A stretch of 64,000 bases of DNA, from NCBI RefSeq assembly GCF_024138715.1, contig NZ_CP092074.1, forward strand, positions 124,001 to 188,000, given 5' to 3'. Source of the DNA: Emticicia sp. 21SJ11W-3 (GTDB taxonomy: Bacteria; Bacteroidota; Bacteroidia; Cytophagales; Spirosomataceae). Shown piece after piece: positions 1 through 64,000 of this stretch. Within the stretch, counting starts at the first letter, position 1, and each line of letters opens with the position of its first letter. The notes beneath the pieces were generated by a model, which saw only the letters and a program-made list of their open reading frames with translations, had not been told where the DNA came from and ran no database searches. The translations under genes were made by a program, and so were the position numbers.

Positions 1-89
1 TCTTATCTGTGTCATGGCGTGGACTTTGTTCATTCAACAAACTACAAAAATGACCATAGATTAGGTGATTTGCAAGGAAGCAGTAGAAT

Positions 90-126
90 AAAAAAAATGT
101 AGCAACATGAAGAATCATGCTGCTAC
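90..126 (-). terminator. Terminator of purB
   Basis: On the minus strand a hairpin with arms GTAGCAgCATGA and TCATGtTGCTAC (positions 126 to 99) is followed by a run of Ts (97 to 88). It lies about 30 bases after the purB stop and has the form of an intrinsic terminator. Nothing else is recognisable in bases 1-156. Confidence 0.75.
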
Positions 127-156
127 TGGTAAAGGGAAGAAAGATGAGGTTATGCC

Positions 157-1500
157 TTAAATACCGGTGTAATTAAACGGAGTAATACGGCGTAATTCGT
201 ACTTTACTTTTTCGCCCACATCTAGTGTGTCTATAAACTCCTTTATTTTCTTTTCAGTGATTTTCTCATTGGTACGGGTCAGCGACTTAAGCGCTTCGTA
301 AGGTTTCGGGAAACCCTCTCTTCTTAAGATGGTCTGTATACCTTCAGCCACTACTGCCCAGTTTTCTTCCAGGTCCTGGTCTATGGCGTCTCGGTTAAGT
401 TCCAGTTTGTCCAGTCCTTTCAGTATCGATTTCAAGGCAATTACCGTATGTGCCACAGGTACACCCAGGTTTCTTAGCACTGTTGAGTCTGTCAGGTCTC
501 TTTGCAGGCGAGAAACAGGCAATTTGGCTGCAAAGTGTTCAAAAACGGCATTGGCAATACCCAGATTCCCCTCGGCGTTTTCAAAGTCAATAGGGTTAAC
601 TTTATGTGGCATGGCCGAAGAACCAATTTCGCCGGCTTTAATTTTCTGCTTGAAGTAGTTCATAGACACGTATGTCCAGATATCGCGCGAGAAGTCTATC
701 AGTATATTGTTGATACGCTTAATGTTGTCGCTCATTGCGGCCAGCATATCATAGTGTTCTATCTGGGTGGTTTTCTGGCTGCGGCTCAGCCCGAGCTGAT
801 TGTTTACAAACGTGTTGCCAAATGCTACCCAGTCTGTTTGCGGATAAGCCACAAAATGGGCGTTAAAGTTGCCGGTAGCACCACCAAACTTGGCAGCGTA
901 AGGTATGGTTTTCAATAAATCAAGCTGTTTTTCAAGGCGTTCACAAAAAACCAGAATTTCTTTACCCAGTTTGGTTGGCGATGCCGGTTGGCCGTGCGTA
1001 TGCGCCAGCAGAGGTATATCTTTCCACTGTTCGGCCAGAAAATGTAGTTTTTCCAGCACCTGAGCAAAAATCGGTAGAATGTTATTATCAACGGCCTCTT
1101 TAAGTGAAAGCGGGATAGCCGTATTGTTAATATCCTGCGAGGTAAGCCCGAAATGAATAAATTCAGAGTACTGGCTGACACCGAGTTTCTCAAAAGCATC
1201 TTTTATAAAGTACTCAACCGCTTTTACGTCGTGGTTTGTAGTCTTTTCTATTTCTTTAATTGTAAGAGCATCTTCTTCCGTAAAGTTTAGGTAAATAGCT
1301 CTTAAGTCTTTGAAGAGCGATTTATCAAAAGTAGAAAGTTGCGGAAGGGGTAATTCAACCAATGCTATAAAATACTCTATTTCAACACGAACACGGTAGT
1401 AAATCAGGCCGAATTCTGAAAAATACTTCGCTAGGTCCTCCACTTGTTTACGGTAACGACCGTCGACAGGAGAAATAGCAGAAAGAGAACTTAAAATCAT
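157..1500 (-). CDS. purB: Adenylosuccinate lyase
   Basis: This 447-residue protein is adenylosuccinate lyase, a cytosolic enzyme that splits fumarate from SAICAR and from adenylosuccinate in purine synthesis. It starts with the typical ...LSAISPVDGRY segment, has the TSQDINNTA region with its catalytic-domain context, and carries the fumarase/aspartase-superfamily signature SSAMPHKVNP on the flexible active-site loop. Length fits the longer, E. coli-like PurB class. It is transcribed alone, divergently from the aquaporin gene, and ends at a clear hairpin terminator. Identification is secure. Confidence 0.95.
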   Translation of the reverse strand: MILSSLSAISPVDGRYRKQVEDLAKYFSEFGLIYYRVRVEIEYFIALVELPLPQLSTFDKSLFKDLRAIYLNFTEEDALTIKEIEKTTNHDVKAVEYFIKDAFEKLGVSQYSEFIHFGLTSQDINNTAIPLSLKEAVDNNILPIFAQVLEKLHFLAEQWKDIPLLAHTHGQPASPTKLGKEILVFCERLEKQLDLLKTIPYAAKFGGATGNFNAHFVAYPQTDWVAFGNTFVNNQLGLSRSQKTTQIEHYDMLAAMSDNIKRINNILIDFSRDIWTYVSMNYFKQKIKAGEIGSSAMPHKVNPIDFENAEGNLGIANAVFEHFAAKLPVSRLQRDLTDSTVLRNLGVPVAHTVIALKSILKGLDKLELNRDAIDQDLEENWAVVAEGIQTILRREGFPKPYEALKSLTRTNEKITEKKIKEFIDTLDVGEKVKYELRRITPFNYTGI

Positions 1501-1613
1501 AAATATGTTATTTAAAATGTAGCCAATCTTCTATGGCAGAGATAATTAAAGGTTAAGATTGCTACAAGTAAAGTGGTGCATTACCAATTGAGGGTCTTTT
1601 GCTTAATTACCTA

Positions 1614-1621
1614 CAAATTTA
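1614..1621 (-). promoter_or_regulatory. Probable -7 element for purB
   Basis: Reading the minus strand gives TAAATTTG, which fits the Bacteroidota -7 consensus TAnnTTTG. It lies 113 bases before the purB start. No convincing TTG -33 element was seen at the usual 19-21 nt spacing, so the call is tentative. Confidence 0.4.
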
Positions 1622-1707
1622 ATGTTTTAATGGTAACGGAATCATGGTTCTATCAAAAAAAAAATTAAATTGCTCCACTTTTCAACCTATTCAACAAAAC
1701 CTGATCA

Positions 1708-2421
1708 ATGCAAACCTCTAATTTTATAGGAGAACTCGTCGGTACGCTTGTACTGATTCTACTTGGTAACGGCGTGGTAGCCAATGTATTATTAAAAGGC
1801 TCAAAAGGTGAAAATGCCGGCTGGATATCTATTACAGCAGGCTGGGCATTTGGCGTAATGACGGGTATCTTTGTGGCCCAGAAGTTCGGCAGTTCTGCCG
1901 CACACCTGAACCCCGCAGTTACTGTAGCCATGGCAGTAAAAACCGGCGACTGGTCTAATGTGGTGCCATTTATAACCGCCCAGGTTATTGGTGCTTTTTT
2001 AGGGGCGGTGCTGGTTTGGCTGGCCTATCTGCCGCATTGGAGCATAACAGAAGACAAAGGCGCCAAGCTGGGTATTTTTGCTACAGCCCCGGCTATCAGA
2101 CATACAACAGGCAATATTATTGCCGAAGTAATAGGCACTATTGTGCTAATTATCGCATCATCATCTTTTTATAGTATGCCAGACTCCGGCTATGGCCCTT
2201 TGCTGGTTGGTTTTCTGGTGTGGTCAATTGGTTTGTCTCTGGGTGGGCCAACAGGTTATGCCATTAATCCGGCGCGTGATATTGGCCCGCGTATTGCACA
2301 TGCTATTTTGCCGATACCCGGTAAAGGAACAAGCGACTGGGGCTATGCCTGGATTCCGATTCTGGGCCCGGTGATTGGCGGAGTAATTGCCGCGCTCATT
2401 CTGAATGCCTTTCATTTGTAA
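1708..2421 (+). CDS. Aquaporin / glycerol facilitator (MIP family)
   Basis: A 237-residue integral membrane channel of the MIP family. Both half-helix NPA signatures are visible: LNPAVTVAMA in the first half and GYAINPARDIGPR in the second. The Asp after the second NPAR is typical of glycerol-conducting members (GlpF-like) rather than strict water channels. It should form a six-helix tetrameric pore letting glycerol or other small polyols cross the inner membrane. No glpK or glpD lies nearby, so the physiological substrate is an inference. It is divergent from purB. Confidence 0.88.
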   Translation: MQTSNFIGELVGTLVLILLGNGVVANVLLKGSKGENAGWISITAGWAFGVMTGIFVAQKFGSSAAHLNPAVTVAMAVKTGDWSNVVPFITAQVIGAFLGAVLVWLAYLPHWSITEDKGAKLGIFATAPAIRHTTGNIIAEVIGTIVLIIASSSFYSMPDSGYGPLLVGFLVWSIGLSLGGPTGYAINPARDIGPRIAHAILPIPGKGTSDWGYAWIPILGPVIGGVIAALILNAFHL

Positions 2422-2551
2422 AGGCATAAATATTTTTCAGATGTTTGGGGTTTCTGAATAAACTTTTGCGACTAATATTCGTTTATTATAAACAGCTATT
2501 GCACAAAAGAATTGGTTTTTATATTTTTAAGAAACCAAAATCATTCTGGAA

Positions 2552-3229
2552 ATGATATTGGATTATCCATTTGCCCCGCAGTCAAGAAATGATTTGAGGG
2601 AGCTCAGAGAGCTTGTCAGACACGGAGAAAACAAGCACGTTGAGTTTAAATTGAAGACGAACCATCCTGAGAAAATTATCCGTGAAATAGTTGCTTTCGC
2701 CAATTCAGACGGAGGCCAGCTCATCATCGGTGTTGGTGATGACAGAAGCATAAAAGGACTGAAATTTGCCGATGAGGATGAGTTTATTCTGCGCAGGGCT
2801 ATAGAGCGGCATATTTTTCCGGCTATTGAGTATGACGTAAAACGCGTTGAATTGGAAGGAGACCGCGATGTGCTGATATTTAACATTCCGAAAAGCCAGG
2901 CCAAGCCCCACTATGTAGACCTTGACGGAATAGTGGAAAACCGAAGGGCCTACGTACGTGTAGAAGACCGCTCGGTACAGGCAAGCCGTGAAATGAGAGA
3001 AATTCTGAAAGGTGAACGCAAGGCACAGAATATCAGATTTCATTACGGAGACAAAGAGCGGACATTGATGAGGTATCTGGCAGATAACAAACACATTACA
3101 GTTGAAACCTACGCAAGTATTGCTAACATACCCCGTAAGATAGCCTCGCGCACACTAGTGGTATTGGTTCTGGCCAATGTCATAAAGGTTCAGCCACATG
3201 AGGTGCAGGATTATTTCATGGCAGCTTAA
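2552..3229 (+). CDS. AlbA_2 (Schlafen-type) putative DNA-binding protein with winged-helix tail
   Basis: A 225-residue protein. Residues about 22-145 form an AlbA_2/AAA_4 domain: the opening E-F-K-L-K, followed by the stretch around residues 45-60 with NSDGGQLIIGV, is the hallmark. The C-terminal part (about 160-225) looks like a winged helix, with RTLMRYLADNKHITVETYAS as its first helices. Family members are often called putative transcriptional regulators, but biochemical roles differ widely. It is a single gene closed by a hairpin terminator. Function is not known; a nucleic-acid-binding role is inferred from the two domains. Confidence 0.7.
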   Translation: MILDYPFAPQSRNDLRELRELVRHGENKHVEFKLKTNHPEKIIREIVAFANSDGGQLIIGVGDDRSIKGLKFADEDEFILRRAIERHIFPAIEYDVKRVELEGDRDVLIFNIPKSQAKPHYVDLDGIVENRRAYVRVEDRSVQASREMREILKGERKAQNIRFHYGDKERTLMRYLADNKHITVETYASIANIPRKIASRTLVVLVLANVIKVQPHEVQDYFMAA

Positions 3230-3246
3230 AAACGTATTAATAACCG

Positions 3247-3274
3247 GCCGGAGGTGTATTCTCCGGCTTTTTTA
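3247..3274 (+). terminator. Terminator after the AlbA_2 gene
   Basis: Arms GCCGGAG (3247-3253) and CTCCGGC (3261-3267) enclose a 7-nt loop and are followed by TTTTTTAT. It starts 17 bases after the stop codon of the AlbA_2 gene. Confidence 0.8.
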
Positions 3275-3392
3275 TGAAGTTGCCAGGCAGCTGGTTGGCC
3301 ACAGCCACTGTAAAACAAAGAAAATAGAATAAAGTGGCAAGATTCTGGTATATTTTTTATAAAAGAATACAACAAGTTCGGAATCAATTTTA

Positions 3393-3400
3393 TAACTTTG
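3393..3400 (+). promoter_or_regulatory. Probable -7 element for the TPR gene
   Basis: TAACTTTG matches the Bacteroidota -7 motif TAnnTTTG and lies 94 bases before the TPR gene start. No good TTG partner was seen at the expected distance, so only the -7 half is called. Confidence 0.45.
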
Positions 3401-3494
3401 CAGTCCGAAAATTCGCGGACATTCAAAAATTTTAATAAAATATCAGATTGCCTGATACATGCGCGTTCAGTCAATCAATCATTAGGTTTTAAAA

Positions 3495-4190
3495 ATGGCA
3501 AAAAAAGACAAAACAGGAGTTGAGATTCTTGAAAATGCAGACGCTTTAAAGCAAGACTTCGGAAAAGCAGAAGGCTTTTTGAAAAAGAATCAGACATTGC
3601 TTGCCTATCTGGGTGGAGGTATTTTGGCTATAGTTTTAGGTGTTGTAGGATACAATTACTGGTCGAAATCGCAGGATGAAGAAGCACAGGTAGCTATGTT
3701 TAATGCTGTTTATGCATTTGAAGCCGATTCTTTAAAACAGGCATTGAACGGTACAGGCGGTAACGAAGGCCTCTTGAGCGTGGCAGAAAACTACGGCTCA
3801 ACTGACGCCGGTAATCTGGCCCATTATTATGCAGGTGTTGCATTGGTAAAACAAGCCAAATACGATGAGGCTATTGAGCATCTGAAAAAATTCAATTCAG
3901 GCGATTTATTAGTTCAGGGCCGTGCCTTTGCCTTGATCGGCGATGTGTATATGGAGAAAAAGAATACCGAAGACGCGATCAGTTACTATAAAAAAGCAGC
4001 CGATTACAAGCCTAACAAGTCTTTTACACCGGGATATTTGATGAAACTGGCCGGAGCTTATGAAATTGCTAAAGATAATAAGTCAGCTATAGATACTTAT
4101 ACGCAGTTAATTGAAAAATTCCCTGAGTCAGTTGAAGTAACTAATGCGAAGAAATATAAGTCCAAACTCGAAGGCGTTGTCGGCGAGTAA
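3495..4190 (+). CDS. Membrane-anchored tetratricopeptide repeat protein (YfgM-like)
   Basis: A 231-residue protein with a short charged N-terminus, one membrane helix at about residues 33-56 (LLAYLGGGILAIVLGVVGYN core), and a periplasmic part rich in TPR-like helix pairs (for example GDVYMEKKNTEDAISYYKKA). This architecture matches the YfgM / tetratricopeptide-7 class, which in E. coli sits with SecYEG and periplasmic chaperones. It begins an apparent forward gene run but is separated from ribH by a terminator hairpin. A scaffolding or folding role is inferred from the architecture only. Confidence 0.75.
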   Translation: MAKKDKTGVEILENADALKQDFGKAEGFLKKNQTLLAYLGGGILAIVLGVVGYNYWSKSQDEEAQVAMFNAVYAFEADSLKQALNGTGGNEGLLSVAENYGSTDAGNLAHYYAGVALVKQAKYDEAIEHLKKFNSGDLLVQGRAFALIGDVYMEKKNTEDAISYYKKAADYKPNKSFTPGYLMKLAGAYEIAKDNKSAIDTYTQLIEKFPESVEVTNAKKYKSKLEGVVGE

Positions 4191-4212
4191 AATTTGGTTA
4201 TTGAGTATAATC

Positions 4213-4247
4213 AAAGGGATGAGCCGAATCAGGTTTATCCCTTTTTT
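4213..4247 (+). terminator. Hairpin terminator between the TPR gene and ribH
   Basis: Arms AAAGGGAT (4213-4220) and ATCCCTTT with a further T run enclose a 16-nt loop, 22 bases after the TPR gene stop. ribH starts only 40 bases later, so read-through or a promoter inside the hairpin region is needed for ribH. Confidence 0.75.
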
Positions 4248-4286
4248 AATAATTAATGTATCTGTTTATCAAGTATATTTAACAGT

Positions 4287-4766
4287 ATGTCGTCAGCAAA
4301 TAAAAATCTTAGCGTTTTCAGCACCACAGGATTGCCCGATGTGAGCAATAAAAAGTTTGCCATTATAGTGGCCGAATGGAACAGTGAAATAACAGAGTCA
4401 CTTTTTGAAGGCGCATATCAGACCTTGCTTGACAACGGCGCAAAGGCAGAGAACATTGTAAGGGCAAATGTACCCGGTAGTTATGAATTGAGCTTTGGCT
4501 CGCAGATATTTGCCCAAAAGCCTGAGATAGACGCAGTAATTGCATTAGGGTGCGTAATACAGGGAGAAACCAAGCATAACGATTACATTAACCATGCCGT
4601 AGCCGGAGGGCTTACCGATGTGGCCCTGAAATATAACAAGCCGGTTATTTTTGGGGTATTAACGCCAAATAACCAGCAGCAGGCGCTTGACCGCGCCGGT
4701 GGCATACACGGCAACAAAGGTGACGAGGCAGCTATTACAGCCATCAAGATGTTAGGATTGCAGTAA
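4287..4766 (+). CDS. ribH: 6,7-dimethyl-8-ribityllumazine synthase
   Basis: A 159-residue lumazine synthase, which joins 5-amino-6-ribitylaminouracil with 3,4-dihydroxy-2-butanone 4-phosphate in the penultimate step of riboflavin synthesis. The diagnostic segments are FAIIVAEWN near the N-terminus, PGSYELSFG, and ALGCVIQGETKHNDYIN, which contains the catalytic His. The C-terminus GNKGDEAAITAIKML is also typical. No FMN-riboswitch-like leader is visible in the short upstream gap. Four bases separate it from the next gene, so the two are probably co-transcribed. Confidence 0.95.
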   Translation: MSSANKNLSVFSTTGLPDVSNKKFAIIVAEWNSEITESLFEGAYQTLLDNGAKAENIVRANVPGSYELSFGSQIFAQKPEIDAVIALGCVIQGETKHNDYINHAVAGGLTDVALKYNKPVIFGVLTPNNQQQALDRAGGIHGNKGDEAAITAIKMLGLQ

Positions 4767-4770
4767 GGAG

Positions 4771-5247
4771 ATGTCTAAAATAATTCTTGAAACACTCATA
4801 CATTCAACGCCTGAAATCTGTTACGATTTGTCTTTGAGTGTAGACCTGCATCAGCTTTCTACAGCCCAAACAAAAGAGTATATTGTTGATGGTGTTAGAG
4901 CCGGAATAATGAAGCTGGGTGAGAGTGTTACGTGGAGAGCAAAACATTTCGGCATTTGGTTAGAGTTAAGCACGAAAATTACCGAAGCCCACAGGCCGGA
5001 GTATTTTGTAGATGAAATGCAGAAGGGGCCTTTTAAATCATTAAGGCATGAGCATCATTTTACAAAAACTGATAATGGAGTATTAATGAAAGACATTTTT
5101 ATGTTTAAATCTCCAATGGGTTTCTTGGGTAAGATAGCCAACACATTAGTATTAGAAAATTATTTGAAGTCTTTTCTGGCAAAAAGGAATCAATGCATTA
5201 AAGAGATGGCAGAGTCGGGCAGGTGGAAAGAAATATTGGGTAGTTAA
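4771..5247 (+). CDS. SRPBCC-family protein
   Basis: A 158-residue protein that reads as a START/Bet v1-like (SRPBCC) domain: it opens with I-L-E-T-L-I-H-S-T-P-E-I-C-Y-D-L-S and has the FVDEMQKGPFKSLRHEHHF strand-turn typical of coenzyme-Q-binding/cyclase-like members. Such proteins hold a hydrophobic ligand in a deep pocket, but the ligand cannot be deduced here. It starts 4 bases after ribH and is probably in the same transcript. No signal peptide is seen, so it should be cytosolic. Confidence 0.75.
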   Translation: MSKIILETLIHSTPEICYDLSLSVDLHQLSTAQTKEYIVDGVRAGIMKLGESVTWRAKHFGIWLELSTKITEAHRPEYFVDEMQKGPFKSLRHEHHFTKTDNGVLMKDIFMFKSPMGFLGKIANTLVLENYLKSFLAKRNQCIKEMAESGRWKEILGS

Positions 5248-5297
5248 GAAGATTAAGTATTTCATTATATAGTAAAACAAAACCAGAACCACAAAAA

Positions 5298-6626
5298 ATG
5301 CAAGTTTGGAAATTTGGCGGTACATCCGTAGGGAAACCGGAGCGTATGCACTCTATTCGTACACTGATTACAGAAGACGGTCAGCGTAAGATTGTTGTTT
5401 TATCTGCCCTTTCGGGTACAACAAACGCTCTTATCTCCATCGGCGAATCTCTGAAGGCAAATAATGATACCGAAGCCACCGAAAAAATAGATGCCCTTTA
5501 TGCGCACTACCAGGCTTTTATTAAAGATTTGTATAAAACCGAAGCAGGCTATAATGCAGGTAAGGCAATTGTAGATAAAGAATTTGGCTTTATCCGCTCG
5601 CTGGTAAGTATCAAACCTTTTACACTAAAGCAGGAGAAAGAAATAGTGGCCGAAGGTGAGCTGCTAAGTACACAAATGTTTGAGACCTACCTGAAAGAAG
5701 AAGGCGTAAGCTCAACTTTGTTACCTGCGCTTGATTTTATGCTGATTGATGCTGACAACGAGCCAGTACTGAGTTTTACGGAAGAGAAGCTGTCGGCCAT
5801 GCTTGCACAATTACCCGACACAGAAATATTCATTACGCAGGGATTCATCTGCCGCAACCCACGTGGCGAGGTAGATAACCTGAAACGCGGAGGCTCTGAT
5901 TACACAGCTTCGCTGATTGGTGGCGCTATCAGTGCTGAGGAGATACAGATTTGGACAGACATTGACGGCATGCACAATAACGACCCGCGTATCGTAAAAA
6001 GGACATTCCCTGTGCGTGAACTGACATTTGAAGAAGCCGCTGAACTGGCTTATTTCGGAGCAAAAATTTTACATCCAAATACCATTACACCTGCAAAAAT
6101 GAGAGGAGTACCTGTGCGTTTGAAAAACACTATGGAGCCAAACGCCTTTGGCACCGTAATAGCGCATAACACAACCGAGTCTGAAATTAAAGCCATTGCG
6201 GCCAAAGACGGCATCACGGCAATATACATTCACTCGACACGTATGCTGAATGCCTACGGATTCTTAACCAAGGTTTTTGAAGTATTTGAGAAGTTTAAAA
6301 CCCCGGTTGATATGATTACCACATCTGAAGTATCAGTGGCAGTAACCATAGACAACCCCGAACACCTGGCAGATATAAGCGCAGCCCTTAGCCAGATAGC
6401 AGAGCTGGAAGAACACGACCGCAACCAGACCATTATCTGTATTGTGGGCGACTTCAAGGCTGATAAAGCCGGGGTGGCACTTAAAGTAATAGAGGCTATG
6501 AAAAACATACCTATCAGAATGATTGCCTACGGAGCCTCCGAACACAACATATCTCTATTGGTTGATACCAAAGACAAAGAAGCAGCGCTCAATGCCCTGA
6601 ACGAAGGTTTATTTACTTTTGAATAA
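5298..6626 (+). CDS. lysC: Aspartate kinase (monofunctional)
   Basis: A 442-residue aspartokinase, phosphorylating L-aspartate in the first step of the lysine, threonine, methionine and diaminopimelate pathways. The N-terminal KFGGTSVGKPERM is the nucleotide/aspartate-binding signature, and RGGSDYTASLIGGAI with WTDIDGMHNNDPRIV completes the catalytic domain. The last 150 residues form tandem ACT domains (ISVAVTIDN-like and MIAYGASEHNISLLV), so feedback by lysine or threonine is likely. It is not fused to homoserine dehydrogenase. It precedes serS by 39 bases and may share its transcript. Confidence 0.93.
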   Translation: MQVWKFGGTSVGKPERMHSIRTLITEDGQRKIVVLSALSGTTNALISIGESLKANNDTEATEKIDALYAHYQAFIKDLYKTEAGYNAGKAIVDKEFGFIRSLVSIKPFTLKQEKEIVAEGELLSTQMFETYLKEEGVSSTLLPALDFMLIDADNEPVLSFTEEKLSAMLAQLPDTEIFITQGFICRNPRGEVDNLKRGGSDYTASLIGGAISAEEIQIWTDIDGMHNNDPRIVKRTFPVRELTFEEAAELAYFGAKILHPNTITPAKMRGVPVRLKNTMEPNAFGTVIAHNTTESEIKAIAAKDGITAIYIHSTRMLNAYGFLTKVFEVFEKFKTPVDMITTSEVSVAVTIDNPEHLADISAALSQIAELEEHDRNQTIICIVGDFKADKAGVALKVIEAMKNIPIRMIAYGASEHNISLLVDTKDKEAALNALNEGLFTFE

Positions 6627-6665
6627 CATTTTGAAAAGCCTTGTGGCTCCATTATCAGGAATACC

Positions 6666-7937
6666 ATGTTACAACTGAATTATATAAAAGAAAACAAGCA
6701 GGCTACTATTGACGGGCTGAAGCGTAAATATTTTAAAAACGCTGAAGAAACTATTGATGCCCTGCTGGATATTGACCAGAAGCGCCGCGAAACTCAGGCC
6801 GAGCTAGACGGCACACTGGCAAAATCAAACGCCTTGGCAAAAGAGATTGGCGGCCTGATGAAAGAAGGCAAAAAAGCAGAGGCCGAAGCAGCCAAAGCAC
6901 AAACGGCTGAACTGAAGGCGCAATCGAAGGTACTGGAAGAAAGCCTGAAAGGACTCGAGGCCGAGCTTTATGAAGTGCTGGTTACTTTACCCAACCTACC
7001 CCATGCCAGTGTACCTGAAGGACGTACTCCTGAAGAGAACCTGAACATTTTTGAAGCGGGCGTAATACCTGAATTACCTGAAACGGCGCAACCTCATTGG
7101 GAGCTAATCAAGCAATACAATATCATTGATTTTGATTTAGGCAATAAGATTACCGGAGCGGGTTTCCCGGTCTACAAAGGGAAAGGAGCAAGAATACAGC
7201 GTGCCATGATAAACTTCTTTTTAGATGAGGCACTGGCAGCTGGTTATGGAGAAATCCAACCTCCGATTCTGATTAATAAAGATTCAGGTTTTGGTACCGG
7301 TCAGCTGCCCGACAAAGAAGGGCAGATGTACCACGCCACTGCCGACGACTTATACCTGATTCCGACAGCCGAGGTGCCTATCACCAATATTTATCGTGAT
7401 GTAATTCTGTCAGAAAACGAATTACCGATTAAGAATGTAGGTTACACGCCATGTTTCCGCCGTGAGGCAGGTAGCTGGGGTGCGCACGTAAGAGGCCTGA
7501 ACCGCCTGCATCAGTTCGATAAGGTGGAAATTGTGCAGATACGCAAGCCGGAAGAATCATATCAGGCTTTAGAAGAAATGGTAGAGCACGTAAAGGGTTT
7601 GCTCACTAAACTAGAGCTACCATACCGTATTCTTCGCCTGTGTGGTGGCGACATGAGCTTTACCTCTGCCTTAACTTTCGACTTTGAGGTATATTCTGCT
7701 GCGCAAAAAAGATGGTTAGAGTGTAGTTCGGTATCAAACTTTGAATCCTATCAGGCTAATCGCCTTAAACTACGCTGCAAGGTAGACGGTAAAAACCAGT
7801 TATTGCATACTTTGAATGGCTCTGCTTTAGCTTTGCCTCGTATATTAGCGGCAATTCTGGAAAACAACCAGACACCGGAGGGCATCAGGATACCAAAAGT
7901 ATTGGTGCCATACTGTGGGTTTGATAGCATTAACTAA
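6666..7937 (+). CDS. serS: Serine--tRNA ligase
   Basis: A 423-residue class II aminoacyl-tRNA synthetase charging tRNA-Ser. The N-terminal 100 residues form the long antiparallel coiled-coil arm that contacts the tRNA variable arm. Class II motif 2 is seen as CFRREAGSWGAHVRGLNR and motif 3 as LNGSALALPRILAAILENNQ; the serine-specific TAEVPITN is present as well. Length is normal. It ends at a strong terminator. Confidence 0.96.
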   Translation: MLQLNYIKENKQATIDGLKRKYFKNAEETIDALLDIDQKRRETQAELDGTLAKSNALAKEIGGLMKEGKKAEAEAAKAQTAELKAQSKVLEESLKGLEAELYEVLVTLPNLPHASVPEGRTPEENLNIFEAGVIPELPETAQPHWELIKQYNIIDFDLGNKITGAGFPVYKGKGARIQRAMINFFLDEALAAGYGEIQPPILINKDSGFGTGQLPDKEGQMYHATADDLYLIPTAEVPITNIYRDVILSENELPIKNVGYTPCFRREAGSWGAHVRGLNRLHQFDKVEIVQIRKPEESYQALEEMVEHVKGLLTKLELPYRILRLCGGDMSFTSALTFDFEVYSAAQKRWLECSSVSNFESYQANRLKLRCKVDGKNQLLHTLNGSALALPRILAAILENNQTPEGIRIPKVLVPYCGFDSIN

Positions 7938-7961
7938 GAGAAATAAATAGTTATAATCAGG

Positions 7962-7991
7962 AAATGCGAGGCTACAGACCTCGCATTTTTT
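7962..7991 (+). terminator. Terminator of serS
   Basis: A perfect 10-bp stem, AAATGCGAGG (7962-7971) against CCTCGCATTT (7979-7988), with a 7-nt loop and trailing Ts. Confidence 0.9.
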
Positions 7992-8103
7992 ATTAATGCT
8001 TATCTAATGATTCAGCTTTTAAGGCGTAATTGTATGTAACTACATTAATTGAACTATTCTTTAAATGAGGCAGTTTTATTATTATTAAAATACATTGAAT
8101 AAT

Positions 8104-8799
8104 ATGACAAATAAACCCATTCAGATAGATATAGTGTCAGACGTAGCGTGCCCGTGGTGTTATATTGGTAAAAAACACCTGGAAAAAGCGTTAGAAGGTT
8201 TTGAAAATCAGGAGTTTAACATTACCTGGCATCCTTTTCAGCTAGACCCGACTATCCCGGCAGAAGGCCTTGCCCGGGAAGAGTATTTCATTAACAGATT
8301 CGGAAGTGCCGAGCGCATTCAACAAATGCATGAGCGCGTTGAGGGTGTAGGTAAAGAAGCCGGTATTCAGTTCGAATTTGAAAAAATGCCAAAGGTTATC
8401 AATACCATACCTTTGCACAAAATATTGCATATCGCTCGCGAGGAAGGAACCCAGAATGAACTAGAGGGGCGTTTATTCAAGGCCTATTTTACTGATGGCG
8501 TTGATTTCTCTGAAAAAGAAAATATTCTGGCTTTTATGGAAGACTTTGGCTGGAGCCGTGAAAAAACAGAGGGTGTTCTGGCCGACGACCAGATAGCCTA
8601 CTGGGTTACACAAGAAATAAAGCATTTCCAGAACTTAGGTGTTTCGGGTGTTCCTTTCTTTATTCTCAACAATAAATATGGTTTAAGCGGGGCCCAGCCC
8701 ACAACAGTTTTTAAGGAAGCGCTTGAAAAAGTGGCTGAAGAGCTGAAACCTGTTGAAGTAAGCGGCAATGCCTGCGAAATTGGCGGAGACAATTGCTAA
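8104..8799 (+). CDS. DsbA-family oxidoreductase, FrnE-like
   Basis: A 231-residue thioredoxin-fold protein of the DsbA/FrnE branch. The redox motif C16-P-W-C19 (VACPWCYIGKK) is followed by the large helical insertion typical of FrnE (HPFQLDP; the region around YFTDGVDFSEKENI) and the cis-Pro loop GVSGVPFFILNNKYGLSGAQ. No signal peptide is present, so it should act in the cytosol, like 2-hydroxychromene-2-carboxylate-isomerase relatives. ATG at 8104 was preferred over an in-frame TTG three codons upstream. The C-terminal ...CEIGGDNC adds two further cysteines. Confidence 0.88.
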   Translation: MTNKPIQIDIVSDVACPWCYIGKKHLEKALEGFENQEFNITWHPFQLDPTIPAEGLAREEYFINRFGSAERIQQMHERVEGVGKEAGIQFEFEKMPKVINTIPLHKILHIAREEGTQNELEGRLFKAYFTDGVDFSEKENILAFMEDFGWSREKTEGVLADDQIAYWVTQEIKHFQNLGVSGVPFFILNNKYGLSGAQPTTVFKEALEKVAEELKPVEVSGNACEIGGDNC

Positions 8800-8813
8800 A
8801 ATCATTTAAAATA

Positions 8814-8857
8814 AAACAGAGAGCGGTTAAACTATACTAACCGCTCTCTCTGTTTTA
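8814..8857. terminator. Bidirectional terminator between FrnE and M13 peptidase genes
   Basis: A near-perfect 15-bp inverted repeat, around ACAGAGAGCGGTTA and TAACCGCTCTCTCTGT, with A-rich left and T-rich right flanks. It sits between two convergent genes and should terminate both. Confidence 0.85.
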
Positions 8858-8878
8858 CTAATGGCTTGTTTTATCGCC

Positions 8879-10936
8879 TTACCATATCTTCACCCGTTTC
8901 ATAGGCGATCGATACATCTTATCGCCTGGTTTTATACCAAACGCCTCATAAAACTCGTCAATATTAACCAAAGGGCCGTTTACACGAAGAAAACCCGGCG
9001 CATGCACATCGGTCATAATCTGGTTTGCCAGTGCTTCATTGCGTGTGTGCCCCATCCAAGCCAGTGCGTATCCCAGAAAGAACCTTTGTAAAGGGGTAAA
9101 CCCATTTATTTTCTTGCCAGATTTATACTGTTCTGTTTTCTTAAATGCTTCAAGCCCTAAAACCACCCCACCCAAATCAGCAATGTTTTCTCCTTGTGTG
9201 GCTTCTCCTCTTACGTGCAGAGAGTCAAGCACCACGTAATCATTAAATTGCTCAATAATACCTTTGGCACGCTTGTTATATTCATCACTGTCTTTTTTGG
9301 TCCACCAGTCTTTCAGGTTGCCCTTTTCATCAAATTGTCTGCCCTGGTCATCAAACCCATGCGTAATTTCATGGCCAATGGTAGAGCCGCCTGCATAGGC
9401 ATAAATAATGGCGTCGTCCAGTTGTTCGTCGTTCAAACCGGCTATAAAGAAAATGGCTGCCGGTAAAACAATCTCGTTGTTTGAGGGGTTGTAATACGCA
9501 TTATAAGTTTGTGGGGTCATATCCCATTCGGTTTTATCTACCGGCTTGCCTATTTTATTGATACTGTACTGATACCACCATTGGTTAGCCCGGATGATAT
9601 TCTGAACGTATGAGTCTCGTTTGATATCAAGCGACGAAAAATCCTTCCATTTGTCAGGATAACTCACCTTTGGCATTACCGTTGATAGTTTAAGTAAGGC
9701 CTTGTGCTTGGTGCTGTCAGACATCCAATCCAGTTTTTCAATACGCTCTTTATAAGTGCTGAAGATATTTTTCACCAGTTCCTCATAGCGTTTTTTAGTT
9801 TTTTCTGAATAATAATTTTTTACAAAAAGCTGGCCGAGGGCATCTCCTAACAGGTTTTCTTCTGCATCCAGTACTCTTTTCCAGCGTGGTTTCATTTCTT
9901 TTACCCCACGCAACACGGTTCTGTAAAAATAGAAGTCTTCTTTTGCAAAAGGGCTGCTTAATTCACTGGCATAGCTGCTGATGAAGTTCCAGGTCAGGTA
10001 GGATTTCCAGGTTTCAACAGGGGTGGTTTTCAATAGTTTGTCAACTGCGGTGTAGAATTCAGGCTGCGCTACAATTACGCTTTTTACCTGCGGCATTTTC
10101 ATGTTCACAAACAACTCACGGAATTTCATGGCCGGGGCCAGTTTTTCCAGAGCCGCCATATCCATTTTGTTGTAGTTTTTGTAGGGGTCTCGCAGGTCTT
10201 CTATCTTGCGCGAGTGCCTGGCCAGCGCCTCTTCTAATGCATACACGCTGGCGGCATTACTTGCGGCTTTGGCTTGGTCATCGCCCAACAATTGAAACAT
10301 GCGTTGCAGGTGTGCCTTATACTCTTTCCGTATCTGGGTATTCCGGCTGTCGGTATTAAAATAATAGTCTCTATCCGGAAGTCGGATACCACCCTGATAC
10401 AAGTGCAGGGCTTGCTCTTCACTATTTTTCTCGTCCTGAAACACATAATTGCCAAATAATACCCCAACACCATAAGTGTGCTGAACAGCAATTTCTTTTA
10501 AAACACCATCCATATCTTTAATAGCGGCAATGCGGTCTAAATCAGGTTTCACAGGGCTTATCCCTTGTTTTTCTGTGCCAATGCTATCCATACCTGTAAA
10601 CCAGAAATCGCCGATTTTCTGCTCATTTGAACCCGTTTTGCCCGGATTTTTCGCCGACTCCTCACTGATATTCTTCAATCTGCTGTAAGTTTCTTCCTGC
10701 ACCAGGCTGCCGATTCCCCAGCTGCTTTCAGAGGCCGGAATAGGATTATGCTTAATCCAGTTGCCAACGGCATATTTAAAGAAATCATCACCGGGCGATA
10801 CGGTAGTATCTACAACTTCGGTTAATATATCTCTTTGTGAAGATTCAGAGGATTTTGACTGGCAAGAGGATAAGTAAAAACCAGAAAGTATTAAAACGGA
10901 TGATAAAAAACGCTTGGCCCCGGCTATACCGCTCAT
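8879..10936 (-). CDS. M13 family zinc metallopeptidase lipoprotein (neprilysin-like)
   Basis: A 685-residue M13 endopeptidase. The zinc signature is GHEITHGFDDQG (HExxH), and the third ligand and transition-state residues lie in GENIADLGGVV. The N-terminal segment from the chosen ATG at 10936 gives a lipoprotein signal ending in L-S-S-C25, so the enzyme is probably anchored in the envelope facing the periplasm or surface. An in-frame start 22 codons upstream would put a charged stretch before the signal and was not chosen. It should cleave peptides up to a few kDa on the amino side of hydrophobic residues. Confidence 0.92.
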   Translation of the reverse strand: MSGIAGAKRFLSSVLILSGFYLSSCQSKSSESSQRDILTEVVDTTVSPGDDFFKYAVGNWIKHNPIPASESSWGIGSLVQEETYSRLKNISEESAKNPGKTGSNEQKIGDFWFTGMDSIGTEKQGISPVKPDLDRIAAIKDMDGVLKEIAVQHTYGVGVLFGNYVFQDEKNSEEQALHLYQGGIRLPDRDYYFNTDSRNTQIRKEYKAHLQRMFQLLGDDQAKAASNAASVYALEEALARHSRKIEDLRDPYKNYNKMDMAALEKLAPAMKFRELFVNMKMPQVKSVIVAQPEFYTAVDKLLKTTPVETWKSYLTWNFISSYASELSSPFAKEDFYFYRTVLRGVKEMKPRWKRVLDAEENLLGDALGQLFVKNYYSEKTKKRYEELVKNIFSTYKERIEKLDWMSDSTKHKALLKLSTVMPKVSYPDKWKDFSSLDIKRDSYVQNIIRANQWWYQYSINKIGKPVDKTEWDMTPQTYNAYYNPSNNEIVLPAAIFFIAGLNDEQLDDAIIYAYAGGSTIGHEITHGFDDQGRQFDEKGNLKDWWTKKDSDEYNKRAKGIIEQFNDYVVLDSLHVRGEATQGENIADLGGVVLGLEAFKKTEQYKSGKKINGFTPLQRFFLGYALAWMGHTRNEALANQIMTDVHAPGFLRVNGPLVNIDEFYEAFGIKPGDKMYRSPMKRVKIW

Positions 10937-11189
10937 AAGATTAAAAAGATTTGGTAATAATTGAATCCTAAATTTGAGAAGATTTTTTGAAATCGTTCGC
11001 ATTTAAGAGAAAATTATTGAAGTAAACAACAGGCTGGCCGCCTGCTGCCAATAGTGATGGAAGAAGTATTTCTGATTTATTGGTCACCACCGGAATTTAA
11101 TAACGGGCTTGATTTGTTCTTTAAGAACAGAATAGTTTTTTAAAGCCGAAGAGCAGCGTTTGTATGCCCCTGAACCAACAAAAAGGATT

Positions 11190-11218
11190 TTGCAGATAAG
11201 CTATTTTGTCTAATTTTG
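11190..11218 (+). promoter_or_regulatory. Promoter of the lipoyl dehydrogenase gene
   Basis: TTG at 11190-11192, an 18-nt spacer, then TAATTTTG at 11211-11218, which fits the Bacteroidota -33/-7 pattern. The predicted start of transcription is about 30 bases before the ATG at 11254. The rest of the 317-base gap shows nothing gene-like. Confidence 0.6.
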
Positions 11219-11253
11219 CATCAAAATTTATGTAAACCAGAAAATTATATATT

Positions 11254-12645
11254 ATGGCACAGTATGATCTTATTGTACTTGGGAGTGGGCCCGGTGGTTA
11301 TGTAACCGCAATTCGTGCTTCACAATTAGGCATGAAAACTGCCATTGTTGAGAAAGAGAACCTTGGAGGTATTTGCCTTAACTGGGGTTGTATTCCAACA
11401 AAGGCCTTGTTGAAGTCTGCCCAGGTTTATGAATATATTAAACACGCTAAAGATTATGGTATTGAGGTAGGCGAGGCACATGCCAATTTTGAGGCGGTTA
11501 TTAAGCGTTCGCGCGGTGTGGCCGACGGCATGAGTAAAGGCGTGCAGTTTCTGATGAAAAAAAACAAGATTGATGTTATCTATGGTTTTGGTAAAGTAAA
11601 AGCCGGTAAAAAGGTTGAGGTTACTGATGCGGAAGGTAAAAAATCTGAACTGGAAGGCAAGCATGTAATTATAGCTACCGGCGCCAGAGCCAGACAATTG
11701 CCTAATGTGCCCATTGATGGTAAAAAAGTAATAGAATACCGCAAAGCTATGAGCCTTGAAAAACAACCGGAATCACTATTGGTGATTGGTTCGGGAGCGA
11801 TCGGTGTAGAGTTTGCCTACGTATACGCCAGCATGGGTACCAAGGTAACTATCGTAGAGTTTTTACCAAATATTGTTCCGGTTGAAGACGAAGATATTTC
11901 TAAAGAACTGGCAAAAGCCTACAAAAAAGCAGGTATTGAAATTTACACCAACTCTAGCGTTGAGAAAGTAGATACCAGTGGCAATGGTTGTGTGGCAACA
12001 GTAAAAACGCCTAACGGAGAAATAAAAATTGAATCAGAACTGGTGCTTTCAGCGGCGGGTATTGTTGCAAATATTGAAAACATTGGCCTGGAAGAAGTAG
12101 GAATTGCTACCGACAGAGGCAAGATTACTGTAAATCAGTGGTCAGAAACCAACGTGCCGGGTTACTATGCCATTGGCGACGTAGCTCCGGGGCCTGCACT
12201 GGCACACAAAGCATCAGCAGAGGGCATTATCTGCGTTGAGAAGATTGCAGGGCATCATCCTCAGCCGATTGACTACAAGAACATTCCGGGTTGTACTTAC
12301 TGTACACCAGAAATCGCCTCTGTGGGCTATACAGAAAAAGCTGCCAAAGAGGCAGGATACGAAATCAAAGTGGGTAAATTCCCTTTCTCGGCCTCTGGTA
12401 AAGCAAAAGCTGCCGGTAGCCCGGAAGGCTTTGTAAAAGTGATTTTTGATGCTAAATACGGCGAATGGTTAGGTTGCCACATGATTGGCGCCAACGTAAC
12501 TGAAATGATTGCCGAAGCCGTTGTTGCCCGTAAACTGGAAACAACCGGTATGGAAATCATCAAGTCGGTTCACCCGCACCCTACCATGTCAGAAGCCATT
12601 ATGGAAGCAGCGGCAGCGGCTTATGGTGAAGTGATACACTTGTAA
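11254..12645 (+). CDS. lpdA: Dihydrolipoyl dehydrogenase
   Basis: A 463-residue flavoprotein, the E3 subunit that reoxidises lipoamide in pyruvate/2-oxoglutarate dehydrogenase or glycine cleavage complexes. The FAD-binding G-x-G-x-x-G begins at residue 10, the redox disulfide is C41-x4-C46 (GGICLNWGCIPTK), a second Rossmann motif for NAD is VIGSGAIGVEFAYVY, and the C-terminal HPHPTMSEAI carries the His that pairs with the thiolate. No E1 or E2 gene is adjacent, so it may serve several complexes. It is a single gene with its own promoter and terminator. Confidence 0.95.
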   Translation: MAQYDLIVLGSGPGGYVTAIRASQLGMKTAIVEKENLGGICLNWGCIPTKALLKSAQVYEYIKHAKDYGIEVGEAHANFEAVIKRSRGVADGMSKGVQFLMKKNKIDVIYGFGKVKAGKKVEVTDAEGKKSELEGKHVIIATGARARQLPNVPIDGKKVIEYRKAMSLEKQPESLLVIGSGAIGVEFAYVYASMGTKVTIVEFLPNIVPVEDEDISKELAKAYKKAGIEIYTNSSVEKVDTSGNGCVATVKTPNGEIKIESELVLSAAGIVANIENIGLEEVGIATDRGKITVNQWSETNVPGYYAIGDVAPGPALAHKASAEGIICVEKIAGHHPQPIDYKNIPGCTYCTPEIASVGYTEKAAKEAGYEIKVGKFPFSASGKAKAAGSPEGFVKVIFDAKYGEWLGCHMIGANVTEMIAEAVVARKLETTGMEIIKSVHPHPTMSEAIMEAAAAAYGEVIHL

Positions 12646-12662
12646 TAAGATCTATATATCGT

Positions 12663-12699
12663 AAAAGGGGCAGATGCGATCAGGTATCTGCCCCTTTTT
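12663..12699 (+). terminator. Terminator of lpdA
   Basis: Arms AAAAGGGGCAGAT (12663-12675) and ATCTGCCCCTTTT (from 12686) with a 10-nt loop; the right arm runs into Ts. Confidence 0.9.
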
Positions 12700-12739
12700 A
12701 GTGGCATTTGCCAGCAATAATGCTACACTGACTACAAAT

Positions 12740-12768
12740 ACAAAAGGGGCAAAAATTGCCCCTTTTGT
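12740..12768. terminator. Second, symmetrical hairpin after lpdA
   Basis: A perfect inverted repeat, ACAAAAGGGGCAA and TTGCCCCTTTTGT, with only three bases between the arms. It lies 40 bases beyond the lpdA terminator. Its symmetrical A/T tails would also terminate transcripts coming from the minus strand of the gap to the right. Confidence 0.75.
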
Positions 12769-12789
12769 ACCACCTTTTTAACCTAAACA

Positions 12790-12891
12790 CTACCCTAAAC
12801 TCTTGTTGAGCTTCTTTAAACTGCTCAGTGAAATGCCGTTAGAAAAACTGCTTAAACTGCATTCTAAGCGTACTTCGTTATTATCTTTCAT
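12790..12891 (-). CDS. Possible 33-residue peptide
   Basis: An ATG-started frame of 33 codons: M-K-D-N-N-E-V-R-L-E-C at the start, Ser/Leu-rich in the middle, ending S-L-K-K-L-N-K-S-L-G. It ends 21 bases before the symmetrical hairpin at 12740-12768, which would serve as its terminator. No family is recognised. The Lys/Leu/Asn-rich tail is loosely like short leader peptides of Bacteroidota, but that is only a resemblance and no modification enzyme is nearby. Low confidence. Confidence 0.2.
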   Translation of the reverse strand: MKDNNEVRLECSLSSFSNGISLSSLKKLNKSLG

Positions 12892-13020
12892 GTTTCCTGG
12901 CAAATCTGTTTTTAATTGCATCCGTGCAATCAGACAAACAGCGCTTCAAAACATATTTTTCTTCTGTTAGTTATTCTATCAAGTAAACCTTATGAGGGTT
13001 TTCATGGCTATATTATTGGC

Positions 13021-13212
13021 TTACGCAATGTGCGTTCTCTTCATTTTAGAAGAGTAAAGTTTTGTTCGTTTCATAAAATTATTGAATTCATGAGATTGAG
13101 AACTTCTCGTTCTGCCGTCCCAGTTTTGTTGATTGTTGCTAACAATCTTTAACAAAACAACCGCCATACTTAACATGGTCATTATTCCTATTATGAAGAT
13201 GATGGGTGTCAT
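13021..13212 (-). CDS. Possible small single-pass membrane protein
   Basis: A 63-codon frame that opens with a hydrophobic stretch (MTPIIFIIGIMTMLSMAVVL), long enough for one membrane helix, followed by a polar, basic tail. It is the only frame in the interval with a coherent protein-like pattern. No homology is recognised, no promoter motif was found and it could be a chance ORF. Confidence 0.25.
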   Translation of the reverse strand: MTPIIFIIGIMTMLSMAVVLLKIVSNNQQNWDGRTRSSQSHEFNNFMKRTKLYSSKMKRTHIA

Positions 13213-13470
13213 AATTTCAATAATTTAATGAAACTAACACCATAGATGTTAAAAATGTTATTCCAATAATTAGTAAATGCAGGTAAGACGGGTTTTTAGT
13301 CAAAAATTGTAGAAAGTGTGGTGTTTTGGGAAATTAAGTGTAGAAAATACGCCCCAATCAATGGGGTTGTGGCACAATGGTGGTATGGTACAAATTATTT
13401 ATGAATCTCAACATATCAATAACAACGTGTAATACGGAAAGTAAAAATCTGACGGAAATCTAGCCACTTT

Positions 13471-14403
13471 ATGACATCAGTGAAAACAAAGCTGAAAAAC
13501 TATATTTCATTTGCCAAAGAAGTATTTAATGAATTCAGCTCAGATAATGCAACCAAATTGAGTGCTTCTTTATCTTACTACACCATTTTTTCTCTGGCTC
13601 CTATGCTTGTGGTTATTATTTCTGTGGCCGGCATTTTTTATGGTCGTGAAGCCATACAGGGTGAAGTTTACGGACAAATAAACTGGCTTATAGGTAAAGA
13701 TGCGGCTACGCAGGTGCAGGAGCTAATAAAAAATGCAAGCCTTTCCAGAAAGTCGGGCATGGCGGCAATTATAGGTACAATAACCCTGCTTTTGGGTGCC
13801 ACGGGTGTTTTTGCTGAAATTCAGGATTCAATTAATTTTATATGGTCGCTTAAGGCTAAGCCAAAATCTGGTATTCTGAAATATTTATTTAACAGGTTAT
13901 TATCATTTTCATTAATTTTGTCGCTTGGTTTTTTGTTAATTGTATCATTGTTGGTTAATACCCTGCTTGATATCTTTAACCAACGCCTGCAATTGCTATT
14001 TGAAGATGTAACTGTCTATTTTTTTTTCGTCATTAATCTGCTGATAGTCTTTTCCGTTATCACCCTTCTGTTTGCCATTATTTTTAAAGTTTTGCCTGAT
14101 GGGAAAATAGCTTGGAAAGATGCCTTTTTTGGAGCTGGGGTAACTGCTGTATTTTTTATGGTGGGTAAGTTTTTAATTGGTTATTACCTGGGTCAGTCAG
14201 CTGTTCTTACCACATTCGGTGCGGCTGGTTCTGTAGTAATAATCTTGCTTTGGGTCTATTACTCGTCTACTATACTTTTTTTAGGAGCCGAGTTTACCAA
14301 AGTTTATACCCGTCATTATGGAACTCCCATACAACCTGACAAAAACGCTGTGCTTTTGGAAAAAAAGGAAATCGAAATTAAATTAACTGGCAATGGAAAT
14401 TAA
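13471..14403 (+). CDS. YihY/BrkB family inner-membrane protein
   Basis: A 310-residue polytopic membrane protein of the YihY/virulence factor BrkB family (formerly mis-named ribonuclease BN). It shows the family start LSASLSYYTIFSLAPMLVVI, then six hydrophobic segments, and the late signature FLGAEFTKVYTRHYG. Family members are thought to be envelope transporters or structural proteins; no substrate is established. Its stop overlaps the next start by 11 bases, so the two are co-translated. Confidence 0.88.
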   Translation: MTSVKTKLKNYISFAKEVFNEFSSDNATKLSASLSYYTIFSLAPMLVVIISVAGIFYGREAIQGEVYGQINWLIGKDAATQVQELIKNASLSRKSGMAAIIGTITLLLGATGVFAEIQDSINFIWSLKAKPKSGILKYLFNRLLSFSLILSLGFLLIVSLLVNTLLDIFNQRLQLLFEDVTVYFFFVINLLIVFSVITLLFAIIFKVLPDGKIAWKDAFFGAGVTAVFFMVGKFLIGYYLGQSAVLTTFGAAGSVVIILLWVYYSSTILFLGAEFTKVYTRHYGTPIQPDKNAVLLEKKEIEIKLTGNGN

Positions 14404-15217
14404 AAGGAGTGCAATTAAAAACAATTCAATTCTAATACTTGGTTTTCTGTTTTATCTGGCAATGGTATTTATCAATTTTCTGGCAAATTACCTGCCCATT
14501 AACGGCAAAAATACAGGCCAGGTTTCGGCGCAGTATCCAAATTTGTTTGTCCCTGCTCCGTACACATTCTCAATCTGGGGTGTAATTTATCTATCTATTC
14601 TTGTTTTTTTGATTTTTCAGCTTACCGGTTCGCCCGGTTTAAAGCAAAACAAAAACACCCGCTCTTCAGTACAAAACATTAACGTGGTGTTTATTTTTAC
14701 CTGTGTCATTAACATGACCTGGATTGTAGCCTGGCATTATGGCCTTATACTACTAAGTGTGATACTCATGCTATTGCTGCTATTGCTGCTTATTGTGTTA
14801 AACAGTTATCTGGTAGCCCTTGATCCCTGGCTATCAAAAACTGAGAAGTTTTTTCTGAAAGCCCCGTTTGGTCTTTACCTTGGCTGGATTTGCATAGCCA
14901 CCATTGCCAATGTTACGGCGCTACTGGTTAGCTATGGGTGGAAAGGCTTCGGTTTAAGTGAAGAGTCGTGGGCGTTTATTATGATAATAGTAGGGGCAAT
15001 AATAAGTATAGTAGCCATTTTCAGATTTAGCAGTATTTATATTGGGTTGTCGGTCATTTGGGCGCTAGGCGGAATCATTACTCAGCGCAGAAATAACGTA
15101 ATTTATCATAAATACATAGAACTGTGTGCGTGGATAGGCATAGCTATTGTAGGTATAGCCATTTTTATTGAGCTTACAAATGGCTATTTATGGAAGGCAG
15201 GCTCTAATGATGATTAA
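14393..15217 (+). CDS. TspO/MBR-related (tryptophan-rich sensory) membrane protein
   Basis: A 274-residue membrane protein with about eight hydrophobic segments. The early FVPAPYTFSIWGVIYL and the repeated W-x-x-x-Y/N pattern (FTCVINMTWIVAWHYGLI; LGWICIATIANVTALLV) resemble the TspO/MBR fold extended to a longer, membrane-rich form that is common in bacteria. TspO proteins bind porphyrins and sterol-like ligands. It overlaps the YihY-like gene by 11 bases, a translational-coupling arrangement. The TspO relation is a family-level inference. Confidence 0.7.
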   Translation: MEIKRSAIKNNSILILGFLFYLAMVFINFLANYLPINGKNTGQVSAQYPNLFVPAPYTFSIWGVIYLSILVFLIFQLTGSPGLKQNKNTRSSVQNINVVFIFTCVINMTWIVAWHYGLILLSVILMLLLLLLLIVLNSYLVALDPWLSKTEKFFLKAPFGLYLGWICIATIANVTALLVSYGWKGFGLSEESWAFIMIIVGAIISIVAIFRFSSIYIGLSVIWALGGIITQRRNNVIYHKYIELCAWIGIAIVGIAIFIELTNGYLWKAGSNDD

Positions 15218-15238
15218 ATAAGCAGAAAGTAAAATAAC

Positions 15239-15275
15239 AAAATAGCCATTGGTGAGCCGATGGCTATTTTATTTT
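15239..15275. terminator. Bidirectional terminator between the TspO-like and kinase genes
   Basis: Arms AAAATAGCCAT (from 15239) and ATGGCTATTTT (15260-15270) flank a 10-nt loop between two convergent transcripts. On the minus strand it marks the end of the rpoN operon. Confidence 0.85.
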
Positions 15276-16708
15276 AGTAAAAACGTAATGATAAATTCGG
15301 TTCCTTTGCCAAGTTCAGAGTTTACCTCTACTGTTGCTTTATGAGACTGGATAATATTTAAGGTGGCCGCAAGACCCAGACCTATGCCATTATTTTTTGC
15401 CGTAAAGTAGGGCTCAAATAAACGGCTCATGTTTTCGGGGCTTATACCTGTGCCATTGTCTTTGATAGAGATATAGCAGAGGTCATTATCTATAGTACTT
15501 TTAATAATCAAAACGCCATTGCCTTCTTCCATGGCTTCTACGGCATTGATTATTATGTTAAGAAATGCAATTTTTATCTTGTTTCTATCCAGATTCAGCA
15601 GCACATCGCCCCCATATTGTTTTTCAAGCGTAATGTTTTTCAGATTGATGCGATCTATGGCCTGCTCTAGTGTCTCGTCCAGAATTTCATGAACAGATAT
15701 TTTAGAAAACGCCAGTTCAGATGGCTTGGAGTTATTGAGCAGTTCTGTTATGAGGTCGCTGATGCGTTGGCTGTTGCGTCTGATAATCCCCAGAAAAAGC
15801 TTTGCATCTTCATCATCAAATTCGCTTTCAAGTTGCTCAACAGAAAGGTGGATGTTTGTTAACGGATTACGTACTTCATGTGCCAGGGTACGCACCAAAC
15901 GCCCGGTAGCAGCCATTTTTTCGTGCATCATGGCTTCACGTTCGGCTTTTCGTTGTGCAGTTACATCATGTATAATGCTCAGAAAAGATTCTTTGCCTTC
16001 GCTGTTTTTTTGTTTTTGGGCATCAATCAGGCATATTTTCTTTTCTCCTTTTTTGGTTAAGAAAATGGCCTCAAATTTGTCAAGGTTGCCGTTTTCTTCC
16101 AGTTTTTCATTAAACTGCTCCCAAACTTCCGGCTTTTCAAAAATGGTGGCGGTGCTCATCTGGCTCAGCTCGTCGGCGGCATAGCCAAGCATTTCAAGCG
16201 TGGCCGGATTATAATAAATAAACCGGCCGCTTTCCGGCTGGGTAACAATTATACCCTGCCTTACATGATTAAAAATGGTTCGATACTGCTGCTCGCTTTC
16301 GCGTAGTGTTTTTAAGGTATCGGCACGTTCAAGAGAGTATCTGATGCATCGTTCCAGTTTTTCGGGGTCCAGTTCGTTTTTTATCAGATAATCCACCGCA
16401 CCCAGCTTCATGGCTTCCATATCAATTCTCTGGTCGCCTTTACCGGTGAGTAAGATTATCGGACTCTGACACCCTTCCTGTATGGCTCTCTTTAAGAGGT
16501 CCAAACCAGTTTTGGCACCTAACAGGAAGTCGAAAAAACAAATGTCATACGCTGCAGTTATGATTTTTTCAACGGCATTGTCAAAATTTTTTGCCCAATC
16601 TATAGTAAACTTTTTGCCTTGTATGTCATTGATGTAGTCGCTTGTCAGGAAGAAATCATCCTCATCATCATCAACGATTAAAACCCTGATTGTGTCGAGT
16701 TCTTTCAT
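15269..16708 (-). CDS. Receiver-PAS-histidine kinase
   Basis: A 479-residue soluble kinase. Residues 8-125 form a receiver domain with phospho-acceptor D60; residues about 135-255 form a PAS domain (ending LSIIHDVTAQRKAERE); H277 lies in the H-box LAHEVRNPL; the HATPase has N-box NIIINAVEAM and glycine boxes DNGTGI and GIGLGLA. No membrane segment is present, so input comes via the receiver and PAS, which suggests a relay position below another kinase. It overlaps the response-regulator gene upstream by 4 bases (ATGA-type), so they are translationally coupled. Confidence 0.9.
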   Translation of the reverse strand: MKELDTIRVLIVDDDEDDFFLTSDYINDIQGKKFTIDWAKNFDNAVEKIITAAYDICFFDFLLGAKTGLDLLKRAIQEGCQSPIILLTGKGDQRIDMEAMKLGAVDYLIKNELDPEKLERCIRYSLERADTLKTLRESEQQYRTIFNHVRQGIIVTQPESGRFIYYNPATLEMLGYAADELSQMSTATIFEKPEVWEQFNEKLEENGNLDKFEAIFLTKKGEKKICLIDAQKQKNSEGKESFLSIIHDVTAQRKAEREAMMHEKMAATGRLVRTLAHEVRNPLTNIHLSVEQLESEFDDEDAKLFLGIIRRNSQRISDLITELLNNSKPSELAFSKISVHEILDETLEQAIDRINLKNITLEKQYGGDVLLNLDRNKIKIAFLNIIINAVEAMEEGNGVLIIKSTIDNDLCYISIKDNGTGISPENMSRLFEPYFTAKNNGIGLGLAATLNIIQSHKATVEVNSELGKGTEFIITFLLK

Positions 16709-17169
16709 GCGTTAAGTTTGGGTAATTGAACTATATCAAACCAGTAGTTGCCCAGGTTTTTCATTACTTCTACCAATTCAACAAATGTTACGGGCTTGGT
16801 TACAAAACTGTTTACGCCCAGGTCGTAGGTTCTCAGAATATCTTCTTCAGCCTTTGAGGTGGTAAGTACAATAACAGGGATGCTCTTCAGGTCATCGTCT
16901 GATTTTATTTCTCTTAAACACTCTCTGCCATCTTTTTTAGGCATATTAAGGTCTAGCAAAATCACTCCGGGTCTTGGCGAGCTGTCCGGGTTGCTATATT
17001 TACCGTTGCGTCGCAGGTAATCCATCAATTCGGCACCATCCTCTACAAATCTTAACTCATTTAATAAAAAATTCTCTTCCAGAGCCTCTTTTGTCATCGC
17101 TCTGTCGTCCGGGTCATCATCAGCCATCAAAATCATAATACTGCTTTTGTCTTTTTGAAATTGAATCAT
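16705..17169 (-). CDS. Single-domain response regulator (Rcp1-like)
   Basis: A 154-residue receiver-only protein with acidic pocket ADDDPDD near residue 16, phospho-acceptor D73 (ILLDLNMPKKDG), Thr in VIVLTTS and Lys in FVTKP. The sequence has the Rcp1-type layout, including the long alpha1-beta2 region and the C-terminal NYWFDIVQLP. It has no output domain, so it should pass phosphate on or bind a partner protein. It is very similar to the regulator at 21796, suggesting paralogy. It sits between the NtrC-type gene (69 bases upstream) and the kinase it overlaps. Confidence 0.9.
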   Translation of the reverse strand: MIQFQKDKSSIMILMADDDPDDRAMTKEALEENFLLNELRFVEDGAELMDYLRRNGKYSNPDSSPRPGVILLDLNMPKKDGRECLREIKSDDDLKSIPVIVLTTSKAEEDILRTYDLGVNSFVTKPVTFVELVEVMKNLGNYWFDIVQLPKLNA

Positions 17170-17238
17170 TATTGTGGTATTTAGAGAGTTAAGGTTTTAT
17201 AATGGTTATTTAAAAACTGTACTCGGGTTAAGAAAAAT

Positions 17239-18675
17239 TTATAAATTATAGCTCTTCATTTTATTATAGAGTGTTTTGCGGTCAATGCTCAATACCTGGG
17301 CTGCCTTACTTTTGTTGTAGTTTACTTGTTTAAGTACCTGCAGTATCATTTCATATTCAGCGTCCAGGGCAGCCGACTTCAGATTCGGCTTAACGGGGTC
17401 TTCCTGTTTGGGGGCTATCTCTTCTGCCACCACCGTTTGAATAGGGTCTGAGAACAAAAGCCTTGAATAGTTGATAATCTCAAAAGGCAAAGATTTAGAT
17501 TCAATGTAGTCGCCGTCTGACAACAGTGTGGCTCTTTTTACTACATTGCGCATCTCGCGCAGATTTCCATACCACGGATAACTCAAAAAAGCGGTTTTTA
17601 CGTCTTCTTCAAAGCCTTTTACATCTTTGCCGAGTTCGTCATTTGTGTTGTCCAGAAAAAACCGGGCAAACTCCATGATATCAGCCTTGCGGTCTCTCAA
17701 AGGCGGAACATCAAGGCTGAATTCATTAAACCGGTGGTATAGGTCTTCTCTGAATTTCCCCTTACGGCAGGCTTCCATTAATCGTTCGTTCGACGCCACC
17801 AATATTCTTACATCTACCGAAATCTCTTTGTTACCCCCAATGCGGCGCAATTTACGTTCCTGTACAACCCGTAACAAAGCAACCTGCACATCGTATGGCA
17901 GGTTGGCTACTTCGTCAAGAAAAAGCGTACCACCGTTGGCCATTTCAAAATGCCCTATTTTCTGATTCAAAGCGCCGGTAAATGAGCCTTTCTCATGGCC
18001 GAACATTTCGCTTGCTGCCAGCTCTTTTGATATCGCTCCGCAGTCCATGGCAACAAAAGGGCCATTAGCTCTTTTACTTCTTTTATGTATTTCCTGTGCT
18101 ACTGATTCTTTCCCTGAGCCGCTTTCGCCATATATTATAACACTATAATTGGTTGGCGCTACCAGGTCTATTTGTCTGTAAAGGTTTTTTGATTCAGGCC
18201 CGTTTCCGAAAATGTAGCTGTTATCAGATTTGCTTCTGGAGGTTTTATGTGCCGATTTATTAACGCCCGTACTTGCGTCTTTTTCAATAGCAGACTGCAT
18301 CTGGCCAGAGGATTTTTCCTGTCCTAAGGCTTTTTTAATTGTCAAAAGGATTTCGTCAGGGAAAAGAGGCTTGGTGATGTAATCAAAAGCGCCTAGTTTC
18401 ATTACATCTATAGCAATTTTGATGTCTGAATAGCCTGTAATAATCAGTACCGGCACCTCAGGGAAACGCTCTTTTATTTTACGGAGAATCTGTCCGCCAT
18501 CTAAGTCGCCCAGCCGAAAATCAGTCATTACCAGGTCTGGTGTAAACTCTTCCAGCAAACTGAGGCCTGTTTGTCCGTTTTGGGCAATAGCCACATCATA
18601 CCCGTTTTTGCTTAAAAAGCGGCGTAGTAAAAGACAAATATCGGTATCATCATCAATAACAAGGATACGTTGCAT
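17239..18675 (-). CDS. Sigma-54-dependent response regulator (NtrC family)
   Basis: A 478-residue activator with all three NtrC domains: receiver (1-120, phospho-acceptor D52); AAA+ core with Walker A at 183-190 (GESGSGKE), the sigma-54-contacting GSFTGA loop at 230-235 (Ser replacing the commoner Ala) and Walker B GGTLFLDE at 248-255; and a Fis-type helix-turn-helix at the C-terminus (NKSKAAQVLSIDRKTLYNKM). It directly follows rpoN (42 bases apart), so activator and sigma factor are made together. Its targets are unknown. Confidence 0.95.
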   Translation of the reverse strand: MQRILVIDDDTDICLLLRRFLSKNGYDVAIAQNGQTGLSLLEEFTPDLVMTDFRLGDLDGGQILRKIKERFPEVPVLIITGYSDIKIAIDVMKLGAFDYITKPLFPDEILLTIKKALGQEKSSGQMQSAIEKDASTGVNKSAHKTSRSKSDNSYIFGNGPESKNLYRQIDLVAPTNYSVIIYGESGSGKESVAQEIHKRSKRANGPFVAMDCGAISKELAASEMFGHEKGSFTGALNQKIGHFEMANGGTLFLDEVANLPYDVQVALLRVVQERKLRRIGGNKEISVDVRILVASNERLMEACRKGKFREDLYHRFNEFSLDVPPLRDRKADIMEFARFFLDNTNDELGKDVKGFEEDVKTAFLSYPWYGNLREMRNVVKRATLLSDGDYIESKSLPFEIINYSRLLFSDPIQTVVAEEIAPKQEDPVKPNLKSAALDAEYEMILQVLKQVNYNKSKAAQVLSIDRKTLYNKMKSYNL

Positions 18676-18717
18676 ATAGTATAATGGTTGAATTTTAAAG
18701 ATTTTGAAAACTGGAAA

Positions 18718-20145
18718 TTATAAGACACGTCTGAGTTGGGCCGATTGAATACCCAGATGGTCTCGGTACTTTGCTACTGTGCGCCGTGCAATCGGATACC
18801 CTTTCTGAGCCAGCATATCGGCCAGCTGAAAATCATTCAGCGGTGCGCTTTTGTCTTCTTCAGAAATCAAACCCGCCAGTGTCTGTTGAATCTCGCGATT
18901 CGATACCTCAATTCCGGAATCTGTAAAGATACCTCCCGAAAACAGGTCTTTCAGATGTATGGTTCCAAAGGGTGTCTGTGCATATTTTCCGCTGGTTACC
19001 CTTGATACCGTCGAGATGTCCATTTTTATTATTTCTGCCACATCTTTCAGGGTCATGGGTTTTAATTTCTGCACATGTCCGGTTTTAAAAAACTCTTCCT
19101 GAATTTTTATCAGGGTTTTCATTGTTTTTAGCATGGTGGTTTCTCTTTGCTGTATAGCATCAATTAACCAGTTAGCTGCAGAAACCTTTGTGTGGATATA
19201 GTTTGCGGCTGCCTTATCGGGCGTGCCTTGTATTAAATCATTAAAAGAATTATTGACCCGTAACGGCGGTATCTGATTGCTGTTCAGCGACACCTCAATC
19301 TTGTTGTCTTCATAAAAAACCAGATAATCTGGTATAATGTTATCTTTTATAAGAATTGAACTTGTGTTTTCTTCTGAAATAGGCTTTGCGTGCAGAGAGG
19401 TGATAAGATTTATAGCATTTTTGAGTTTTTCGCTACATATTTCTCTCGAACGCATAATTTTCTCATAATTACGCACGGCCAGGTCGTCCAGGTTGTTCTG
19501 CACAACATCATACGCCAGGTCAACGTCCTGCCCTTCTTCTCTTTTTTTGTCAAGTTGTATCAACAGACACTCCTGCAGGTTTGATGTGCCAATTCCGATA
19601 GGCTCAAGATTACGTATAATAGCTATTACTTCTTCTACATCGGGTACGTCTACAAATATATTATTGGTAAACGATACGTCATCGGCCAGTGCTTCAGCAT
19701 CATATTTCAGAAAGCCGTGTTCATCAAGAGAATCAATTATAAAATCGCCTAATAATTGCTGGCGTTCGTTCAGGGCAAGTACGTGCAATTGTTCTTTCAG
19801 GTCGTCTCTCCACGATGTTTGCTGTATTATAGGCGCCGAGTAGAAGTCGTCATCGCTGCTGTAGTTATTCAGCTGCGTTTTATAGTTGGGGGTATCATCG
19901 TCGTATTCGTCCCAGTCGAGATAATCGGCCGAACTAGCAGAAAGTGCGTCCTTATCGTCACGGTCAAAATCATCTGCGTCTGTATCTTCGCCCACTGTGG
20001 CTTCTTCAAGCATGGGGTTTTCTTCCAGTTCTGTTTTAATGTGTTCTTCCAGCTCTATGGTTGAGAGTTGCAAAAAGTTTAATAGTTGTATCTGCGACGG
20101 AGAAATTCTTAAAGTTTGTTTCTGGGTCTGGCTGAGATTTAGCAT
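18718..20145 (-). CDS. rpoN: RNA polymerase sigma-54 factor
   Basis: A 475-residue sigma-54. The N-terminal glutamine- and leucine-rich activator-interaction region (LSQTQKQTLRISPSQIQLLN) is followed by an acidic linker (residues about 50-95) and the core-binding domain; the RpoN box reads ARRTVAKYR close to the C-terminus, where it recognises the -24 promoter element. It is the first gene of a minus-strand operon rpoN - ntrC-like - receiver - kinase. It is the only sigma factor in the window. Confidence 0.95.
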   Translation of the reverse strand: MLNLSQTQKQTLRISPSQIQLLNFLQLSTIELEEHIKTELEENPMLEEATVGEDTDADDFDRDDKDALSASSADYLDWDEYDDDTPNYKTQLNNYSSDDDFYSAPIIQQTSWRDDLKEQLHVLALNERQQLLGDFIIDSLDEHGFLKYDAEALADDVSFTNNIFVDVPDVEEVIAIIRNLEPIGIGTSNLQECLLIQLDKKREEGQDVDLAYDVVQNNLDDLAVRNYEKIMRSREICSEKLKNAINLITSLHAKPISEENTSSILIKDNIIPDYLVFYEDNKIEVSLNSNQIPPLRVNNSFNDLIQGTPDKAAANYIHTKVSAANWLIDAIQQRETTMLKTMKTLIKIQEEFFKTGHVQKLKPMTLKDVAEIIKMDISTVSRVTSGKYAQTPFGTIHLKDLFSGGIFTDSGIEVSNREIQQTLAGLISEEDKSAPLNDFQLADMLAQKGYPIARRTVAKYRDHLGIQSAQLRRVL

Positions 20146-20314
20146 GGCATAAGGTTTTTTATAAGCGTATATATATCAATTTATAGCCCACAAGTATCAG
20201 CAAGAAAAAAAAACGAAAAAAGTTATTGTAAAATTTTGATTATCAGCAATTTAAAAGATTAGGCTTTTTTAAAGAAAATTCTTGTAGTGTTTTTTTGTTT
20301 TACGGCAAAAGAAA

Positions 20315-20346
20315 AATATTCCACAATGTGGGTATAATATTCCACA
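20315..20346. promoter_or_regulatory. Direct repeat between rpoN and the CHASE3 kinase
   Basis: AATATTCCACA occurs at 20315-20325 and again at 20336-20346, a 21-bp period or two helical turns. The first copy also forms the palindrome CCACAaTGTGG (20321-20331). It lies in the divergent region between rpoN and the kinase, 41 bases before the kinase start, and looks like an operator. No known regulator is assigned. Confidence 0.4.
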
Positions 20347-20386
20347 TTTTAATTTAAACGCCCTATATTGATACCAACCCTTTGTT

Positions 20387-21775
20387 ATGAAAAAAAGTCT
20401 ACGGTTAATTCTTTCATCTTTTATTGTCTGTGTTATATTGCTGGCTACGCTCAGCTGGCTTTCATATAAAAAAATCAAAGAGTCAACCAACTATGCCATT
20501 GCCGTAGAAGACACCCATGAGGTGCTTCGCAAAAGTGAAGAACTGATATCAGTTCTGAAAGACTACGAAACCGGGCAAAGAGGTTATATTCTTACCCATG
20601 AGCGCATTTTTCTGGAACCTTATTATAAAGCCGAAAACCAGATAAGCGGCATTTACCGGTCTCTGAAATTTTTTGTAAGCAAAAATGAATTGCAATCAAA
20701 AAGAATTGACTCGCTCTCTGGTTTAATTTCTGAGCGTATACGTCTGCTGAAACTTAATATTGCTCAGGTTGAGAAAGGCCAGCCCATTGATAAATCAACA
20801 TTTTTGCTGGGCAAAAAAGAAATGGATGATATAAGAGCTGTGATTAACAGGTTTCAGGAAACAGAAAGGAATTTGCTGGACAAAAGAAGAGACCTGAAGA
20901 GCGTTAACGACCAACAAACCTCCTCCATACTGATAATGCTTTCTGTATTTTCATTCTCACTTTTGATTGTTTGTTTTTTTCTGATTTTTGTAGAATTGCG
21001 GCGCAGGCTTAAGTTTCAGCATAAGCTTGAAAACAAGATTGACGAGCTGAACCGCTCTAACGCCGATCTGGAGCAGTTTGCCTATGTGTCGTCTCATGAT
21101 TTGCAGGAGCCACTCCGAAAGATAAGGTCGTTTAGCGACAGGCTTGTGAGAAAGCATGCCGAGGCCCTGAATGAAGATGGTAAAGAAACCCTTGAGAAAA
21201 TTACTACTGCCGCCGAACGCATGCAGAACCTGATAAACGATTTACTTGATTTCTCAAGGCTGGTTAACCGCAAGGAGGCCAATTTTCAGAATGTTAATCT
21301 GCAGGAAACTCTTGATAAGGTTCTTAACGATTTATCTGTAAAAATTGAAGAAAAAAAAGCAGACATAATTACCAAAAAATTGCCGTATATTTGGGGTGTT
21401 TCTTTCCAGATTAATCAGTTGTTTCTCAACCTTATCAGTAATGCGCTAAAATTTACCAGTGAAAACAGATTACCTGTTATTGAGATAGACTACACCATTG
21501 CCAAAGGAGCTGAAATACCAGGAATTGAGGACCTGAGAAAAGAATTTGATTACCACAAAATAGTTGTTAAAGATAACGGGATTGGCTTTGAGGCAGAGTA
21601 TGCCGAAAAGATTTTTGTTATTTTTCAACGCTTACACGGGCGTAATCATTACGAAGGTACAGGCGTTGGTCTGGCTATTTGCAGACGTATTATGAGTAAT
21701 CATAACGGCTTTATTTTTGCCGAAAGCCAACCGGATGAAGGCGCCACTTTTATTTTATATTTCCCAACAAAATAA
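20387..21775 (+). CDS. CHASE3-domain sensor histidine kinase
   Basis: A 462-residue kinase. A membrane helix at about 8-26 and a second at 180-202 bracket an extracytoplasmic helical CHASE3 domain (about 30-175, with the typical DYETGQRGYILT). The cytoplasmic part has a DHp domain with H237 (YVSSHDLQEPLRKI, the HWE-unlike bacteriophytochrome-type sequence) and an HATPase with LISNALKF, DNGIGF and GTGVGLAI. The next gene, 20 bases on, encodes a receiver-only regulator, the usual partner for this kinase type. It diverges from rpoN. Confidence 0.92.
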   Translation: MKKSLRLILSSFIVCVILLATLSWLSYKKIKESTNYAIAVEDTHEVLRKSEELISVLKDYETGQRGYILTHERIFLEPYYKAENQISGIYRSLKFFVSKNELQSKRIDSLSGLISERIRLLKLNIAQVEKGQPIDKSTFLLGKKEMDDIRAVINRFQETERNLLDKRRDLKSVNDQQTSSILIMLSVFSFSLLIVCFFLIFVELRRRLKFQHKLENKIDELNRSNADLEQFAYVSSHDLQEPLRKIRSFSDRLVRKHAEALNEDGKETLEKITTAAERMQNLINDLLDFSRLVNRKEANFQNVNLQETLDKVLNDLSVKIEEKKADIITKKLPYIWGVSFQINQLFLNLISNALKFTSENRLPVIEIDYTIAKGAEIPGIEDLRKEFDYHKIVVKDNGIGFEAEYAEKIFVIFQRLHGRNHYEGTGVGLAICRRIMSNHNGFIFAESQPDEGATFILYFPTK

Positions 21776-21795
21776 ATAATAATTCGGATATAGGA

Positions 21796-22212
21796 ATGAG
21801 CATATTATCAATCCTCATTGCGGACGACGATGAAGATGACAAATTTTTACTGAAATCTGCATTTGAAGAAAGCGGAATAGAGGCACCATTATCTTTTGTT
21901 GATAACGGGCAGGAGTTAGTAGATTTTTTACATAAAGCCAAGAAGTTGCCAAGCATCATTCTTCTGGATTTGAATATGCCCAAAAAAGATGGAAGAGAGG
22001 CGCTAAAAGAGATTAAGGAGAATCCTAAATTCAGAAGTATTCCTATTTTGATATTAACTACCTCAAACTCACCCGAAGACATCAAAAATTGCTATTTTCT
22101 GGGTGCTAACTGTTTTATAACAAAGCCTTCAACATTTGAAGGCCTCATGAAAATGATTGGCGAACTAAACAAGTTCTGGTTTAACATAGCATCAATACCT
22201 ACAAAGCATTAA
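21796..22212 (+). CDS. Single-domain response regulator (Rcp1-like)
   Basis: A 138-residue receiver with acidic pocket ADDDEDD, D58 as phospho-acceptor (ILLDLNMPKKDG), Thr in ILILTTS and Lys in FITKP. It matches the regulator at 16705 closely, including the LNKFWFNIASIP tail. It follows the CHASE3 kinase by 20 bases, so that kinase is its probable phosphodonor. Its stop overlaps the convergent gene on the other strand by 14 bases. It has no output domain. Confidence 0.92.
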   Translation: MSILSILIADDDEDDKFLLKSAFEESGIEAPLSFVDNGQELVDFLHKAKKLPSIILLDLNMPKKDGREALKEIKENPKFRSIPILILTTSNSPEDIKNCYFLGANCFITKPSTFEGLMKMIGELNKFWFNIASIPTKH

Positions 22213-22726
22213 CAGGTAACCTGCTTTGCGTGGCCGTTGGCGGGGTTGCAGGTTTGTCGGCGGTTTTATCTTTTACCCACATTAATGCTTTTTCAATTAA
22301 TGATGGTTTGTAGTTTCCTATATAAGCGCCGCCGTTAAGCTCTGCCAACTCAGGTTTGGTGTCAGTTGCATTTTTTACCCAGTTCAGGCCTTTGTCCATA
22401 ATAGCATCTTTATTTTTGAGTATCATGTTGCTTGCATAGTTCTTCAAAAAGAAAGGTACCAGAAGTTTAATGGGCCAGGGCGAGCTCCTTAGAATGCCAT
22501 GGCGCACAATGGTGTCTACACCCAGGCCTACGCCTACATTCAACAAACCATTATTCCGGTTGGTCAGAAAGTCTCCCATAAAACGCACTGCATGGCGGGC
22601 AGGGCTTAGGTCTTCTTTAATAGCATTAAAATTGCTTCTTATTTTTGATTGAGAAAGCTGAATCTCATTTTTGAGCCGTGCTCTTTCGGCTCGCAGGTCA
22701 TTCAAATTTCTGATGTTAGTCTTCAT
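22199..22726 (-). CDS. Hypothetical protein linked to YtxH and holin-like genes
   Basis: A 175-residue protein I do not recognise. The first 45 residues are a basic, probably coiled-coil stretch; the middle (about 60-105) is moderately hydrophobic with Gly-rich and Pro-rich segments; the C-terminal part is polar with Thr/Pro runs. It overlaps the holin-like gene by 11 bases and so belongs to a three-gene minus-strand unit of envelope-associated proteins. A peripheral membrane role is likely from context only. Confidence 0.6.
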   Translation of the reverse strand: MKTNIRNLNDLRAERARLKNEIQLSQSKIRSNFNAIKEDLSPARHAVRFMGDFLTNRNNGLLNVGVGLGVDTIVRHGILRSSPWPIKLLVPFFLKNYASNMILKNKDAIMDKGLNWVKNATDTKPELAELNGGAYIGNYKPSLIEKALMWVKDKTADKPATPPTATQSRLPVNAL

Positions 22727-23072
22727 AGTAGAATTTCTGAATGAAAGAGTTAATGACTGGAATTTTAATCAGGTTGTCGCGTTGCAGATAAATTACAATT
22801 CCGGCAATTACATAAACACCGGCTACAATAAATAATCCAAATGCCAGGTTGTTTAAGCTCTGGCCAATTAACCAGGCTACTCCCAGGCTTATAAAAAAAA
22901 GTGCAAAAGTTGCTGTAACACCCAGTACAATTGCAGAGGCGGCAGTTGATATGCCATCGGCAACTTTTTCAACAGTATTCAGAACTCCCAGATTCCATCG
23001 GGCTTCCAGATGATTGGATAAATCATCAAAGACATCCTCTGTTTTTTCTTTAATGTCATTGTATATTTCCAT
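22716..23072 (-). CDS. Phage-holin-family-like membrane protein
   Basis: A 118-residue protein with two hydrophobic helices (TASAIVLGVTATFALFFISL area and LFIVAGVYVIAGIVIYL) after an amphipathic, acidic N-terminus. This is the layout of the phage_holin_3_6 / holin-X family, which in chromosomal settings is usually not linked to any phage. ATG at 23072 was chosen because the longer frame begins with an atypical segment. It sits between the YtxH gene and the hypothetical gene in one operon. No lysis genes are near, so a phage origin is unlikely. Confidence 0.7.
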   Translation of the reverse strand: MEIYNDIKEKTEDVFDDLSNHLEARWNLGVLNTVEKVADGISTAASAIVLGVTATFALFFISLGVAWLIGQSLNNLAFGLFIVAGVYVIAGIVIYLQRDNLIKIPVINSFIQKFYYED

Positions 23073-23151
23073 GTCATCAGATTGTTTAATTGAAATAGTG
23101 AGCCAGCATAATACCTGGCTCACCGACTCGACTTACGCTATTTTTAAGAGC

Positions 23152-23460
23152 TTAGCCCATTTGAAGCTTCTTTTTTGTAGAGTTATATTGATCTTCGGCG
23201 TCAGAGGCCAAATCATCAAATTTTTGCTGCGCTTTACCTTTCAGGTCGTATGCTTTATTGCGTAGCTCGTCTTTTGTGTCTTCGTATTGGTTTTTACCAC
23301 GACGAATCGCATTCAGTAATTCGTCGGCTAATTCGTTAGCAGTTTTTCTGACTTTAGAGCGGATTTCCTCACCTTTGTCTGGGGCAAACATCATTCCTAT
23401 AACTGCACCGGCTGCTGCAGCCGTGATAACTCCCAAAAGGATTTTTGAAGTACTTTTCAT
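23152..23460 (-). CDS. YtxH-domain protein
   Basis: A 102-residue protein with one N-terminal glycine-rich membrane helix (LLGVITAAAAGAVIGMMFAP) immediately followed by DKGEEIRSKVRK, the hallmark of YtxH-like general-stress proteins, then a long amphipathic helix. It is probably a bitopic inner-membrane protein. It is the first gene of the minus-strand unit YtxH - holin-like - hypothetical. Such proteins are induced by general or desiccation stress in other bacteria; regulation here is unknown. Confidence 0.85.
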   Translation of the reverse strand: MKSTSKILLGVITAAAAGAVIGMMFAPDKGEEIRSKVRKTANELADELLNAIRRGKNQYEDTKDELRNKAYDLKGKAQQKFDDLASDAEDQYNSTKKKLQMG

Positions 23461-23521
23461 AATAGTTAATGTTTAAAAGTTTTTTATTAAGATGCATATA
23501 CAGGTAAAAATCCTATTCCAT

Positions 23522-23538
23522 TATGCTAAAAGAGCATA
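23522..23538. promoter_or_regulatory. Inverted repeat between the YtxH and receiver genes
   Basis: Perfect 6-bp arms TATGCT and AGCATA around AAAAG, in the divergent region between the YtxH unit and the receiver gene. It could be an operator; it lacks a T run, so it is not a good terminator. Confidence 0.3.
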
Positions 23539-23689
23539 TCTTGTGCAATAAAATGAGGGCGCAACCCATTTTGTAGAACTTTTTGCTCATTATGAGGGTA
23601 TAATACTACCCCCCTGCCGAATGAATAAAAATAGGGCTGGCACAGTTTTTTATTCTATAATAGTCAAGAAAGAAGTTAATTATGCAAAG

Positions 23690-24052
23690 ATGAAAAGCGA
23701 AGAAGAAAATGGTTTGTCTGCCCTGATAGTAGATGACGAAATAGATACCTGCTTATTGATAAAGATGTATTTGAAAAAGAAAGGAATACAGTCTTTTCAT
23801 GCGCATACTTTGCAGGATGGGTTTGAAAAAGCCAGTAGCCTGACACCCCAACCCAAATGGATTTTTCTGGATAATAACCTGCCTGATGGACTGGGGATTG
23901 AAAAATTGTCGGAATTTAAGAAGTTACTGCCTGATACCAAAATAGTTATGATAACTGCCATTGGTAAACTTAAAGAAAAAGCGTTAGAAGTGGGGGCTCA
24001 TAATTTTATTGAAAAACCCCTGTCTTATGCTTCTATTGATAGTTCTTTATAA
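23690..24052 (+). CDS. Single-domain response regulator (CheY-like)
   Basis: A 120-residue receiver with acidic pair VDDE, phospho-acceptor D61 (IFLDNNLPDG), Thr in VMITA and Lys in FIEKP. It differs from the two Rcp1-like regulators and is nearer the receiver of NtrC-type proteins, but without an output domain. An in-frame ATG 23 codons upstream is possible; the internal start was preferred because the receiver fold begins right after it. It is divergent from the YtxH unit. Its kinase is not identified. Confidence 0.82.
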   Translation: MKSEEENGLSALIVDDEIDTCLLIKMYLKKKGIQSFHAHTLQDGFEKASSLTPQPKWIFLDNNLPDGLGIEKLSEFKKLLPDTKIVMITAIGKLKEKALEVGAHNFIEKPLSYASIDSSL

Positions 24053-24181
24053 CAAGCAAACACAAATTTTGATTTACTGAATCCCACAACTTTTATGACC
24101 TTTCAGTATATCAGTGTCAGAAAAGCAGTAAATCGAATTGTTTTATAAACAGTTTATTTTAAACCCTTTAACACAAAAAAC

Positions 24182-24436
24182 ATGGAAGGACAAGGATTAT
24201 TGTATGCAATTATTATTGGAGCCATAGCAGGTTGGCTGGCCGGCGAAATCAAAAGAGGTTTTGGTTTTGGCCTTATTGGCAACATCATTATAGGTATTAT
24301 AGGCGCACTGGTAGGTGGCTGGTTATTTGCAGCGCTTGGTATCTCATTGGGTACGGGTGCAATAGCACATATTCTTACAGCTGTTATAGGCGCCTTGGTA
24401 GTACTTGGTATTGTGGGGCTGATACGAAGAGCCTAG
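24182..24436 (+). CDS. GlsB/YeaQ/YmgE-family stress membrane protein
   Basis: An 84-residue, extremely glycine-rich protein with three hydrophobic helices. It has the family hallmark AIAGWLAGEIKRGFGFGLIGN, followed by IIGIIGALVGGW. Members are small inner-membrane proteins associated with general or acid stress; their mechanism is not established. It is a single gene between two hairpins, close to other stress-type envelope genes. Confidence 0.9.
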   Translation: MEGQGLLYAIIIGAIAGWLAGEIKRGFGFGLIGNIIIGIIGALVGGWLFAALGISLGTGAIAHILTAVIGALVVLGIVGLIRRA

Positions 24437-24457
24437 CCAGCTATTTTTTTAACTCAG

Positions 24458-24497
24458 AACGGGAAATGCATTTGAATGTGCATTTCCCGTTTTTTTT
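24458..24497 (+). terminator. Terminator of the GlsB-type gene
   Basis: Arms AACGGGAAATGCA (from 24458) and TGCATTTCCCGTT (from 24479), loop of 8, followed by TTTTTT. Confidence 0.9.
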
Positions 24498-24725
24498 GTC
24501 CCCCGGGGGCTTTTTATACTGGCTTTTTTCTAATTAATCCGCATTTAATTGCCATTCGGGTGGGTACCATTACCGGCAGTTTTGTTCATAGGGTAGGGGC
24601 TGTTTTAAAAGCACCCGGTTAACAACATATAGAATAGGGGTATTACGTAGCCATAATCTTTAATGTACGCTGTATAAAACTATTGCAGGGCTGCGTAAGA
24701 TTTACAACGGCACAAAGCCACAAAC
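24498..24725. other. Intergenic stretch without recognised content
   Basis: Between the two terminators that close the GlsB-type gene and the lipoprotein gene there is no plausible coding frame, no promoter match and no repeat that I can see. The longest frame on the plus strand runs into the lipoprotein gene antisense and looks like a shadow. Confidence 0.5.
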
Positions 24726-24757
24726 AAAAAAAGCAGCAGATAAAATCCGCTGCTTTT
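24726..24757 (-). terminator. Terminator of the coiled-coil lipoprotein gene
   Basis: Read on the minus strand: AAAGCAGC-GGA, a short loop, then CTGCTGCTTT followed by more Ts. It lies about 30 bases after the lipoprotein stop. Confidence 0.75.
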
Positions 24758-24790
24758 CTAACCATTGCTACTAATCTAAACCACCTATTA

Positions 24791-25246
24791 TTAGTCAATA
24801 TCTTTCTGAATATCATCTATTTTCTGGTTCAGTTTTTTCTTAAACTCTTTCCAGTCTTGCTTCATATCGCTTCTGATTTCCTTAAGAGAATTATCAAGGT
24901 CGTTAAGCTCCTCTTTTAGTTTTTCTCTTCTTTCTTTCCATCTGTCTTTTTCTTTTTCTGAGGCCGATTTAACTTTTGCCTCAGCTTCATCAATCTCTTT
25001 TTTTAGTTCTAATCGCTGCTTTTCAATTTTAGCAGCCATTTCATCTTTCTCACGTTTAATGTCTTCAGAAGTCTGATTAACACCGTCTTTAATGTCATCA
25101 GCTGTTTCATCAGCTTCGGCTTCTACTTTGTCCTGGGTGTCCTGGGCGGTATCTGCTACTTCTCTTTTTTCATCTCTTGAGCAAGAGGTAAAGCCTATGG
25201 TGCCGATAGCAAAAAGGGCACAAGCCAGCATAACTTTTGTTTTCAT
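24791..25246 (-). CDS. Coiled-coil lipoprotein
   Basis: A 151-residue protein with a lipoprotein signal (lipobox F-T-S-C22). After the acylated Cys almost the whole mature chain is charged and heptad-like (acidic first half with many D/E/T/A, then K/E/R-rich), so it should form a long coiled coil. It resembles Lpp-like or YtxH/apolipoprotein-like envelope spacers rather than an enzyme. It forms part of the envelope cluster around it and is oriented with the beta-barrel gene upstream (58 bases apart). Confidence 0.7.
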   Translation of the reverse strand: MKTKVMLACALFAIGTIGFTSCSRDEKREVADTAQDTQDKVEAEADETADDIKDGVNQTSEDIKREKDEMAAKIEKQRLELKKEIDEAEAKVKSASEKEKDRWKERREKLKEELNDLDNSLKEIRSDMKQDWKEFKKKLNQKIDDIQKDID

Positions 25247-25304
25247 TGTTCAGTATATAATTTAGATATGTGTTTTACTAATAGAATCTGTTATGCTGTG
25301 GATG

Positions 25305-25961
25305 TTAAAAATGGAAACCCACAGTAGCCTGAAACAAATTGCCTTTGGCGGCAAATTTGCTGGCCGTGGCAGCATCTTTATATTTTACATCAATAATGTC
25401 GTTTACATTACCTTCGTAGCGAACATCAAAGTTAATTTTTCCGATATCAAAACCTACACCTGCCTGATACCCCAATACCGCTTTCTTGAATACCTCATCG
25501 GTACTTTCTCCGCTTGCTTCTTTAATTGCTTCGCCAAGGTTGCCATCGTTGCCGATGTTAAAAGAGGCAATAGGGCCTGCATTGATTCTTAGCACATTAC
25601 CCAGTTTAAAACCGACAAGTAAAGGGAAATCAAGGTTGGTCATTCTGAAATCGACAGTTGTGGTGCTGTTGTTATTGTTGTTGAACATTTCATACTTGCC
25701 GCCTTTCTGAGAAATCAGAATCTCCGGTTGTAAAAAGAACGTTTTACCAAATCTTAAAAATACACCACCTGTAAAACCAAAGGCTCTGTTTTCGTTGTTT
25801 CTGAAATTAAAAACAGTATTGCCAGATGTAATCGATAAGTCGTTTCCTCTCACTTGCGATAGATTGGTTCCCAGCCTTAAACCCGCCGTGAAACCCTTAG
25901 TTTGCGCAAATGCTGATGCACTTATTAAAGAAACAAATGCCAATGCAATAATTTTTTTCAT
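25305..25961 (-). CDS. Outer-membrane beta-barrel protein (PorT-like family)
   Basis: A 218-residue protein with a clean signal peptide from the chosen ATG (KKIIALAFVSLISASAFAQ, cleaved after A19). The mature chain alternates strands and turns: FTAGLRLGTNLSQV, AFGFTGGVFLRFGKTFFLQPEILIS, and a final aromatic residue (ATVGFHF) typical of outer-membrane barrels. It fits the outer membrane beta-barrel domain family common in Bacteroidota. A 37-codon N-terminal extension in the same frame is unlikely because it would precede the signal peptide. Function not known. Confidence 0.85.
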   Translation of the reverse strand: MKKIIALAFVSLISASAFAQTKGFTAGLRLGTNLSQVRGNDLSITSGNTVFNFRNNENRAFGFTGGVFLRFGKTFFLQPEILISQKGGKYEMFNNNNNSTTTVDFRMTNLDFPLLVGFKLGNVLRINAGPIASFNIGNDGNLGEAIKEASGESTDEVFKKAVLGYQAGVGFDIGKINFDVRYEGNVNDIIDVKYKDAATASKFAAKGNLFQATVGFHF

Positions 25962-26126
25962 ACCGTGCTTAAATTTATTAATTGTTAAATGGTTACTATA
26001 CCAGTCAAAATTAATATGCCAATTTTGTATGAGGCTTATTATAAGCACTTTATGAAAAACGAGCACTTGCATCTGGGGAAAACCCTCTACAATATGAGCA
26101 AGCCGGTAAGTGGGTTAAGACAATTT

Positions 26127-27314
26127 TTATTTGTTTTTTTTCTGGTTGTTACCTTTTTTCTTGAATAGCGCTTTTACGCCATCTGTGGTTTCACTGATGG
26201 TCTCAACAATTTCTTTTTCAATTTTATTGGCTCTGTTGCGCTTCTCTTCCATCCTGGTAGCGCTGCTGGCGGGTTCGCCCATTAAAAAGCCATAAGGTTG
26301 TAAATCAGGAACCGAGTCAAAAACAACTTTTATAATGGCAATAATGGGTAGGCACAGGGCCATGCCGGCAATACCCCAAAGGCTGGCGCCCATCAGCAAG
26401 CCCAGAATAGCCGCCAGTGGGTTAATGCTGATTTTAGAACCTACAATATTGGGGGTTATAAAGTTGCCTTCAAGCATTTGCACGGCAAAAAAAGAGGCCG
26501 CAACACCCACTGCATACATGGGTGAGTCTTTTGTTACCAGTGCAACAACAATAGGAAGAAGTGAGCCAATGAGAATACCGATATAAGGAATAATTAGCAA
26601 GATTGCCGCCAGGAAACCAAAGAAGATGGCGCCTTCAATACCCAGCAGAAGCAAGCTGATGGTATTGAGCGTGCCAACAATAATGGTTACAATAATAACA
26701 CCAGATAAATAACTATGAATGACATCATAAATTTTAACCAGTATCTCGTTTACCCGGTCTTTGTTGGTAGACTTAAACACCTTAAAGAAAAACTCTTTGA
26801 AGAAATCGCGGTAAAGCAATAGAAAAAACATATACACCGGCATGATAGACATGTTGCCGATCATGTTTGATGTAGTAGAAAGCGCGGTACCCACCACTGC
26901 ACCACCCTGATTAATAATCTGGTCGGTATAATTGTTAAGTTGGTCAACCTGGGTTTCCATCGACAAATCAAATTTTTTCGATGTCCAGCTTAGCAGATTC
27001 TTATATGCCAGTTCAACTTTTGATATCAACTGTGGAATCATCTTTGAGAAACCGCGTACCTGTGTAGAGGCCAGATACACGATGGCCGCTATAAGCACAA
27101 CAAATAAAACCAGCGTAATTGTAATGGCAAGCACACGGTTTACTTTCCGCTTTTCGAGCCAGTCACAGACCGGGAAGAGTAGTATAGACAGAATGATGGA
27201 TATAATAAATGGAACCAATACGGCTTCCAGCACACTTAACCAATACACAATGATGGTAATTGAAAGTAGTGCAAGCGGTAGTTTCAAGTTAAATGGTAAA
27301 CGTTGTGGAGGCAT
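26127..27314 (-). CDS. AI-2E family transporter (PerM/UPF0118)
   Basis: A 395-residue polytopic protein of the AI-2 exporter superfamily: two N-terminal helices, a periplasmic helical stretch (about 75-150), then at least six further helices with the family's PYIGILIGSLLPIVVAL and GSKISINPLAAILGLLMGA. Relatives export small molecules, or sodium/protons; the cargo cannot be told. The C-terminus is a charged cytosolic tail. It is a single gene between the barrel-protein gene and the OmpA lipoprotein gene. Confidence 0.9.
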   Translation of the reverse strand: MPPQRLPFNLKLPLALLSITIIVYWLSVLEAVLVPFIISIILSILLFPVCDWLEKRKVNRVLAITITLVLFVVLIAAIVYLASTQVRGFSKMIPQLISKVELAYKNLLSWTSKKFDLSMETQVDQLNNYTDQIINQGGAVVGTALSTTSNMIGNMSIMPVYMFFLLLYRDFFKEFFFKVFKSTNKDRVNEILVKIYDVIHSYLSGVIIVTIIVGTLNTISLLLLGIEGAIFFGFLAAILLIIPYIGILIGSLLPIVVALVTKDSPMYAVGVAASFFAVQMLEGNFITPNIVGSKISINPLAAILGLLMGASLWGIAGMALCLPIIAIIKVVFDSVPDLQPYGFLMGEPASSATRMEEKRNRANKIEKEIVETISETTDGVKALFKKKGNNQKKNK

Positions 27315-27384
27315 GAAAACAAAGTTTTATAGTTTACTAAATTAAACAAAAACTTATGCCAACTGGTTTTTAAAGCAGCAAAAC

Positions 27385-27424
27385 AAAAAGCAGGATTCAA
27401 ACTTTTATTTGAATCCTGCTTTTT
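27385..27424 (-). terminator. Terminator of the OmpA lipoprotein gene
   Basis: A perfect 17-bp stem, AAAAAGCAGGATTCAAA against its complement, loop of 6, with a T run on the minus strand 14 bases beyond the OmpA stop. Confidence 0.9.
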
Positions 27425-27437
27425 AATTAATCGCTTA

Positions 27438-28154
27438 TTATTGTTTGGCTATGTCGCCAGTGCCATTTCTGGCATCTTTTTTAAGGCTTTCGTCAGCTAC
27501 AATGGCCAGTTCTACCCTGCGGTTTTTGTCACGGCCGCTTTCTGTGGTATTATCAACCAAGGGAGTAGATTCCCCATATCCAATTACCGACATCCTGGTG
27601 CGTTTCACACCATTGTTACTTAAAAAACCGGCAACTGCATTGGCGCGTTTTTCTGATAGCTTCATGTTGTAGTCTTCAGCGCCCACGTTGTCAGTATGGC
27701 CGCCAACCAGAATATTGGTATCGCCGTACTCCTTCAGTGTTTCCGAAAGTTTTATGAGGTTATCTTTTGACACCTGTGTTAATGTGTACGAGTCAAAGCC
27801 GAACAATATACCCGACTTCATGGTAAGTTTAATACCCTCGCCTACACGCTCAACTTCTGCCACACCTTCCAGGTCTTTTTTCATTTTAGCAGCCTGTTTG
27901 TCCATATAACGGCCAATGAATACCCCGGCGGCACCGCCAACCGCCGAACCAATAATGGCATAAACAGCCGGGTTTTTACTCTTGCTGCCAATAGCCGCAC
28001 CGGCGGCAGCACCTGTACCTATGCCTATAATAGCGCCCTTTTGTTCGTTTGTTAATTTCTTGAATGAATTACATGAGATAGTAGAACTCAATAGTATGGC
28101 TCCACAGAGCGATACTGCAAGGCCTCTCTGAAAAACGGATTTAGTGTGGTTCAT
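27438..28154 (-). CDS. OmpA-family lipoprotein with glycine zipper
   Basis: A 238-residue protein. From ATG 28154 it has a lipoprotein signal with lipobox T-I-S-C28, then a glycine-zipper membrane segment (GIGTGAAAGAAIGSKSK and GSAVGGAAGVFIGRYMD), and a C-terminal OmpA domain (LVGGHTDNVGAEDYNMKLSEKRA) that binds peptidoglycan. It is a YiaD-like protein tethering membrane to cell wall. In the same frame nine codons lie upstream of the chosen start and were not used. It is the last gene of this envelope cluster. Confidence 0.92.
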   Translation of the reverse strand: MNHTKSVFQRGLAVSLCGAILLSSTISCNSFKKLTNEQKGAIIGIGTGAAAGAAIGSKSKNPAVYAIIGSAVGGAAGVFIGRYMDKQAAKMKKDLEGVAEVERVGEGIKLTMKSGILFGFDSYTLTQVSKDNLIKLSETLKEYGDTNILVGGHTDNVGAEDYNMKLSEKRANAVAGFLSNNGVKRTRMSVIGYGESTPLVDNTTESGRDKNRRVELAIVADESLKKDARNGTGDIAKQ

Positions 28155-28512
28155 GACATTTAAAATTTTATGAATCTTCAATGTCTGTTAAAGAAATGTG
28201 CCAGATTTATGTGGTGGCAAAGCAAAAGGCTGATAGGAAGCGGTTTAAGTGTGGGTTTAGTGCGCTTTAAATGTTTATGGGGCGACAATTTTCTGTATTG
28301 AACTGTGTAAAATATGCTACAACTAAGGTTTAGGTTATTTTTTAAATTTTTTTACATACCTTTAAGGCGTAATTTATTGCCTCTGAAATTTAATACTTCA
28401 CTCCTCGATAGTCTGCTGCCTGATATTGCTTAATACCAATATACCGGCACAATTTAAGACAAGTTCTCACTTGTTCTAATCTTTTGTTTTATCCAAATAA
28501 AGACTATCAATC
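28155..28512. other. Intergenic stretch of 358 bases
   Basis: AT-rich sequence between the divergent OmpA and acetyltransferase genes. A TGGCAC box read on the minus strand (about 28204-28209) resembles a -24 sigma-54 element but has no GC-type -12 partner. No convincing TAnnTTTG motif, repeat or small gene was found. Confidence 0.4.
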
Positions 28513-29037
28513 ATGTTTTATATCCAATCTGAGCGTTTAAAGCTCATCCCTTTAAATTTACATCATTTAAGTATATATCAGCAATCAGACGCACTGGCGG
28601 TAGAACTGGGCCTTGCTTCAGTAAGCATTGATATGGAGCCGTTATTCCTGAACGAGTTTGACGATGCCCTGCAAAACTTCTGGATACCCTCAGTTGAGAA
28701 AAACCCACAGCATTACCAGTGGTTTACCAACTGGCTTATGGTGCTGAAAGAAGAAAATGTGGGAATTGGAGGCATTGGTCTTACCGGATTACCTAATGAA
28801 AATCGGGAGTCTGAGGTGGGCTATGGAATAGGCCAACAATACAGAGGGAAAGGCTATGCTACCGAAGCCCTGGTGTGTATCAGCCATTGGGCTTTTATGC
28901 ATCCCAAGCTGCATACAATTGTAGCACATACGCCTGTCGACTTGTTTGATTCGCAAAGAGTTTTGCAAAAAGCGGGGTTTCAATCGGTAAGGGCAGAGAA
29001 TAAACTGCTAAGGTGGGAGCTGAAACGAAATACCTGA
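28513..29037 (+). CDS. GNAT-family N-acetyltransferase
   Basis: A 174-residue acetyltransferase of the RimJ/RimL-like group. The acetyl-CoA pyrophosphate loop is QYRGKGYATEAL, preceded by ESEVGYGIG and followed by VAHTPVDLFDSQRVLQKAGF, all canonical for this group. The acceptor amine is unknown; RimJ-type enzymes modify protein N-termini, but others act on small amines. Single gene. Confidence 0.88.
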   Translation: MFYIQSERLKLIPLNLHHLSIYQQSDALAVELGLASVSIDMEPLFLNEFDDALQNFWIPSVEKNPQHYQWFTNWLMVLKEENVGIGGIGLTGLPNENRESEVGYGIGQQYRGKGYATEALVCISHWAFMHPKLHTIVAHTPVDLFDSQRVLQKAGFQSVRAENKLLRWELKRNT

Positions 29038-29043
29038 GCAGGC

Positions 29044-29526
29044 CTAACTAAAATAAAACCATAGTTCTTTGCCGGCATACCATATCATAACCAGGCAAAG
29101 GGCCACTTTCATAACTATCCCCACCAGGAAACCTATAAAAGACCCGATAGCAGCTTTGGTGGCTTGTTCAGAAGTTGAACCCGCAAGGAGTTCGCCAACC
29201 AATGCGCCAACAAATGCACCGATAAAGATGCCAAAGGGGCCAAAGAATAAACCAATGAGCATGCCAAGCATACTACCCCAGGACCCATACCTTGAGCCAC
29301 CGAATTTTTTGGTGCCCCAAACGGGCACGTAGCAGTCGAGTACCGTTACTACAAGCGTAAGCAAGCCCAGGGTCCAGAGCAGGTTTTCGCTGAATTGGGC
29401 AAATCTGGTAAAATGCAAAGCAACAATGCCTGCAAAGCTGAGCGGTGGGCCGGGCAATGGTAAAACGGCCCCCGCAAGGCCAATCAGCAGGCAGACAATG
29501 GCAACAATTAATAGTACAATGTCCAT
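29044..29526 (-). CDS. DUF456 membrane protein
   Basis: A 160-residue membrane protein with five to six hydrophobic segments. The start (VGLAGAVLPLPGPPLSFAGI-like, with its P-x-P-G-P-P) and the glycine-rich IGLFFGPFGIFIGAFVGALVGELL define DUF456. Function is not established. It ends 6 bases from the convergent acetyltransferase gene. Confidence 0.88.
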   Translation of the reverse strand: MDIVLLIVAIVCLLIGLAGAVLPLPGPPLSFAGIVALHFTRFAQFSENLLWTLGLLTLVVTVLDCYVPVWGTKKFGGSRYGSWGSMLGMLIGLFFGPFGIFIGAFVGALVGELLAGSTSEQATKAAIGSFIGFLVGIVMKVALCLVMIWYAGKELWFYFS

Positions 29527-29551
29527 GTTTTCAGAGGCTTATGTGAACAAA

Positions 29552-29559
29552 CAAATGTA
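29552..29559 (-). promoter_or_regulatory. Probable -7 element for the DUF456 gene
   Basis: On the minus strand TACATTTG fits TAnnTTTG and lies 25 bases upstream of the start. No TTG was found at the ideal distance. Confidence 0.4.
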
Positions 29560-29621
29560 TTGTTTTTTGTGTTGGGGCCCCATTTTTTAATAAGCATTAT
29601 TAACCATTTATCAAATAAGTA

Positions 29622-30425
29622 ATGAGTCAGACGTCTCAAACAAGGGCAGAAATGCCGCAGGGAGCAAACAAGGTGCTCGACCGCCGCACAGTTGAAAACA
29701 GCTATTCGTCACTGATTCCGCTGCTGCAAGAAGGGCTCTCAGTGCTTGATGTGGGCTGTGGCTCGGGCAGTATTACTGCCGGTGTAGCCAGGCAGGTTGG
29801 GCCAAACGGTAAAGTAGTTGGAATCGATTTCAGCGAACATCTCATTAATATGGCCACAAAAAACTATGCCCATCTGAACAATCTGTCGTTTGAAGTGTCA
29901 GATATAAACACGTACAACCCTGACCACAAATTTGATTTGGTAATAGCGGCCCGAACCTTGCAATGGGTGAGTAACCCGGCTGAGGTAGTTTCAAATATGG
30001 TAAATCTATTGAAGCCCGGCGGGCGAATTTCTATACTTGATTATAACCATACGCGAATTGAATGGACACCACAGCCACCGCAGTCAATGCTTGATTTTTA
30101 TGAGGCATTTCTCAACTGGCGGGCAGATGCCGGTTATGACAACGCCATTGCTGATAATTTACCCGCTATTTACAAAGACCTGGGTCTGGACTCAGTCACA
30201 ATCGTTGAACAACATGAAATGAGCAGGGTTGGAGAGGAGAGTTTTAAAGGTGATGCACAAATCTGGTCAGTGGTAGCAGAAACACGTGGGAATCAGGTTG
30301 TGAAGGATGGGTTTATTTCAGAAGAGGTTCGGCTGAAAGCAATCCAGGATTATAACACCTGGATTGCTGACAAAGCGCAGGCCATGAAATTGTATCTGCT
30401 GGCCATTGAGGCTGTTAAGCCTTAG
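29622..30425 (+). CDS. SAM-dependent methyltransferase (class I)
   Basis: A 267-residue Rossmann methyltransferase. Motif I is VLDVGCGSGSITAGVA, with the acidic residue of motif II in VVGIDFSEHL; LVIAARTLQWVSNPAEVV and LLKPGGRISILDYN are motifs IV and VI. It belongs to the UbiE/COQ5-like methyltransferase-11 group, but nothing shows the substrate. Its end overlaps the convergent aminotransferase gene by 11 bases. Confidence 0.88.
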   Translation: MSQTSQTRAEMPQGANKVLDRRTVENSYSSLIPLLQEGLSVLDVGCGSGSITAGVARQVGPNGKVVGIDFSEHLINMATKNYAHLNNLSFEVSDINTYNPDHKFDLVIAARTLQWVSNPAEVVSNMVNLLKPGGRISILDYNHTRIEWTPQPPQSMLDFYEAFLNWRADAGYDNAIADNLPAIYKDLGLDSVTIVEQHEMSRVGEESFKGDAQIWSVVAETRGNQVVKDGFISEEVRLKAIQDYNTWIADKAQAMKLYLLAIEAVKP

Positions 30426-31542
30426 CTAAAACTTTATGCAGGGCTTCTAAAAAGATGTCGGCCTCTTTGGTTGTAAGGGCAAGGCTGGGGAGCAAACGCA
30501 TGGTGTGTTTCCCGGCTACGCCCGTAAATATTTTATGGTCAAAAAGCAGAGAATTCCTGATAGGGTCAACCGGTTGTTCAAACTCGATACCTATCATTAA
30601 TCCTTTGCCGCGTAGTTCTTTTATTCCTTTAAACTGCTTCAGGTTTTCAAAGAAATAATCGCCCACGGCTGCGGCATTTTGCACCAGTTTTTCTTTCTTT
30701 ATAACGTCAATTACTGCATTGGCAGCTGTACAGGCCAGATGATTACCTCCAAAGGTTGTACCCAGCATGCCATGCTTGGCCTCAAATCTGGGCGATATAA
30801 GAATAGCCCCGATCGGGAAACCGTTACCCATGCCTTTGGCTGTAGAAATAATGTCTGGTTTTACGCCACTATACTCAAAGCTGAAAAATTTACCCGAGCG
30901 CCCATATCCGCACTGCACGCTGTCATGTATAAAAATGGCTCCTGTTTTATCACAGGCCTTGCGTATGGCTTTTAGAAACGCATCACTGGCAACCTGTATA
31001 CCCCCAACACCCTGAATACCCTCAACAATTACCGCACAGGTTTCGTTATCAATGGCTTTCTTAACCGCTTCCACATCGTTAAACGGCAATATCTGCACGT
31101 GGTCTGCAAAGTTAAGGGGTGCCTTAATAGAAGGGTTGTCGGTTACGGCTACAGCGGCAGACGTACGGCCATGAAACCCTTTGGTAAAGGCAATCACTTT
31201 TTTACGACCATTATAAAAAGAAGCCAGCTTCAATGCATTCTCGTTAGCTTCAGCGCCAGAGTTTACCAGAAACAGGTAATAATCTTTCAATCCTGAAATT
31301 TTACCCAGTTTATCTGCCAGTTCTTCCTGCGACGGAATTTTGACAGAATTTGAATAAAAACCAATGTTTTTTAATTGTTGTGTAAGCCTTCGGACATAAA
31401 CAGGGTGCGTGTGGCCTATTGAAATAACGGCATGGCCACCATATAAATCTAAATACTCCTGTCCGTTCTTATCCCATAGATAAGAACCCTGAGCCTTTAC
31501 CGGCTCAATGTCATAAAGGGGATACACATTAAAAAGCGTCAT
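30415..31542 (-). CDS. argD: Acetylornithine/succinylornithine-type aminotransferase
   Basis: A 375-residue class III aminotransferase. The PLP Lys is in ISTAKGMGNGFPIGAI, preceded by FIHDSVQCGYGRSGKFF (Asp that pairs with the pyridine nitrogen), and AHG-type loop GHTHPVYVRRL binds phosphate. The short length and GFHGRTSAAVAV favour the ArgD/AstC acetylornithine group over ornithine or GABA aminotransferases. In Bacteroidota this step uses N-succinylornithine or N-acetylornithine. No other arg gene is adjacent, so the symbol rests on family resemblance. Confidence 0.82.
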   Translation of the reverse strand: MTLFNVYPLYDIEPVKAQGSYLWDKNGQEYLDLYGGHAVISIGHTHPVYVRRLTQQLKNIGFYSNSVKIPSQEELADKLGKISGLKDYYLFLVNSGAEANENALKLASFYNGRKKVIAFTKGFHGRTSAAVAVTDNPSIKAPLNFADHVQILPFNDVEAVKKAIDNETCAVIVEGIQGVGGIQVASDAFLKAIRKACDKTGAIFIHDSVQCGYGRSGKFFSFEYSGVKPDIISTAKGMGNGFPIGAILISPRFEAKHGMLGTTFGGNHLACTAANAVIDVIKKEKLVQNAAAVGDYFFENLKQFKGIKELRGKGLMIGIEFEQPVDPIRNSLLFDHKIFTGVAGKHTMRLLPSLALTTKEADIFLEALHKVLAKA

Positions 31543-31674
31543 TTGAAATTGGTTTTTTTAAGATAATGCGGCCTTTTTACAGCCTATTTTAAATGAGCTG
31601 GCAAAGTTCTCAATTTATTATGAAAAATCAGGCGAAAATCGAAAGATTATGAAAGGCAGTTACTAAAAAAATAC

Positions 31675-31703
31675 TGTGGATAAGTGTGTTGGTATGTGGA
31701 TAA
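31675..31703 (-). repeat. Pair of perfect DnaA boxes
   Basis: TGTGGATAA (the complement of the consensus TTATCCACA) occurs at 31675-31683 and 31695-31703, both in the same direction and 20 bp apart, about two helical turns. Both copies are exact. Downstream by 3.3 kb lies dnaN. Confidence 0.65.
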
Positions 31704-31777
31704 GTCGCGCCGGTGCGGTTGATGCCCCGGAGTTTTAAGTCAGCAGGAGAACGTAGAAATAAGCTCATCCACCAAAA

Positions 31778-31813
31778 GAAAAAGCCCGACAAATGATATG
31801 TTCAGGCTTTTTC
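31778..31813. terminator. Orphan hairpin
   Basis: Arms GAAAAAGCC (31778-31786) and GGCTTTTTC (31805-31813), extended by a few more pairs inside, with a T run on each strand. It is terminator-like but lies between two divergent genes, so no known transcript ends there. Confidence 0.5.
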
Positions 31814-31976
31814 TCTTATAACTAAATGAAATACAACATAATAACGTGCAAAAATTGATTTTATTGTGGTAGAGAATAATTACCATATAATTTGCCAAAA
31901 ACTCTTTTTTTATGTGTAGTTTTAGTAAGTAAAGCCTTCTTTTACCGGGCAGGCACATTACTAAGTTGAATGTTCT

Positions 31977-32300
31977 ATGAGGCAATCAGTTATTTACGAA
32001 GTTACAATTCAGTACATTGGTACATTGAATGATGTCAGAAAGCGGGAACCATTTACAGTCTATTTCTCTAATCTTAAAAGGGCTATTGAATGTGTGCAGA
32101 CCAATCTGGCTATAAATGGCTGGGAGCAAAAGAAGGTCAATTACACGGCCGTTTATAGAGCATTGAAATCAAAAAACAAATTTGTGTGTGACTTTGACGC
32201 TATGAAAACCAAATTCTTTCAGGTAGTTATTATTCCCAAAACACTCAACCCGAAGCTAACCACCCTGGGTATAGACGAATACCCGACACTTAAAAAATGA
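31977..32300 (+). CDS. Hypothetical protein, 107 residues
   Basis: A 107-residue protein I do not recognise. It opens M-R-Q-S-V-I-Y-E-V-T-I-Q-Y-I and looks like a small alpha/beta fold: an early strand, a helix around residues 33-50 (LKRAIECVQTNLAING), and later aromatic strands. It is basic and has no membrane segment or signal. The composition is protein-like and it is separated from its neighbours, so it is probably real. Role unknown. Confidence 0.55.
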   Translation: MRQSVIYEVTIQYIGTLNDVRKREPFTVYFSNLKRAIECVQTNLAINGWEQKKVNYTAVYRALKSKNKFVCDFDAMKTKFFQVVIIPKTLNPKLTTLGIDEYPTLKK

Positions 32301-32345
32301 TAATTTCTGTTTGTCGGCAATGGGTATCTTACATAAGAAAATAAA

Positions 32346-32387
32346 TTGTTTAACTTTTTGAAAACAAAATTAAACAAACTAAGTTTA
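32346..32387. promoter_or_regulatory. Overlapping inverted repeats before crtI
   Basis: TTGTTTAA (32346-32353) and TTAAACAA (32370-32377) form a perfect inverted repeat with a 16-nt spacer. The second arm is itself part of another one, TAAAC-AAACTAA-GTTTA (32371-32387). They end 34 bases before the crtI start, the region where a -7 element would lie. This looks like an operator for the carotenoid operon. Confidence 0.45.
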
Positions 32388-32420
32388 TACATTTAACAAT
32401 GCAATAACCGGTATTTCTGA

Positions 32421-33917
32421 ATGAAAAAAGCTGTAGTAATAGGGGCAGGATTTGCGGGGTTGTCAGCAGCAACCAAATTGGCTGACGAAGGTTACGAAGT
32501 GGTAATACTTGAAAAAAACTCAATGGCAGGCGGGCGTGCCCGTATTTTTGAAGAGAAAGGCTTTATGTTCGACATGGGCCCCAGCTGGTATTGGATGCCC
32601 GACGTATTTGAACAATATTTTGCTACCTATGGCAAAAAGGTTTCTGATTACTATAATCTGGTAAGGCTTAACCCGTCATATAAAGTGATTTTTGGACCGG
32701 AAGACGACATTGACCTACCGGCCAATCTGAACGAACTGAAAACACTTTTTGACACCATAGAACCCGGGAGCAGTAAAAAGCTGGAAGCATTTTTGGAAGA
32801 GTCGAAATACAAATATGAAGTTGGCGTAGGAGAGTTTGTCTGGAAACCCAGCTTGTCGATTACCGAATTTTTTGATTTTCGGCTGTTAACCAAAGCCCTG
32901 AGTCTTGATTTATTTGCCTCGTTTGGCAAGCATATCCGAAAGTTTTTCAGCAGCAAAAAGCTCCTGCAGTTAATGGAGTTTCCGATTCTTTTTCTGGGAG
33001 CCACGCCTCAAAACACGCCTGCTTTGTATAGTTTAATGAACTATGCAGAAATAGCGTTGGGTACCTGGTATCCGATGGGTGGTATGCACGAAATTGTAAA
33101 AGCCATGGTGCAACTGGCAGAAGAAAAAGGTGTGGATATCCGCCTCAACGAAGAGGTAACGCAGATTGTAGTTCAGAATGGTATGGCTCAAAAGGTAATA
33201 ACCAAAACCGGCCGGTATGATGCAGATGTAGTAATTGGTGGTGCCGACTACCACCATATAGAAACAAACCTGCTGGATAAACCCTACCGGAACTACAGCG
33301 ATAGCTATTGGCAAAGCCGTACAATGGCTCCTTCTTCGTTGCTCTTTTATCTGGGTGTAGATAGAAAGATTGATAAGCTGATACATCATAATTTATTTTT
33401 TGATGAAGACTTTAACCAGCATGCCAAAGAAATATATACTAGTCCGCAATGGCCTTCAAAGCCGTTGTTCTATGTTTCAGCGCCCTCAAAGACTGATACC
33501 TCAGTAGCGCCTGAAGGTTCAGAGAATCTGTTCATTCTCATTCCCATCGCCCCAGACCTGGAAGACAACGAAGCCGTGCGTGAGAAGTATTACGATATGG
33601 TAATGGCACGGCTTGAAAACTACGTGGGGCATAACATAAAAGAACACGTGATATATAAACGCAGCTTTGCCGTGAGCGATTTTAAAAGCGAATATCACTC
33701 GTTCCGCGGAAATGCCTATGGGCTGGCCAATACCCTGCTGCAAACGGCGTTTCTGAAACCGAGTTTAAAAAATAAAAAGGTGAGGAACCTCTACTACACG
33801 GGTCAGCTGACAGTTCCCGGGCCGGGTGTTCCTCCATCTTTAATTTCGGGTCAGGTAGTGGCCAATGAGGTATTAAAAGAGTTTGGAAAAGCTCAAAAAG
33901 AAGTTTCAATTGCCTAA
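32421..33917 (+). CDS. crtI: Phytoene desaturase (CrtI family)
   Basis: A 498-residue flavoprotein of the CrtI type. The FAD-binding Rossmann is at the N-terminus (VVIGAGFAGLSAATKLADEG, residues 5-24) with GGRARIFEEKGFMFDMGPSW, and the C-terminal carotenoid-desaturase signature is GQLTVPGPGVPPSLISGQVV. It should introduce conjugated double bases into phytoene to give lycopene or a related carotene. The prior gene gap holds operator-like repeats. crtB follows after 35 bases. Confidence 0.93.
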   Translation: MKKAVVIGAGFAGLSAATKLADEGYEVVILEKNSMAGGRARIFEEKGFMFDMGPSWYWMPDVFEQYFATYGKKVSDYYNLVRLNPSYKVIFGPEDDIDLPANLNELKTLFDTIEPGSSKKLEAFLEESKYKYEVGVGEFVWKPSLSITEFFDFRLLTKALSLDLFASFGKHIRKFFSSKKLLQLMEFPILFLGATPQNTPALYSLMNYAEIALGTWYPMGGMHEIVKAMVQLAEEKGVDIRLNEEVTQIVVQNGMAQKVITKTGRYDADVVIGGADYHHIETNLLDKPYRNYSDSYWQSRTMAPSSLLFYLGVDRKIDKLIHHNLFFDEDFNQHAKEIYTSPQWPSKPLFYVSAPSKTDTSVAPEGSENLFILIPIAPDLEDNEAVREKYYDMVMARLENYVGHNIKEHVIYKRSFAVSDFKSEYHSFRGNAYGLANTLLQTAFLKPSLKNKKVRNLYYTGQLTVPGPGVPPSLISGQVVANEVLKEFGKAQKEVSIA

Positions 33918-33952
33918 TATAGATTTTACCCAACCTTTTAACAGACCAAAAT

Positions 33953-34789
33953 ATGTTTAGTTTGTTTGAAAAAACCACCTTTGCCTGTAGTAAGCTCATA
34001 ACCAAATACTACAGTACTTCATTTACACTGGGTATACAAACACTTAGCCGTAAATTTCATGACCCAATCTACGGAATTTACGGGTTTGTAAGATATGCTG
34101 ACGAAATTGTTGATACATTCCATGATTTCGACAAAAAAACATTGCTTGACCGATACCGCCACGAAACCTACTTAGCCATAGAAGAAGGCATCAGCCTCAA
34201 CCCTGTTTTGCACTCTTTTCAAAAAGTAGTAAAGCAGTTTAAAATTGAGCAGGAGTTGATAGACGCATTTCTTGACAGCATGGAAATGGACCTTTCTAAC
34301 ACGGCCTACGACAATAAAAATTATAACAAATACATTTATGGTTCGGCCGAGGTGGTGGGCTTGATGTGCCTGCGGGTGTTTTGTGAAGGAGACGAGCCAA
34401 TGTATGAAAAACTGAAAGACCATGCCCGCAGTCTGGGTGCGGCGTTCCAGAAAGTGAATTTTCTGAGAGATATGCAGAGCGATTTTATGGAAAGAGGGCG
34501 GGTGTATTTCCCGAATGTAGATTTCAGCGAATTTGGCGTTTCGGCCAAAACACAGATAGAGCAGGATATCCAGAAAGATTTTGATGATGCCTACATTGGT
34601 ATAATGGCACTACCATCTGGCGCCAGAAAAGGCGTATATCTGGCCTACTGCTATTATCTGAAACTCTTTGGCCGTATCCGTAGTCTTTCTGCTGCCCGGA
34701 TACAACAGGAACGAATTCGCGTACCCGATACCATTAAACTGGCTCTTCTTGCCAAAACCTGGGTGCAGAGCGGCTTTAATGTCATCTGA
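33953..34789 (+). CDS. crtB: Phytoene/squalene synthase
   Basis: A 278-residue trans-isoprenyl diphosphate synthase. The two aspartate-rich motifs are visible: RYADEIVDTFHDFD near residue 45 and NFLRDMQSDFMERGRVYFP near residue 165, which bind the diphosphate-magnesium clusters. Head-to-head condensation of two geranylgeranyl diphosphates to phytoene is expected. It is co-transcribed with crtI and ends at a strong terminator. No crtY, crtZ or crtW is in the window, so later carotenoid steps are encoded elsewhere or absent. Confidence 0.93.
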   Translation: MFSLFEKTTFACSKLITKYYSTSFTLGIQTLSRKFHDPIYGIYGFVRYADEIVDTFHDFDKKTLLDRYRHETYLAIEEGISLNPVLHSFQKVVKQFKIEQELIDAFLDSMEMDLSNTAYDNKNYNKYIYGSAEVVGLMCLRVFCEGDEPMYEKLKDHARSLGAAFQKVNFLRDMQSDFMERGRVYFPNVDFSEFGVSAKTQIEQDIQKDFDDAYIGIMALPSGARKGVYLAYCYYLKLFGRIRSLSAARIQQERIRVPDTIKLALLAKTWVQSGFNVI

Positions 34790-34807
34790 ATTTAACCTCA
34801 ATACTCT

Positions 34808-34838
34808 GCTTGCCGGTTAATAAGCCGGCAAGCTTTTT
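34808..34838 (+). terminator. Terminator of the crtIB operon
   Basis: A 9-bp stem GCTTGCCGG and CCGGCAAGC with an 8-nt loop and TTTTT, 19 bases after crtB. Confidence 0.9.
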
Positions 34839-34850
34839 GTTGTCTTATAC

Positions 34851-34882
34851 TTGGGTAATATGTGATTTTTTTTCTACTTTTG
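34851..34882 (+). promoter_or_regulatory. Promoter of dnaN
   Basis: TTG at 34851-34853, a 21-nt spacer, then TACTTTTG at 34875-34882, an excellent match to the Bacteroidota consensus. Transcription should start near 34889. A DnaA-box-like sequence TTATCCTCA (one mismatch) lies at 34888-34896 across that start. Confidence 0.72.
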
Positions 34883-34970
34883 CTCACTTATCCTCAAACT
34901 AAGCTACTTTTTATGGTATTTTGTGTGAAGGATTGATAATGAGATACTTAATAGAAAAACGCATATACAC

Positions 34971-36095
34971 ATGAAGTTTGTTGTTTCCTCATCTGCTCTG
35001 CTCAGACACCTTTCTACCATCAATGGTGTCATTGCCAGTAACCCGATAGTTCCTATTCTTGAAAACTTTTTGTTTCAGCTTGACAAGGGCAACTTAATGG
35101 TAACGGCTTCAGATATGCAAACGGTTATGATCACCGAATTTGAGGTTGATTCTCGCGATACCGGATCTTTTGCTGTACCCGCCCGCCTTTTGCTTGATAC
35201 CCTGAGAAGCCTTCCTGAGCAGCCTGTTCAGATTAATGTTGACGAAGAGACCTTCGGCACTGAACTCGTAACCGCCAATGGCCGTTATAAGCTGGCCGGT
35301 GAAAACCCGATGGATTTTCCTCGTGTGCCGCAGGTCAACAGAAATTTCAGTATTGAAATGGACTCAGACGTGCTGGGTACAGCCATTGCCAATACTATCT
35401 TTGCCACCAGCACAGACGACCTCCGCCCTGCCATGACAGGCGTATTCGTTCAGGCTTCTGACAAGGCCACTACCTTTGTAGCTACCGACGGACACCGATT
35501 GATACGATACCGCCGCACAGATATTACATCGCCTAATAGTACTTCAATGATTCTGCCGCGCAAGGCGCTTAACCTCCTGAAGTCTTCTTTGCCGGGTGAA
35601 GTATTACCTGTAAAGGCTGAATTCAGTAATTCGAATGCTTTTTTTAGTTTTGGCAATATAAAAATGATTTGCCGCCTGATAGACGAGCGTTTCCCTGATT
35701 ACGAAAACGTTATCCCTCAGAACAACCCTAATAAATTAAAAATTGAGCGCACCGAATTGTTGAGCACCCTGAAACGTATTTCTATTTACTCAAATAAAAC
35801 TACGCATCAGATTCGCCTTAAAATATCTCAGAACGAGCTGGTTATTTCGGCAGAAGACCTGGATTATTCAAATGAGGCAACTGAAAAGCTGGCTTGTGAA
35901 TATGACGGCGACGACATTGAGATTGGGTTCAATGCCAAGTTTTTGATAGAAATGCTCAACAATCTGAGCGTTAAGAATATCTCACTTGAAATGTCACAGC
36001 CGAATCGTGCCGGTTTGATTATACCTGTAGAAAAAGTTGATAACGAAGATACCTTGATGCTTGTAATGCCGGTGATGTTAAATACATACGCATAA
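34971..36095 (+). CDS. dnaN: DNA polymerase III beta sliding clamp
   Basis: A 374-residue clamp made of three similar domains of about 120 residues, of which FVVSSSALLRHLSTINGVI and PILENFLFQLDKGNLMVTASDM begin the first, and FVQASDKATTFVATDGHRLI marks the second. The C-terminus ends in the typical VMPVMLNTY-A-type hydrophobic-pocket strand. It dimerises into the ring that tethers the replicase. dnaA is not adjacent. The gene has its own promoter and terminator. Confidence 0.96.
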   Translation: MKFVVSSSALLRHLSTINGVIASNPIVPILENFLFQLDKGNLMVTASDMQTVMITEFEVDSRDTGSFAVPARLLLDTLRSLPEQPVQINVDEETFGTELVTANGRYKLAGENPMDFPRVPQVNRNFSIEMDSDVLGTAIANTIFATSTDDLRPAMTGVFVQASDKATTFVATDGHRLIRYRRTDITSPNSTSMILPRKALNLLKSSLPGEVLPVKAEFSNSNAFFSFGNIKMICRLIDERFPDYENVIPQNNPNKLKIERTELLSTLKRISIYSNKTTHQIRLKISQNELVISAEDLDYSNEATEKLACEYDGDDIEIGFNAKFLIEMLNNLSVKNISLEMSQPNRAGLIIPVEKVDNEDTLMLVMPVMLNTYA

Positions 36096-36112
36096 GCCGC
36101 TAATTGATATGC

Positions 36113-36153
36113 AAAAGCCCTATAAGCCAGTAATGGTTTGTAGGGCTTTTACT
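36113..36153 (+). terminator. Terminator of dnaN
   Basis: Arms AAAAGCCCTA and TAGGGCTTTT (right arm ends about 36150), then T-rich sequence continuing to 36159. Confidence 0.85.
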
Positions 36154-36188
36154 TTTTTTGATTCAGTATTCTAAAACCGTCAGTAATT

Positions 36189-37178
36189 GTGAACAAGATA
36201 AGCAATTTTTTCTCTCGTATCGGTCTCGACTGGTTTTTAGGCGCCATTATTCTGATGGTTGTCCTGGCCTATTATTTCCCTTCTTTTGGCATTATGCAAG
36301 AGCCTTTCTCCTTAGAAGAACTAGCCAATTATGGAGTGTCGGGCATTTTCTTCTTTTATGGGCTTAAGCTAAGTATAGATAAACTTAAGAAAGGCCTGGC
36401 CAACTGGAAAATGCACCTGGTAATTCAGCTTACTACTTTTGTATTGTTTCCACTCATCGCATTACTGGTAAAGCCCTTATTTAAAGGAGCAGATACAGAA
36501 AGTCTCTGGCTTGGAATTTTCTACCTCGCGGCTTTGCCATCTACGGTTTCATCATCTGTTGTAATGGTTTCAATGGCCAACGGTAATGTGCCTTCGGCCA
36601 TTTTTAATGCCAGTATATCAAGTCTGATAGGCTTGTTTATGACGCCGCTATGGGTAGGTATTTTTGTTGCTGCCGATACCGGCGGTTTTGACACCCAAAG
36701 CATTGTTATCAAACTTTGCCTGCAGGTATTATTGCCACTGGTAATAGGTCTGCTGCTAAATAAGCGCCTGGGCTGGCTGGCTGATAAGCACAAAACCGCT
36801 CTGAAGAACTTCGACCAGTCTATCATTCTGGTCATTATTTATACCTCTTTTTGTAAGTCTTTCGCTTTGAATCTGTTCAGAGATTTATCGTTTATTGAGC
36901 TCATCCTGTTGATGGCCGGTTTGCTTGGCTTGTTCTTTTCAGTTATTATCATAACCCGCTTTATTGCTAAATTGCTGGGGTTCGATATGGCCGATACCAT
37001 TACAGTTATGTTCTGTGGCTCAAAGAAATCGTTAGTACACGGCACTGTCATGTCAAAAGTGTTGTTTACCCAAAGCAGTATTATTGGTATCATCCTTTTA
37101 CCGCTCATGGTTTATCATGCTTTGCAACTGATTGCCGCCAGCATAATGGCCCAAAAGTTTGCGAAGGCACAGCAATAA
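36189..37178 (+). CDS. Bile acid:sodium symporter family protein (SBF-like)
   Basis: A 329-residue membrane protein of the SBF-like/YfeH branch of the bile-acid/sodium symporter superfamily. Ten hydrophobic segments are seen; ILYLAALPSTVSSSVVMVSM-type text around residues 115-135 and FCGSKKSLVHGTVMSKVLF near residue 280 are typical crossover motifs. It begins with GTG at 36189. Cargo is unknown; bile acids are unlikely in a free-living bacterium. It converges on sdhB. Confidence 0.88.
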   Translation: MNKISNFFSRIGLDWFLGAIILMVVLAYYFPSFGIMQEPFSLEELANYGVSGIFFFYGLKLSIDKLKKGLANWKMHLVIQLTTFVLFPLIALLVKPLFKGADTESLWLGIFYLAALPSTVSSSVVMVSMANGNVPSAIFNASISSLIGLFMTPLWVGIFVAADTGGFDTQSIVIKLCLQVLLPLVIGLLLNKRLGWLADKHKTALKNFDQSIILVIIYTSFCKSFALNLFRDLSFIELILLMAGLLGLFFSVIIITRFIAKLLGFDMADTITVMFCGSKKSLVHGTVMSKVLFTQSSIIGIILLPLMVYHALQLIAASIMAQKFAKAQQ

Positions 37179-37216
37179 AAAAACGCCTGTCATTTTCCGG
37201 ATGACAGGCGTTTGTA
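37179..37216. terminator. Bidirectional terminator between the symporter gene and sdhB
   Basis: A 13-bp perfect stem, AAACGCCTGTCAT and ATGACAGGCGTTT, loop of 7, with A-rich and T-containing flanks between convergent genes. Confidence 0.85.
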
Positions 37217-37250
37217 TATTAAATCAGGCCTTAAGCTGGCTTGATGTATT

Positions 37251-38018
37251 TTAAGCAACTGTTGAAGCAATGCTTGCTCCCAGATATTCGCGGTTTAAAC
37301 GCGCTATGTTTTCAAGCGAAATCTCTTTCGGACACTCAATGGCACAAGCACCGGTATTAGTACATGCTCCAAAACCTTCTGCATCCATTTGCGCTACCAT
37401 TTTAATAGCTCTTTCTTCACGCTCAGGTTGTCCTTGAGGTAAAAGAGCCAGTTGCGAAACTTTGGCAGATACAAAAAGCATGGCAGAGGCATTTTTACAA
37501 GCCGCTACGCAAGCGCCGCAACCGATACAAGCTGCAGCAGCAAATGCTTTATCTGCATCTTCTTTCGGAACCGGAATAGCGTTCCCATCCTGCGCGTTAC
37601 CGGTATTAACAGAAATATATCCGCCAGATGCAACAATACGGTCAAGCGCACCTCTGTCTACAACCAGGTCTTTTATAACCGGAAAAGCCATTGCTCTCCA
37701 GGGTTCAACCACAATGGTATCGCCGTCTTTAAAGCTACGCATGTGTAACTGGCAAGTGGTAACGCCTTCAAGCGGGCCATGAGGGCGGCCATTGATATAC
37801 ATTGAACACATACCACAGATACCTTCGCGGCAGTCATGGTCAAAGGCAATCGGTTCTTTTCCTTCAGAAACCAGACGTTCGTTCAGTACGTCAAACATTT
37901 CAAGAAAAGACATGTCTTCTGATATACCACTCACTGGGTAGGTTTCAAGGTTACCGTTAGTTTTTGAATTTTTTTGTCTCCACACTTTCAGTGTGAGGTT
38001 CATATTACCTTCTGACAT
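37251..38018 (-). CDS. sdhB: Succinate dehydrogenase / fumarate reductase iron-sulfur subunit
   Basis: A 255-residue iron-sulfur subunit. The plant-type [2Fe-2S] ligands are in [19 protein letters not shown] and the following TCQLH; the C-terminal ferredoxin-type clusters are in [15 protein letters not shown] and [12 protein letters not shown]. It moves electrons from the FAD of SdhA to the quinone site of SdhC. It is the last gene of the sdhCAB operon. Confidence 0.95.
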
Positions 38019-38058
38019 AAAGTAAATATTTTAAATTCACCCCTGCCGGGGCAAAGGG

Positions 38059-40041
<1,983 letters not shown>

Positions 40042-40066
40042 ATCAGTATATCAATTAGTCTGAGAA

Positions 40067-40858
40067 TCAATTACCCATTAAGTGTTTTACATAAAAGAAA
40101 ACTGGCATTGCCGCATAACCGATAGGAATAAGGATGGCAAAAATCCAGGTACTGATAAATCTTACCAGTGGCGTGTATTTGGGGTGGTTCCAGCCCAGTG
40201 TCTGAAACGCACTCTGAAACCCATGATACAAGTGGTAAGCCAGAGCAATCATACCTACAATATAAAGTAGAACAAGCAAAGGATTCTGGAAAGCCACTGA
40301 AACTACTTTATAAAGGTCTTTCACAATTACCAGGTGCGTTCCTGTTTCCAGATCGCTTATTTCAACCTTTTTAACCTCCTGTGTATACGTAGAAGGCATT
40401 TCACTGGCTGCTACTTCACCTGTTCTTACGTCTTCAACATATTGTACATAAGGAAGCGGCTCATTGTGGTATTTATACCAGAAGTCACCCATGTGAACAA
40501 CAATATAAACCAGCAGAACAGTTCCTAAAATAGCCATGTTGCGGCTGGACCAAGACGAAGAATTTCTTACAACAGCGTATCTTACAGGGCGAGCCTTACG
40601 GTTTTGATACTCAAGGTACAATCCCCAGAACGCGTGAAATAAGATGAAAAAATAGTTTAAATAAGAAATAACCTTGATAGGAGGAAACGAGGTCATGAAG
40701 ACAGCATAAGTATTGAAACTATAACCGCCGTCTTTTTTGAAAAGCTGTAAATTGCCCGAAAGGTGTACTACAAGAAAAGTACAAAGAAAAAGACCGGTCA
40801 ACGACATCAGAACCTTTTTCCCTATAGAGCTTGATAATGTTTTTGTAAGCCAAGACAT
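40067..40858 (-). CDS. sdhC: Succinate dehydrogenase cytochrome b subunit (type B)
   Basis: A 263-residue, five-helix di-haem anchor: the first helix begins IGKKVLMSLTGLFLCTFLVVHL, which contains one of the haem-ligand His (H-L-S-G-N), with others in FHAFWGLYLEYQ, VYIVVHMGDFW and YHLYHGFQSAFQ. This single-chain cytochrome b558 form is the type B complex seen in Bacteroidota. A hydrophilic insertion of about 45 residues (near residues 122-170) sits between helices 3 and 4. First gene of sdhCAB. Confidence 0.94.
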   Translation of the reverse strand: MSWLTKTLSSSIGKKVLMSLTGLFLCTFLVVHLSGNLQLFKKDGGYSFNTYAVFMTSFPPIKVISYLNYFFILFHAFWGLYLEYQNRKARPVRYAVVRNSSSWSSRNMAILGTVLLVYIVVHMGDFWYKYHNEPLPYVQYVEDVRTGEVAASEMPSTYTQEVKKVEISDLETGTHLVIVKDLYKVVSVAFQNPLLVLLYIVGMIALAYHLYHGFQSAFQTLGWNHPKYTPLVRFISTWIFAILIPIGYAAMPVFFYVKHLMGN

Positions 40859-40943
40859 ACTTTATTCCAGTTTGAAAACTAAAGGTTCAACTATTTTGCT
40901 ATTAAGTAAAAATACTTAGAAAAGTACAATTACATTTGCGGGT

Positions 40944-40974
40944 CAAAAGTAAGCCACAAACTATTTAGAATCAA
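40944..40974 (-). promoter_or_regulatory. Promoter of sdhCAB
   Basis: On the minus strand TTG (40974-40972), a 20-nt spacer and TACTTTTG (40951-40944) form a textbook Bacteroidota promoter. The expected start of transcription is near 40938, about 80 bases before sdhC. Confidence 0.72.
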
Positions 40975-41122
40975 TAAAAATAAAGCCCTTTTTTTAAAAC
41001 AGGCATTTACTGTGGCAAGGGTTGGTTTTTATTCGGAATGATTTCATAATACTAAACCTTTCAGATACAACGAATAAGTTTTTTTTTCGTTTATATTTAC
41101 GGATAATCCTAAATGCGAGCTC

Positions 41123-44002
41123 ATGAAAGCATTGAAATTCTCTTTTTTTTCTGTTATTTTCAGTTTTTTTGCAATCTCACAGGTACAGGCCACACACTTA
41201 CGCGCAGGTGAGATAACCGCAAAAAGAATTTCATCAACTACCCTTACATACAGAATCACTTTAACTACTTATACCGACCAGATAAACGGTGTGCAAGCCA
41301 ACGAGGGTGCCAACACCGTTCAATTTTCGTTTGGCAGTGGTTCGCCGCAATATGAAGTCAGGCGCAGAAAGAAGTTTTTGATTAACGCAGGAACCATGTG
41401 CAACGTTTACGACACCACCTATACCTTCCCCGGTCCGGGTCGTTACACCATCTCCTGTGCCATCACCAACCGAAACGCCAATACAGTTAACCTTCAGGGC
41501 CCAACCGACCAGATTAGTTTTTTTGTAGAAACCACTATCGTGGTGAACGGGGCACTGGGTCTGAACAATACGCCGGTTCTGCTGAATATTCCGGTAGATA
41601 CAGCCGGAGTAGGCAGAAGATTCATCCATAACCCGGGTGCATTTGATGCCGACGGCGACAGCCTGGCTTACCGTTTAACGATGCCGAAAAGAGGAAGAAC
41701 GGATGGGTCGAACGGTGGAGAATTTGCTGCGGGCTACAAAGATCCATCAACATTAGGCGACAGCCGGTTGATAGAAGGGGGTGGCGGGCCATCTTTTTTC
41801 ACTATCAACGCAGAAACAGGCGATCTGATATGGGATTCGCCTGGTCGATTAGGCGTAAATCAGTATCAGGTAAACGTGGCCTTCATAGTAGAAGAATGGC
41901 GGAAAGGGAATGACGGGAGCTACACCAAGATAGGAGAGATAACGCGTGACATGCAGATAATAGTAGTAGAGACACCGAACCGACGGCCGATACTGACAGT
42001 ACCCGGCACACTATGCGTAGAGGCTGGTCAGAAAGTAGAGTTTAACGTAACAGCAAGCGACCCGGACAACCAGAATATACGAATAACAACCACAGGCGGA
42101 GTTTATAACCAGAGTGCAGAAGGAGCAGTGAACTTCATAGCCCCCGAAGCGGCGAAATTCACACCCCTGAATGCGATACAGAAAAGTCCGGCGACAGGTA
42201 CATTCAGTTGGGAGACCAACTGCCGGCACGTGCGGGAACAACCATATGACGTGCTATTCAAAGTAGAAGACTATCCGGGTAGATTTTCGATAACCATGAC
42301 CGACACCAGGACAGTAAGGATACGGGTAATTCCCCCACGTCCGCAGGGTCTTAGCGCTCGCAGTGGAAGCAATGGCGTAGAGCTACGATGGAGCAAATAC
42401 CCGGACTGCAACCTGCCGTCAGAAGACATCAAGATTGATATTTATCGTAAAGAAGGCTGTTCTAACTATATACCCGGCACATGCCAGTTGGGCTTACCAG
42501 AAAGCCTAGGGTTTGTAAAGATAGGCAGTGTTAGTGCCAGAGATACATTTTATCTGGACAACAAAACACAGAACGGAGTAATATACAGTTACAGCATTGT
42601 AGCGACGCTGGCCACAACTGAATTTACAGTAATGAACAGCGTACCATCCAATGAAGCATGTATCGGTAGCGAACTACCCCAGAAAGCGCCAGTAATTACA
42701 AACGTAAGCGTAGAGAGAACCCACAGCGTAAACGGAGTGATACAGCTTAAATGGACAAGGCCCTTAAACTTTGACAGCACAGCCACCAAAGGTCCATATG
42801 CCTACAAGTTATACAGGGCAACGGGCATCAGCGGAGGTACCTTTCAGTTGATAGCCACCATACCTACGCGTGTCAACAAGCAGACAGCAGACACGGTTTA
42901 CACAGACAACGGGTTGAACACCGAAGGCAGCGGGTACACCTATCGTGTATCATTTTTATACGAGACGGATAAAGTATTAGCCGAGAGCCAGATAGCGAGC
43001 AGCGTACGTCTGACGGCGCGTTCAGACGCGCAGCGGATAAGGTTGAGCTGGCAGGCGAATGTACCCTGGAGCAACGACAACCGGAAGCACGTGCTATACA
43101 GAGAAGACAAATCGAACCCGGGAGTATTTCACATCATAGCCGAAGTACCTGTACAAACAGTAAACACCTACAACTACATAGACGACGGTCAGGACCGGTA
43201 CGATGCAGACGGGAACCAGAGCATCCAAATGGAAGTGGGTGTCAGCTACTGCTACAAGATAAAGACAGTAGGGTCATACACACGGCTACCCCAATATGGG
43301 ATACTGGAGAACTACTCACAAGAGAGCTGCGGAATAGTGATAGACGACAGCCCTCCATGCCCGCCCCAGCTAACGATAGACGCATTGAACTGTCAGGAAC
43401 TGGATAGAGAAGCGATATGCCGGGAGAACAGGGTACAGAACACACTAAGCTGGACGACCCCAATAAGCAGTGGGGAGAACACACCTTGCCGGACAGACAT
43501 TGTCGGGTACAACCTATACTATTCGCGATATAAAGGAGAGACAGGGAAACTACTCATTAGGGTAACAGGAGTCCCACCGGCGCAGACATACATACATGAG
43601 CGGTCATTGGCAGAAGGGTTTGCGGGCTGTTACTATGTAACGGCGTTGAGTAGCCTGAACCGGGAGAGTGTAGCGAGCAACGTAGTGTGTAAAGACAACT
43701 GTCCTGCGGTAGAGCTACCGAATGTAATAACGCCAAACGGAGACGGGAAGAACGACACGTTCAGTCCGATGACCTGCGAAGCGTTTATACAAGAGATAGG
43801 GATAGAGATATATAATCGTTACGGGTTAAAGATATATGAGAGTAGCGGTACGAAGGTATTGAGTTGGGACGGAAGGAGCAGCGACGGGAAGGAATTGCCA
43901 TCCGGCACGTATTATTATGTAGCGCGGGTAACGATGCAGCGGTTAGAGAAAACCGACGAGGTACCTGTGGCTATTAAAGGTTGGGTAGAGTTAATCAGAT
44001 AA
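41123..44002 (+). CDS. Large secreted protein with gliding-motility-associated C-terminal domain, copy 1
   Basis: A 959-residue exported protein. Signal peptide about 1-23 (ends S-Q-V-Q-A), then THLRAGEI, a typical start of gliding-CTD proteins; a cadherin-like part around DADGDSLAYRLTMPKR; three or four fibronectin-type modules (about 405-860), and a C-terminal domain from about residue 863 (VELPNVITPNGDGKNDTF ... WDGRSSDGKELPSGTYYY) of the gliding/type IX secretion class. It should be secreted and attached to the surface. From residue 81 on it is almost identical to the gene at 45182. Codon use in the middle favours ATA, CGG, AGG and CTA. Confidence 0.9.
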   Translation: MKALKFSFFSVIFSFFAISQVQATHLRAGEITAKRISSTTLTYRITLTTYTDQINGVQANEGANTVQFSFGSGSPQYEVRRRKKFLINAGTMCNVYDTTYTFPGPGRYTISCAITNRNANTVNLQGPTDQISFFVETTIVVNGALGLNNTPVLLNIPVDTAGVGRRFIHNPGAFDADGDSLAYRLTMPKRGRTDGSNGGEFAAGYKDPSTLGDSRLIEGGGGPSFFTINAETGDLIWDSPGRLGVNQYQVNVAFIVEEWRKGNDGSYTKIGEITRDMQIIVVETPNRRPILTVPGTLCVEAGQKVEFNVTASDPDNQNIRITTTGGVYNQSAEGAVNFIAPEAAKFTPLNAIQKSPATGTFSWETNCRHVREQPYDVLFKVEDYPGRFSITMTDTRTVRIRVIPPRPQGLSARSGSNGVELRWSKYPDCNLPSEDIKIDIYRKEGCSNYIPGTCQLGLPESLGFVKIGSVSARDTFYLDNKTQNGVIYSYSIVATLATTEFTVMNSVPSNEACIGSELPQKAPVITNVSVERTHSVNGVIQLKWTRPLNFDSTATKGPYAYKLYRATGISGGTFQLIATIPTRVNKQTADTVYTDNGLNTEGSGYTYRVSFLYETDKVLAESQIASSVRLTARSDAQRIRLSWQANVPWSNDNRKHVLYREDKSNPGVFHIIAEVPVQTVNTYNYIDDGQDRYDADGNQSIQMEVGVSYCYKIKTVGSYTRLPQYGILENYSQESCGIVIDDSPPCPPQLTIDALNCQELDREAICRENRVQNTLSWTTPISSGENTPCRTDIVGYNLYYSRYKGETGKLLIRVTGVPPAQTYIHERSLAEGFAGCYYVTALSSLNRESVASNVVCKDNCPAVELPNVITPNGDGKNDTFSPMTCEAFIQEIGIEIYNRYGLKIYESSGTKVLSWDGRSSDGKELPSGTYYYVARVTMQRLEKTDEVPVAIKGWVELIR
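41363..44002 (+). repeat. Left copy of a 2.64-kb direct repeat
   Basis: This block and 45425-48064 align without gaps and differ at about 11 positions by eye (four near the start, the rest within about 430 bases of the end). It ends exactly at the stop codon of copy 1; flanking sequence is unrelated. Between the copies lies the LytTR gene. Offset is 4062 bases. Confidence 0.9.
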
Positions 44003-44110
44003 ATAGCAATTCTTGTATATTTGCCTGCTAAGCGGTACAATAAACCAGGCACTGGTTTAGTTTTTAGCTTAAAGACCCACTGAGTGATATCCGGAGTATA
44101 GATTTTAATA

Positions 44111-45025
44111 ATGAATATCCTAAGAGTAATATCTATTACAGGTAACCATTTCCTGAATTTTATCAGAGAGCAGTTAATGGCCCTCGGCGAAGCGTTTAGA
44201 CGGCCCATGGCTACTTCTATTCGTTCTATGAGGGGATTCCTCATTGCCCTCGTAGTAGGGTTATTTGTTGCCATTATTGCAGTAGGAATGCAGCCGTTTG
44301 GCCTCGACTTGTTTAATCATGAGCAAAAAACAGAATTATTACTGGGGTTTGGGCTGGTTGCCTGCATTGGTATGCTAATTGTCAAGTTTGTGCTGCCGGC
44401 TATTTTTCCTGTGTTTTATGATAAATCCAACTGGACAATCGCCCGCCAGGCACTTCACTTTCTGATTATGGTATTGCTTTTGTTGTCATTACTGGCAGCT
44501 TATAGTAATGCGTTTCATATAGTTGTTTTTAAACCAGCCGGCATCCTCAAAATCTTCGCCCTCAGTATTATACCAGTTATTGTTACCACTTTTATTCAGC
44601 AAAAGGTCTTTCAAAAAAAATTCGCCGGTTGTGCAGAAGTAATCAATAAGTCGCTGAAACAACTCAAACCTATTGATGCCAAAGGTGCACCGCCTGTTTT
44701 AAGGCTGAGCAATCATTTCAGTTTATTGCCCAATCAGTTCATTTATGCCGAAATCTCCAAAGATTCTGCCGAAGTATGCTGGCAGAATTTCCTGAGTGTA
44801 GAAAAGACTACCGTTCAGGGCAATATTGAAAAAGAACTATCGGCATTTGACCAGTTCATTTACTTAGATAAAACAATAATTGTAAATACAAGTGGAATCC
44901 AAAAGGTAGAAGGTAATGCAAGAGGCTATAGTGTCAGAATAGCCCGTACCACCAAAGAGGTAGCCGTACCCTGGAAATTCCATAAGTACCTCGAAAAATT
45001 CGCTCAGAAAAACAAGCCATTCTGA
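44111..45025 (+). CDS. Membrane-bound LytTR-domain regulator
   Basis: A 304-residue protein: four hydrophobic helices in the N-terminal half (about 42-60, 77-100, 115-137, 145-168), then a LytTR DNA-binding domain (about 195-298) with FIYAEISKDSAEVCW and FIYLDKTIIVNTSGIQKVEGNARGYSVRI as the characteristic beta strands. It lacks a receiver domain, so it would sense at the membrane or through a partner. It lies between the twin large genes, in the same direction. LytTR members bind direct repeats, but a target is not obvious. Confidence 0.82.
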   Translation: MNILRVISITGNHFLNFIREQLMALGEAFRRPMATSIRSMRGFLIALVVGLFVAIIAVGMQPFGLDLFNHEQKTELLLGFGLVACIGMLIVKFVLPAIFPVFYDKSNWTIARQALHFLIMVLLLLSLLAAYSNAFHIVVFKPAGILKIFALSIIPVIVTTFIQQKVFQKKFAGCAEVINKSLKQLKPIDAKGAPPVLRLSNHFSLLPNQFIYAEISKDSAEVCWQNFLSVEKTTVQGNIEKELSAFDQFIYLDKTIIVNTSGIQKVEGNARGYSVRIARTTKEVAVPWKFHKYLEKFAQKNKPF

Positions 45026-45181
45026 CACCCTTTTTAACTTTATTGACCTGATTATAAAACTCATTCTGAGCGTTATACTCATGTGTGGATTTTTAATTTC
45101 AAAAATCTTGGCAAATATGCACAGCGCACGGGTATTCGTTCGTTCTTATGTGTAACGGACATTAAAATTGTGATGTGACCT

Positions 45182-48064
45182 ATGCGAATATTAAGATTTA
45201 CTTTATTTTTTTTTATTGCCGGTTTGTTGATAGCGCCTCAGGTACAGGCCACACACTTACGCGCGGGCGAAATAACCGCAAAAAGAATTTCATCAACTAC
45301 CCTTACTTACCGGGTTACCCTAACAACATATACTGACCAGATAAACGGATATATTGCCAACGATGCCGCCAATACGTCGCAGTTTTCTTTTGGCGTAACC
45401 GGGGTGCCGCTTTTTGACGTTAAACGCAGAAAGAAGTTTTTGATTAACGCAGGAACCATGTGCAACGTTTACGACACCACCTATACCTTCCCCGGTCCGG
45501 GTCGTTACACCATCTCCTGTGCCATCACCAACCGAAACGCCAATACAGTTAACCTTCAGGGTCCAACCGACCAGATTAGTTTTTTTGTAGAAACCACTAT
45601 CGTGGTGAACGGCGCTCTGGGTCTGAATAATACGCCGGTTCTGCTGAATATTCCGGTAGATACAGCCGGAGTAGGCAGAAGATTCATCCATAACCCGGGT
45701 GCATTTGATGCCGACGGCGACAGCCTGGCTTACCGTTTAACGATGCCGAAAAGAGGAAGAACGGATGGGTCGAACGGTGGAGAATTTGCTGCGGGCTACA
45801 AAGATCCATCAACATTAGGCGACAGCCGGTTGATAGAAGGGGGTGGCGGGCCATCTTTTTTCACTATCAACGCAGAAACAGGCGATCTGATATGGGATTC
45901 GCCTGGTCGATTAGGCGTAAATCAGTATCAGGTAAACGTGGCCTTCATAGTAGAAGAATGGCGGAAAGGGAATGACGGGAGCTACACCAAGATAGGAGAG
46001 ATAACGCGTGACATGCAGATAATAGTAGTAGAGACACCGAACCGACGGCCGATACTGACAGTACCCGGCACACTATGCGTAGAGGCTGGTCAGAAAGTAG
46101 AGTTTAACGTAACAGCAAGCGACCCGGACAACCAGAATATACGAATAACAACCACAGGCGGAGTTTATAACCAGAGTGCAGAAGGAGCAGTGAACTTCAT
46201 AGCCCCCGAAGCGGCGAAATTCACACCCCTGAATGCGATACAGAAAAGTCCGGCGACAGGTACATTCAGTTGGGAGACCAACTGCCGGCACGTGCGGGAA
46301 CAACCATATGACGTGCTATTCAAAGTAGAAGACTATCCGGGTAGATTTTCGATAACCATGACCGACACCAGGACAGTAAGGATACGGGTAATTCCCCCAC
46401 GTCCGCAGGGTCTTAGCGCTCGCAGTGGAAGCAATGGCGTAGAGCTACGATGGAGCAAATACCCGGACTGCAACCTGCCGTCAGAAGACATCAAGATTGA
46501 TATTTATCGTAAAGAAGGCTGTTCTAACTATATACCCGGCACATGCCAGTTGGGCTTACCAGAAAGCCTAGGGTTTGTAAAGATAGGCAGTGTTAGTGCC
46601 AGAGATACATTTTATCTGGACAACAAAACACAGAACGGAGTAATATACAGTTACAGCATTGTAGCGACGCTGGCCACAACTGAATTTACAGTAATGAACA
46701 GCGTACCATCCAATGAAGCATGTATCGGTAGCGAACTACCCCAGAAAGCGCCAGTAATTACAAACGTAAGCGTAGAGAGAACCCACAGCGTAAACGGAGT
46801 GATACAGCTTAAATGGACAAGGCCCTTAAACTTTGACAGCACAGCCACCAAAGGTCCATATGCCTACAAGTTATACAGGGCAACGGGCATCAGCGGAGGT
46901 ACCTTTCAGTTGATAGCCACCATACCTACGCGTGTCAACAAGCAGACAGCAGACACGGTTTACACAGACAACGGGTTGAACACCGAAGGCAGCGGGTACA
47001 CCTATCGTGTATCATTTTTATACGAGACGGATAAAGTATTAGCCGAGAGCCAGATAGCGAGCAGCGTACGTCTGACGGCGCGTTCAGACGCGCAGCGGAT
47101 AAGGTTGAGCTGGCAGGCGAATGTACCCTGGAGCAACGACAACCGGAAGCACGTGCTATACAGAGAAGACAAATCGAACCCGGGAGTATTTCACATCATA
47201 GCCGAAGTACCTGTACAAACAGTAAACACCTACAACTACATAGACGACGGTCAGGACCGGTACGATGCAGACGGGAACCAGAGCATCCAAATGGAAGTGG
47301 GTGTCAGCTACTGCTACAAGATAAAGACAGTAGGGTCATACACACGGCTACCCCAATATGGGATACTGGAGAACTACTCACAAGAGAGCTGCGGAATAGT
47401 GATAGACGACAGCCCTCCATGCCCGCCCCAGCTAACGATAGACGCATTGAACTGTCAGGAACTGGATAGAGAAGCGATATGCCGGGAGAACAGGGTACAG
47501 AACACACTAAGCTGGACGACCCCAATAAGCAGTGGGGAGAACACACCTTGCCGGACAGACATTGTCGGGTACAACCTATACTATTCGCGATATAAAGGAG
47601 AGACAGGGAAACTACTCATTAGGGTAACAGGAGTCCCACCGGCGCAGACCTACACACATGAGCGGTCATTGGCAGAAGGGTTTGCGGGCTGTTACTATGT
47701 AACGGCGTTGAGTAGCCTGAACCGGGAGAGTGTAGCGAGCAACGTAGTGTGTAAAGACAACTGTCCTGCGGTAGAGCTACCGAATGTAATAACGCCAAAC
47801 GGAGACGGGAAGAACGACACGTTCAGTCCGATGACATGCGAAGCGTTTATACAAGAGATAGGGATAGAGATATATAATCGTTACGGATTGAAGGTATATG
47901 AGAGTAGCGGTACGAAGGTATTGAGTTGGGACGGAAGGAGCAGCGACGGGAAGGAATTGCCATCCGGCACGTATTATTATGTAGCGCGGGTAACGATGCA
48001 ACGGTTAGAGAAAACCGACGAGGTACCTGTGGCTATTAAAGGTTGGGTAGAGTTAATCAGATAA
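45182..48064 (+). CDS. Large secreted protein with gliding-motility-associated C-terminal domain, copy 2
   Basis: A 960-residue partner of the gene at 41123 with the same architecture: signal peptide about 1-23 (ends P-Q-V-Q-A), THLRAGEI, cadherin-like and fibronectin-like modules, then the gliding/type IX secretion C-terminal domain. Residues 82-960 match copy 1 residues 81-959 with two substitutions (I824 to T825, and I to V in GLKIYES). Residues 25-81 are clearly different at both DNA and protein level. The N-terminal segment could hold the specific contact surface. Confidence 0.9.
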   Translation: MRILRFTLFFFIAGLLIAPQVQATHLRAGEITAKRISSTTLTYRVTLTTYTDQINGYIANDAANTSQFSFGVTGVPLFDVKRRKKFLINAGTMCNVYDTTYTFPGPGRYTISCAITNRNANTVNLQGPTDQISFFVETTIVVNGALGLNNTPVLLNIPVDTAGVGRRFIHNPGAFDADGDSLAYRLTMPKRGRTDGSNGGEFAAGYKDPSTLGDSRLIEGGGGPSFFTINAETGDLIWDSPGRLGVNQYQVNVAFIVEEWRKGNDGSYTKIGEITRDMQIIVVETPNRRPILTVPGTLCVEAGQKVEFNVTASDPDNQNIRITTTGGVYNQSAEGAVNFIAPEAAKFTPLNAIQKSPATGTFSWETNCRHVREQPYDVLFKVEDYPGRFSITMTDTRTVRIRVIPPRPQGLSARSGSNGVELRWSKYPDCNLPSEDIKIDIYRKEGCSNYIPGTCQLGLPESLGFVKIGSVSARDTFYLDNKTQNGVIYSYSIVATLATTEFTVMNSVPSNEACIGSELPQKAPVITNVSVERTHSVNGVIQLKWTRPLNFDSTATKGPYAYKLYRATGISGGTFQLIATIPTRVNKQTADTVYTDNGLNTEGSGYTYRVSFLYETDKVLAESQIASSVRLTARSDAQRIRLSWQANVPWSNDNRKHVLYREDKSNPGVFHIIAEVPVQTVNTYNYIDDGQDRYDADGNQSIQMEVGVSYCYKIKTVGSYTRLPQYGILENYSQESCGIVIDDSPPCPPQLTIDALNCQELDREAICRENRVQNTLSWTTPISSGENTPCRTDIVGYNLYYSRYKGETGKLLIRVTGVPPAQTYTHERSLAEGFAGCYYVTALSSLNRESVASNVVCKDNCPAVELPNVITPNGDGKNDTFSPMTCEAFIQEIGIEIYNRYGLKVYESSGTKVLSWDGRSSDGKELPSGTYYYVARVTMQRLEKTDEVPVAIKGWVELIR
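45425..48064 (+). repeat. Right copy of a 2.64-kb direct repeat
   Basis: Corresponds to 41363-44002 with an offset of 4062 bases. Homologous recombination between the two copies would excise the LytTR gene and leave one hybrid large gene. Confidence 0.9.
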
Positions 48065-48081
48065 TATATACAATTATTATT

Positions 48082-48122
48082 AATACTAACATTTCTCAAG
48101 AGCAGAAATGTTAGTATTTTTG
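48082..48122 (+). terminator. Terminator of the second large gene
   Basis: A 15-bp perfect stem AATACTAACATTTCT against its complement, loop CAAGAGC, then TTTT. TATTTTTG at 48115-48122 within its tail also fits the -7 motif and may serve the AraC gene 23 bases on. Confidence 0.85.
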
Positions 48123-48145
48123 TTTACAGCCTGCTAAACGTAGCC

Positions 48146-48946
48146 ATGAAAGTATGCCTTTACCCCATCTGTTCTGACCTTCAGCCTTATGTAAAAGCGA
48201 TATGCTCAATAGAGAGCGATACAACCGATACAATTCTTGCACCACTCAGAATCTTACCCGATGCCTGCGTTGAGGTTTTTTTTAATTTCAGTAATAGCGG
48301 TGATACGCACGCCACTGTTACTGGTAAAAAGGAATTTCATAACAGCCGCAGTTTTGTGGTTTCGCGGGTCGGAAACTTTATGGATGTGCAAATGAAGAGC
48401 AAAACCGGTTTTATTTCGGTTTGTTTTTATCCTTCTACAGCCTATTTGTTCTTTCAATTGCCAATGTCAGCCATAGCAGACAGCCTCACCGATTTACAAT
48501 TTTTATGGGGGACAGTAGTACAAACAATAGAAGATGAGATAGACAACGCCACTTCTTGTATGCAAAAAGTGGGTATAATTCAGAAGTATCTGATTCGTCA
48601 ATTGAAAGCCAATAAACAAGACACAACACTTGAATATTGCCTGCAGCAGATTGCCTGTGCACAAAGTATGCTTACCGTTGCTGCATTGGCAGAAAAGGCC
48701 GGGTTAAGCCAGCGGCAACTCAGCCGCAGGTTCAACTATTGCATAGGGCTTTCTACCAAAGAGTATATCAGAATCAGTCGCTTCATTAACTCATTAGCAT
48801 ATCTTAAAAAATATCCCGAATCTAACCTCACAGACGCTGCCTACGCAAGCGGATATTATGATCAGGCACATTTTATCCATGATTATAAAACTTTTGCAGG
48901 TATTACCCCAAAGGCAGTTTTGCTAGATACCAACATTATTTGCTGA
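48146..48946 (+). CDS. AraC-family transcriptional regulator
   Basis: A 266-residue regulator with an N-terminal alpha/beta input part (about 1-155) resembling the DUF6597-type sensor of Bacteroidota AraC proteins, followed by two helix-turn-helices; the first is in LTVAALAEKAGLSQRQLSR and the second in YASGYYDQAHFIHDYKTFAG. Its ligand is unknown. The next gene, 70 bases later in the same direction, is a dihydrofolate-reductase-like enzyme, a common partner. Confidence 0.88.
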   Translation: MKVCLYPICSDLQPYVKAICSIESDTTDTILAPLRILPDACVEVFFNFSNSGDTHATVTGKKEFHNSRSFVVSRVGNFMDVQMKSKTGFISVCFYPSTAYLFFQLPMSAIADSLTDLQFLWGTVVQTIEDEIDNATSCMQKVGIIQKYLIRQLKANKQDTTLEYCLQQIACAQSMLTVAALAEKAGLSQRQLSRRFNYCIGLSTKEYIRISRFINSLAYLKKYPESNLTDAAYASGYYDQAHFIHDYKTFAGITPKAVLLDTNIIC

Positions 48947-48992
48947 TTGTCAGGGTGTCTGATTTTTACAATTTTCTGACAACAAAGCCAAT

Positions 48993-49000
48993 TACTTTTG
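48993..49000 (+). promoter_or_regulatory. Probable -7 element for the DHFR-like gene
   Basis: TACTTTTG, the same -7 variant as at dnaN, sdhCAB and rplK, lies 16 bases before the start codon at 49017. The -33 half is not clear. Confidence 0.45.
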
Positions 49001-49016
49001 CAGAAAAAACAACAAT

Positions 49017-49532
49017 ATGAGAAAAGTTATTTTAGGTTTAGCAGTAAGCCTTGACAGTTTCATTGAAGGCCCTAACGGAGAATACGACTGGTGTTTTACC
49101 GACCAGGATTACGGCTTGAACGAGTTCTATCAAAAAATAGATGCTGTTTTTGTAGGCAGAAAAAGCTATGAAATGTCTTTCGGGTTAGAAAATAACGACT
49201 TCGGGTTTCCGAAAATGCAGGAGTACGTCTTTTCAAATACCATGCAAGAAGCAAAGGATGGCACAACTATTATATCAGGCGACATCAGGCCTGTGGTTGA
49301 AGCCATAAAACAACAGAAAGGTAAAGACATCTGGCTCTTTGGCGGTGGTAGCCTGACAGCCTCTTTAATGAATCTGGGGCTGGTAGATGAATTGTGGTTA
49401 TCGGTGCATCCCATCCTCTTAGGCAAGGGTAAACCACTGTTTCAAGGGCTTCAAGGCCGGGTATCGCTTCAATTGACAGAAACCAAAACGTATGAAACCG
49501 GTCTCGTTTCTTTAAAATATACCATAGCCTGA
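49017..49532 (+). CDS. Dihydrofolate-reductase-family (RibD C-terminal) protein
   Basis: A 171-residue protein of the YwjB/RibD-C fold: VILGLAVSLDSFIEGPNGEYDW and DIWLFGGGSLTASLMNLGLVDELWLSVHP are its signatures. Members bind NADPH, but most are not true DHFR or riboflavin reductases and the substrate is unknown. It follows the AraC regulator and may be its target. Confidence 0.85.
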   Translation: MRKVILGLAVSLDSFIEGPNGEYDWCFTDQDYGLNEFYQKIDAVFVGRKSYEMSFGLENNDFGFPKMQEYVFSNTMQEAKDGTTIISGDIRPVVEAIKQQKGKDIWLFGGGSLTASLMNLGLVDELWLSVHPILLGKGKPLFQGLQGRVSLQLTETKTYETGLVSLKYTIA

Positions 49533-49707
49533 AATATAATATTAGGGCCGGGTGCAGCTTTGTCAGGCTCCGGAAGTTTATGATTTGCCAGCCAGCCGTG
49601 GTTTGACAGGGATGATATTTATTTTTTGGTAGAGTCTGAGTTTTTTTTCTTTAACTTGGGGGAAATATCATTCTGGCTTGTCTTTAAGAAAATAACAACT
49701 TATTTAG

Positions 49708-50934
49708 ATGGAAACAGCACTTGACCAATCGCTCGGAGGCAAACGGGCGGTATCATCTATACAACAAATTCTCTTGGGGATTCCCATTTATGTTTACATC
49801 AGCGTAGTTGCCTCAAAGCTGGTTATTTTAGGTATACTGTGGGACATCGCCTGGCACATGAGCATCGGGCGTGACGGCCTTTTCTCGGCTCCTCATGTGC
49901 TAATTTATATCGGTGCAGCTTCTGCCGGGTTATTTTCGGGCTTTAAGGTATTAAAGACGTCTTTCTGGGGTAATGACCGCGAAAAAAACAAAATGGTCAA
50001 TTTCTGGGGCATTTTTTATAGTTCGCTCGGCGGTCTATTCTGTATCTGGGGTGGTCTGGCTGCCATTACCTCTGCCCCGTTCGACGATTGGTGGCATAAT
50101 ACCTACGGGCTTGATGTGGAGATTTTCTCTCCGCCACACACGGTGCTTCTGTTGGGCTTAATGAGTGTGCAGGTAGGAGCTATGGTGTCGGTACTGGCTT
50201 TTTTGAACAGAAAAGATACCTTTTACTTTTTATCTGCCAGCCAAGCCGAAAGGCGGTTGAAACGGCTTCAATGGATGTTTGTATTTACTGCAGGGTTTCT
50301 GGTTACTACTATGTTTACGGCACTTTCTGAATTTCTCGACCGTTGGCAATTACATGGGGTTTCTTATTATCAGATTGCCTCTGCCGCATTTCCGGTATTA
50401 TTGCTGGCAACAGCACGCGGCTCGGGCATGAAATGGGGCGCTACCTACATTGCAGCTACGTTTATGTTTTTTTTCTGGGCGGTTAATGCCACATTGCGCC
50501 TGTTACCTGCCGAACCGCTTTTAGGACCTGTTCATAACAGAATCACAACGTATCAGACCCTGGGGTTTCCAATATTACTGATTTTCCCGGCAATAGGGCT
50601 TGATTTGCTGAGAGCCAGACTGGCAAATGTAAATGACTGGTTCTTAGCTTTGCCGCTGGCATTTATTTATCTGCTTATTCTGGTAGGTTTCAGTTATCCT
50701 TTTGGCAATTTTATTCTTGAATCCCCCATGGCACGTAGTTGGTTCTGGGGTAGTAGCTCGTGGTCTTATCAAAACAGCCCCGACTGGGAGTTTCGTTATA
50801 AATTTACCGAATGGAGCTCTACAAAAGGTTTGGGTAATTGGGCAAGCGGGCTAGGCATTGCCTTATTATTAAGCATGCTGTCTACACGCATTGGCTTAGC
50901 CTGGGGAAAATGGATGCAAAAAGTACAACGCTGA
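49708..50934 (+). CDS. Unrecognised polytopic membrane protein with duplicated His motif
   Basis: A 408-residue membrane protein with about ten hydrophobic segments that I do not recognise. Two similar motifs are 80 residues apart: W45-D-I-A-W-H50 ... D56 ... F59-S-A-P-H63, and D126-D-W-W-H130 ... D136 ... F140-S-P-P-H144. Each pairs two His with a nearby Asp at the end of a helix. H216 and H276 are further His. The pattern suggests metal or haem binding in or near the membrane. The next gene starts 25 bases later, so they are likely one operon. Confidence 0.6.
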   Translation: METALDQSLGGKRAVSSIQQILLGIPIYVYISVVASKLVILGILWDIAWHMSIGRDGLFSAPHVLIYIGAASAGLFSGFKVLKTSFWGNDREKNKMVNFWGIFYSSLGGLFCIWGGLAAITSAPFDDWWHNTYGLDVEIFSPPHTVLLLGLMSVQVGAMVSVLAFLNRKDTFYFLSASQAERRLKRLQWMFVFTAGFLVTTMFTALSEFLDRWQLHGVSYYQIASAAFPVLLLATARGSGMKWGATYIAATFMFFFWAVNATLRLLPAEPLLGPVHNRITTYQTLGFPILLIFPAIGLDLLRARLANVNDWFLALPLAFIYLLILVGFSYPFGNFILESPMARSWFWGSSSWSYQNSPDWEFRYKFTEWSSTKGLGNWASGLGIALLLSMLSTRIGLAWGKWMQKVQR

Positions 50935-50959
50935 TGACCAATAATTGAAAAGCATAAAA

Positions 50960-52597
50960 ATGAAAAAGCAAATGACATTAAAAATAATAGCCTTTATCTT
51001 GTTAAATCTGTGCTTTTTAGTGCAGGTAAATGCCCATATCGGAAGTGCAGGCATAGTGCAGGAGGGCAAAGCCGGTAAATACCAGATACAGGTATATGTA
51101 GAACCGCCGGATGTGATTCCGGGTGTTGCCAGGGTTTCGGTTTCAGTAGATGGAACAGACATTGAAAGTGTAAAACTGAGCCCGATTTACTATTGGACAG
51201 GCGACGAGGGCTCGCCCAAGGAAGATGAAGCATTGCCGGTGGCAGGAGAACCCGGCAGATATGAGGGTAATATTTGGTTAATGGAAACCGGAGCAGCCAG
51301 TGTAAAAGTTAGGATATCAGGCAACAGGGGCGCCGGCGAGACGCTGATACCGATTGCTGCCCTGGCCACCGCTAAGCGAGACTTGCCTGAGTCTTTAGGG
51401 TGGATTTTAGGCGGTCTGGCTCTATTGCTGGTGGGAATAATGACTACCATAGTAGGCGCAAGCAATAGTGATAGCCTTTTGCAACCCGGAGAGACAGGCG
51501 GGCAGGGCTTTAAAAGACGCAAGGTGGTGGGTTCTACCATTGGTTTAAGCTTCTGCGGGCTTTTGTTGTTTGTGGGCAATTCGTGGTGGGGCTCTATATC
51601 AAAAGAATACCAGCAAAACTATATTTACAAACCTTACACGGCTACTACAAAAATAAAGGTAGAGAATGCCCGGCGGGTATTGAATTTTCAAATTGATTCT
51701 AACTCTGTTCAGGGGCGATGGACCAGTTTTCTGATTCCTGACCACGGCAAACTGATGCACCTGTTTCTGGTAAGGCAAGGCACGCTTGACGCCTTTGCGC
51801 ATTTGCACCCAAGCCGGAAGGACACGCTTACTTTTGAAGCGTCCCTGCCGGATTTACCTGCCGGGAAATATCTGGTATACGCCGATATCCTTCGTTTTCA
51901 TGGCTTACAATATACCATTGCTGATACGGTTGAGATTCCGGCTTTGAGAGTCGTTCAGGAAAGTTATGAGAAGCAAAACAGCGATACTGACGATACCTAT
52001 GTAATTAATAACCCTATTAACAGAAAAACGCCCGGCGTGGCAGATGCCGGCATTAGTATTTGTGGCTCACCGGGGGTAAAAACCGTTTTAAAAGATGGCA
52101 CAAGTATTATTTGGGAAGAGAAGCCCGGGCAGGTGCTTAGAGCAGGGCAGGTTAATACCCTTAATTTTGCTGTGATAAGTCCTGACGGTAAACCCGCCGA
52201 GTTGCAGACTTATCTGGGTATGATGGGCCATGCAGTTGTGCTGAAAGACGATGGCTCTGTTTATATTCACCTGCACCCGAACGGAACATTTTCATCAACT
52301 GCTCAGCAGGTAATGGAAAAGCGCGTTAGCGAAAATACAAATCCTGGCTATAGAGTTACCAGTGCCAGACAATTCAGAGACAGTGTTGATAACCTTTTGT
52401 TAAACTTACAGGCAATGCCCGAAACCCAGAGAGACAGACTGTTAATGGGGGGTATGACCCATAACATGAGCAGCCATCATGGGGGCAGTGTCAATTTTCC
52501 TTATGTTTTCCCCACACCGGGTAATTACCGCATCTGGTTGCAGGTAAAACGTAACGGGAAGATAATAACAGGCGCTTTTGATGCAAAAGTAATTTAA
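50960..52597 (+). CDS. Exported membrane protein with two HLHP metal-binding-like domains
   Basis: A 545-residue protein from ATG 50960 (an upstream in-frame TTG at 50945 is less likely). A signal peptide ends V-N-A about residue 25; an extracytoplasmic beta domain follows; two helices at about 148-167 and 192-212; then two related beta domains. The first has DHGKLMHLFL and FAHLHP (H281, H283), the second MGHAVVL and YIHLHP (H437, H439), plus HNMSSHHGG at 501-509. The M-G-H ... H-L-H-P pattern is found in YtkA/FixH-like copper-associated proteins; copper binding here is inferred. Confidence 0.6.
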   Translation: MKKQMTLKIIAFILLNLCFLVQVNAHIGSAGIVQEGKAGKYQIQVYVEPPDVIPGVARVSVSVDGTDIESVKLSPIYYWTGDEGSPKEDEALPVAGEPGRYEGNIWLMETGAASVKVRISGNRGAGETLIPIAALATAKRDLPESLGWILGGLALLLVGIMTTIVGASNSDSLLQPGETGGQGFKRRKVVGSTIGLSFCGLLLFVGNSWWGSISKEYQQNYIYKPYTATTKIKVENARRVLNFQIDSNSVQGRWTSFLIPDHGKLMHLFLVRQGTLDAFAHLHPSRKDTLTFEASLPDLPAGKYLVYADILRFHGLQYTIADTVEIPALRVVQESYEKQNSDTDDTYVINNPINRKTPGVADAGISICGSPGVKTVLKDGTSIIWEEKPGQVLRAGQVNTLNFAVISPDGKPAELQTYLGMMGHAVVLKDDGSVYIHLHPNGTFSSTAQQVMEKRVSENTNPGYRVTSARQFRDSVDNLLLNLQAMPETQRDRLLMGGMTHNMSSHHGGSVNFPYVFPTPGNYRIWLQVKRNGKIITGAFDAKVI

Positions 52598-52600
52598 AAG

Positions 52601-53500
52601 TCAGGTAGGAATGTCAGTGTCCGTTATAACTGAGGCTGATTGTTGACTGTTTCGGAAATTGGATGGAGACATTCCTATAATTTTACTGAATAATCTTATA
52701 AAGTATTTATAATCTTCATAGCCTAACTGAAAGGCAATTTCTTTGATGCTTTTGTTGGTATAGAATAATAAGCGTTGCGCCTCGCGGAAAATTTCCTGTT
52801 GTATAAAATAGGTAGAAGAAAACCCTGTAACTGCCTTGATGGTGTCGTTGAGATAACTAACCGTGATATTCATTTTTGAGGCGAAATCGGCAGGTCTTTT
52901 CAGTTCCAGATAATGGTTCTGCACTAATTGATTGAATGTTTTTACAATCTCAACACTTCTGGAAGAATACTCTTGTATGCGTTTATCTTCCTGTTGCTGA
53001 AAAATGGAAACGACTTTATAGAAAAAAGAGTTGATAAGGGTTTGTATGAGTTGATGCTGAAAAGTTTCAGATTTTTTCTCTTTTAAAGAAGAATAAAGTA
53101 ACTGGAATATATGATTGAACCATTTTTTTTCAATATCATGCAAACGGAGGATTACTATTTTGGTGAATGATTGCTCAATAACAGTACGGGCATTTTCATC
53201 AATCAGTTTGGCATCAAAGGCAATTAACCATCCTGCCGGAACATCCCCCAAGCCGGGTTGATGAACCTGCCCCGGAGATGAAACTAAAAGTGACGGCGAG
53301 CTAATTTCTATTTCCTGAAAATCAATATTAAAATTCAAATTACCTTCTTCAAGAAAGAAACAGGTGTAATGGTCATGGCGATGCGGAATGGAAACTTCTT
53401 CAATCAGATCTATCAATGGGTCGATTTCTGACATCGAAAAAACCTCTACCCCTATATGCCTTTCAGGCAGGTGTAATATATGGATGTGCTCTTTTGGCAT
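52601..53500 (-). CDS. AraC-family transcriptional regulator
   Basis: A 299-residue regulator with an N-terminal cupin-like input (residues about 20-110; the stretch with HRHDHYTCFFLEEGNLNF is typical) and a C-terminal AraC DNA-binding domain (TVSYLNDTIKAVTGFSSTYF and SIKEIAFQLGYEDYKYFIRLF). It lies 10 bases after the flavin-reductase gene in one operon. AraC regulators next to siderophore-interacting proteins usually respond to iron or a metabolite; the ligand is not known here. Confidence 0.88.
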   Translation of the reverse strand: MPKEHIHILHLPERHIGVEVFSMSEIDPLIDLIEEVSIPHRHDHYTCFFLEEGNLNFNIDFQEIEISSPSLLVSSPGQVHQPGLGDVPAGWLIAFDAKLIDENARTVIEQSFTKIVILRLHDIEKKWFNHIFQLLYSSLKEKKSETFQHQLIQTLINSFFYKVVSIFQQQEDKRIQEYSSRSVEIVKTFNQLVQNHYLELKRPADFASKMNITVSYLNDTIKAVTGFSSTYFIQQEIFREAQRLLFYTNKSIKEIAFQLGYEDYKYFIRLFSKIIGMSPSNFRNSQQSASVITDTDIPT

Positions 53501-53510
53501 GCTTATCTGT

Positions 53511-54206
53511 TTATGACCAGAATCCGTAGGCGTATATTTTGGCTTTTATACCCGAAATAGCTTTCAGTTTTTTTCGTAGTCCGGTTACCATCGGTATATA
53601 TCCTGCAATATAAATAGAAGCATAACTACTTAAGTCTTTAGACAGATACCATTTTTCAAGTACATCTGTTGCATCGCCCTGCGGATTAGCTATAAATTCA
53701 AAATCGGGATTATCGTTTACAAGTGAAGAGGGGATTTGATAATTGTTGTCTAATACTACGGCTACATCCAGCGGGTAGTATTCCCGGTTGGTTAATTGTT
53801 TCAGACTTAAACAATGCCCTAACGCGCTGCCATCTGCCAGACAAAGTATTTTGCCATTAGTGGCCGGTAGTTGCGCCGCATGGGCTACGCCCAATAAAAC
53901 CTCATCTCCTGTTTTCAGGTTCTGAGCCCAGCGGCTACCTGCTCCGTTGTGGCCTGCCTCTACAAACAACGTGCATATCTTTTTATCAGTGTTCCATAAG
54001 GCAGGCGTATAATCTCTGAACTGTAAATTATCTACTTTACATTTTACCCGCTTAATCGTGTTCCATTTGTTGAAATCAGTTGTAGGGAGGTGCACATCTA
54101 TTTCATAGAGTGTTGCAGGTTCCCAGACCCTGATTCCCACTACTATTGATGGACTGAACAATTGGTCCATCAGGTTTGATACCGCCTTTGCCAGAATATT
54201 TGCCAT
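53511..54206 (-). CDS. Siderophore-interacting protein (FAD-binding reductase family)
   Basis: A 231-residue protein of the siderophore-interacting/ferric reductase family: RDYTPALWN is the FAD-binding RxYT motif, GAGSRWAQNLKTGDEVLLG and the later IYIAGYIPMVTGLRKKLK form the NAD(P)H-binding lobe. Members reduce ferric siderophores in the cytosol, but no siderophore transport genes are nearby. It shares its transcript with the AraC regulator that follows. Confidence 0.8.
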   Translation of the reverse strand: MANILAKAVSNLMDQLFSPSIVVGIRVWEPATLYEIDVHLPTTDFNKWNTIKRVKCKVDNLQFRDYTPALWNTDKKICTLFVEAGHNGAGSRWAQNLKTGDEVLLGVAHAAQLPATNGKILCLADGSALGHCLSLKQLTNREYYPLDVAVVLDNNYQIPSSLVNDNPDFEFIANPQGDATDVLEKWYLSKDLSSYASIYIAGYIPMVTGLRKKLKAISGIKAKIYAYGFWS

Positions 54207-54224
54207 TTTTTCTCATTTATCTGG

Positions 54225-54232
54225 CAAATGTA
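54225..54232 (-). promoter_or_regulatory. Probable -7 element for the flavin-reductase/AraC operon
   Basis: TACATTTG on the minus strand fits TAnnTTTG and lies 18 bases before the start at 54206. Confidence 0.45.
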
Positions 54233-54250
54233 CGGCAGCAATAAATGGCT

Positions 54251-54285
54251 TTTGTCCGACAAATAGCTTTGATAGGTGGACAAAT
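54251..54285. promoter_or_regulatory. Operator-like repeats upstream of the flavin-reductase/AraC operon
   Basis: TTTGTC-C-GACAAA (54251-54263) is a perfect palindrome, and GACAAAT recurs at 54258-54264 and 54279-54285, 21 bp apart. Direct repeats at two-turn spacing next to the -33 position are the usual form of AraC-family binding sites, so the adjacent AraC protein is the likely binder. Confidence 0.45.
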
Positions 54286-54304
54286 GGCAGCTGTTTCTGT
54301 TCTG

Positions 54305-55201
54305 TTAATTACTATTGCTTTTGATTTTCTTAATGGCCTGTGCTAAAAGCTTATTAAATGCTTCTGGTTTTTCAATCATGGGGTAGTGCCCTGTTAAGCC
54401 CACATCAAACATTTTTACGTTTATGCCGCCTTTGCTGAAAGATAAGGTATCTGTTGGGTGCATAGAACTATTAATCAGATAAAGTACCTTGTGCCATTCT
54501 TTCAGCCGGGCATCAGCCGGATACCGCATGTTCAGTTCAAGGCTGTTTACAGCAATTACAGAATCTGATTGAATAATGTCCTCTGTAACTCGTTTCCTGA
54601 CGAGGCTGTCTGTAGATGGGGCAAATAGCGTCTGATTAACAAAGCCAGAAACCACTTTTTTATAATTGGCTCGTGCCATGTTGAAAAACGCATCAGTTTC
54701 CTTTTTAGATGCTGGGGTTTCTACCCAACCGTAGGTATTAAAATTATCAATGCCTATGATACCCAGCACTGTTTGCGGATTGGTGAGAGCGGTTTCCAGA
54801 ACAATGAACCCACTCATAGAGTGGCCTATTAATATGACATGCTTCAGTTGCAAGGTTTTTATAACGGCCGAAATGTCTTTCGCATAGTTTTCTACCGTCC
54901 AGCTCTGGCGATTCTTACCTGATTCACCAAAGCCGGGCAGGTCTACTGTAACTACCCTGTAACTTTTCTTAAATGCATTTACCTGGGGGCTAAAGTAAGC
55001 CCGGTTTATCCCCCAGCCATGCACAAAAAGCAAGGTAGTATCGCCGGTCCGGGTATCGTCATAAGCTATCTTCACGCCTTCATTTTCAATAACAGGCTTT
55101 ATGGTTGATTCTGAACCCTTTTGCGTTGCATTACTACATGCCAGTTCAGAAACTATCAAGAGTGCAAGAAGGGTATGCTGATAAATGGTTCGTAACTTCA
55201 T
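54305..55201 (-). CDS. Alpha/beta hydrolase lipoprotein
   Basis: A 298-residue hydrolase. It starts with a lipoprotein signal (Cys22 after E-L-A). The nucleophile elbow is GHSMSG (S128), the oxyanion segment is HGWGINRAYF (near residue 61), and the catalytic acid and His should be near the C-terminus (GLTGHYPMIEKPEAFNKLL). The envelope location suggests action on an exported or extracellular ester or lactone. Its nearest neighbours are not related in function. Confidence 0.85.
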   Translation of the reverse strand: MKLRTIYQHTLLALLIVSELACSNATQKGSESTIKPVIENEGVKIAYDDTRTGDTTLLFVHGWGINRAYFSPQVNAFKKSYRVVTVDLPGFGESGKNRQSWTVENYAKDISAVIKTLQLKHVILIGHSMSGFIVLETALTNPQTVLGIIGIDNFNTYGWVETPASKKETDAFFNMARANYKKVVSGFVNQTLFAPSTDSLVRKRVTEDIIQSDSVIAVNSLELNMRYPADARLKEWHKVLYLINSSMHPTDTLSFSKGGINVKMFDVGLTGHYPMIEKPEAFNKLLAQAIKKIKSNSN

Positions 55202-55225
55202 AAAACAGAAAGGTAAGCTTTATAA

Positions 55226-55251
55226 CAAAAAGAGGGCATGTAACCATGCCC
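55226..55251 (-). terminator. Terminator of the Gfo/Idh oxidoreductase gene
   Basis: Minus-strand stem GGGCATG and CATGCCC with loop GTTA, followed by TCTTTTT, 20 bases after the oxidoreductase stop. Confidence 0.75.
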
Positions 55252-55271
55252 CCCGATGGTTTTATTATCAA

Positions 55272-56717
55272 TTATATCCAGCCTCCTGCACGATACTCTC
55301 TTTTTACGAAAGCATTGGCCGGGTCAAAATTGGTGATTTTCATATTTTTGCCGTCCCAAAGTAGTTTTTTGCGACCAATGAACTTGTTGTTCGAATCACG
55401 GAGCAGGAACGAGCGTACGGCCAGATTACCCATCAGGACAATTTCAGTAAGTGGGCCGGCCTCTGCGAAAGCAGAGCTTGTGTAAGCGCCGTAACCTTCT
55501 TTACAGGCTTTTACCCATTGTTGCTGATGCCCTTCTGTATCGCCCTCTACCAGTGCCCGTTTCGGAGCCGGTATTTTTACGTTCAGGAATTTGGCCTCAG
55601 GAAAAAACTTAGGATTATTACCAAACAACTCGGTAGCCAGTATACCTTTTGTGCCTTTAAACAGAATACCACCGTCAGCACTGGCAAATACTTTGTCGTA
55701 ATCGCAACCCTCAGGCAATTCCGGGCGGATTCCGCCATCATACCACGATAGCCCAATTTCTTTATGTACTTTTCCGGTCGGATTCGGGAATTTGAGATGA
55801 ATAGCCGCCGATGGGGGGCATACATCATCATAGAAAGCCTCCTTAAAGAAATCGGCATATACTTGCCCCACCGAACATTCTACCGAGGTAGGGTAGCCCA
55901 GTTTCAAGGCACGAAAGGGTACATCAATAAAATGGCAGCCCATATCGCCAAGGGCACCGGTGCCGAAGTCCCAGTATCCACGCCAGCGGAACGGCATGTA
56001 GGCTTCGTGGTAGTTGCGCATGGGTGCAGTACCCAGCCACAGGTTCCAGTCTACGTCACCTGGTACAGGTTGTTTTTCTCCTTTATCTTTTGGCGATTGT
56101 ACGCCTTGCGGCCATACGGGGCGGTTTGTCCATACTTCTACTTTACTTACCTCACCAATCATTCCGCTCTGTATAATTGCCTCGGTAATACGGGTTCCTT
56201 TACCGCTACTACCCTGATTACCCATCTGGGTAACCAATTTATATTTTTGGGCAGCTTCGGTCAGTTGGCGAGCCTCCCAGATATCGTGCGTAAGAGGTTT
56301 TTCTACATACACGTGTTTGCCCAGTTGCATGGCTGTCATGGCAATGGGGTAGTGCATGTGGTCTGGGGTGGTTACAATTACTGCATCAATGTTTTTTGCC
56401 TCTTTCTCCAGCATCTGGCGGTAATCGCGGTAATAGGGGGCTTTTGGAAATTGCGTGCGAAATTTCTTAGACATCCGGTCGTCTACATCACAAAGCGCTA
56501 CAATATTATCTGAACCGTTATTAAAGGAGTACCGGATGTTCACATCGGCCTTGCCGCCACAACCTACTGCGGCTATGTTTAGTTTATCGCTGGGTGCTAC
56601 AAAGCCTTTGCCCAGCACATGGCGGGGCACAATCATAAACCCGGCCGATGCCAGAGAGGCGCTCTTGATGAAGGTGCGTCTGGTAGTGTTGCCCGGATTT
56701 TTTTCAGTTTTTTTCAT
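55272..56717 (-). CDS. Gfo/Idh/MocA-family oxidoreductase with Tat signal
   Basis: A 481-residue NAD(P)-dependent oxidoreductase exported by the Tat pathway: the twin-arginine signal is TTRRTFIKSASLASAGFM (R13-R14). The Rossmann start NIAAVGCGGKADVNIR and EKPLTHDIWEARQL, with its catalytic Lys, are family marks. Large exported members in Bacteroidota act on sugars or glycosides in the periplasm. No carbohydrate-utilisation locus is adjacent, so the substrate is unknown. Confidence 0.9.
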   Translation of the reverse strand: MKKTEKNPGNTTRRTFIKSASLASAGFMIVPRHVLGKGFVAPSDKLNIAAVGCGGKADVNIRYSFNNGSDNIVALCDVDDRMSKKFRTQFPKAPYYRDYRQMLEKEAKNIDAVIVTTPDHMHYPIAMTAMQLGKHVYVEKPLTHDIWEARQLTEAAQKYKLVTQMGNQGSSGKGTRITEAIIQSGMIGEVSKVEVWTNRPVWPQGVQSPKDKGEKQPVPGDVDWNLWLGTAPMRNYHEAYMPFRWRGYWDFGTGALGDMGCHFIDVPFRALKLGYPTSVECSVGQVYADFFKEAFYDDVCPPSAAIHLKFPNPTGKVHKEIGLSWYDGGIRPELPEGCDYDKVFASADGGILFKGTKGILATELFGNNPKFFPEAKFLNVKIPAPKRALVEGDTEGHQQQWVKACKEGYGAYTSSAFAEAGPLTEIVLMGNLAVRSFLLRDSNNKFIGRKKLLWDGKNMKITNFDPANAFVKREYRAGGWI

Positions 56718-56787
56718 AGGTAAACGGGGTTTGAATGAGTTTGTTTGGTATACGCTTGTATAGGGGGGGAAATCCTGCTGAAAAATA

Positions 56788-56795
56788 CAAAATTA
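56788..56795 (-). promoter_or_regulatory. Probable -7 element for the Gfo/Idh oxidoreductase gene
   Basis: TAATTTTG on the minus strand fits TAnnTTTG and lies 70 bases before the start. The -33 half is weak. Confidence 0.4.
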
Positions 56796-56849
56796 TATTG
56801 AGACTGAACAAATGGTAGCCAAACTTTAAGTGAACAGCAAAAAACAACA

Positions 56850-56877
56850 AAAGCCCGGCAGTTACCTACCGGGCTTT
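56850..56877 (-). terminator. Terminator of the rplKAJL operon
   Basis: On the minus strand AAAGCCCGG, a 10-nt loop, CCGGGCTTT followed by T-rich sequence, about 20 bases after rplL. It cuts the ribosomal-protein operon off from any downstream rpoBC. Confidence 0.85.
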
Positions 56878-56898
56878 GAGTATGACTGTGCGAGTAAA

Positions 56899-57282
56899 TT
56901 ATTTTACTTCTACTTCTGCACCAGCTTCTTCCAAAGATTTTTTCAAACCTTCAGCTTCGTCTTTAGCTACACCTTCTTTCAAAGGTTTCGGAGCAGAGTC
57001 AACTAAATCTTTAGCTTCTTTCAAGCCAAGACCTGTAAGGTCTTTAACCAATTTCACAACTGCAAGTTTGTTAGGACCAGCAGCTTTCAAGATTACGTCG
57101 AAAGATGTTTTTTCTGCAGGAGCTTCAGCAGCTTCGCCACCACCAGCATTACCGGCTACCATTACTGGAGCAGCAGCTGCAGGCTCAATACCATATTCAT
57201 CTTTCAATATTTGTGCTAATTCGTTTACTTCTTTTACAGTCAAATTTACTAATTGTTCTGCAAATGCTTTCAAATCTGCCAT
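56899..57282 (-). CDS. rplL: Ribosomal protein bL12 (L7/L12)
   Basis: A 127-residue L7/L12: N-terminal dimerisation domain ([20 protein letters not shown]), alanine-rich hinge, and C-terminal [21 protein letters not shown] ... [21 protein letters not shown], which contacts translation factors on the ribosomal stalk. It follows rplJ by 122 bases and is the last gene before the operon terminator. Confidence 0.97.
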
Positions 57283-57404
57283 TTTTGTATAGAATTTAAA
57301 AGTTAATACTTGATTTTGATAAATAATTTTAATGAATAATCAGTCTGTATGACTGATGGGTGTTTACTGTATAAAGCCATTGACGGCTAAGATTGGTAAA
57401 CGAA

Positions 57405-57938
57405 TCAGGCTGCTTCTTTCTCTGACAAAGTCTTGAGAATACCAGCCAATTTGTTGCCACCGCTTTGCAAGCCAGAAATAACATTCTTGGCAGGTGATTG
57501 CAACAAACCGATAACCTCGCCAATCAATTCCTGCTTTGACTTCAGGTTCAACAACGTATCTAGTTGGTCGTGACCTATAAACAAAGCTGAATCAACCGAA
57601 GCACCTTTTAATTTGATGCTGTCTTTATTAGCTTTCAGGAAATCCTTAATCAATTTTGCAGCTATTTTGCCCGACTCTTCGTGGAACATCACACCTGAAA
57701 AACCTTTAAGAACAGTTCCGTCAAACGGCGTATAATCGGTATCTAATCTTTCCAGAGCTTTGCTGATCAATGTATTTTTCACTACACGATACTCAATACC
57801 ACGCTCGAAACACAAACGACGTAATTCATTGGTTTTAGCAACGTTCAATCCGCTTGCATCGGTGATATAGAAGTAAGGGGTAGCTGCAAATTTCTCTGCA
57901 AGCTCTTCAATTATTGCTCCTTTTTCTTCTTTTGTCAT
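57405..57938 (-). CDS. rplJ: Ribosomal protein uL10
   Basis: A 177-residue L10, the stalk base that holds L7/L12 dimers. TKEEKGAIIEELAEKF and YFYITDASGLNVAKTNELRR are the conserved start; the C-terminal helix (GGNKLAGILKTLSEKE) binds L12. It starts two bases after the rplA stop, so there is no room for the usual L10 leader RNA between them; an autoregulatory leader would have to lie inside rplA. Confidence 0.95.
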   Translation of the reverse strand: MTKEEKGAIIEELAEKFAATPYFYITDASGLNVAKTNELRRLCFERGIEYRVVKNTLISKALERLDTDYTPFDGTVLKGFSGVMFHEESGKIAAKLIKDFLKANKDSIKLKGASVDSALFIGHDQLDTLLNLKSKQELIGEVIGLLQSPAKNVISGLQSGGNKLAGILKTLSEKEAA

Positions 57939-57940
57939 GA

Positions 57941-58639
57941 TTACAATCCATTAATGGTTGTTTTGTCGATTTGAATACCAGGTCCCATTGTGCTGGCAAG
58001 TGCTACGCTTTTCACGTAGGTACCTTTAGCAGAAGACGGTTTCAATTTCAACAAAGTTTGAATCAATTCTGTAGCATTTTCTGCTAATTTCTCAGGTGAG
58101 AAAGAAACCTTACCGATGGAAGCGTGAATGATACCGGTTTTATCAACTTTGAAGTCAATTTTACCCGCTTTCACTTCTTTTACAGCTGTTGCTACGTCGA
58201 GCGTTACAGTACCAGACTTAGGGTTTGGCATTAATCCGCGAGGGCCGAGGATTTTACCTAACTTACCAAGTTTAGCCATAACAGTTGGCATCGTAATGAT
58301 TACGTCGATGTCTGTCCAGCCTTGTTCGATTTTCTGAATGTATTCGTCCAACCCTACGTAGTCAGCGCCAGCAGCTTTTGCATCAGCTTCTTTGTCAGGT
58401 GTACATAATACAAGAACACGAACAGTTTTACCGGTTCCGTGTGGTAGTGCAACCACACCACGTACCATTTGGTCTGCCTTACGAGGGTCAACACCTAAAC
58501 GAACGTGAACATCTACTGAAGAGTCGAATTTAGTGTATGAAATCTGCTTCAATACATCAGCTGCTTCTTTAAGAGAATAAGCCTTTGAAGCATCATACTT
58601 CGACATTGCTTCCTTTCTTTTTTTGGTCAATTTTGCCAT
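57941..58639 (-). CDS. rplA: Ribosomal protein uL1
   Basis: A 232-residue L1, which binds 23S rRNA at the mobile stalk and represses its own operon in many bacteria. [37 protein letters not shown] and [20 protein letters not shown] are its marks. rplK lies 81 bases upstream. Confidence 0.96.
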
Positions 58640-58720
58640 TGCTTTTTGTTTGGTTATAGCGTTATGCCGTGCATAACTCCCATGAATAATAACGAGCGAT
58701 CTACATCACTCATTTGTTTT

Positions 58721-59158
58721 TTAGAACGGTGCGTTGCCTGTGATGGTAATACCCATGTTTTGGGCTGTACCGGCAATCATCTTCATTGCTGATTCCACAG
58801 TAAAGCAATTCAGGTCTGGCATTTTGGTTTCGGCAATTGTTTTTACCTGATCCCAAGTAACCGAGCCCACTTTTTTACGGTTGGGTTGGTCTGAACCTGT
58901 CTTGATTTTGGTTGCTTCTAACAGCATGATAGCAGCGGGCGGAGTTTTGATGGCAAACTCAAACGACTTGTCGGTAAAGTATGTAATTACAACCGGCAAT
59001 ACCATACCCATTTTGTCTTGAGTACGGGCGTTGAATTGTTTACAAAATTCCATGATGTTCAAGCCTTTAGAACCCAACGCCGGACCAATCGGTGGTGAAG
59101 GGTTAGCCTGACCGCCTTTTACCTGAAGTTTCACATAACCTGCGATGTCTTTCGCCAT
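58721..59158 (-). CDS. rplK: Ribosomal protein uL11
   Basis: A 145-residue L11, the protein of the GTPase-associated centre. [20 protein letters not shown] and [18 protein letters not shown] are the signature N-terminal parts. It is the first gene of rplKAJL and has its own promoter; nusG and secE do not precede it. Confidence 0.96.
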
Positions 59159-59372
59159 TGTCTTTCAGATTTTAAGGAATTTTACAATAAGATTTGATTG
59201 AATCTTGAAGAAGGGCTCACATTCCTGCCTCATTATCAAGCATTTCCGTTGATTTGGTTCAGAAATTTCGCCTGTTATCAGGGGAAGCGACATCTGTTTA
59301 AAGAGACATCAAGATAAAGACTGATTTCCGCCGTTCCGAAAAGTATTTACACACCTTTAGAAAATCGGACTG

Positions 59373-59403
59373 CAAAAGTAGATGTTTTCAAATTGTTTTG
59401 CAA
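59373..59403 (-). promoter_or_regulatory. Promoter of the rplKAJL operon
   Basis: On the minus strand TTG (59403-59401), a 20-nt spacer and TACTTTTG (59380-59373): a near-ideal Bacteroidota promoter, identical in layout to that of sdhCAB. Transcription should start near 59366 and give a leader of about 208 bases before rplK. Confidence 0.72.
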
Positions 59404-59610
59404 CGAAACACCAAAGTATTTTCTAAAAATCTTACAAATAGCCCCGGCAAATACGCTTGCCTCAAGCAATTGATAATAAACTGATTATACAACCCTTGCT
59501 GAAATGGCTGCCAAAGAATTTTTAAGGTAAAAATGCTATAAACAGGGGGTTAATAGCCCCATTAGATAATATTTAACATTGGCTTAACACACCTAACGAT
59601 TTTTTAATCA

Positions 59611-59618
59611 TAAATTTG
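59611..59618 (+). promoter_or_regulatory. Probable -7 element for the PhoB-like gene
   Basis: TAAATTTG fits TAnnTTTG and lies 26 bases before the start codon at 59644. No TTG is at the ideal distance. Confidence 0.5.
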
Positions 59619-59643
59619 CACCGCACTAATTTAAAACGCCTTT

Positions 59644-60330
59644 ATGAGTTCTGCTCACCGTGTGTTAGTAGTTGATGATGAAGCTGATATTGTGGAGTTG
59701 TTAAGCTACAACCTTGAAAAAGAGGGGTACAAAGTTGCTACTGCCCCCGATGGTAAAAAAGCTATTGAAGTTGCACGCGAATTTCTTCCTGAATTAGTAA
59801 TTCTCGATATCATGATGCCACATCTGGATGGCATAGAGGTAGGCCGGACCCTGAGGGGGATTCCGGAAATGAAAAATACGTATATTCTGTACCTGACGGC
59901 TCGTTCAGAAGAGTATTCTGAAATTGCTGCCTTTGAAGTAGGTGCCGACGACTACCTCAACAAGCCCATTAAGCCCCGGGCATTAATGAGCCGTATCAAT
60001 GCGTTTTTCCGCAGGGAAGCTCAGAAAACCGACACCAGCGATTCGCTTGAAGTGGCAGGCCTAAGCATTAACCGCCAGAACTACACCGTTACCAAAACAG
60101 ATGGTACTACTATAGTGCTCCCTAAAAAAGAATTTGAGTTACTTTTCTTCCTGGCGCAGTATCCTAACAAAGTATTCAGCCGGGATGAAATCCTGCAGAA
60201 AATCTGGGGTGTTGATATCTTCGTTGTTGAACGTACCATTGATGTACACATACGTAAGGTTCGGGAAAAAGTTGGCGAAAACTACATCAAAACCCTTAAA
60301 GGAGTAGGGTATATGTTTACAGATGAATAA
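59644..60330 (+). CDS. OmpR/PhoB-family response regulator
   Basis: A 228-residue regulator: receiver (about 6-125; acidic VDDEAD, phospho-acceptor D55 in LVILDIMMPHLDG, Lys in YLNKP) and a winged-helix DNA-binding domain (about 130-228; DVHIRKVREKVGENYIKTLKGVGYMF). It precedes a PhoR-like kinase by 89 bases. The pair most resembles PhoBR, but no phosphate genes are adjacent. Confidence 0.9.
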   Translation: MSSAHRVLVVDDEADIVELLSYNLEKEGYKVATAPDGKKAIEVAREFLPELVILDIMMPHLDGIEVGRTLRGIPEMKNTYILYLTARSEEYSEIAAFEVGADDYLNKPIKPRALMSRINAFFRREAQKTDTSDSLEVAGLSINRQNYTVTKTDGTTIVLPKKEFELLFFLAQYPNKVFSRDEILQKIWGVDIFVVERTIDVHIRKVREKVGENYIKTLKGVGYMFTDE

Positions 60331-60419
60331 TAATCTGTAATTTTAAGAGAAAATTATCTTTTAGATTTGTGGTGTTTACATGCACTGATGATTTTCTGTA
60401 TTTAATCGCGCCCTTCAGT

Positions 60420-61454
60420 ATGTCGTTCAGCCCCCGCATCATTGCGTTTTTTCTTGCCGTAATAATTACGACAGTCTCTATTGTATTCCTCAGTTTTGTG
60501 CCTAATGTTAGCGCGGCCATGTTGTTTGTGGTGGGGGTATCTTCGTTTTTTTCGTCTTTCTTTTTTGTTTTTTATACCATTGATATCCTGATTTTCAAAG
60601 AAGTTGGGCAGATATACAAGAGTATCCAGAAGCTGAAAATCCGTGATTTTGATATCTCGCGCAAGTCACTTATTAAAAGTGTCAACCCCATCAAGATGCT
60701 CAATACCGAGATTTCTACCTATGTAAGCCGTAAACAACAGGAAATTGATGAGTTAAAAAAAATGGAGCAATACAGGCGAGAGTTTCTGGCCGATGTATCG
60801 CACGAACTGAAAACACCCATTTTTGCGGCACAGGGCTTTATTCATACCCTGATTGACGGTGCCAAAGAAGACCCTGTCATTTTAGACCGTTTTCTGAATA
60901 AAGCGGCCAAAAGTCTGGATGGGCTTGATGCGCTCGTGAGAGACCTCGTTACCTTATCGCAGGTTGAAAAGGGTGATTTAAAAATGCACTTTGAAAAAAT
61001 AGAGCTGAAGCACATAACTGAAGAAATATTTGAGCAGCTGGAGTCAAAAGCCAAAACCAGGGGTGTAACGCTGAAAATAAAACCGAAAGATTTACAGGTA
61101 GCCTGGGTAATTGCAGACAAGCAGCGGATATCTCAGGTATTGACTAACCTGGTCGACAACGCCATTAAATACGGTAAAGAAAACGGCAAAATAATTGTAG
61201 AAATAGAAGAAGAGAAAAAGTATTTCCAGGTTTCTATTGAAGATGACGGCCCCGGCATTGCCCCTGAGCATCTGTCACGCATTTTTGAACGCTTCTACCG
61301 TATAGACAAAAGCCGCTCGCGCGAAACCGGAGGCACAGGCCTTGGCTTGGCTATTGTTAAGCACATACTTAACGCCCACCATTCTAAAATAACCGTAACC
61401 AGCAAAATTGACAAAGGTACCAGATTCACTTTCAAACTGCCGGTTGTGAGTTAA
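60420..61454 (+). CDS. PhoR-like sensor histidine kinase
   Basis: A 344-residue kinase from ATG 60420 (an in-frame GTG at 60369 would add 17 residues with no signal-like pattern). Two N-terminal membrane helices (about 6-26, 32-56) are followed by a short linker, a DHp domain with H128 (ADVSHELKTPIFAAQGF) and an HATPase with NLVDNAIKYG, DDGPGI and GGTGLGLAIVKH. It lacks a sizeable periplasmic or PAS domain, so sensing may depend on the membrane or a partner. It is paired with the regulator upstream. Confidence 0.9.
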   Translation: MSFSPRIIAFFLAVIITTVSIVFLSFVPNVSAAMLFVVGVSSFFSSFFFVFYTIDILIFKEVGQIYKSIQKLKIRDFDISRKSLIKSVNPIKMLNTEISTYVSRKQQEIDELKKMEQYRREFLADVSHELKTPIFAAQGFIHTLIDGAKEDPVILDRFLNKAAKSLDGLDALVRDLVTLSQVEKGDLKMHFEKIELKHITEEIFEQLESKAKTRGVTLKIKPKDLQVAWVIADKQRISQVLTNLVDNAIKYGKENGKIIVEIEEEKKYFQVSIEDDGPGIAPEHLSRIFERFYRIDKSRSRETGGTGLGLAIVKHILNAHHSKITVTSKIDKGTRFTFKLPVVS

Positions 61455-61528
61455 TCATTTAACAACCATACCGGCAGGCTAAATAGACCTGAGTGTAAAT
61501 TTTAAGGCATGTTTTCATAATAATAACC

Positions 61529-61536
61529 TACCTTTG
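61529..61536 (+). promoter_or_regulatory. Probable -7 element for the RluA-family gene
   Basis: TACCTTTG fits TAnnTTTG and lies 26 bases before the start at 61563. No clear -33 element. Confidence 0.45.
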
Positions 61537-61562
61537 TATAAAATTTACTTTCTTTTAGCAGT

Positions 61563-62339
61563 ATGGATTTCGAGTTTGAGTTTGAGGAAACCCCCAAAAT
61601 AAAGACTACACCAAAAAATGTTGTTTTTGAAGATCTGATAATCTTTGAAAACAACGATTATATAGTAATTAATAAGCCGCCGTTTCTGTCTAGCCTTGAC
61701 GAACGCACCCAAGACAAACACCAGAGCATTCTGCGTCTGGCAAAGGCCTACTCAGATGATGCCCAGCTTTGCCACCGGCTCGATAAAGAGACATCAGGGG
61801 TATTGGCCATTGCTAAAAACCCTGCAGCTTACCGGAACCTGGCCATGCAGTTCGAAAACCGTGAGGTAACCAAGCGCTACCATGCAGTAGTAAATGGCGT
61901 ACATGATTTTGACAGTATATCGGTATTTTTGCCTATTGCCCAGTTGAAAGACGGCACGGCTGTAAGGATAGACCGTGAGAAAGGTAAAATAGCTGAAACT
62001 ATCTTCTTTACGCTCAAGGCCTACAGGTATCATACATTGGTAGAGTGTATTCCGGTTACAGGCCGCATGCACCAGATACGTGTGCATTTGCAATGCCTGA
62101 AAGCCCCCATTGTTTGTGACCCTACTTATGGTGGAGAGGACATCTTCCTTTCGCAGCTGAAAAGCAAAAAATTCAACCTTAAGAAAGGTACTGAAGAATT
62201 ACCCTTGATAAAAAGGGTGGCTTTGCATGCGCATTCGCTTACTTTCCGATTACTGGATGGCGAGGTAATAAAGATAGAGGCTCCTTACCCGAAAGACTTT
62301 GATGTGCTGGTAAAACAGTTGGATAAGTTTACTGCCTGA
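61563..62339 (+). CDS. RluA-family pseudouridine synthase
   Basis: A 258-residue synthase. The catalytic Asp is D74 in CHRLDKETSGVLAIAKN, and CIPVTGRMHQIRVHLQCL plus APIVCDPTYGG are conserved motifs. It lacks an N-terminal S4 domain. The RNA target (23S rRNA or tRNA) cannot be told. It converges on the EamA gene. Confidence 0.9.
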   Translation: MDFEFEFEETPKIKTTPKNVVFEDLIIFENNDYIVINKPPFLSSLDERTQDKHQSILRLAKAYSDDAQLCHRLDKETSGVLAIAKNPAAYRNLAMQFENREVTKRYHAVVNGVHDFDSISVFLPIAQLKDGTAVRIDREKGKIAETIFFTLKAYRYHTLVECIPVTGRMHQIRVHLQCLKAPIVCDPTYGGEDIFLSQLKSKKFNLKKGTEELPLIKRVALHAHSLTFRLLDGEVIKIEAPYPKDFDVLVKQLDKFTA

Positions 62340-62348
62340 TATTCGGGT

Positions 62349-63269
62349 CTACTCAGCAGAAGTGTTTATGGCTACATTTTTTTTTCGCCCCATGGTCATT
62401 AAAATCACGCCTGTCAGAACAATGGCTGAGGCAACCAGTGAGCGTGGGGTGAGCACCTCTCCTTTAAAAATCCATCCCAAAAAGAAGGCCACTACCGGGT
62501 TTACGTACGCATAAGTAGCTGTAACCTGTGGCGGTGCGTTGTTAATCAGCCACAAGTATGCGCTGTAGCCTATATAAGAGCCCACTACAATGAGGTAAAT
62601 TAATGCCAGCCAGGTTTCCTGTGTCATATTACGAAAGGCCTGCACATGATTCTCTTCAAATATCAGGCTCATTACCAGAGAGAAGCATCCGCCGGTTATC
62701 ATTTGTATGGCGGTAGACTGAACAGGTTTCGGGAGCGACATATATGGGGATTTCAAAGAACCAAAAGCCCAGGCAACTGAACCCGCAAATACCAGTAAGG
62801 CCGGGAAAACGGCCACTTCCCGATTGGCAGTATTGGCCGGATTCATCGGGTCAAGGAGGTAAGCCATCCCGAATAGGCCTATCACCAACCCAATTAAACC
62901 GATAAATGTTGGCTTGGCTTTGCTGAAAAACAGAAAGTCGAGCATTATCATCCAGGCAGGTAAGGTAGCAACCAGCAATGCAACCAGGCCTGACGGCATG
63001 AAGCGCAGCGCATACGCCACTGTACAATTGCCAATGCCACTCAGTGTTACACCCACAACAGCAGCGTTACGTATCTCTTTGAAGTCGGGTATGCCATAGC
63101 CTTTCCACAAAGTAAAGATAAACAACAGTATACCGCCGGTAAGGAATCGTAAGCAGGAAACCATCATGGGCGGAAGCACCTCAATGGCATACTTCATACC
63201 TAAAAAAGTAGAACCCCAGACCACATAGACAAGCCCGAGAGCAATAATAAGCTTGGTTTTATAAGACAT
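62349..63269 (-). CDS. EamA-family transporter (DMT superfamily)
   Basis: A 306-residue membrane protein with ten hydrophobic helices and two EamA halves; VVWGSTFLGMKYAIEVLPP marks the first and AYLWLINNAPPQVTATYAYV with NPVVAFFLGWIFKGE the second. Family members export amino acids or other metabolites. Single gene, next to the Fur-type regulator and in the same direction. Confidence 0.9.
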   Translation of the reverse strand: MSYKTKLIIALGLVYVVWGSTFLGMKYAIEVLPPMMVSCLRFLTGGILLFIFTLWKGYGIPDFKEIRNAAVVGVTLSGIGNCTVAYALRFMPSGLVALLVATLPAWMIMLDFLFFSKAKPTFIGLIGLVIGLFGMAYLLDPMNPANTANREVAVFPALLVFAGSVAWAFGSLKSPYMSLPKPVQSTAIQMITGGCFSLVMSLIFEENHVQAFRNMTQETWLALIYLIVVGSYIGYSAYLWLINNAPPQVTATYAYVNPVVAFFLGWIFKGEVLTPRSLVASAIVLTGVILMTMGRKKNVAINTSAE

Positions 63270-63327
63270 GGATTAAAGCAGTGAAAGCAAGGCAATTCTA
63301 AAAACAGCATGCTGAAACGGCTGGGTT

Positions 63328-63747
63328 TCAGGCATTGCATACAGGGCAGGTGCCTTGCATAAGCATATTAATTTCAGACAGCTTGTAGCCATCGGGTAAG
63401 CTAATCTTAGGTATATGCACACTTTCAAGGCAGGTAGTATTACCGCACGACAAACATTTAAAATGAACGTGGTCGTGATGGTGCTCTTCATGAGAGCACT
63501 CAGTAGAACGGCAGAGTGCATACTTGGTGCCGCCTTCGTCGTCCAATACTTTATGTATTATACCTTTTTCAACAAAGGTTTTCAGGGTTCGGTAAATGGT
63601 TACCCTGTCAAAGCGCTCTCCGAACAGGTTTTCCAGGTCTCCGTGCGAAAGCGCATGGCTGTAAGTCTGAAAAGACGCCAATATATCTTCACGACAGCCC
63701 GTATGGCGCAAGTCGTATTCTTTCAGTGTATTTTTAGAGAGACTCAT
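63328..63747 (-). CDS. Fur-family transcriptional regulator
   Basis: A 139-residue Fur-type repressor: winged helix at the N-terminus (YDLRHTGCREDILASFQTYS, DRVTIYRTLKTFVEKGIIH) and a metal-binding C-terminus with HEEHHHDHVHFKCLSCG and a second C-x2-C in GTCPVCNA. The His-rich segment HEEHHHDH is compatible with zinc or iron sensing. Fur and Zur cannot be told apart here. It is 58 bases upstream of the EamA gene. Confidence 0.88.
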   Translation of the reverse strand: MSLSKNTLKEYDLRHTGCREDILASFQTYSHALSHGDLENLFGERFDRVTIYRTLKTFVEKGIIHKVLDDEGGTKYALCRSTECSHEEHHHDHVHFKCLSCGNTTCLESVHIPKISLPDGYKLSEINMLMQGTCPVCNA

Positions 63748-63825
63748 AATTTATAAACGATAAATTCATGAAAGTCGTTTTGTATTGTCAATATCTGCAC
63801 TTTTCGAGTACATTAATTACAAGAC

Positions 63826-64000
63826 CTATTCTACCAGCAAATTTACGTTTTCAAACTGTAATTTAACCAGATTTGCGTAAATTCCTTCTTCTTTTAGTAT
63901 CAATTCGTCGTGCGAACCCAATTCGGCAATCCTGCCGTCTTTTAAGACATAGATAGTATCTACATTTCGGATGGTTGCCAGGCGGTGCGCAATAATAATG
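63826..64000 (-). CDS. ABC transporter ATP-binding protein, C-terminal part (cut by window edge)
   Basis: The last 57 codons of a gene that continues beyond the window. It opens with [12 protein letters not shown], which includes the H-loop (switch) His of an ABC ATPase, then [15 protein letters not shown] and a short tail ending N-L-L-V-E. This is the end of an exporter-type subunit like MsbA, probably a fused membrane-ATPase half-transporter. The start and cargo lie outside the window. Confidence 0.85.

Follow-up and report, generated by a model that had tools for sequence, protein, structure and literature searches.

The closest described counterparts of the locus analyzed here are the copper membrane monooxygenases (CuMMOs: pMMO, AMO and HMO), in which subunits C (PmoC/AmoC/HmoC, PF04896), A (PmoA/AmoA, PF02461) and B (PmoB/AmoB, PF04744) are separate proteins. 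PmoB is laid out as a signal peptide, a beta domain, two helices and a beta region, and the His brace of subunit B consists of the mature N-terminal His, as seen in PmoB, together with an HxH motif in the first domain. The periplasmic side offers further points of comparison in YtkA and CopC, both of which are linked to copper. To our knowledge, no relative of subunit C is known outside the CuMMOs. According to PMC12576850, the location of the methane monooxygenase active site is a long-standing controversy, and PmoC carries two sets of copper ligands: Asp156, His160 and His173 at CuC, and Asn227, His231 and His245 at CuD. A family with both ligand sets would serve as an outgroup for methane monooxygenase, might provide a protein that is easier to purify and would directly test how the Asn of CuD alters copper chemistry.

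The window, i.e., the whole stretch of 64,000 nucleotides of Emticicia sp. 21SJ11W-3 that was analyzed, contains two adjacent genes, P1 and P2 (Table 1), which we propose to encode the two subunits of a copper-handling complex in the cytoplasmic membrane, related by descent to the copper core of subunit C of the CuMMOs. We assign this reading a probability of about 0.65; metal binding, function and geometry are untested. That the pair binds copper is held with considerable confidence in the absence of binding data, while a role in copper handling (holding, transfer or transport) is an evenly balanced proposition. P1 and P2 are genuine, conserved genes. The open reading frames, their coordinates and the AlphaFold2 models agree with the preliminary description of a polytopic and an exported two-helix protein encoded 25 bases apart, this distance being counted from the P1 stop to the ATG of P2, for which an in-frame TTG at 50945 is an alternative start. 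No Pfam or NCBIfam model reached its cut-off for either protein of the window, in line with the undescribed status suggested earlier, and the complex is best read as previously undescribed and unnamed.

Table 1. Features of the P1-P2 locus, with positions in the window.
Feature	Position	Strand	Description and basis
P1	49708-50934	+	Polytopic membrane protein, 408 aa; ORF
P1 residues 27-168	49786-50211	+	Four-helix core with the D-x3-H...H hairpin twice; residues 46-145 PmoC/AmoC-like
P1 D46, H50, R55, H63	49843-49896	+	Counterparts of the CuC ligands and Arg165; alignment, invariance
P1 D126, H130, H144	50083-50139	+	Counterparts of the CuD ligands; alignment, invariance
P1 residues 177-408	50236-50931	+	Six more helices, possible PmoA equivalent; Foldseek, weak sequence evidence
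P2	50960-52597	+	Exported, membrane-anchored protein, 545 aa counted from ATG 50960; ORF
P2 His26	51035-51037	+	Predicted first residue after signal-peptide cleavage
P2 helices, residues 144-171 and 182-220	51389-51619	+	Presumed membrane hairpin; AlphaFold2 DSSP
P2 C-terminal region, H262, H267, H281-x-H283, H424, H437-x-H439	51743-52276	+	Conservation

Judged from its sequence, P1 contains two copies of a membrane hairpin whose Asp, His and His residues would correspond to the ligands of CuC and CuD. The two motif copies with H50/H63 and H130/H144 noticed in the preliminary description are present, reading W45-D46-I-x-W49-H50...P62-H63 and D126-D-W-W129-H130...P-P-H144, with spacings of D-x3-H-x12-H and D-x3-H-x13-H, respectively. 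The hairpin is recognizable as an internal duplication both in Bacteroidota (E 1.8e-5) and in five actinobacterial proteins (E 1.6e-11). When aligned with PmoC, D46/H50/H63 lie opposite Asp156/His160/His173 and R55 opposite the nearby Arg165, the CuC stretch being free of gaps, while D126/H130/H144 lie opposite Asn227/His231/His245; both sets match those of PmoC in order and spacing. The CuC-type pattern (D, H and H at +4 and +13) is thereby fulfilled. The CuD-type pattern (N, H and H at +4 and +14) is not: the spacing and both His are kept, yet Asn is replaced by Asp126 in all 121 P1 rows. These rows cover Bacteroidota (115, duplicates kept; 71 after a 90% identity filter) and Actinomycetota (six), and D46, H50, R55, H63, D126, H130 and H144 are invariant in every one of them, more than chance would explain. 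The similarity to PmoC extends over about 100 residues; P1 has only 45 residues ahead of the first site compared to 155 in PmoC, continues for about 260 residues beyond the second and remains below the Pfam cut-off. A link to CuMMOs was absent from the preliminary description.

Profile comparison of P1 with PmoC/AmoC by hhalign gave E-values of 3e-4 to 1.1e-3 overall, and of 6e-4 to 1.1e-3 for the four-helix core at residues 27-168, yet a probability of only 20-38%. The score of the Bacteroidota set (34.7) exceeded all 120 shuffles (mean 16.8, maximum 27.6), as did that of the actinobacterial set (37.3; mean 15.0, maximum 23.2), and each set separately aligns both sites to PmoC/AmoC. The best of 43 decoy families scored 24.1, but this control is modest since a crude hydropathy count marks only six of them as polytopic.

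The second half of P1 may correspond to PmoA, in which case the C-like part would be followed by an A-like part within one protein, whereas PmoA is encoded by a separate gene. A Foldseek search with the whole P1 model retrieved two pMMO chains of 241 aa, which we take to be PmoA (beta subunit), with probabilities of 0.99 and 1.00 and E-values of 0.18-0.21; the aligned range was unreported. The support from sequence does not rise above the controls. Comparison by hhalign yielded E-values of 0.014 to 0.12, with one weak but co-linear alignment over P1 residues 176-331 and another spanning nearly the whole C-terminal half. For the small PmoA set, the scores of the C-terminal half (20.1) and of whole P1 (19.2) stayed below the shuffle maxima of 24.9 and 29.2, respectively; for the larger set, two of 120 shuffles reached the score of P1 and one of 43 decoy families surpassed it (25.8 versus 23.8). 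The link is kept as weak for these reasons. For the actinobacterial set, similarity to PmoA was absent, as 103 of the 120 shuffles scored as high.

P2 begins with a segment resembling a signal peptide; in the AlphaFold2 model, a beta domain then leads into two long helices, and the C-terminal part is again a beta region. Each of the 107 rows that cover position 26 has His at this position, always preceded by Ala, Gly or Ser; three further rows lack the position because their start was called too far downstream. The rows L043-L045 seemed truncated, with their N-terminal parts encoded upstream without an ATG. The seven C-terminal His are invariant (110/110 rows; 64 after the 90% identity filter), whereas in the P2 alignments none of the positions from 27 to 261 carries a conserved His. 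Of the two M-G-H...H-L-H-P domains described earlier, one indeed reads so, but the other is H262-G-K-L-M-H267...A-H281-L-H283-P; likewise, the His-rich end HNMSSHHGG is present but not conserved in the 36-row alignment. A comparable motif pair occurs in a plasmid-encoded protein of Gloeocapsa that lies close to a heavy-metal P-type ATPase.

The likeness of P2 to PmoB is confined to layout. P2 shares the N-terminal His and the position behind the C-like and A-like parts, but an HxH of the PmoB type is absent from its first domain despite the presence of His26, its own HxH motifs are C-terminal, its C-terminal part is larger, and there is no sequence similarity (E 0.28-0.4). In a scan at E 0.5, none of the 36 P2 rows matched AmoC, AMO or Monooxygenase_B among the 20 families listed. 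A fold search with the P2 model found the copper protein CrdA of H. pylori (probability 1.00, TM 0.63 by target) at rank 29, most of the matches being generic beta sandwiches. P2 of the window matched YtkA with E 0.08 (14 bits versus a cut-off of 25.9), and in a scan of 36 members, which gave no cut-offs for the others, YtkA and CopC each appeared three times (best E 0.0017 and 0.037, respectively), unrelated families being equally numerous among the weak Pfam matches. Compared to YtkA, CopC and CrdA, P2 scores below the curated cut-offs and adds a helix-hairpin anchor and a second His-rich region.

In the proposed complex, both P1 sites would be copper-binding and situated where helices 1-4 reach the periplasm. 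P2 would collect periplasmic copper via the N-terminal His of its mature form and its clusters of HxH motifs and exchange it with P1. The periplasmic placement is inferred from the export of P2 and from the analogy with PmoC, as a positive-inside count on P1 (eight Lys/Arg on each side) gave no orientation. We consider copper acquisition, safe holding or transfer the most likely role, ahead of hydroxylation, because the second site has a carboxylate where the proposed catalytic CuD has Asn and because copper or heavy-metal genes are found close to four of the six actinobacterial relatives. The earlier suggestion that a metal, probably copper, is handled at the membrane is supported by these same genes and by the match to the order and spacing of the PmoC ligands.

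The locus could instead encode a complete copper membrane oxygenase, with P1 as a C-A fusion and P2 as subunit B in the gene order C-A-B, that works at the membrane by oxidizing some small substrate of unknown identity. Counterparts of both CuC and CuD, the Foldseek matches to the presumed PmoA chains, the co-linear though weak alignment of the C-terminal half and the PmoB-like succession of N-terminal His, beta domain, two helices and beta domain all fit such an enzyme, and the order C-A-B is seen in the actinobacterial operons L318, L319 and L321. Nevertheless, we regard an oxygenase as possible but unlikely. L320 reads A-B-C, so gene order is no fixed mark, the PmoA match does not exceed the controls by sequence, PmoB is not matched by sequence, and the Asp in place of Asn227, the missing HxH in the first domain of P2 and the lack of any CuMMO model at cut-off indicate that the pair is not a CuMMO proper. 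Separate subunits C, A and B are also lacking, the locus having two genes only. Pfam AmoC, AMO and Monooxygenase_B were not found in the genome of the window either, but these three empty searches say little since none of 14 control genomes passed the cut-off. A broader version, which we consider doubtful, would make the pair, compact and built of two polypeptides, part of a larger copper-membrane superfamily that gave rise to the CuMMOs: a duplicated D-H-H hairpin would have given two copper sites, a change from Asp to Asn would have turned the second into the methane/ammonia-oxidizing CuD, and the complex of Bacteroidota, with C fused to A and B separate, would itself be an active copper membrane oxygenase.

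Other readings concern the metal site and transport. The D/H/H motifs might represent a convergent site for zinc or another metal in an unrelated polytopic family, with the likeness to PmoC due to chance. This would agree with the low hhalign probability, with the zinc that occupied the CuC site in the first crystal structures (as stated in PMC12576850) and with the Pfam scan of 38 Bacteroidota P1 proteins, in which AmoC was never matched and ZIP weakly in three (best E 0.045). We find it very unlikely, since two separate sets each produce the same dual-site alignment above all shuffles, with equal spacings, the same order and a retained Arg165 counterpart, and since copper or heavy-metal genes accompany most of the actinobacterial relatives. 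Counting against the proposed kinship with subunit C, a search of PDB sequences with the P1 profile gave no match even at E 10, and C-subunit matches of the P1 model in Foldseek were weak (AMO C, probability 0.07). A zinc-transporter or other Pfam identity for P1 was rejected, as the same 38 proteins had scattered weak matches only, most commonly to lycopene cyclase (7/38, best E 0.062) and at best to DUF6338 (3/38, E 0.00098). As a narrower form of copper handling, P1 might be a transmembrane copper permease to which P2 donates the metal on the periplasmic side. The AlphaFold2 model of P1 (pLDDT 82, pTM 0.85) indeed has ten long helices, of which helices 1-4 bear conserved Asp/His at their ends, and P-type ATPase genes lie near two actinobacterial relatives; yet the invariant Asp/His are inferred to sit at one face, without an apparent transmembrane ligand ladder in the invariant columns, and such transport appears distinctly unlikely.

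Beyond Bacteroidota, six actinobacterial relatives were considered, while a Rubrobacter relative (L315) was left out on account of stops within the frame. In five of the six, a domain like the first of P2 is fused to the P1-like part (hhalign E 0.0013), and an annotated copper or heavy-metal gene lies within about 5 kb in the four mentioned above, the other two showing no clear case. AmoC is the best Pfam match in two, where it falls on the CuC region with E-values of 0.044 and 0.094 that miss the cut-off; the remaining four have either no Pfam match (two) or another best match, FixH (E 0.01) or Acyl_transf_3 (E 3.4e-5), the latter positioned after the motifs. The relative from M. vanbaalenii is the only one with a CuC spacing of +15 instead of +13.

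The proposed complex would give an initial indication of what this gene pair does. The two genes co-occur in many Bacteroidota, and among 150 genomes sampled within the source organism's own Bacteroidota family, 91 have a match to the first of them. Weak phylum matches (L032, L033) were discarded as chance since they overlap other, unrelated reading frames. Ten viral contig stretches fitted a pattern but none encoded a P1 relative, and a BFVD fold search with P1 returned nothing convincing. On the sequence evidence, P2 is a near-constant partner of P1, adjoining it in 39 of 40 loci of one set and 79 of 81 of a second, the two sets overlapping in genomes; together with the actinobacterial fusions, this bears out the adjacency that the preliminary description proposed to look for elsewhere. 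The order P1-then-P2 fails in just three of the loci examined, two of which are cut off by a contig edge; in the locus L092, P1 has no P2 within 6 kb downstream. No copper gene was recognized among 15 other neighbors, of which only the first 60 residues were read without a family search, so that a copper role of some neighbor is not excluded. P2 is the sole near-constant neighbor of P1 in the Bacteroidota loci. Across 80 named loci and the window, the next most common neighbor is the gene directly upstream (34 loci), and four additional genes form a block common to 33 loci, beyond which the flanks vary.

Judged from sequence alone, the polytopic membrane protein P1 carries a duplicated D-H-H hairpin which is kept across two phyla and can be aligned with both copper sites of PmoC, the C subunit of the copper membrane monooxygenases (CuMMO). 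The CuC site of PmoC is formed by Asp156, His160 and His173 and the CuD site by Asn227, His231 and His245, with Arg165 near the copper ligands (PMC12576850). P1 residues D46, H50 (+4) and H63 (+13) follow the spacing of CuC in the same order, D126, H130 (+4) and H144 (+14) do so for CuD, and R55 sits at the position of Arg165; the second site, however, has Asp where CuD has Asn. Among the residues invariant in 38 aligned P1 proteins are W45, D46, W49, H50, R55, D56, P62 and H63 and, in the second copy, D126, W129, H130, D136, P142, P143 and H144. D46, H50, R55, H63, D126, H130 and H144 are identical in 121 of 121 rows, comprising 115 Bacteroidota sequences (with duplicates; 71 left at a 90% filter) and six actinobacterial ones. 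By their alignment, the two motif copies are an internal duplication, helices 1-2 matching helices 3-4 with E 1.8e-5 in Bacteroidota and E 1.6e-11 in the actinobacterial proteins, of which five were used and that of M. vanbaalenii was excluded.

Comparison by hhalign of the 38-row P1 alignment with 21 PmoC proteins from viral contigs gave E 0.0011, a single alignment spanning both sites in register, and larger sets gave E 3e-4 to 9e-4. The Bacteroidota score of 34.7 was reached neither by 120 shuffles keeping the hydrophobic pattern (mean 16.8, maximum 27.6) nor by 43 decoy families (best 24.1; only six of the 43 are polytopic). In a separate run with 100 shuffles per comparison, the first 176 residues of P1 scored 33.5 against a maximum of 22.0, and whole P1 34.0 against 29.7. 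Speaking against the link, hhalign probabilities are just 20-38%; the Pfam AmoC model matches none of the 38 P1 proteins. PmoC relatives are encoded on 136 stretches of IMG/VR contigs (L155-L308; 80 of 136 retained), and searching the 80 retained loci with M. capsulatus PmoA and PmoB gave no match to either at E 1e-5.

Actinobacterial relatives were found by tblastn of P1 against plasmids (five records, E 7e-7 to 8e-6), and a second round with a Streptomyces protein added three more loci. Two Streptomyces records with an identical protein were reduced to one, and six proteins were used in all; a Rubrobacter relative with stops within its reading frame was excluded. These six match P1 with E 3e-17 (probability 98.9%) and, taken alone, align with PmoC/AmoC at the same two sites (E 3e-4 to 5e-4) with a score of 37.3 that none of 120 shuffles reaches. 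Among 24,736 Pfam models, two of the six match AmoC best, at the CuC region, although neither hit (E 0.044 and E 0.094) attains the cut-off; another two match other families best (FixH, E 0.01; Acyl_transf_3, E 3.4e-5, residues 117-298, past the motifs), and the remaining two match none. Within about 5 kb, annotation places CopC directly upstream of the relative in M. vanbaalenii, a multicopper oxidase and cytochrome c biogenesis genes (non-adjacent) in Streptomyces F2, a cupredoxin, a heavy-metal domain and a P-type ATPase in S. mirabilis, and a metal-sensitive regulator with two heavy-metal P-type ATPases in Leifsonia. The metal context is not clear in M. aubagnense (YHS protein, BlaI/MecI/CopY-family regulator) and NBB4 (regulator of the same family, CcdA). 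This context is supportive and no proof, because large plasmids are commonly rich in metal genes. The Mycolicibacterium chubuense NBB4 plasmid pMYCCH.01 (L324, L319) carries both an annotated CuMMO operon, in the order C-A-B, and a distant P1 relative.

The second half of P1 may be a counterpart of PmoA. Foldseek of the P1 AlphaFold2 model ranked an unrelated repeat protein first (probability 0.41), followed by the pMMO chains 7s4h_B and 9cl2_Ca (241 aa each). These have probabilities of 0.99 and 1.00, yet E is 0.18-0.21; TM is 0.53-0.55 by target length, the aligned range not being given. Since 9cl2 is one of the structures listed for the 241-aa beta-subunit chain, 9cl2_Ca is PmoA, and 7s4h_B is assumed to be PmoA too. 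Residues 176-331 match seven PmoA-type proteins with E 0.025-0.027 (2 of 120 shuffles reach the score, but none over such a length); with three such proteins, E is 0.05-0.12 and the score lies within the shuffle range. The C-terminal half alone, under relaxed alignment settings, gave E 0.014 across nearly all of PmoA. One decoy family outscores the PmoA match (25.8 vs 23.8), and the similarity is not seen in the actinobacterial set. With a fold match, weak sequence similarity and a decoy above it, a C-A fusion is therefore possible, but not demonstrated.

On sequence evidence, P2 is a near-constant, exported partner of P1. The residue before His26 is Ala, Gly or Ser in all 107 rows having a residue there (three further rows started too far downstream), as expected if His26 is the predicted mature N-terminal histidine. 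The AlphaFold2 model, of modest confidence (pLDDT 75), has a beta domain, then a pair of helices, and a larger beta region at the C terminus. This resembles the layout of PmoB, in which a mature N-terminal His was also seen in this analysis; there is no sequence similarity between PmoB and P2, nor does PmoB appear in the 50 fold matches listed for the P2 model. The copper protein CrdA ranks 29th (probability 1.00, TM 0.63 by target) in a list where many hits are generic beta sandwiches. All 110 rows share seven His and Cys368 in the C-terminal region. A 280-aa protein of a Gloeocapsa plasmid has two similar His motifs, and directly after it come a protein with a heavy-metal-associated domain and a P-type ATPase; the C-terminal region of P2 seems to be a metal-protein family that also exists on its own. 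In five of the six actinobacterial proteins, a beta domain starting AHDPGQG follows the helices, and the C-terminal part of those five matches the first domain plus helix of P2 with E 0.0013 (probability 19%; whole set against entire P2, E 0.032). Such a fusion, if right, suggests joint action of P1 and P2.

We favour a role in copper handling, in which the D-H-H sites of P1 would bind copper on the periplasmic side and copper may be exchanged between P2 and P1. That P1-P2 is an oxygenase remains a serious rival. CuD is treated as the active site and is described as surrounded by neutral residues, while a carboxylate marks CuC, which is not regarded as the active site (PMC11194816). The second site of P1 has Asp and not the Asn of CuD, and copper handling is preferred to oxygenation for this reason.

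The preliminary description could not place either protein. Both fall under every Pfam and NCBIfam cut-off, and a PDB sequence search gave no convincing match for either. Among the titles and abstract beginnings listed in searches of open-licence papers, none names such a family, an earlier description elsewhere not being excluded. Within the family of the source genome, 91 of 150 sampled genomes, from 21 of 36 genera, carry P1; it is rare in phylum-wide samples (5/296 by single-sequence search, two of the five being chance hits; 5/395 by profile search). The best 80 of 380 relatives from a genome-contig scan were retained; they include Emticicia, Arcicella, Siphonobacter, Dyadobacter, Runella, Spirosoma, Marivirga and Mucilaginibacter, the closest named ones being Emticicia species (Bacteroidota) at no more than 75% identity.

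Coordinates of P1, P2 and related features
Feature	Location	Positions	Strand	Length
P1 gene	window	49708-50934	+	408 aa
P2 gene	window	50960-52597	+	545 aa from ATG
Gene downstream of P2	window	52601-53500	-	
Gene downstream of P2	window	53511-54206	-	
P1 without P2	L092	6001-7221		
Tandem P1 copies	L064	6513-9021		
Tandem P1 copies	L073	7103-9773		
Protein with P2-like His motifs	L317 (Gloeocapsa plasmid)	4839-5681		280 aa
CuMMO operon	pMYCCH.01	~572-575 kb		
P1 relative	pMYCCH.01	~407-408 kb		

In the source genome (5.18 Mb, single contig) the two genes are adjacent, 25 bases apart. The preliminary description proposed checking whether the pair always stands together; it does so in nearly all loci, not in every one. 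P2 lies downstream of P1 in 39 of 40 loci of a first set, the sole exception (L064) stopping at a contig edge, and was found in 79 of 81 loci of a second (80 named loci plus the window); the sets overlap in genomes and are not independent. Of the two loci without P2, L090 ends just past P1, and L092 has no P2 within 6 kb downstream. The gap to the first ATG of P2 has a median of 6 bases (range -103 to 514) and is at most 50 in 66 of 79 loci. The commonest other neighbour occurs in 34 loci of the second set, where neighbours were inspected only superficially. L092 belongs to a metagenome-assembled genome, and its P1 is followed by a lipoprotein-like reading frame of 465 aa. P1 occurs in tandem in L064 and L073, the latter pair followed by a single P2, and three sampled genomes (G114, G044, G018) have two P1 genes each, far apart or on separate contigs. 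In the window, the opposite-strand genes directly downstream of P2 encode an AraC-type regulator and, next to it, a short protein resembling siderophore-interacting FAD-binding proteins, whose Pfam match (E 2.5e-4) falls below the cut-off.
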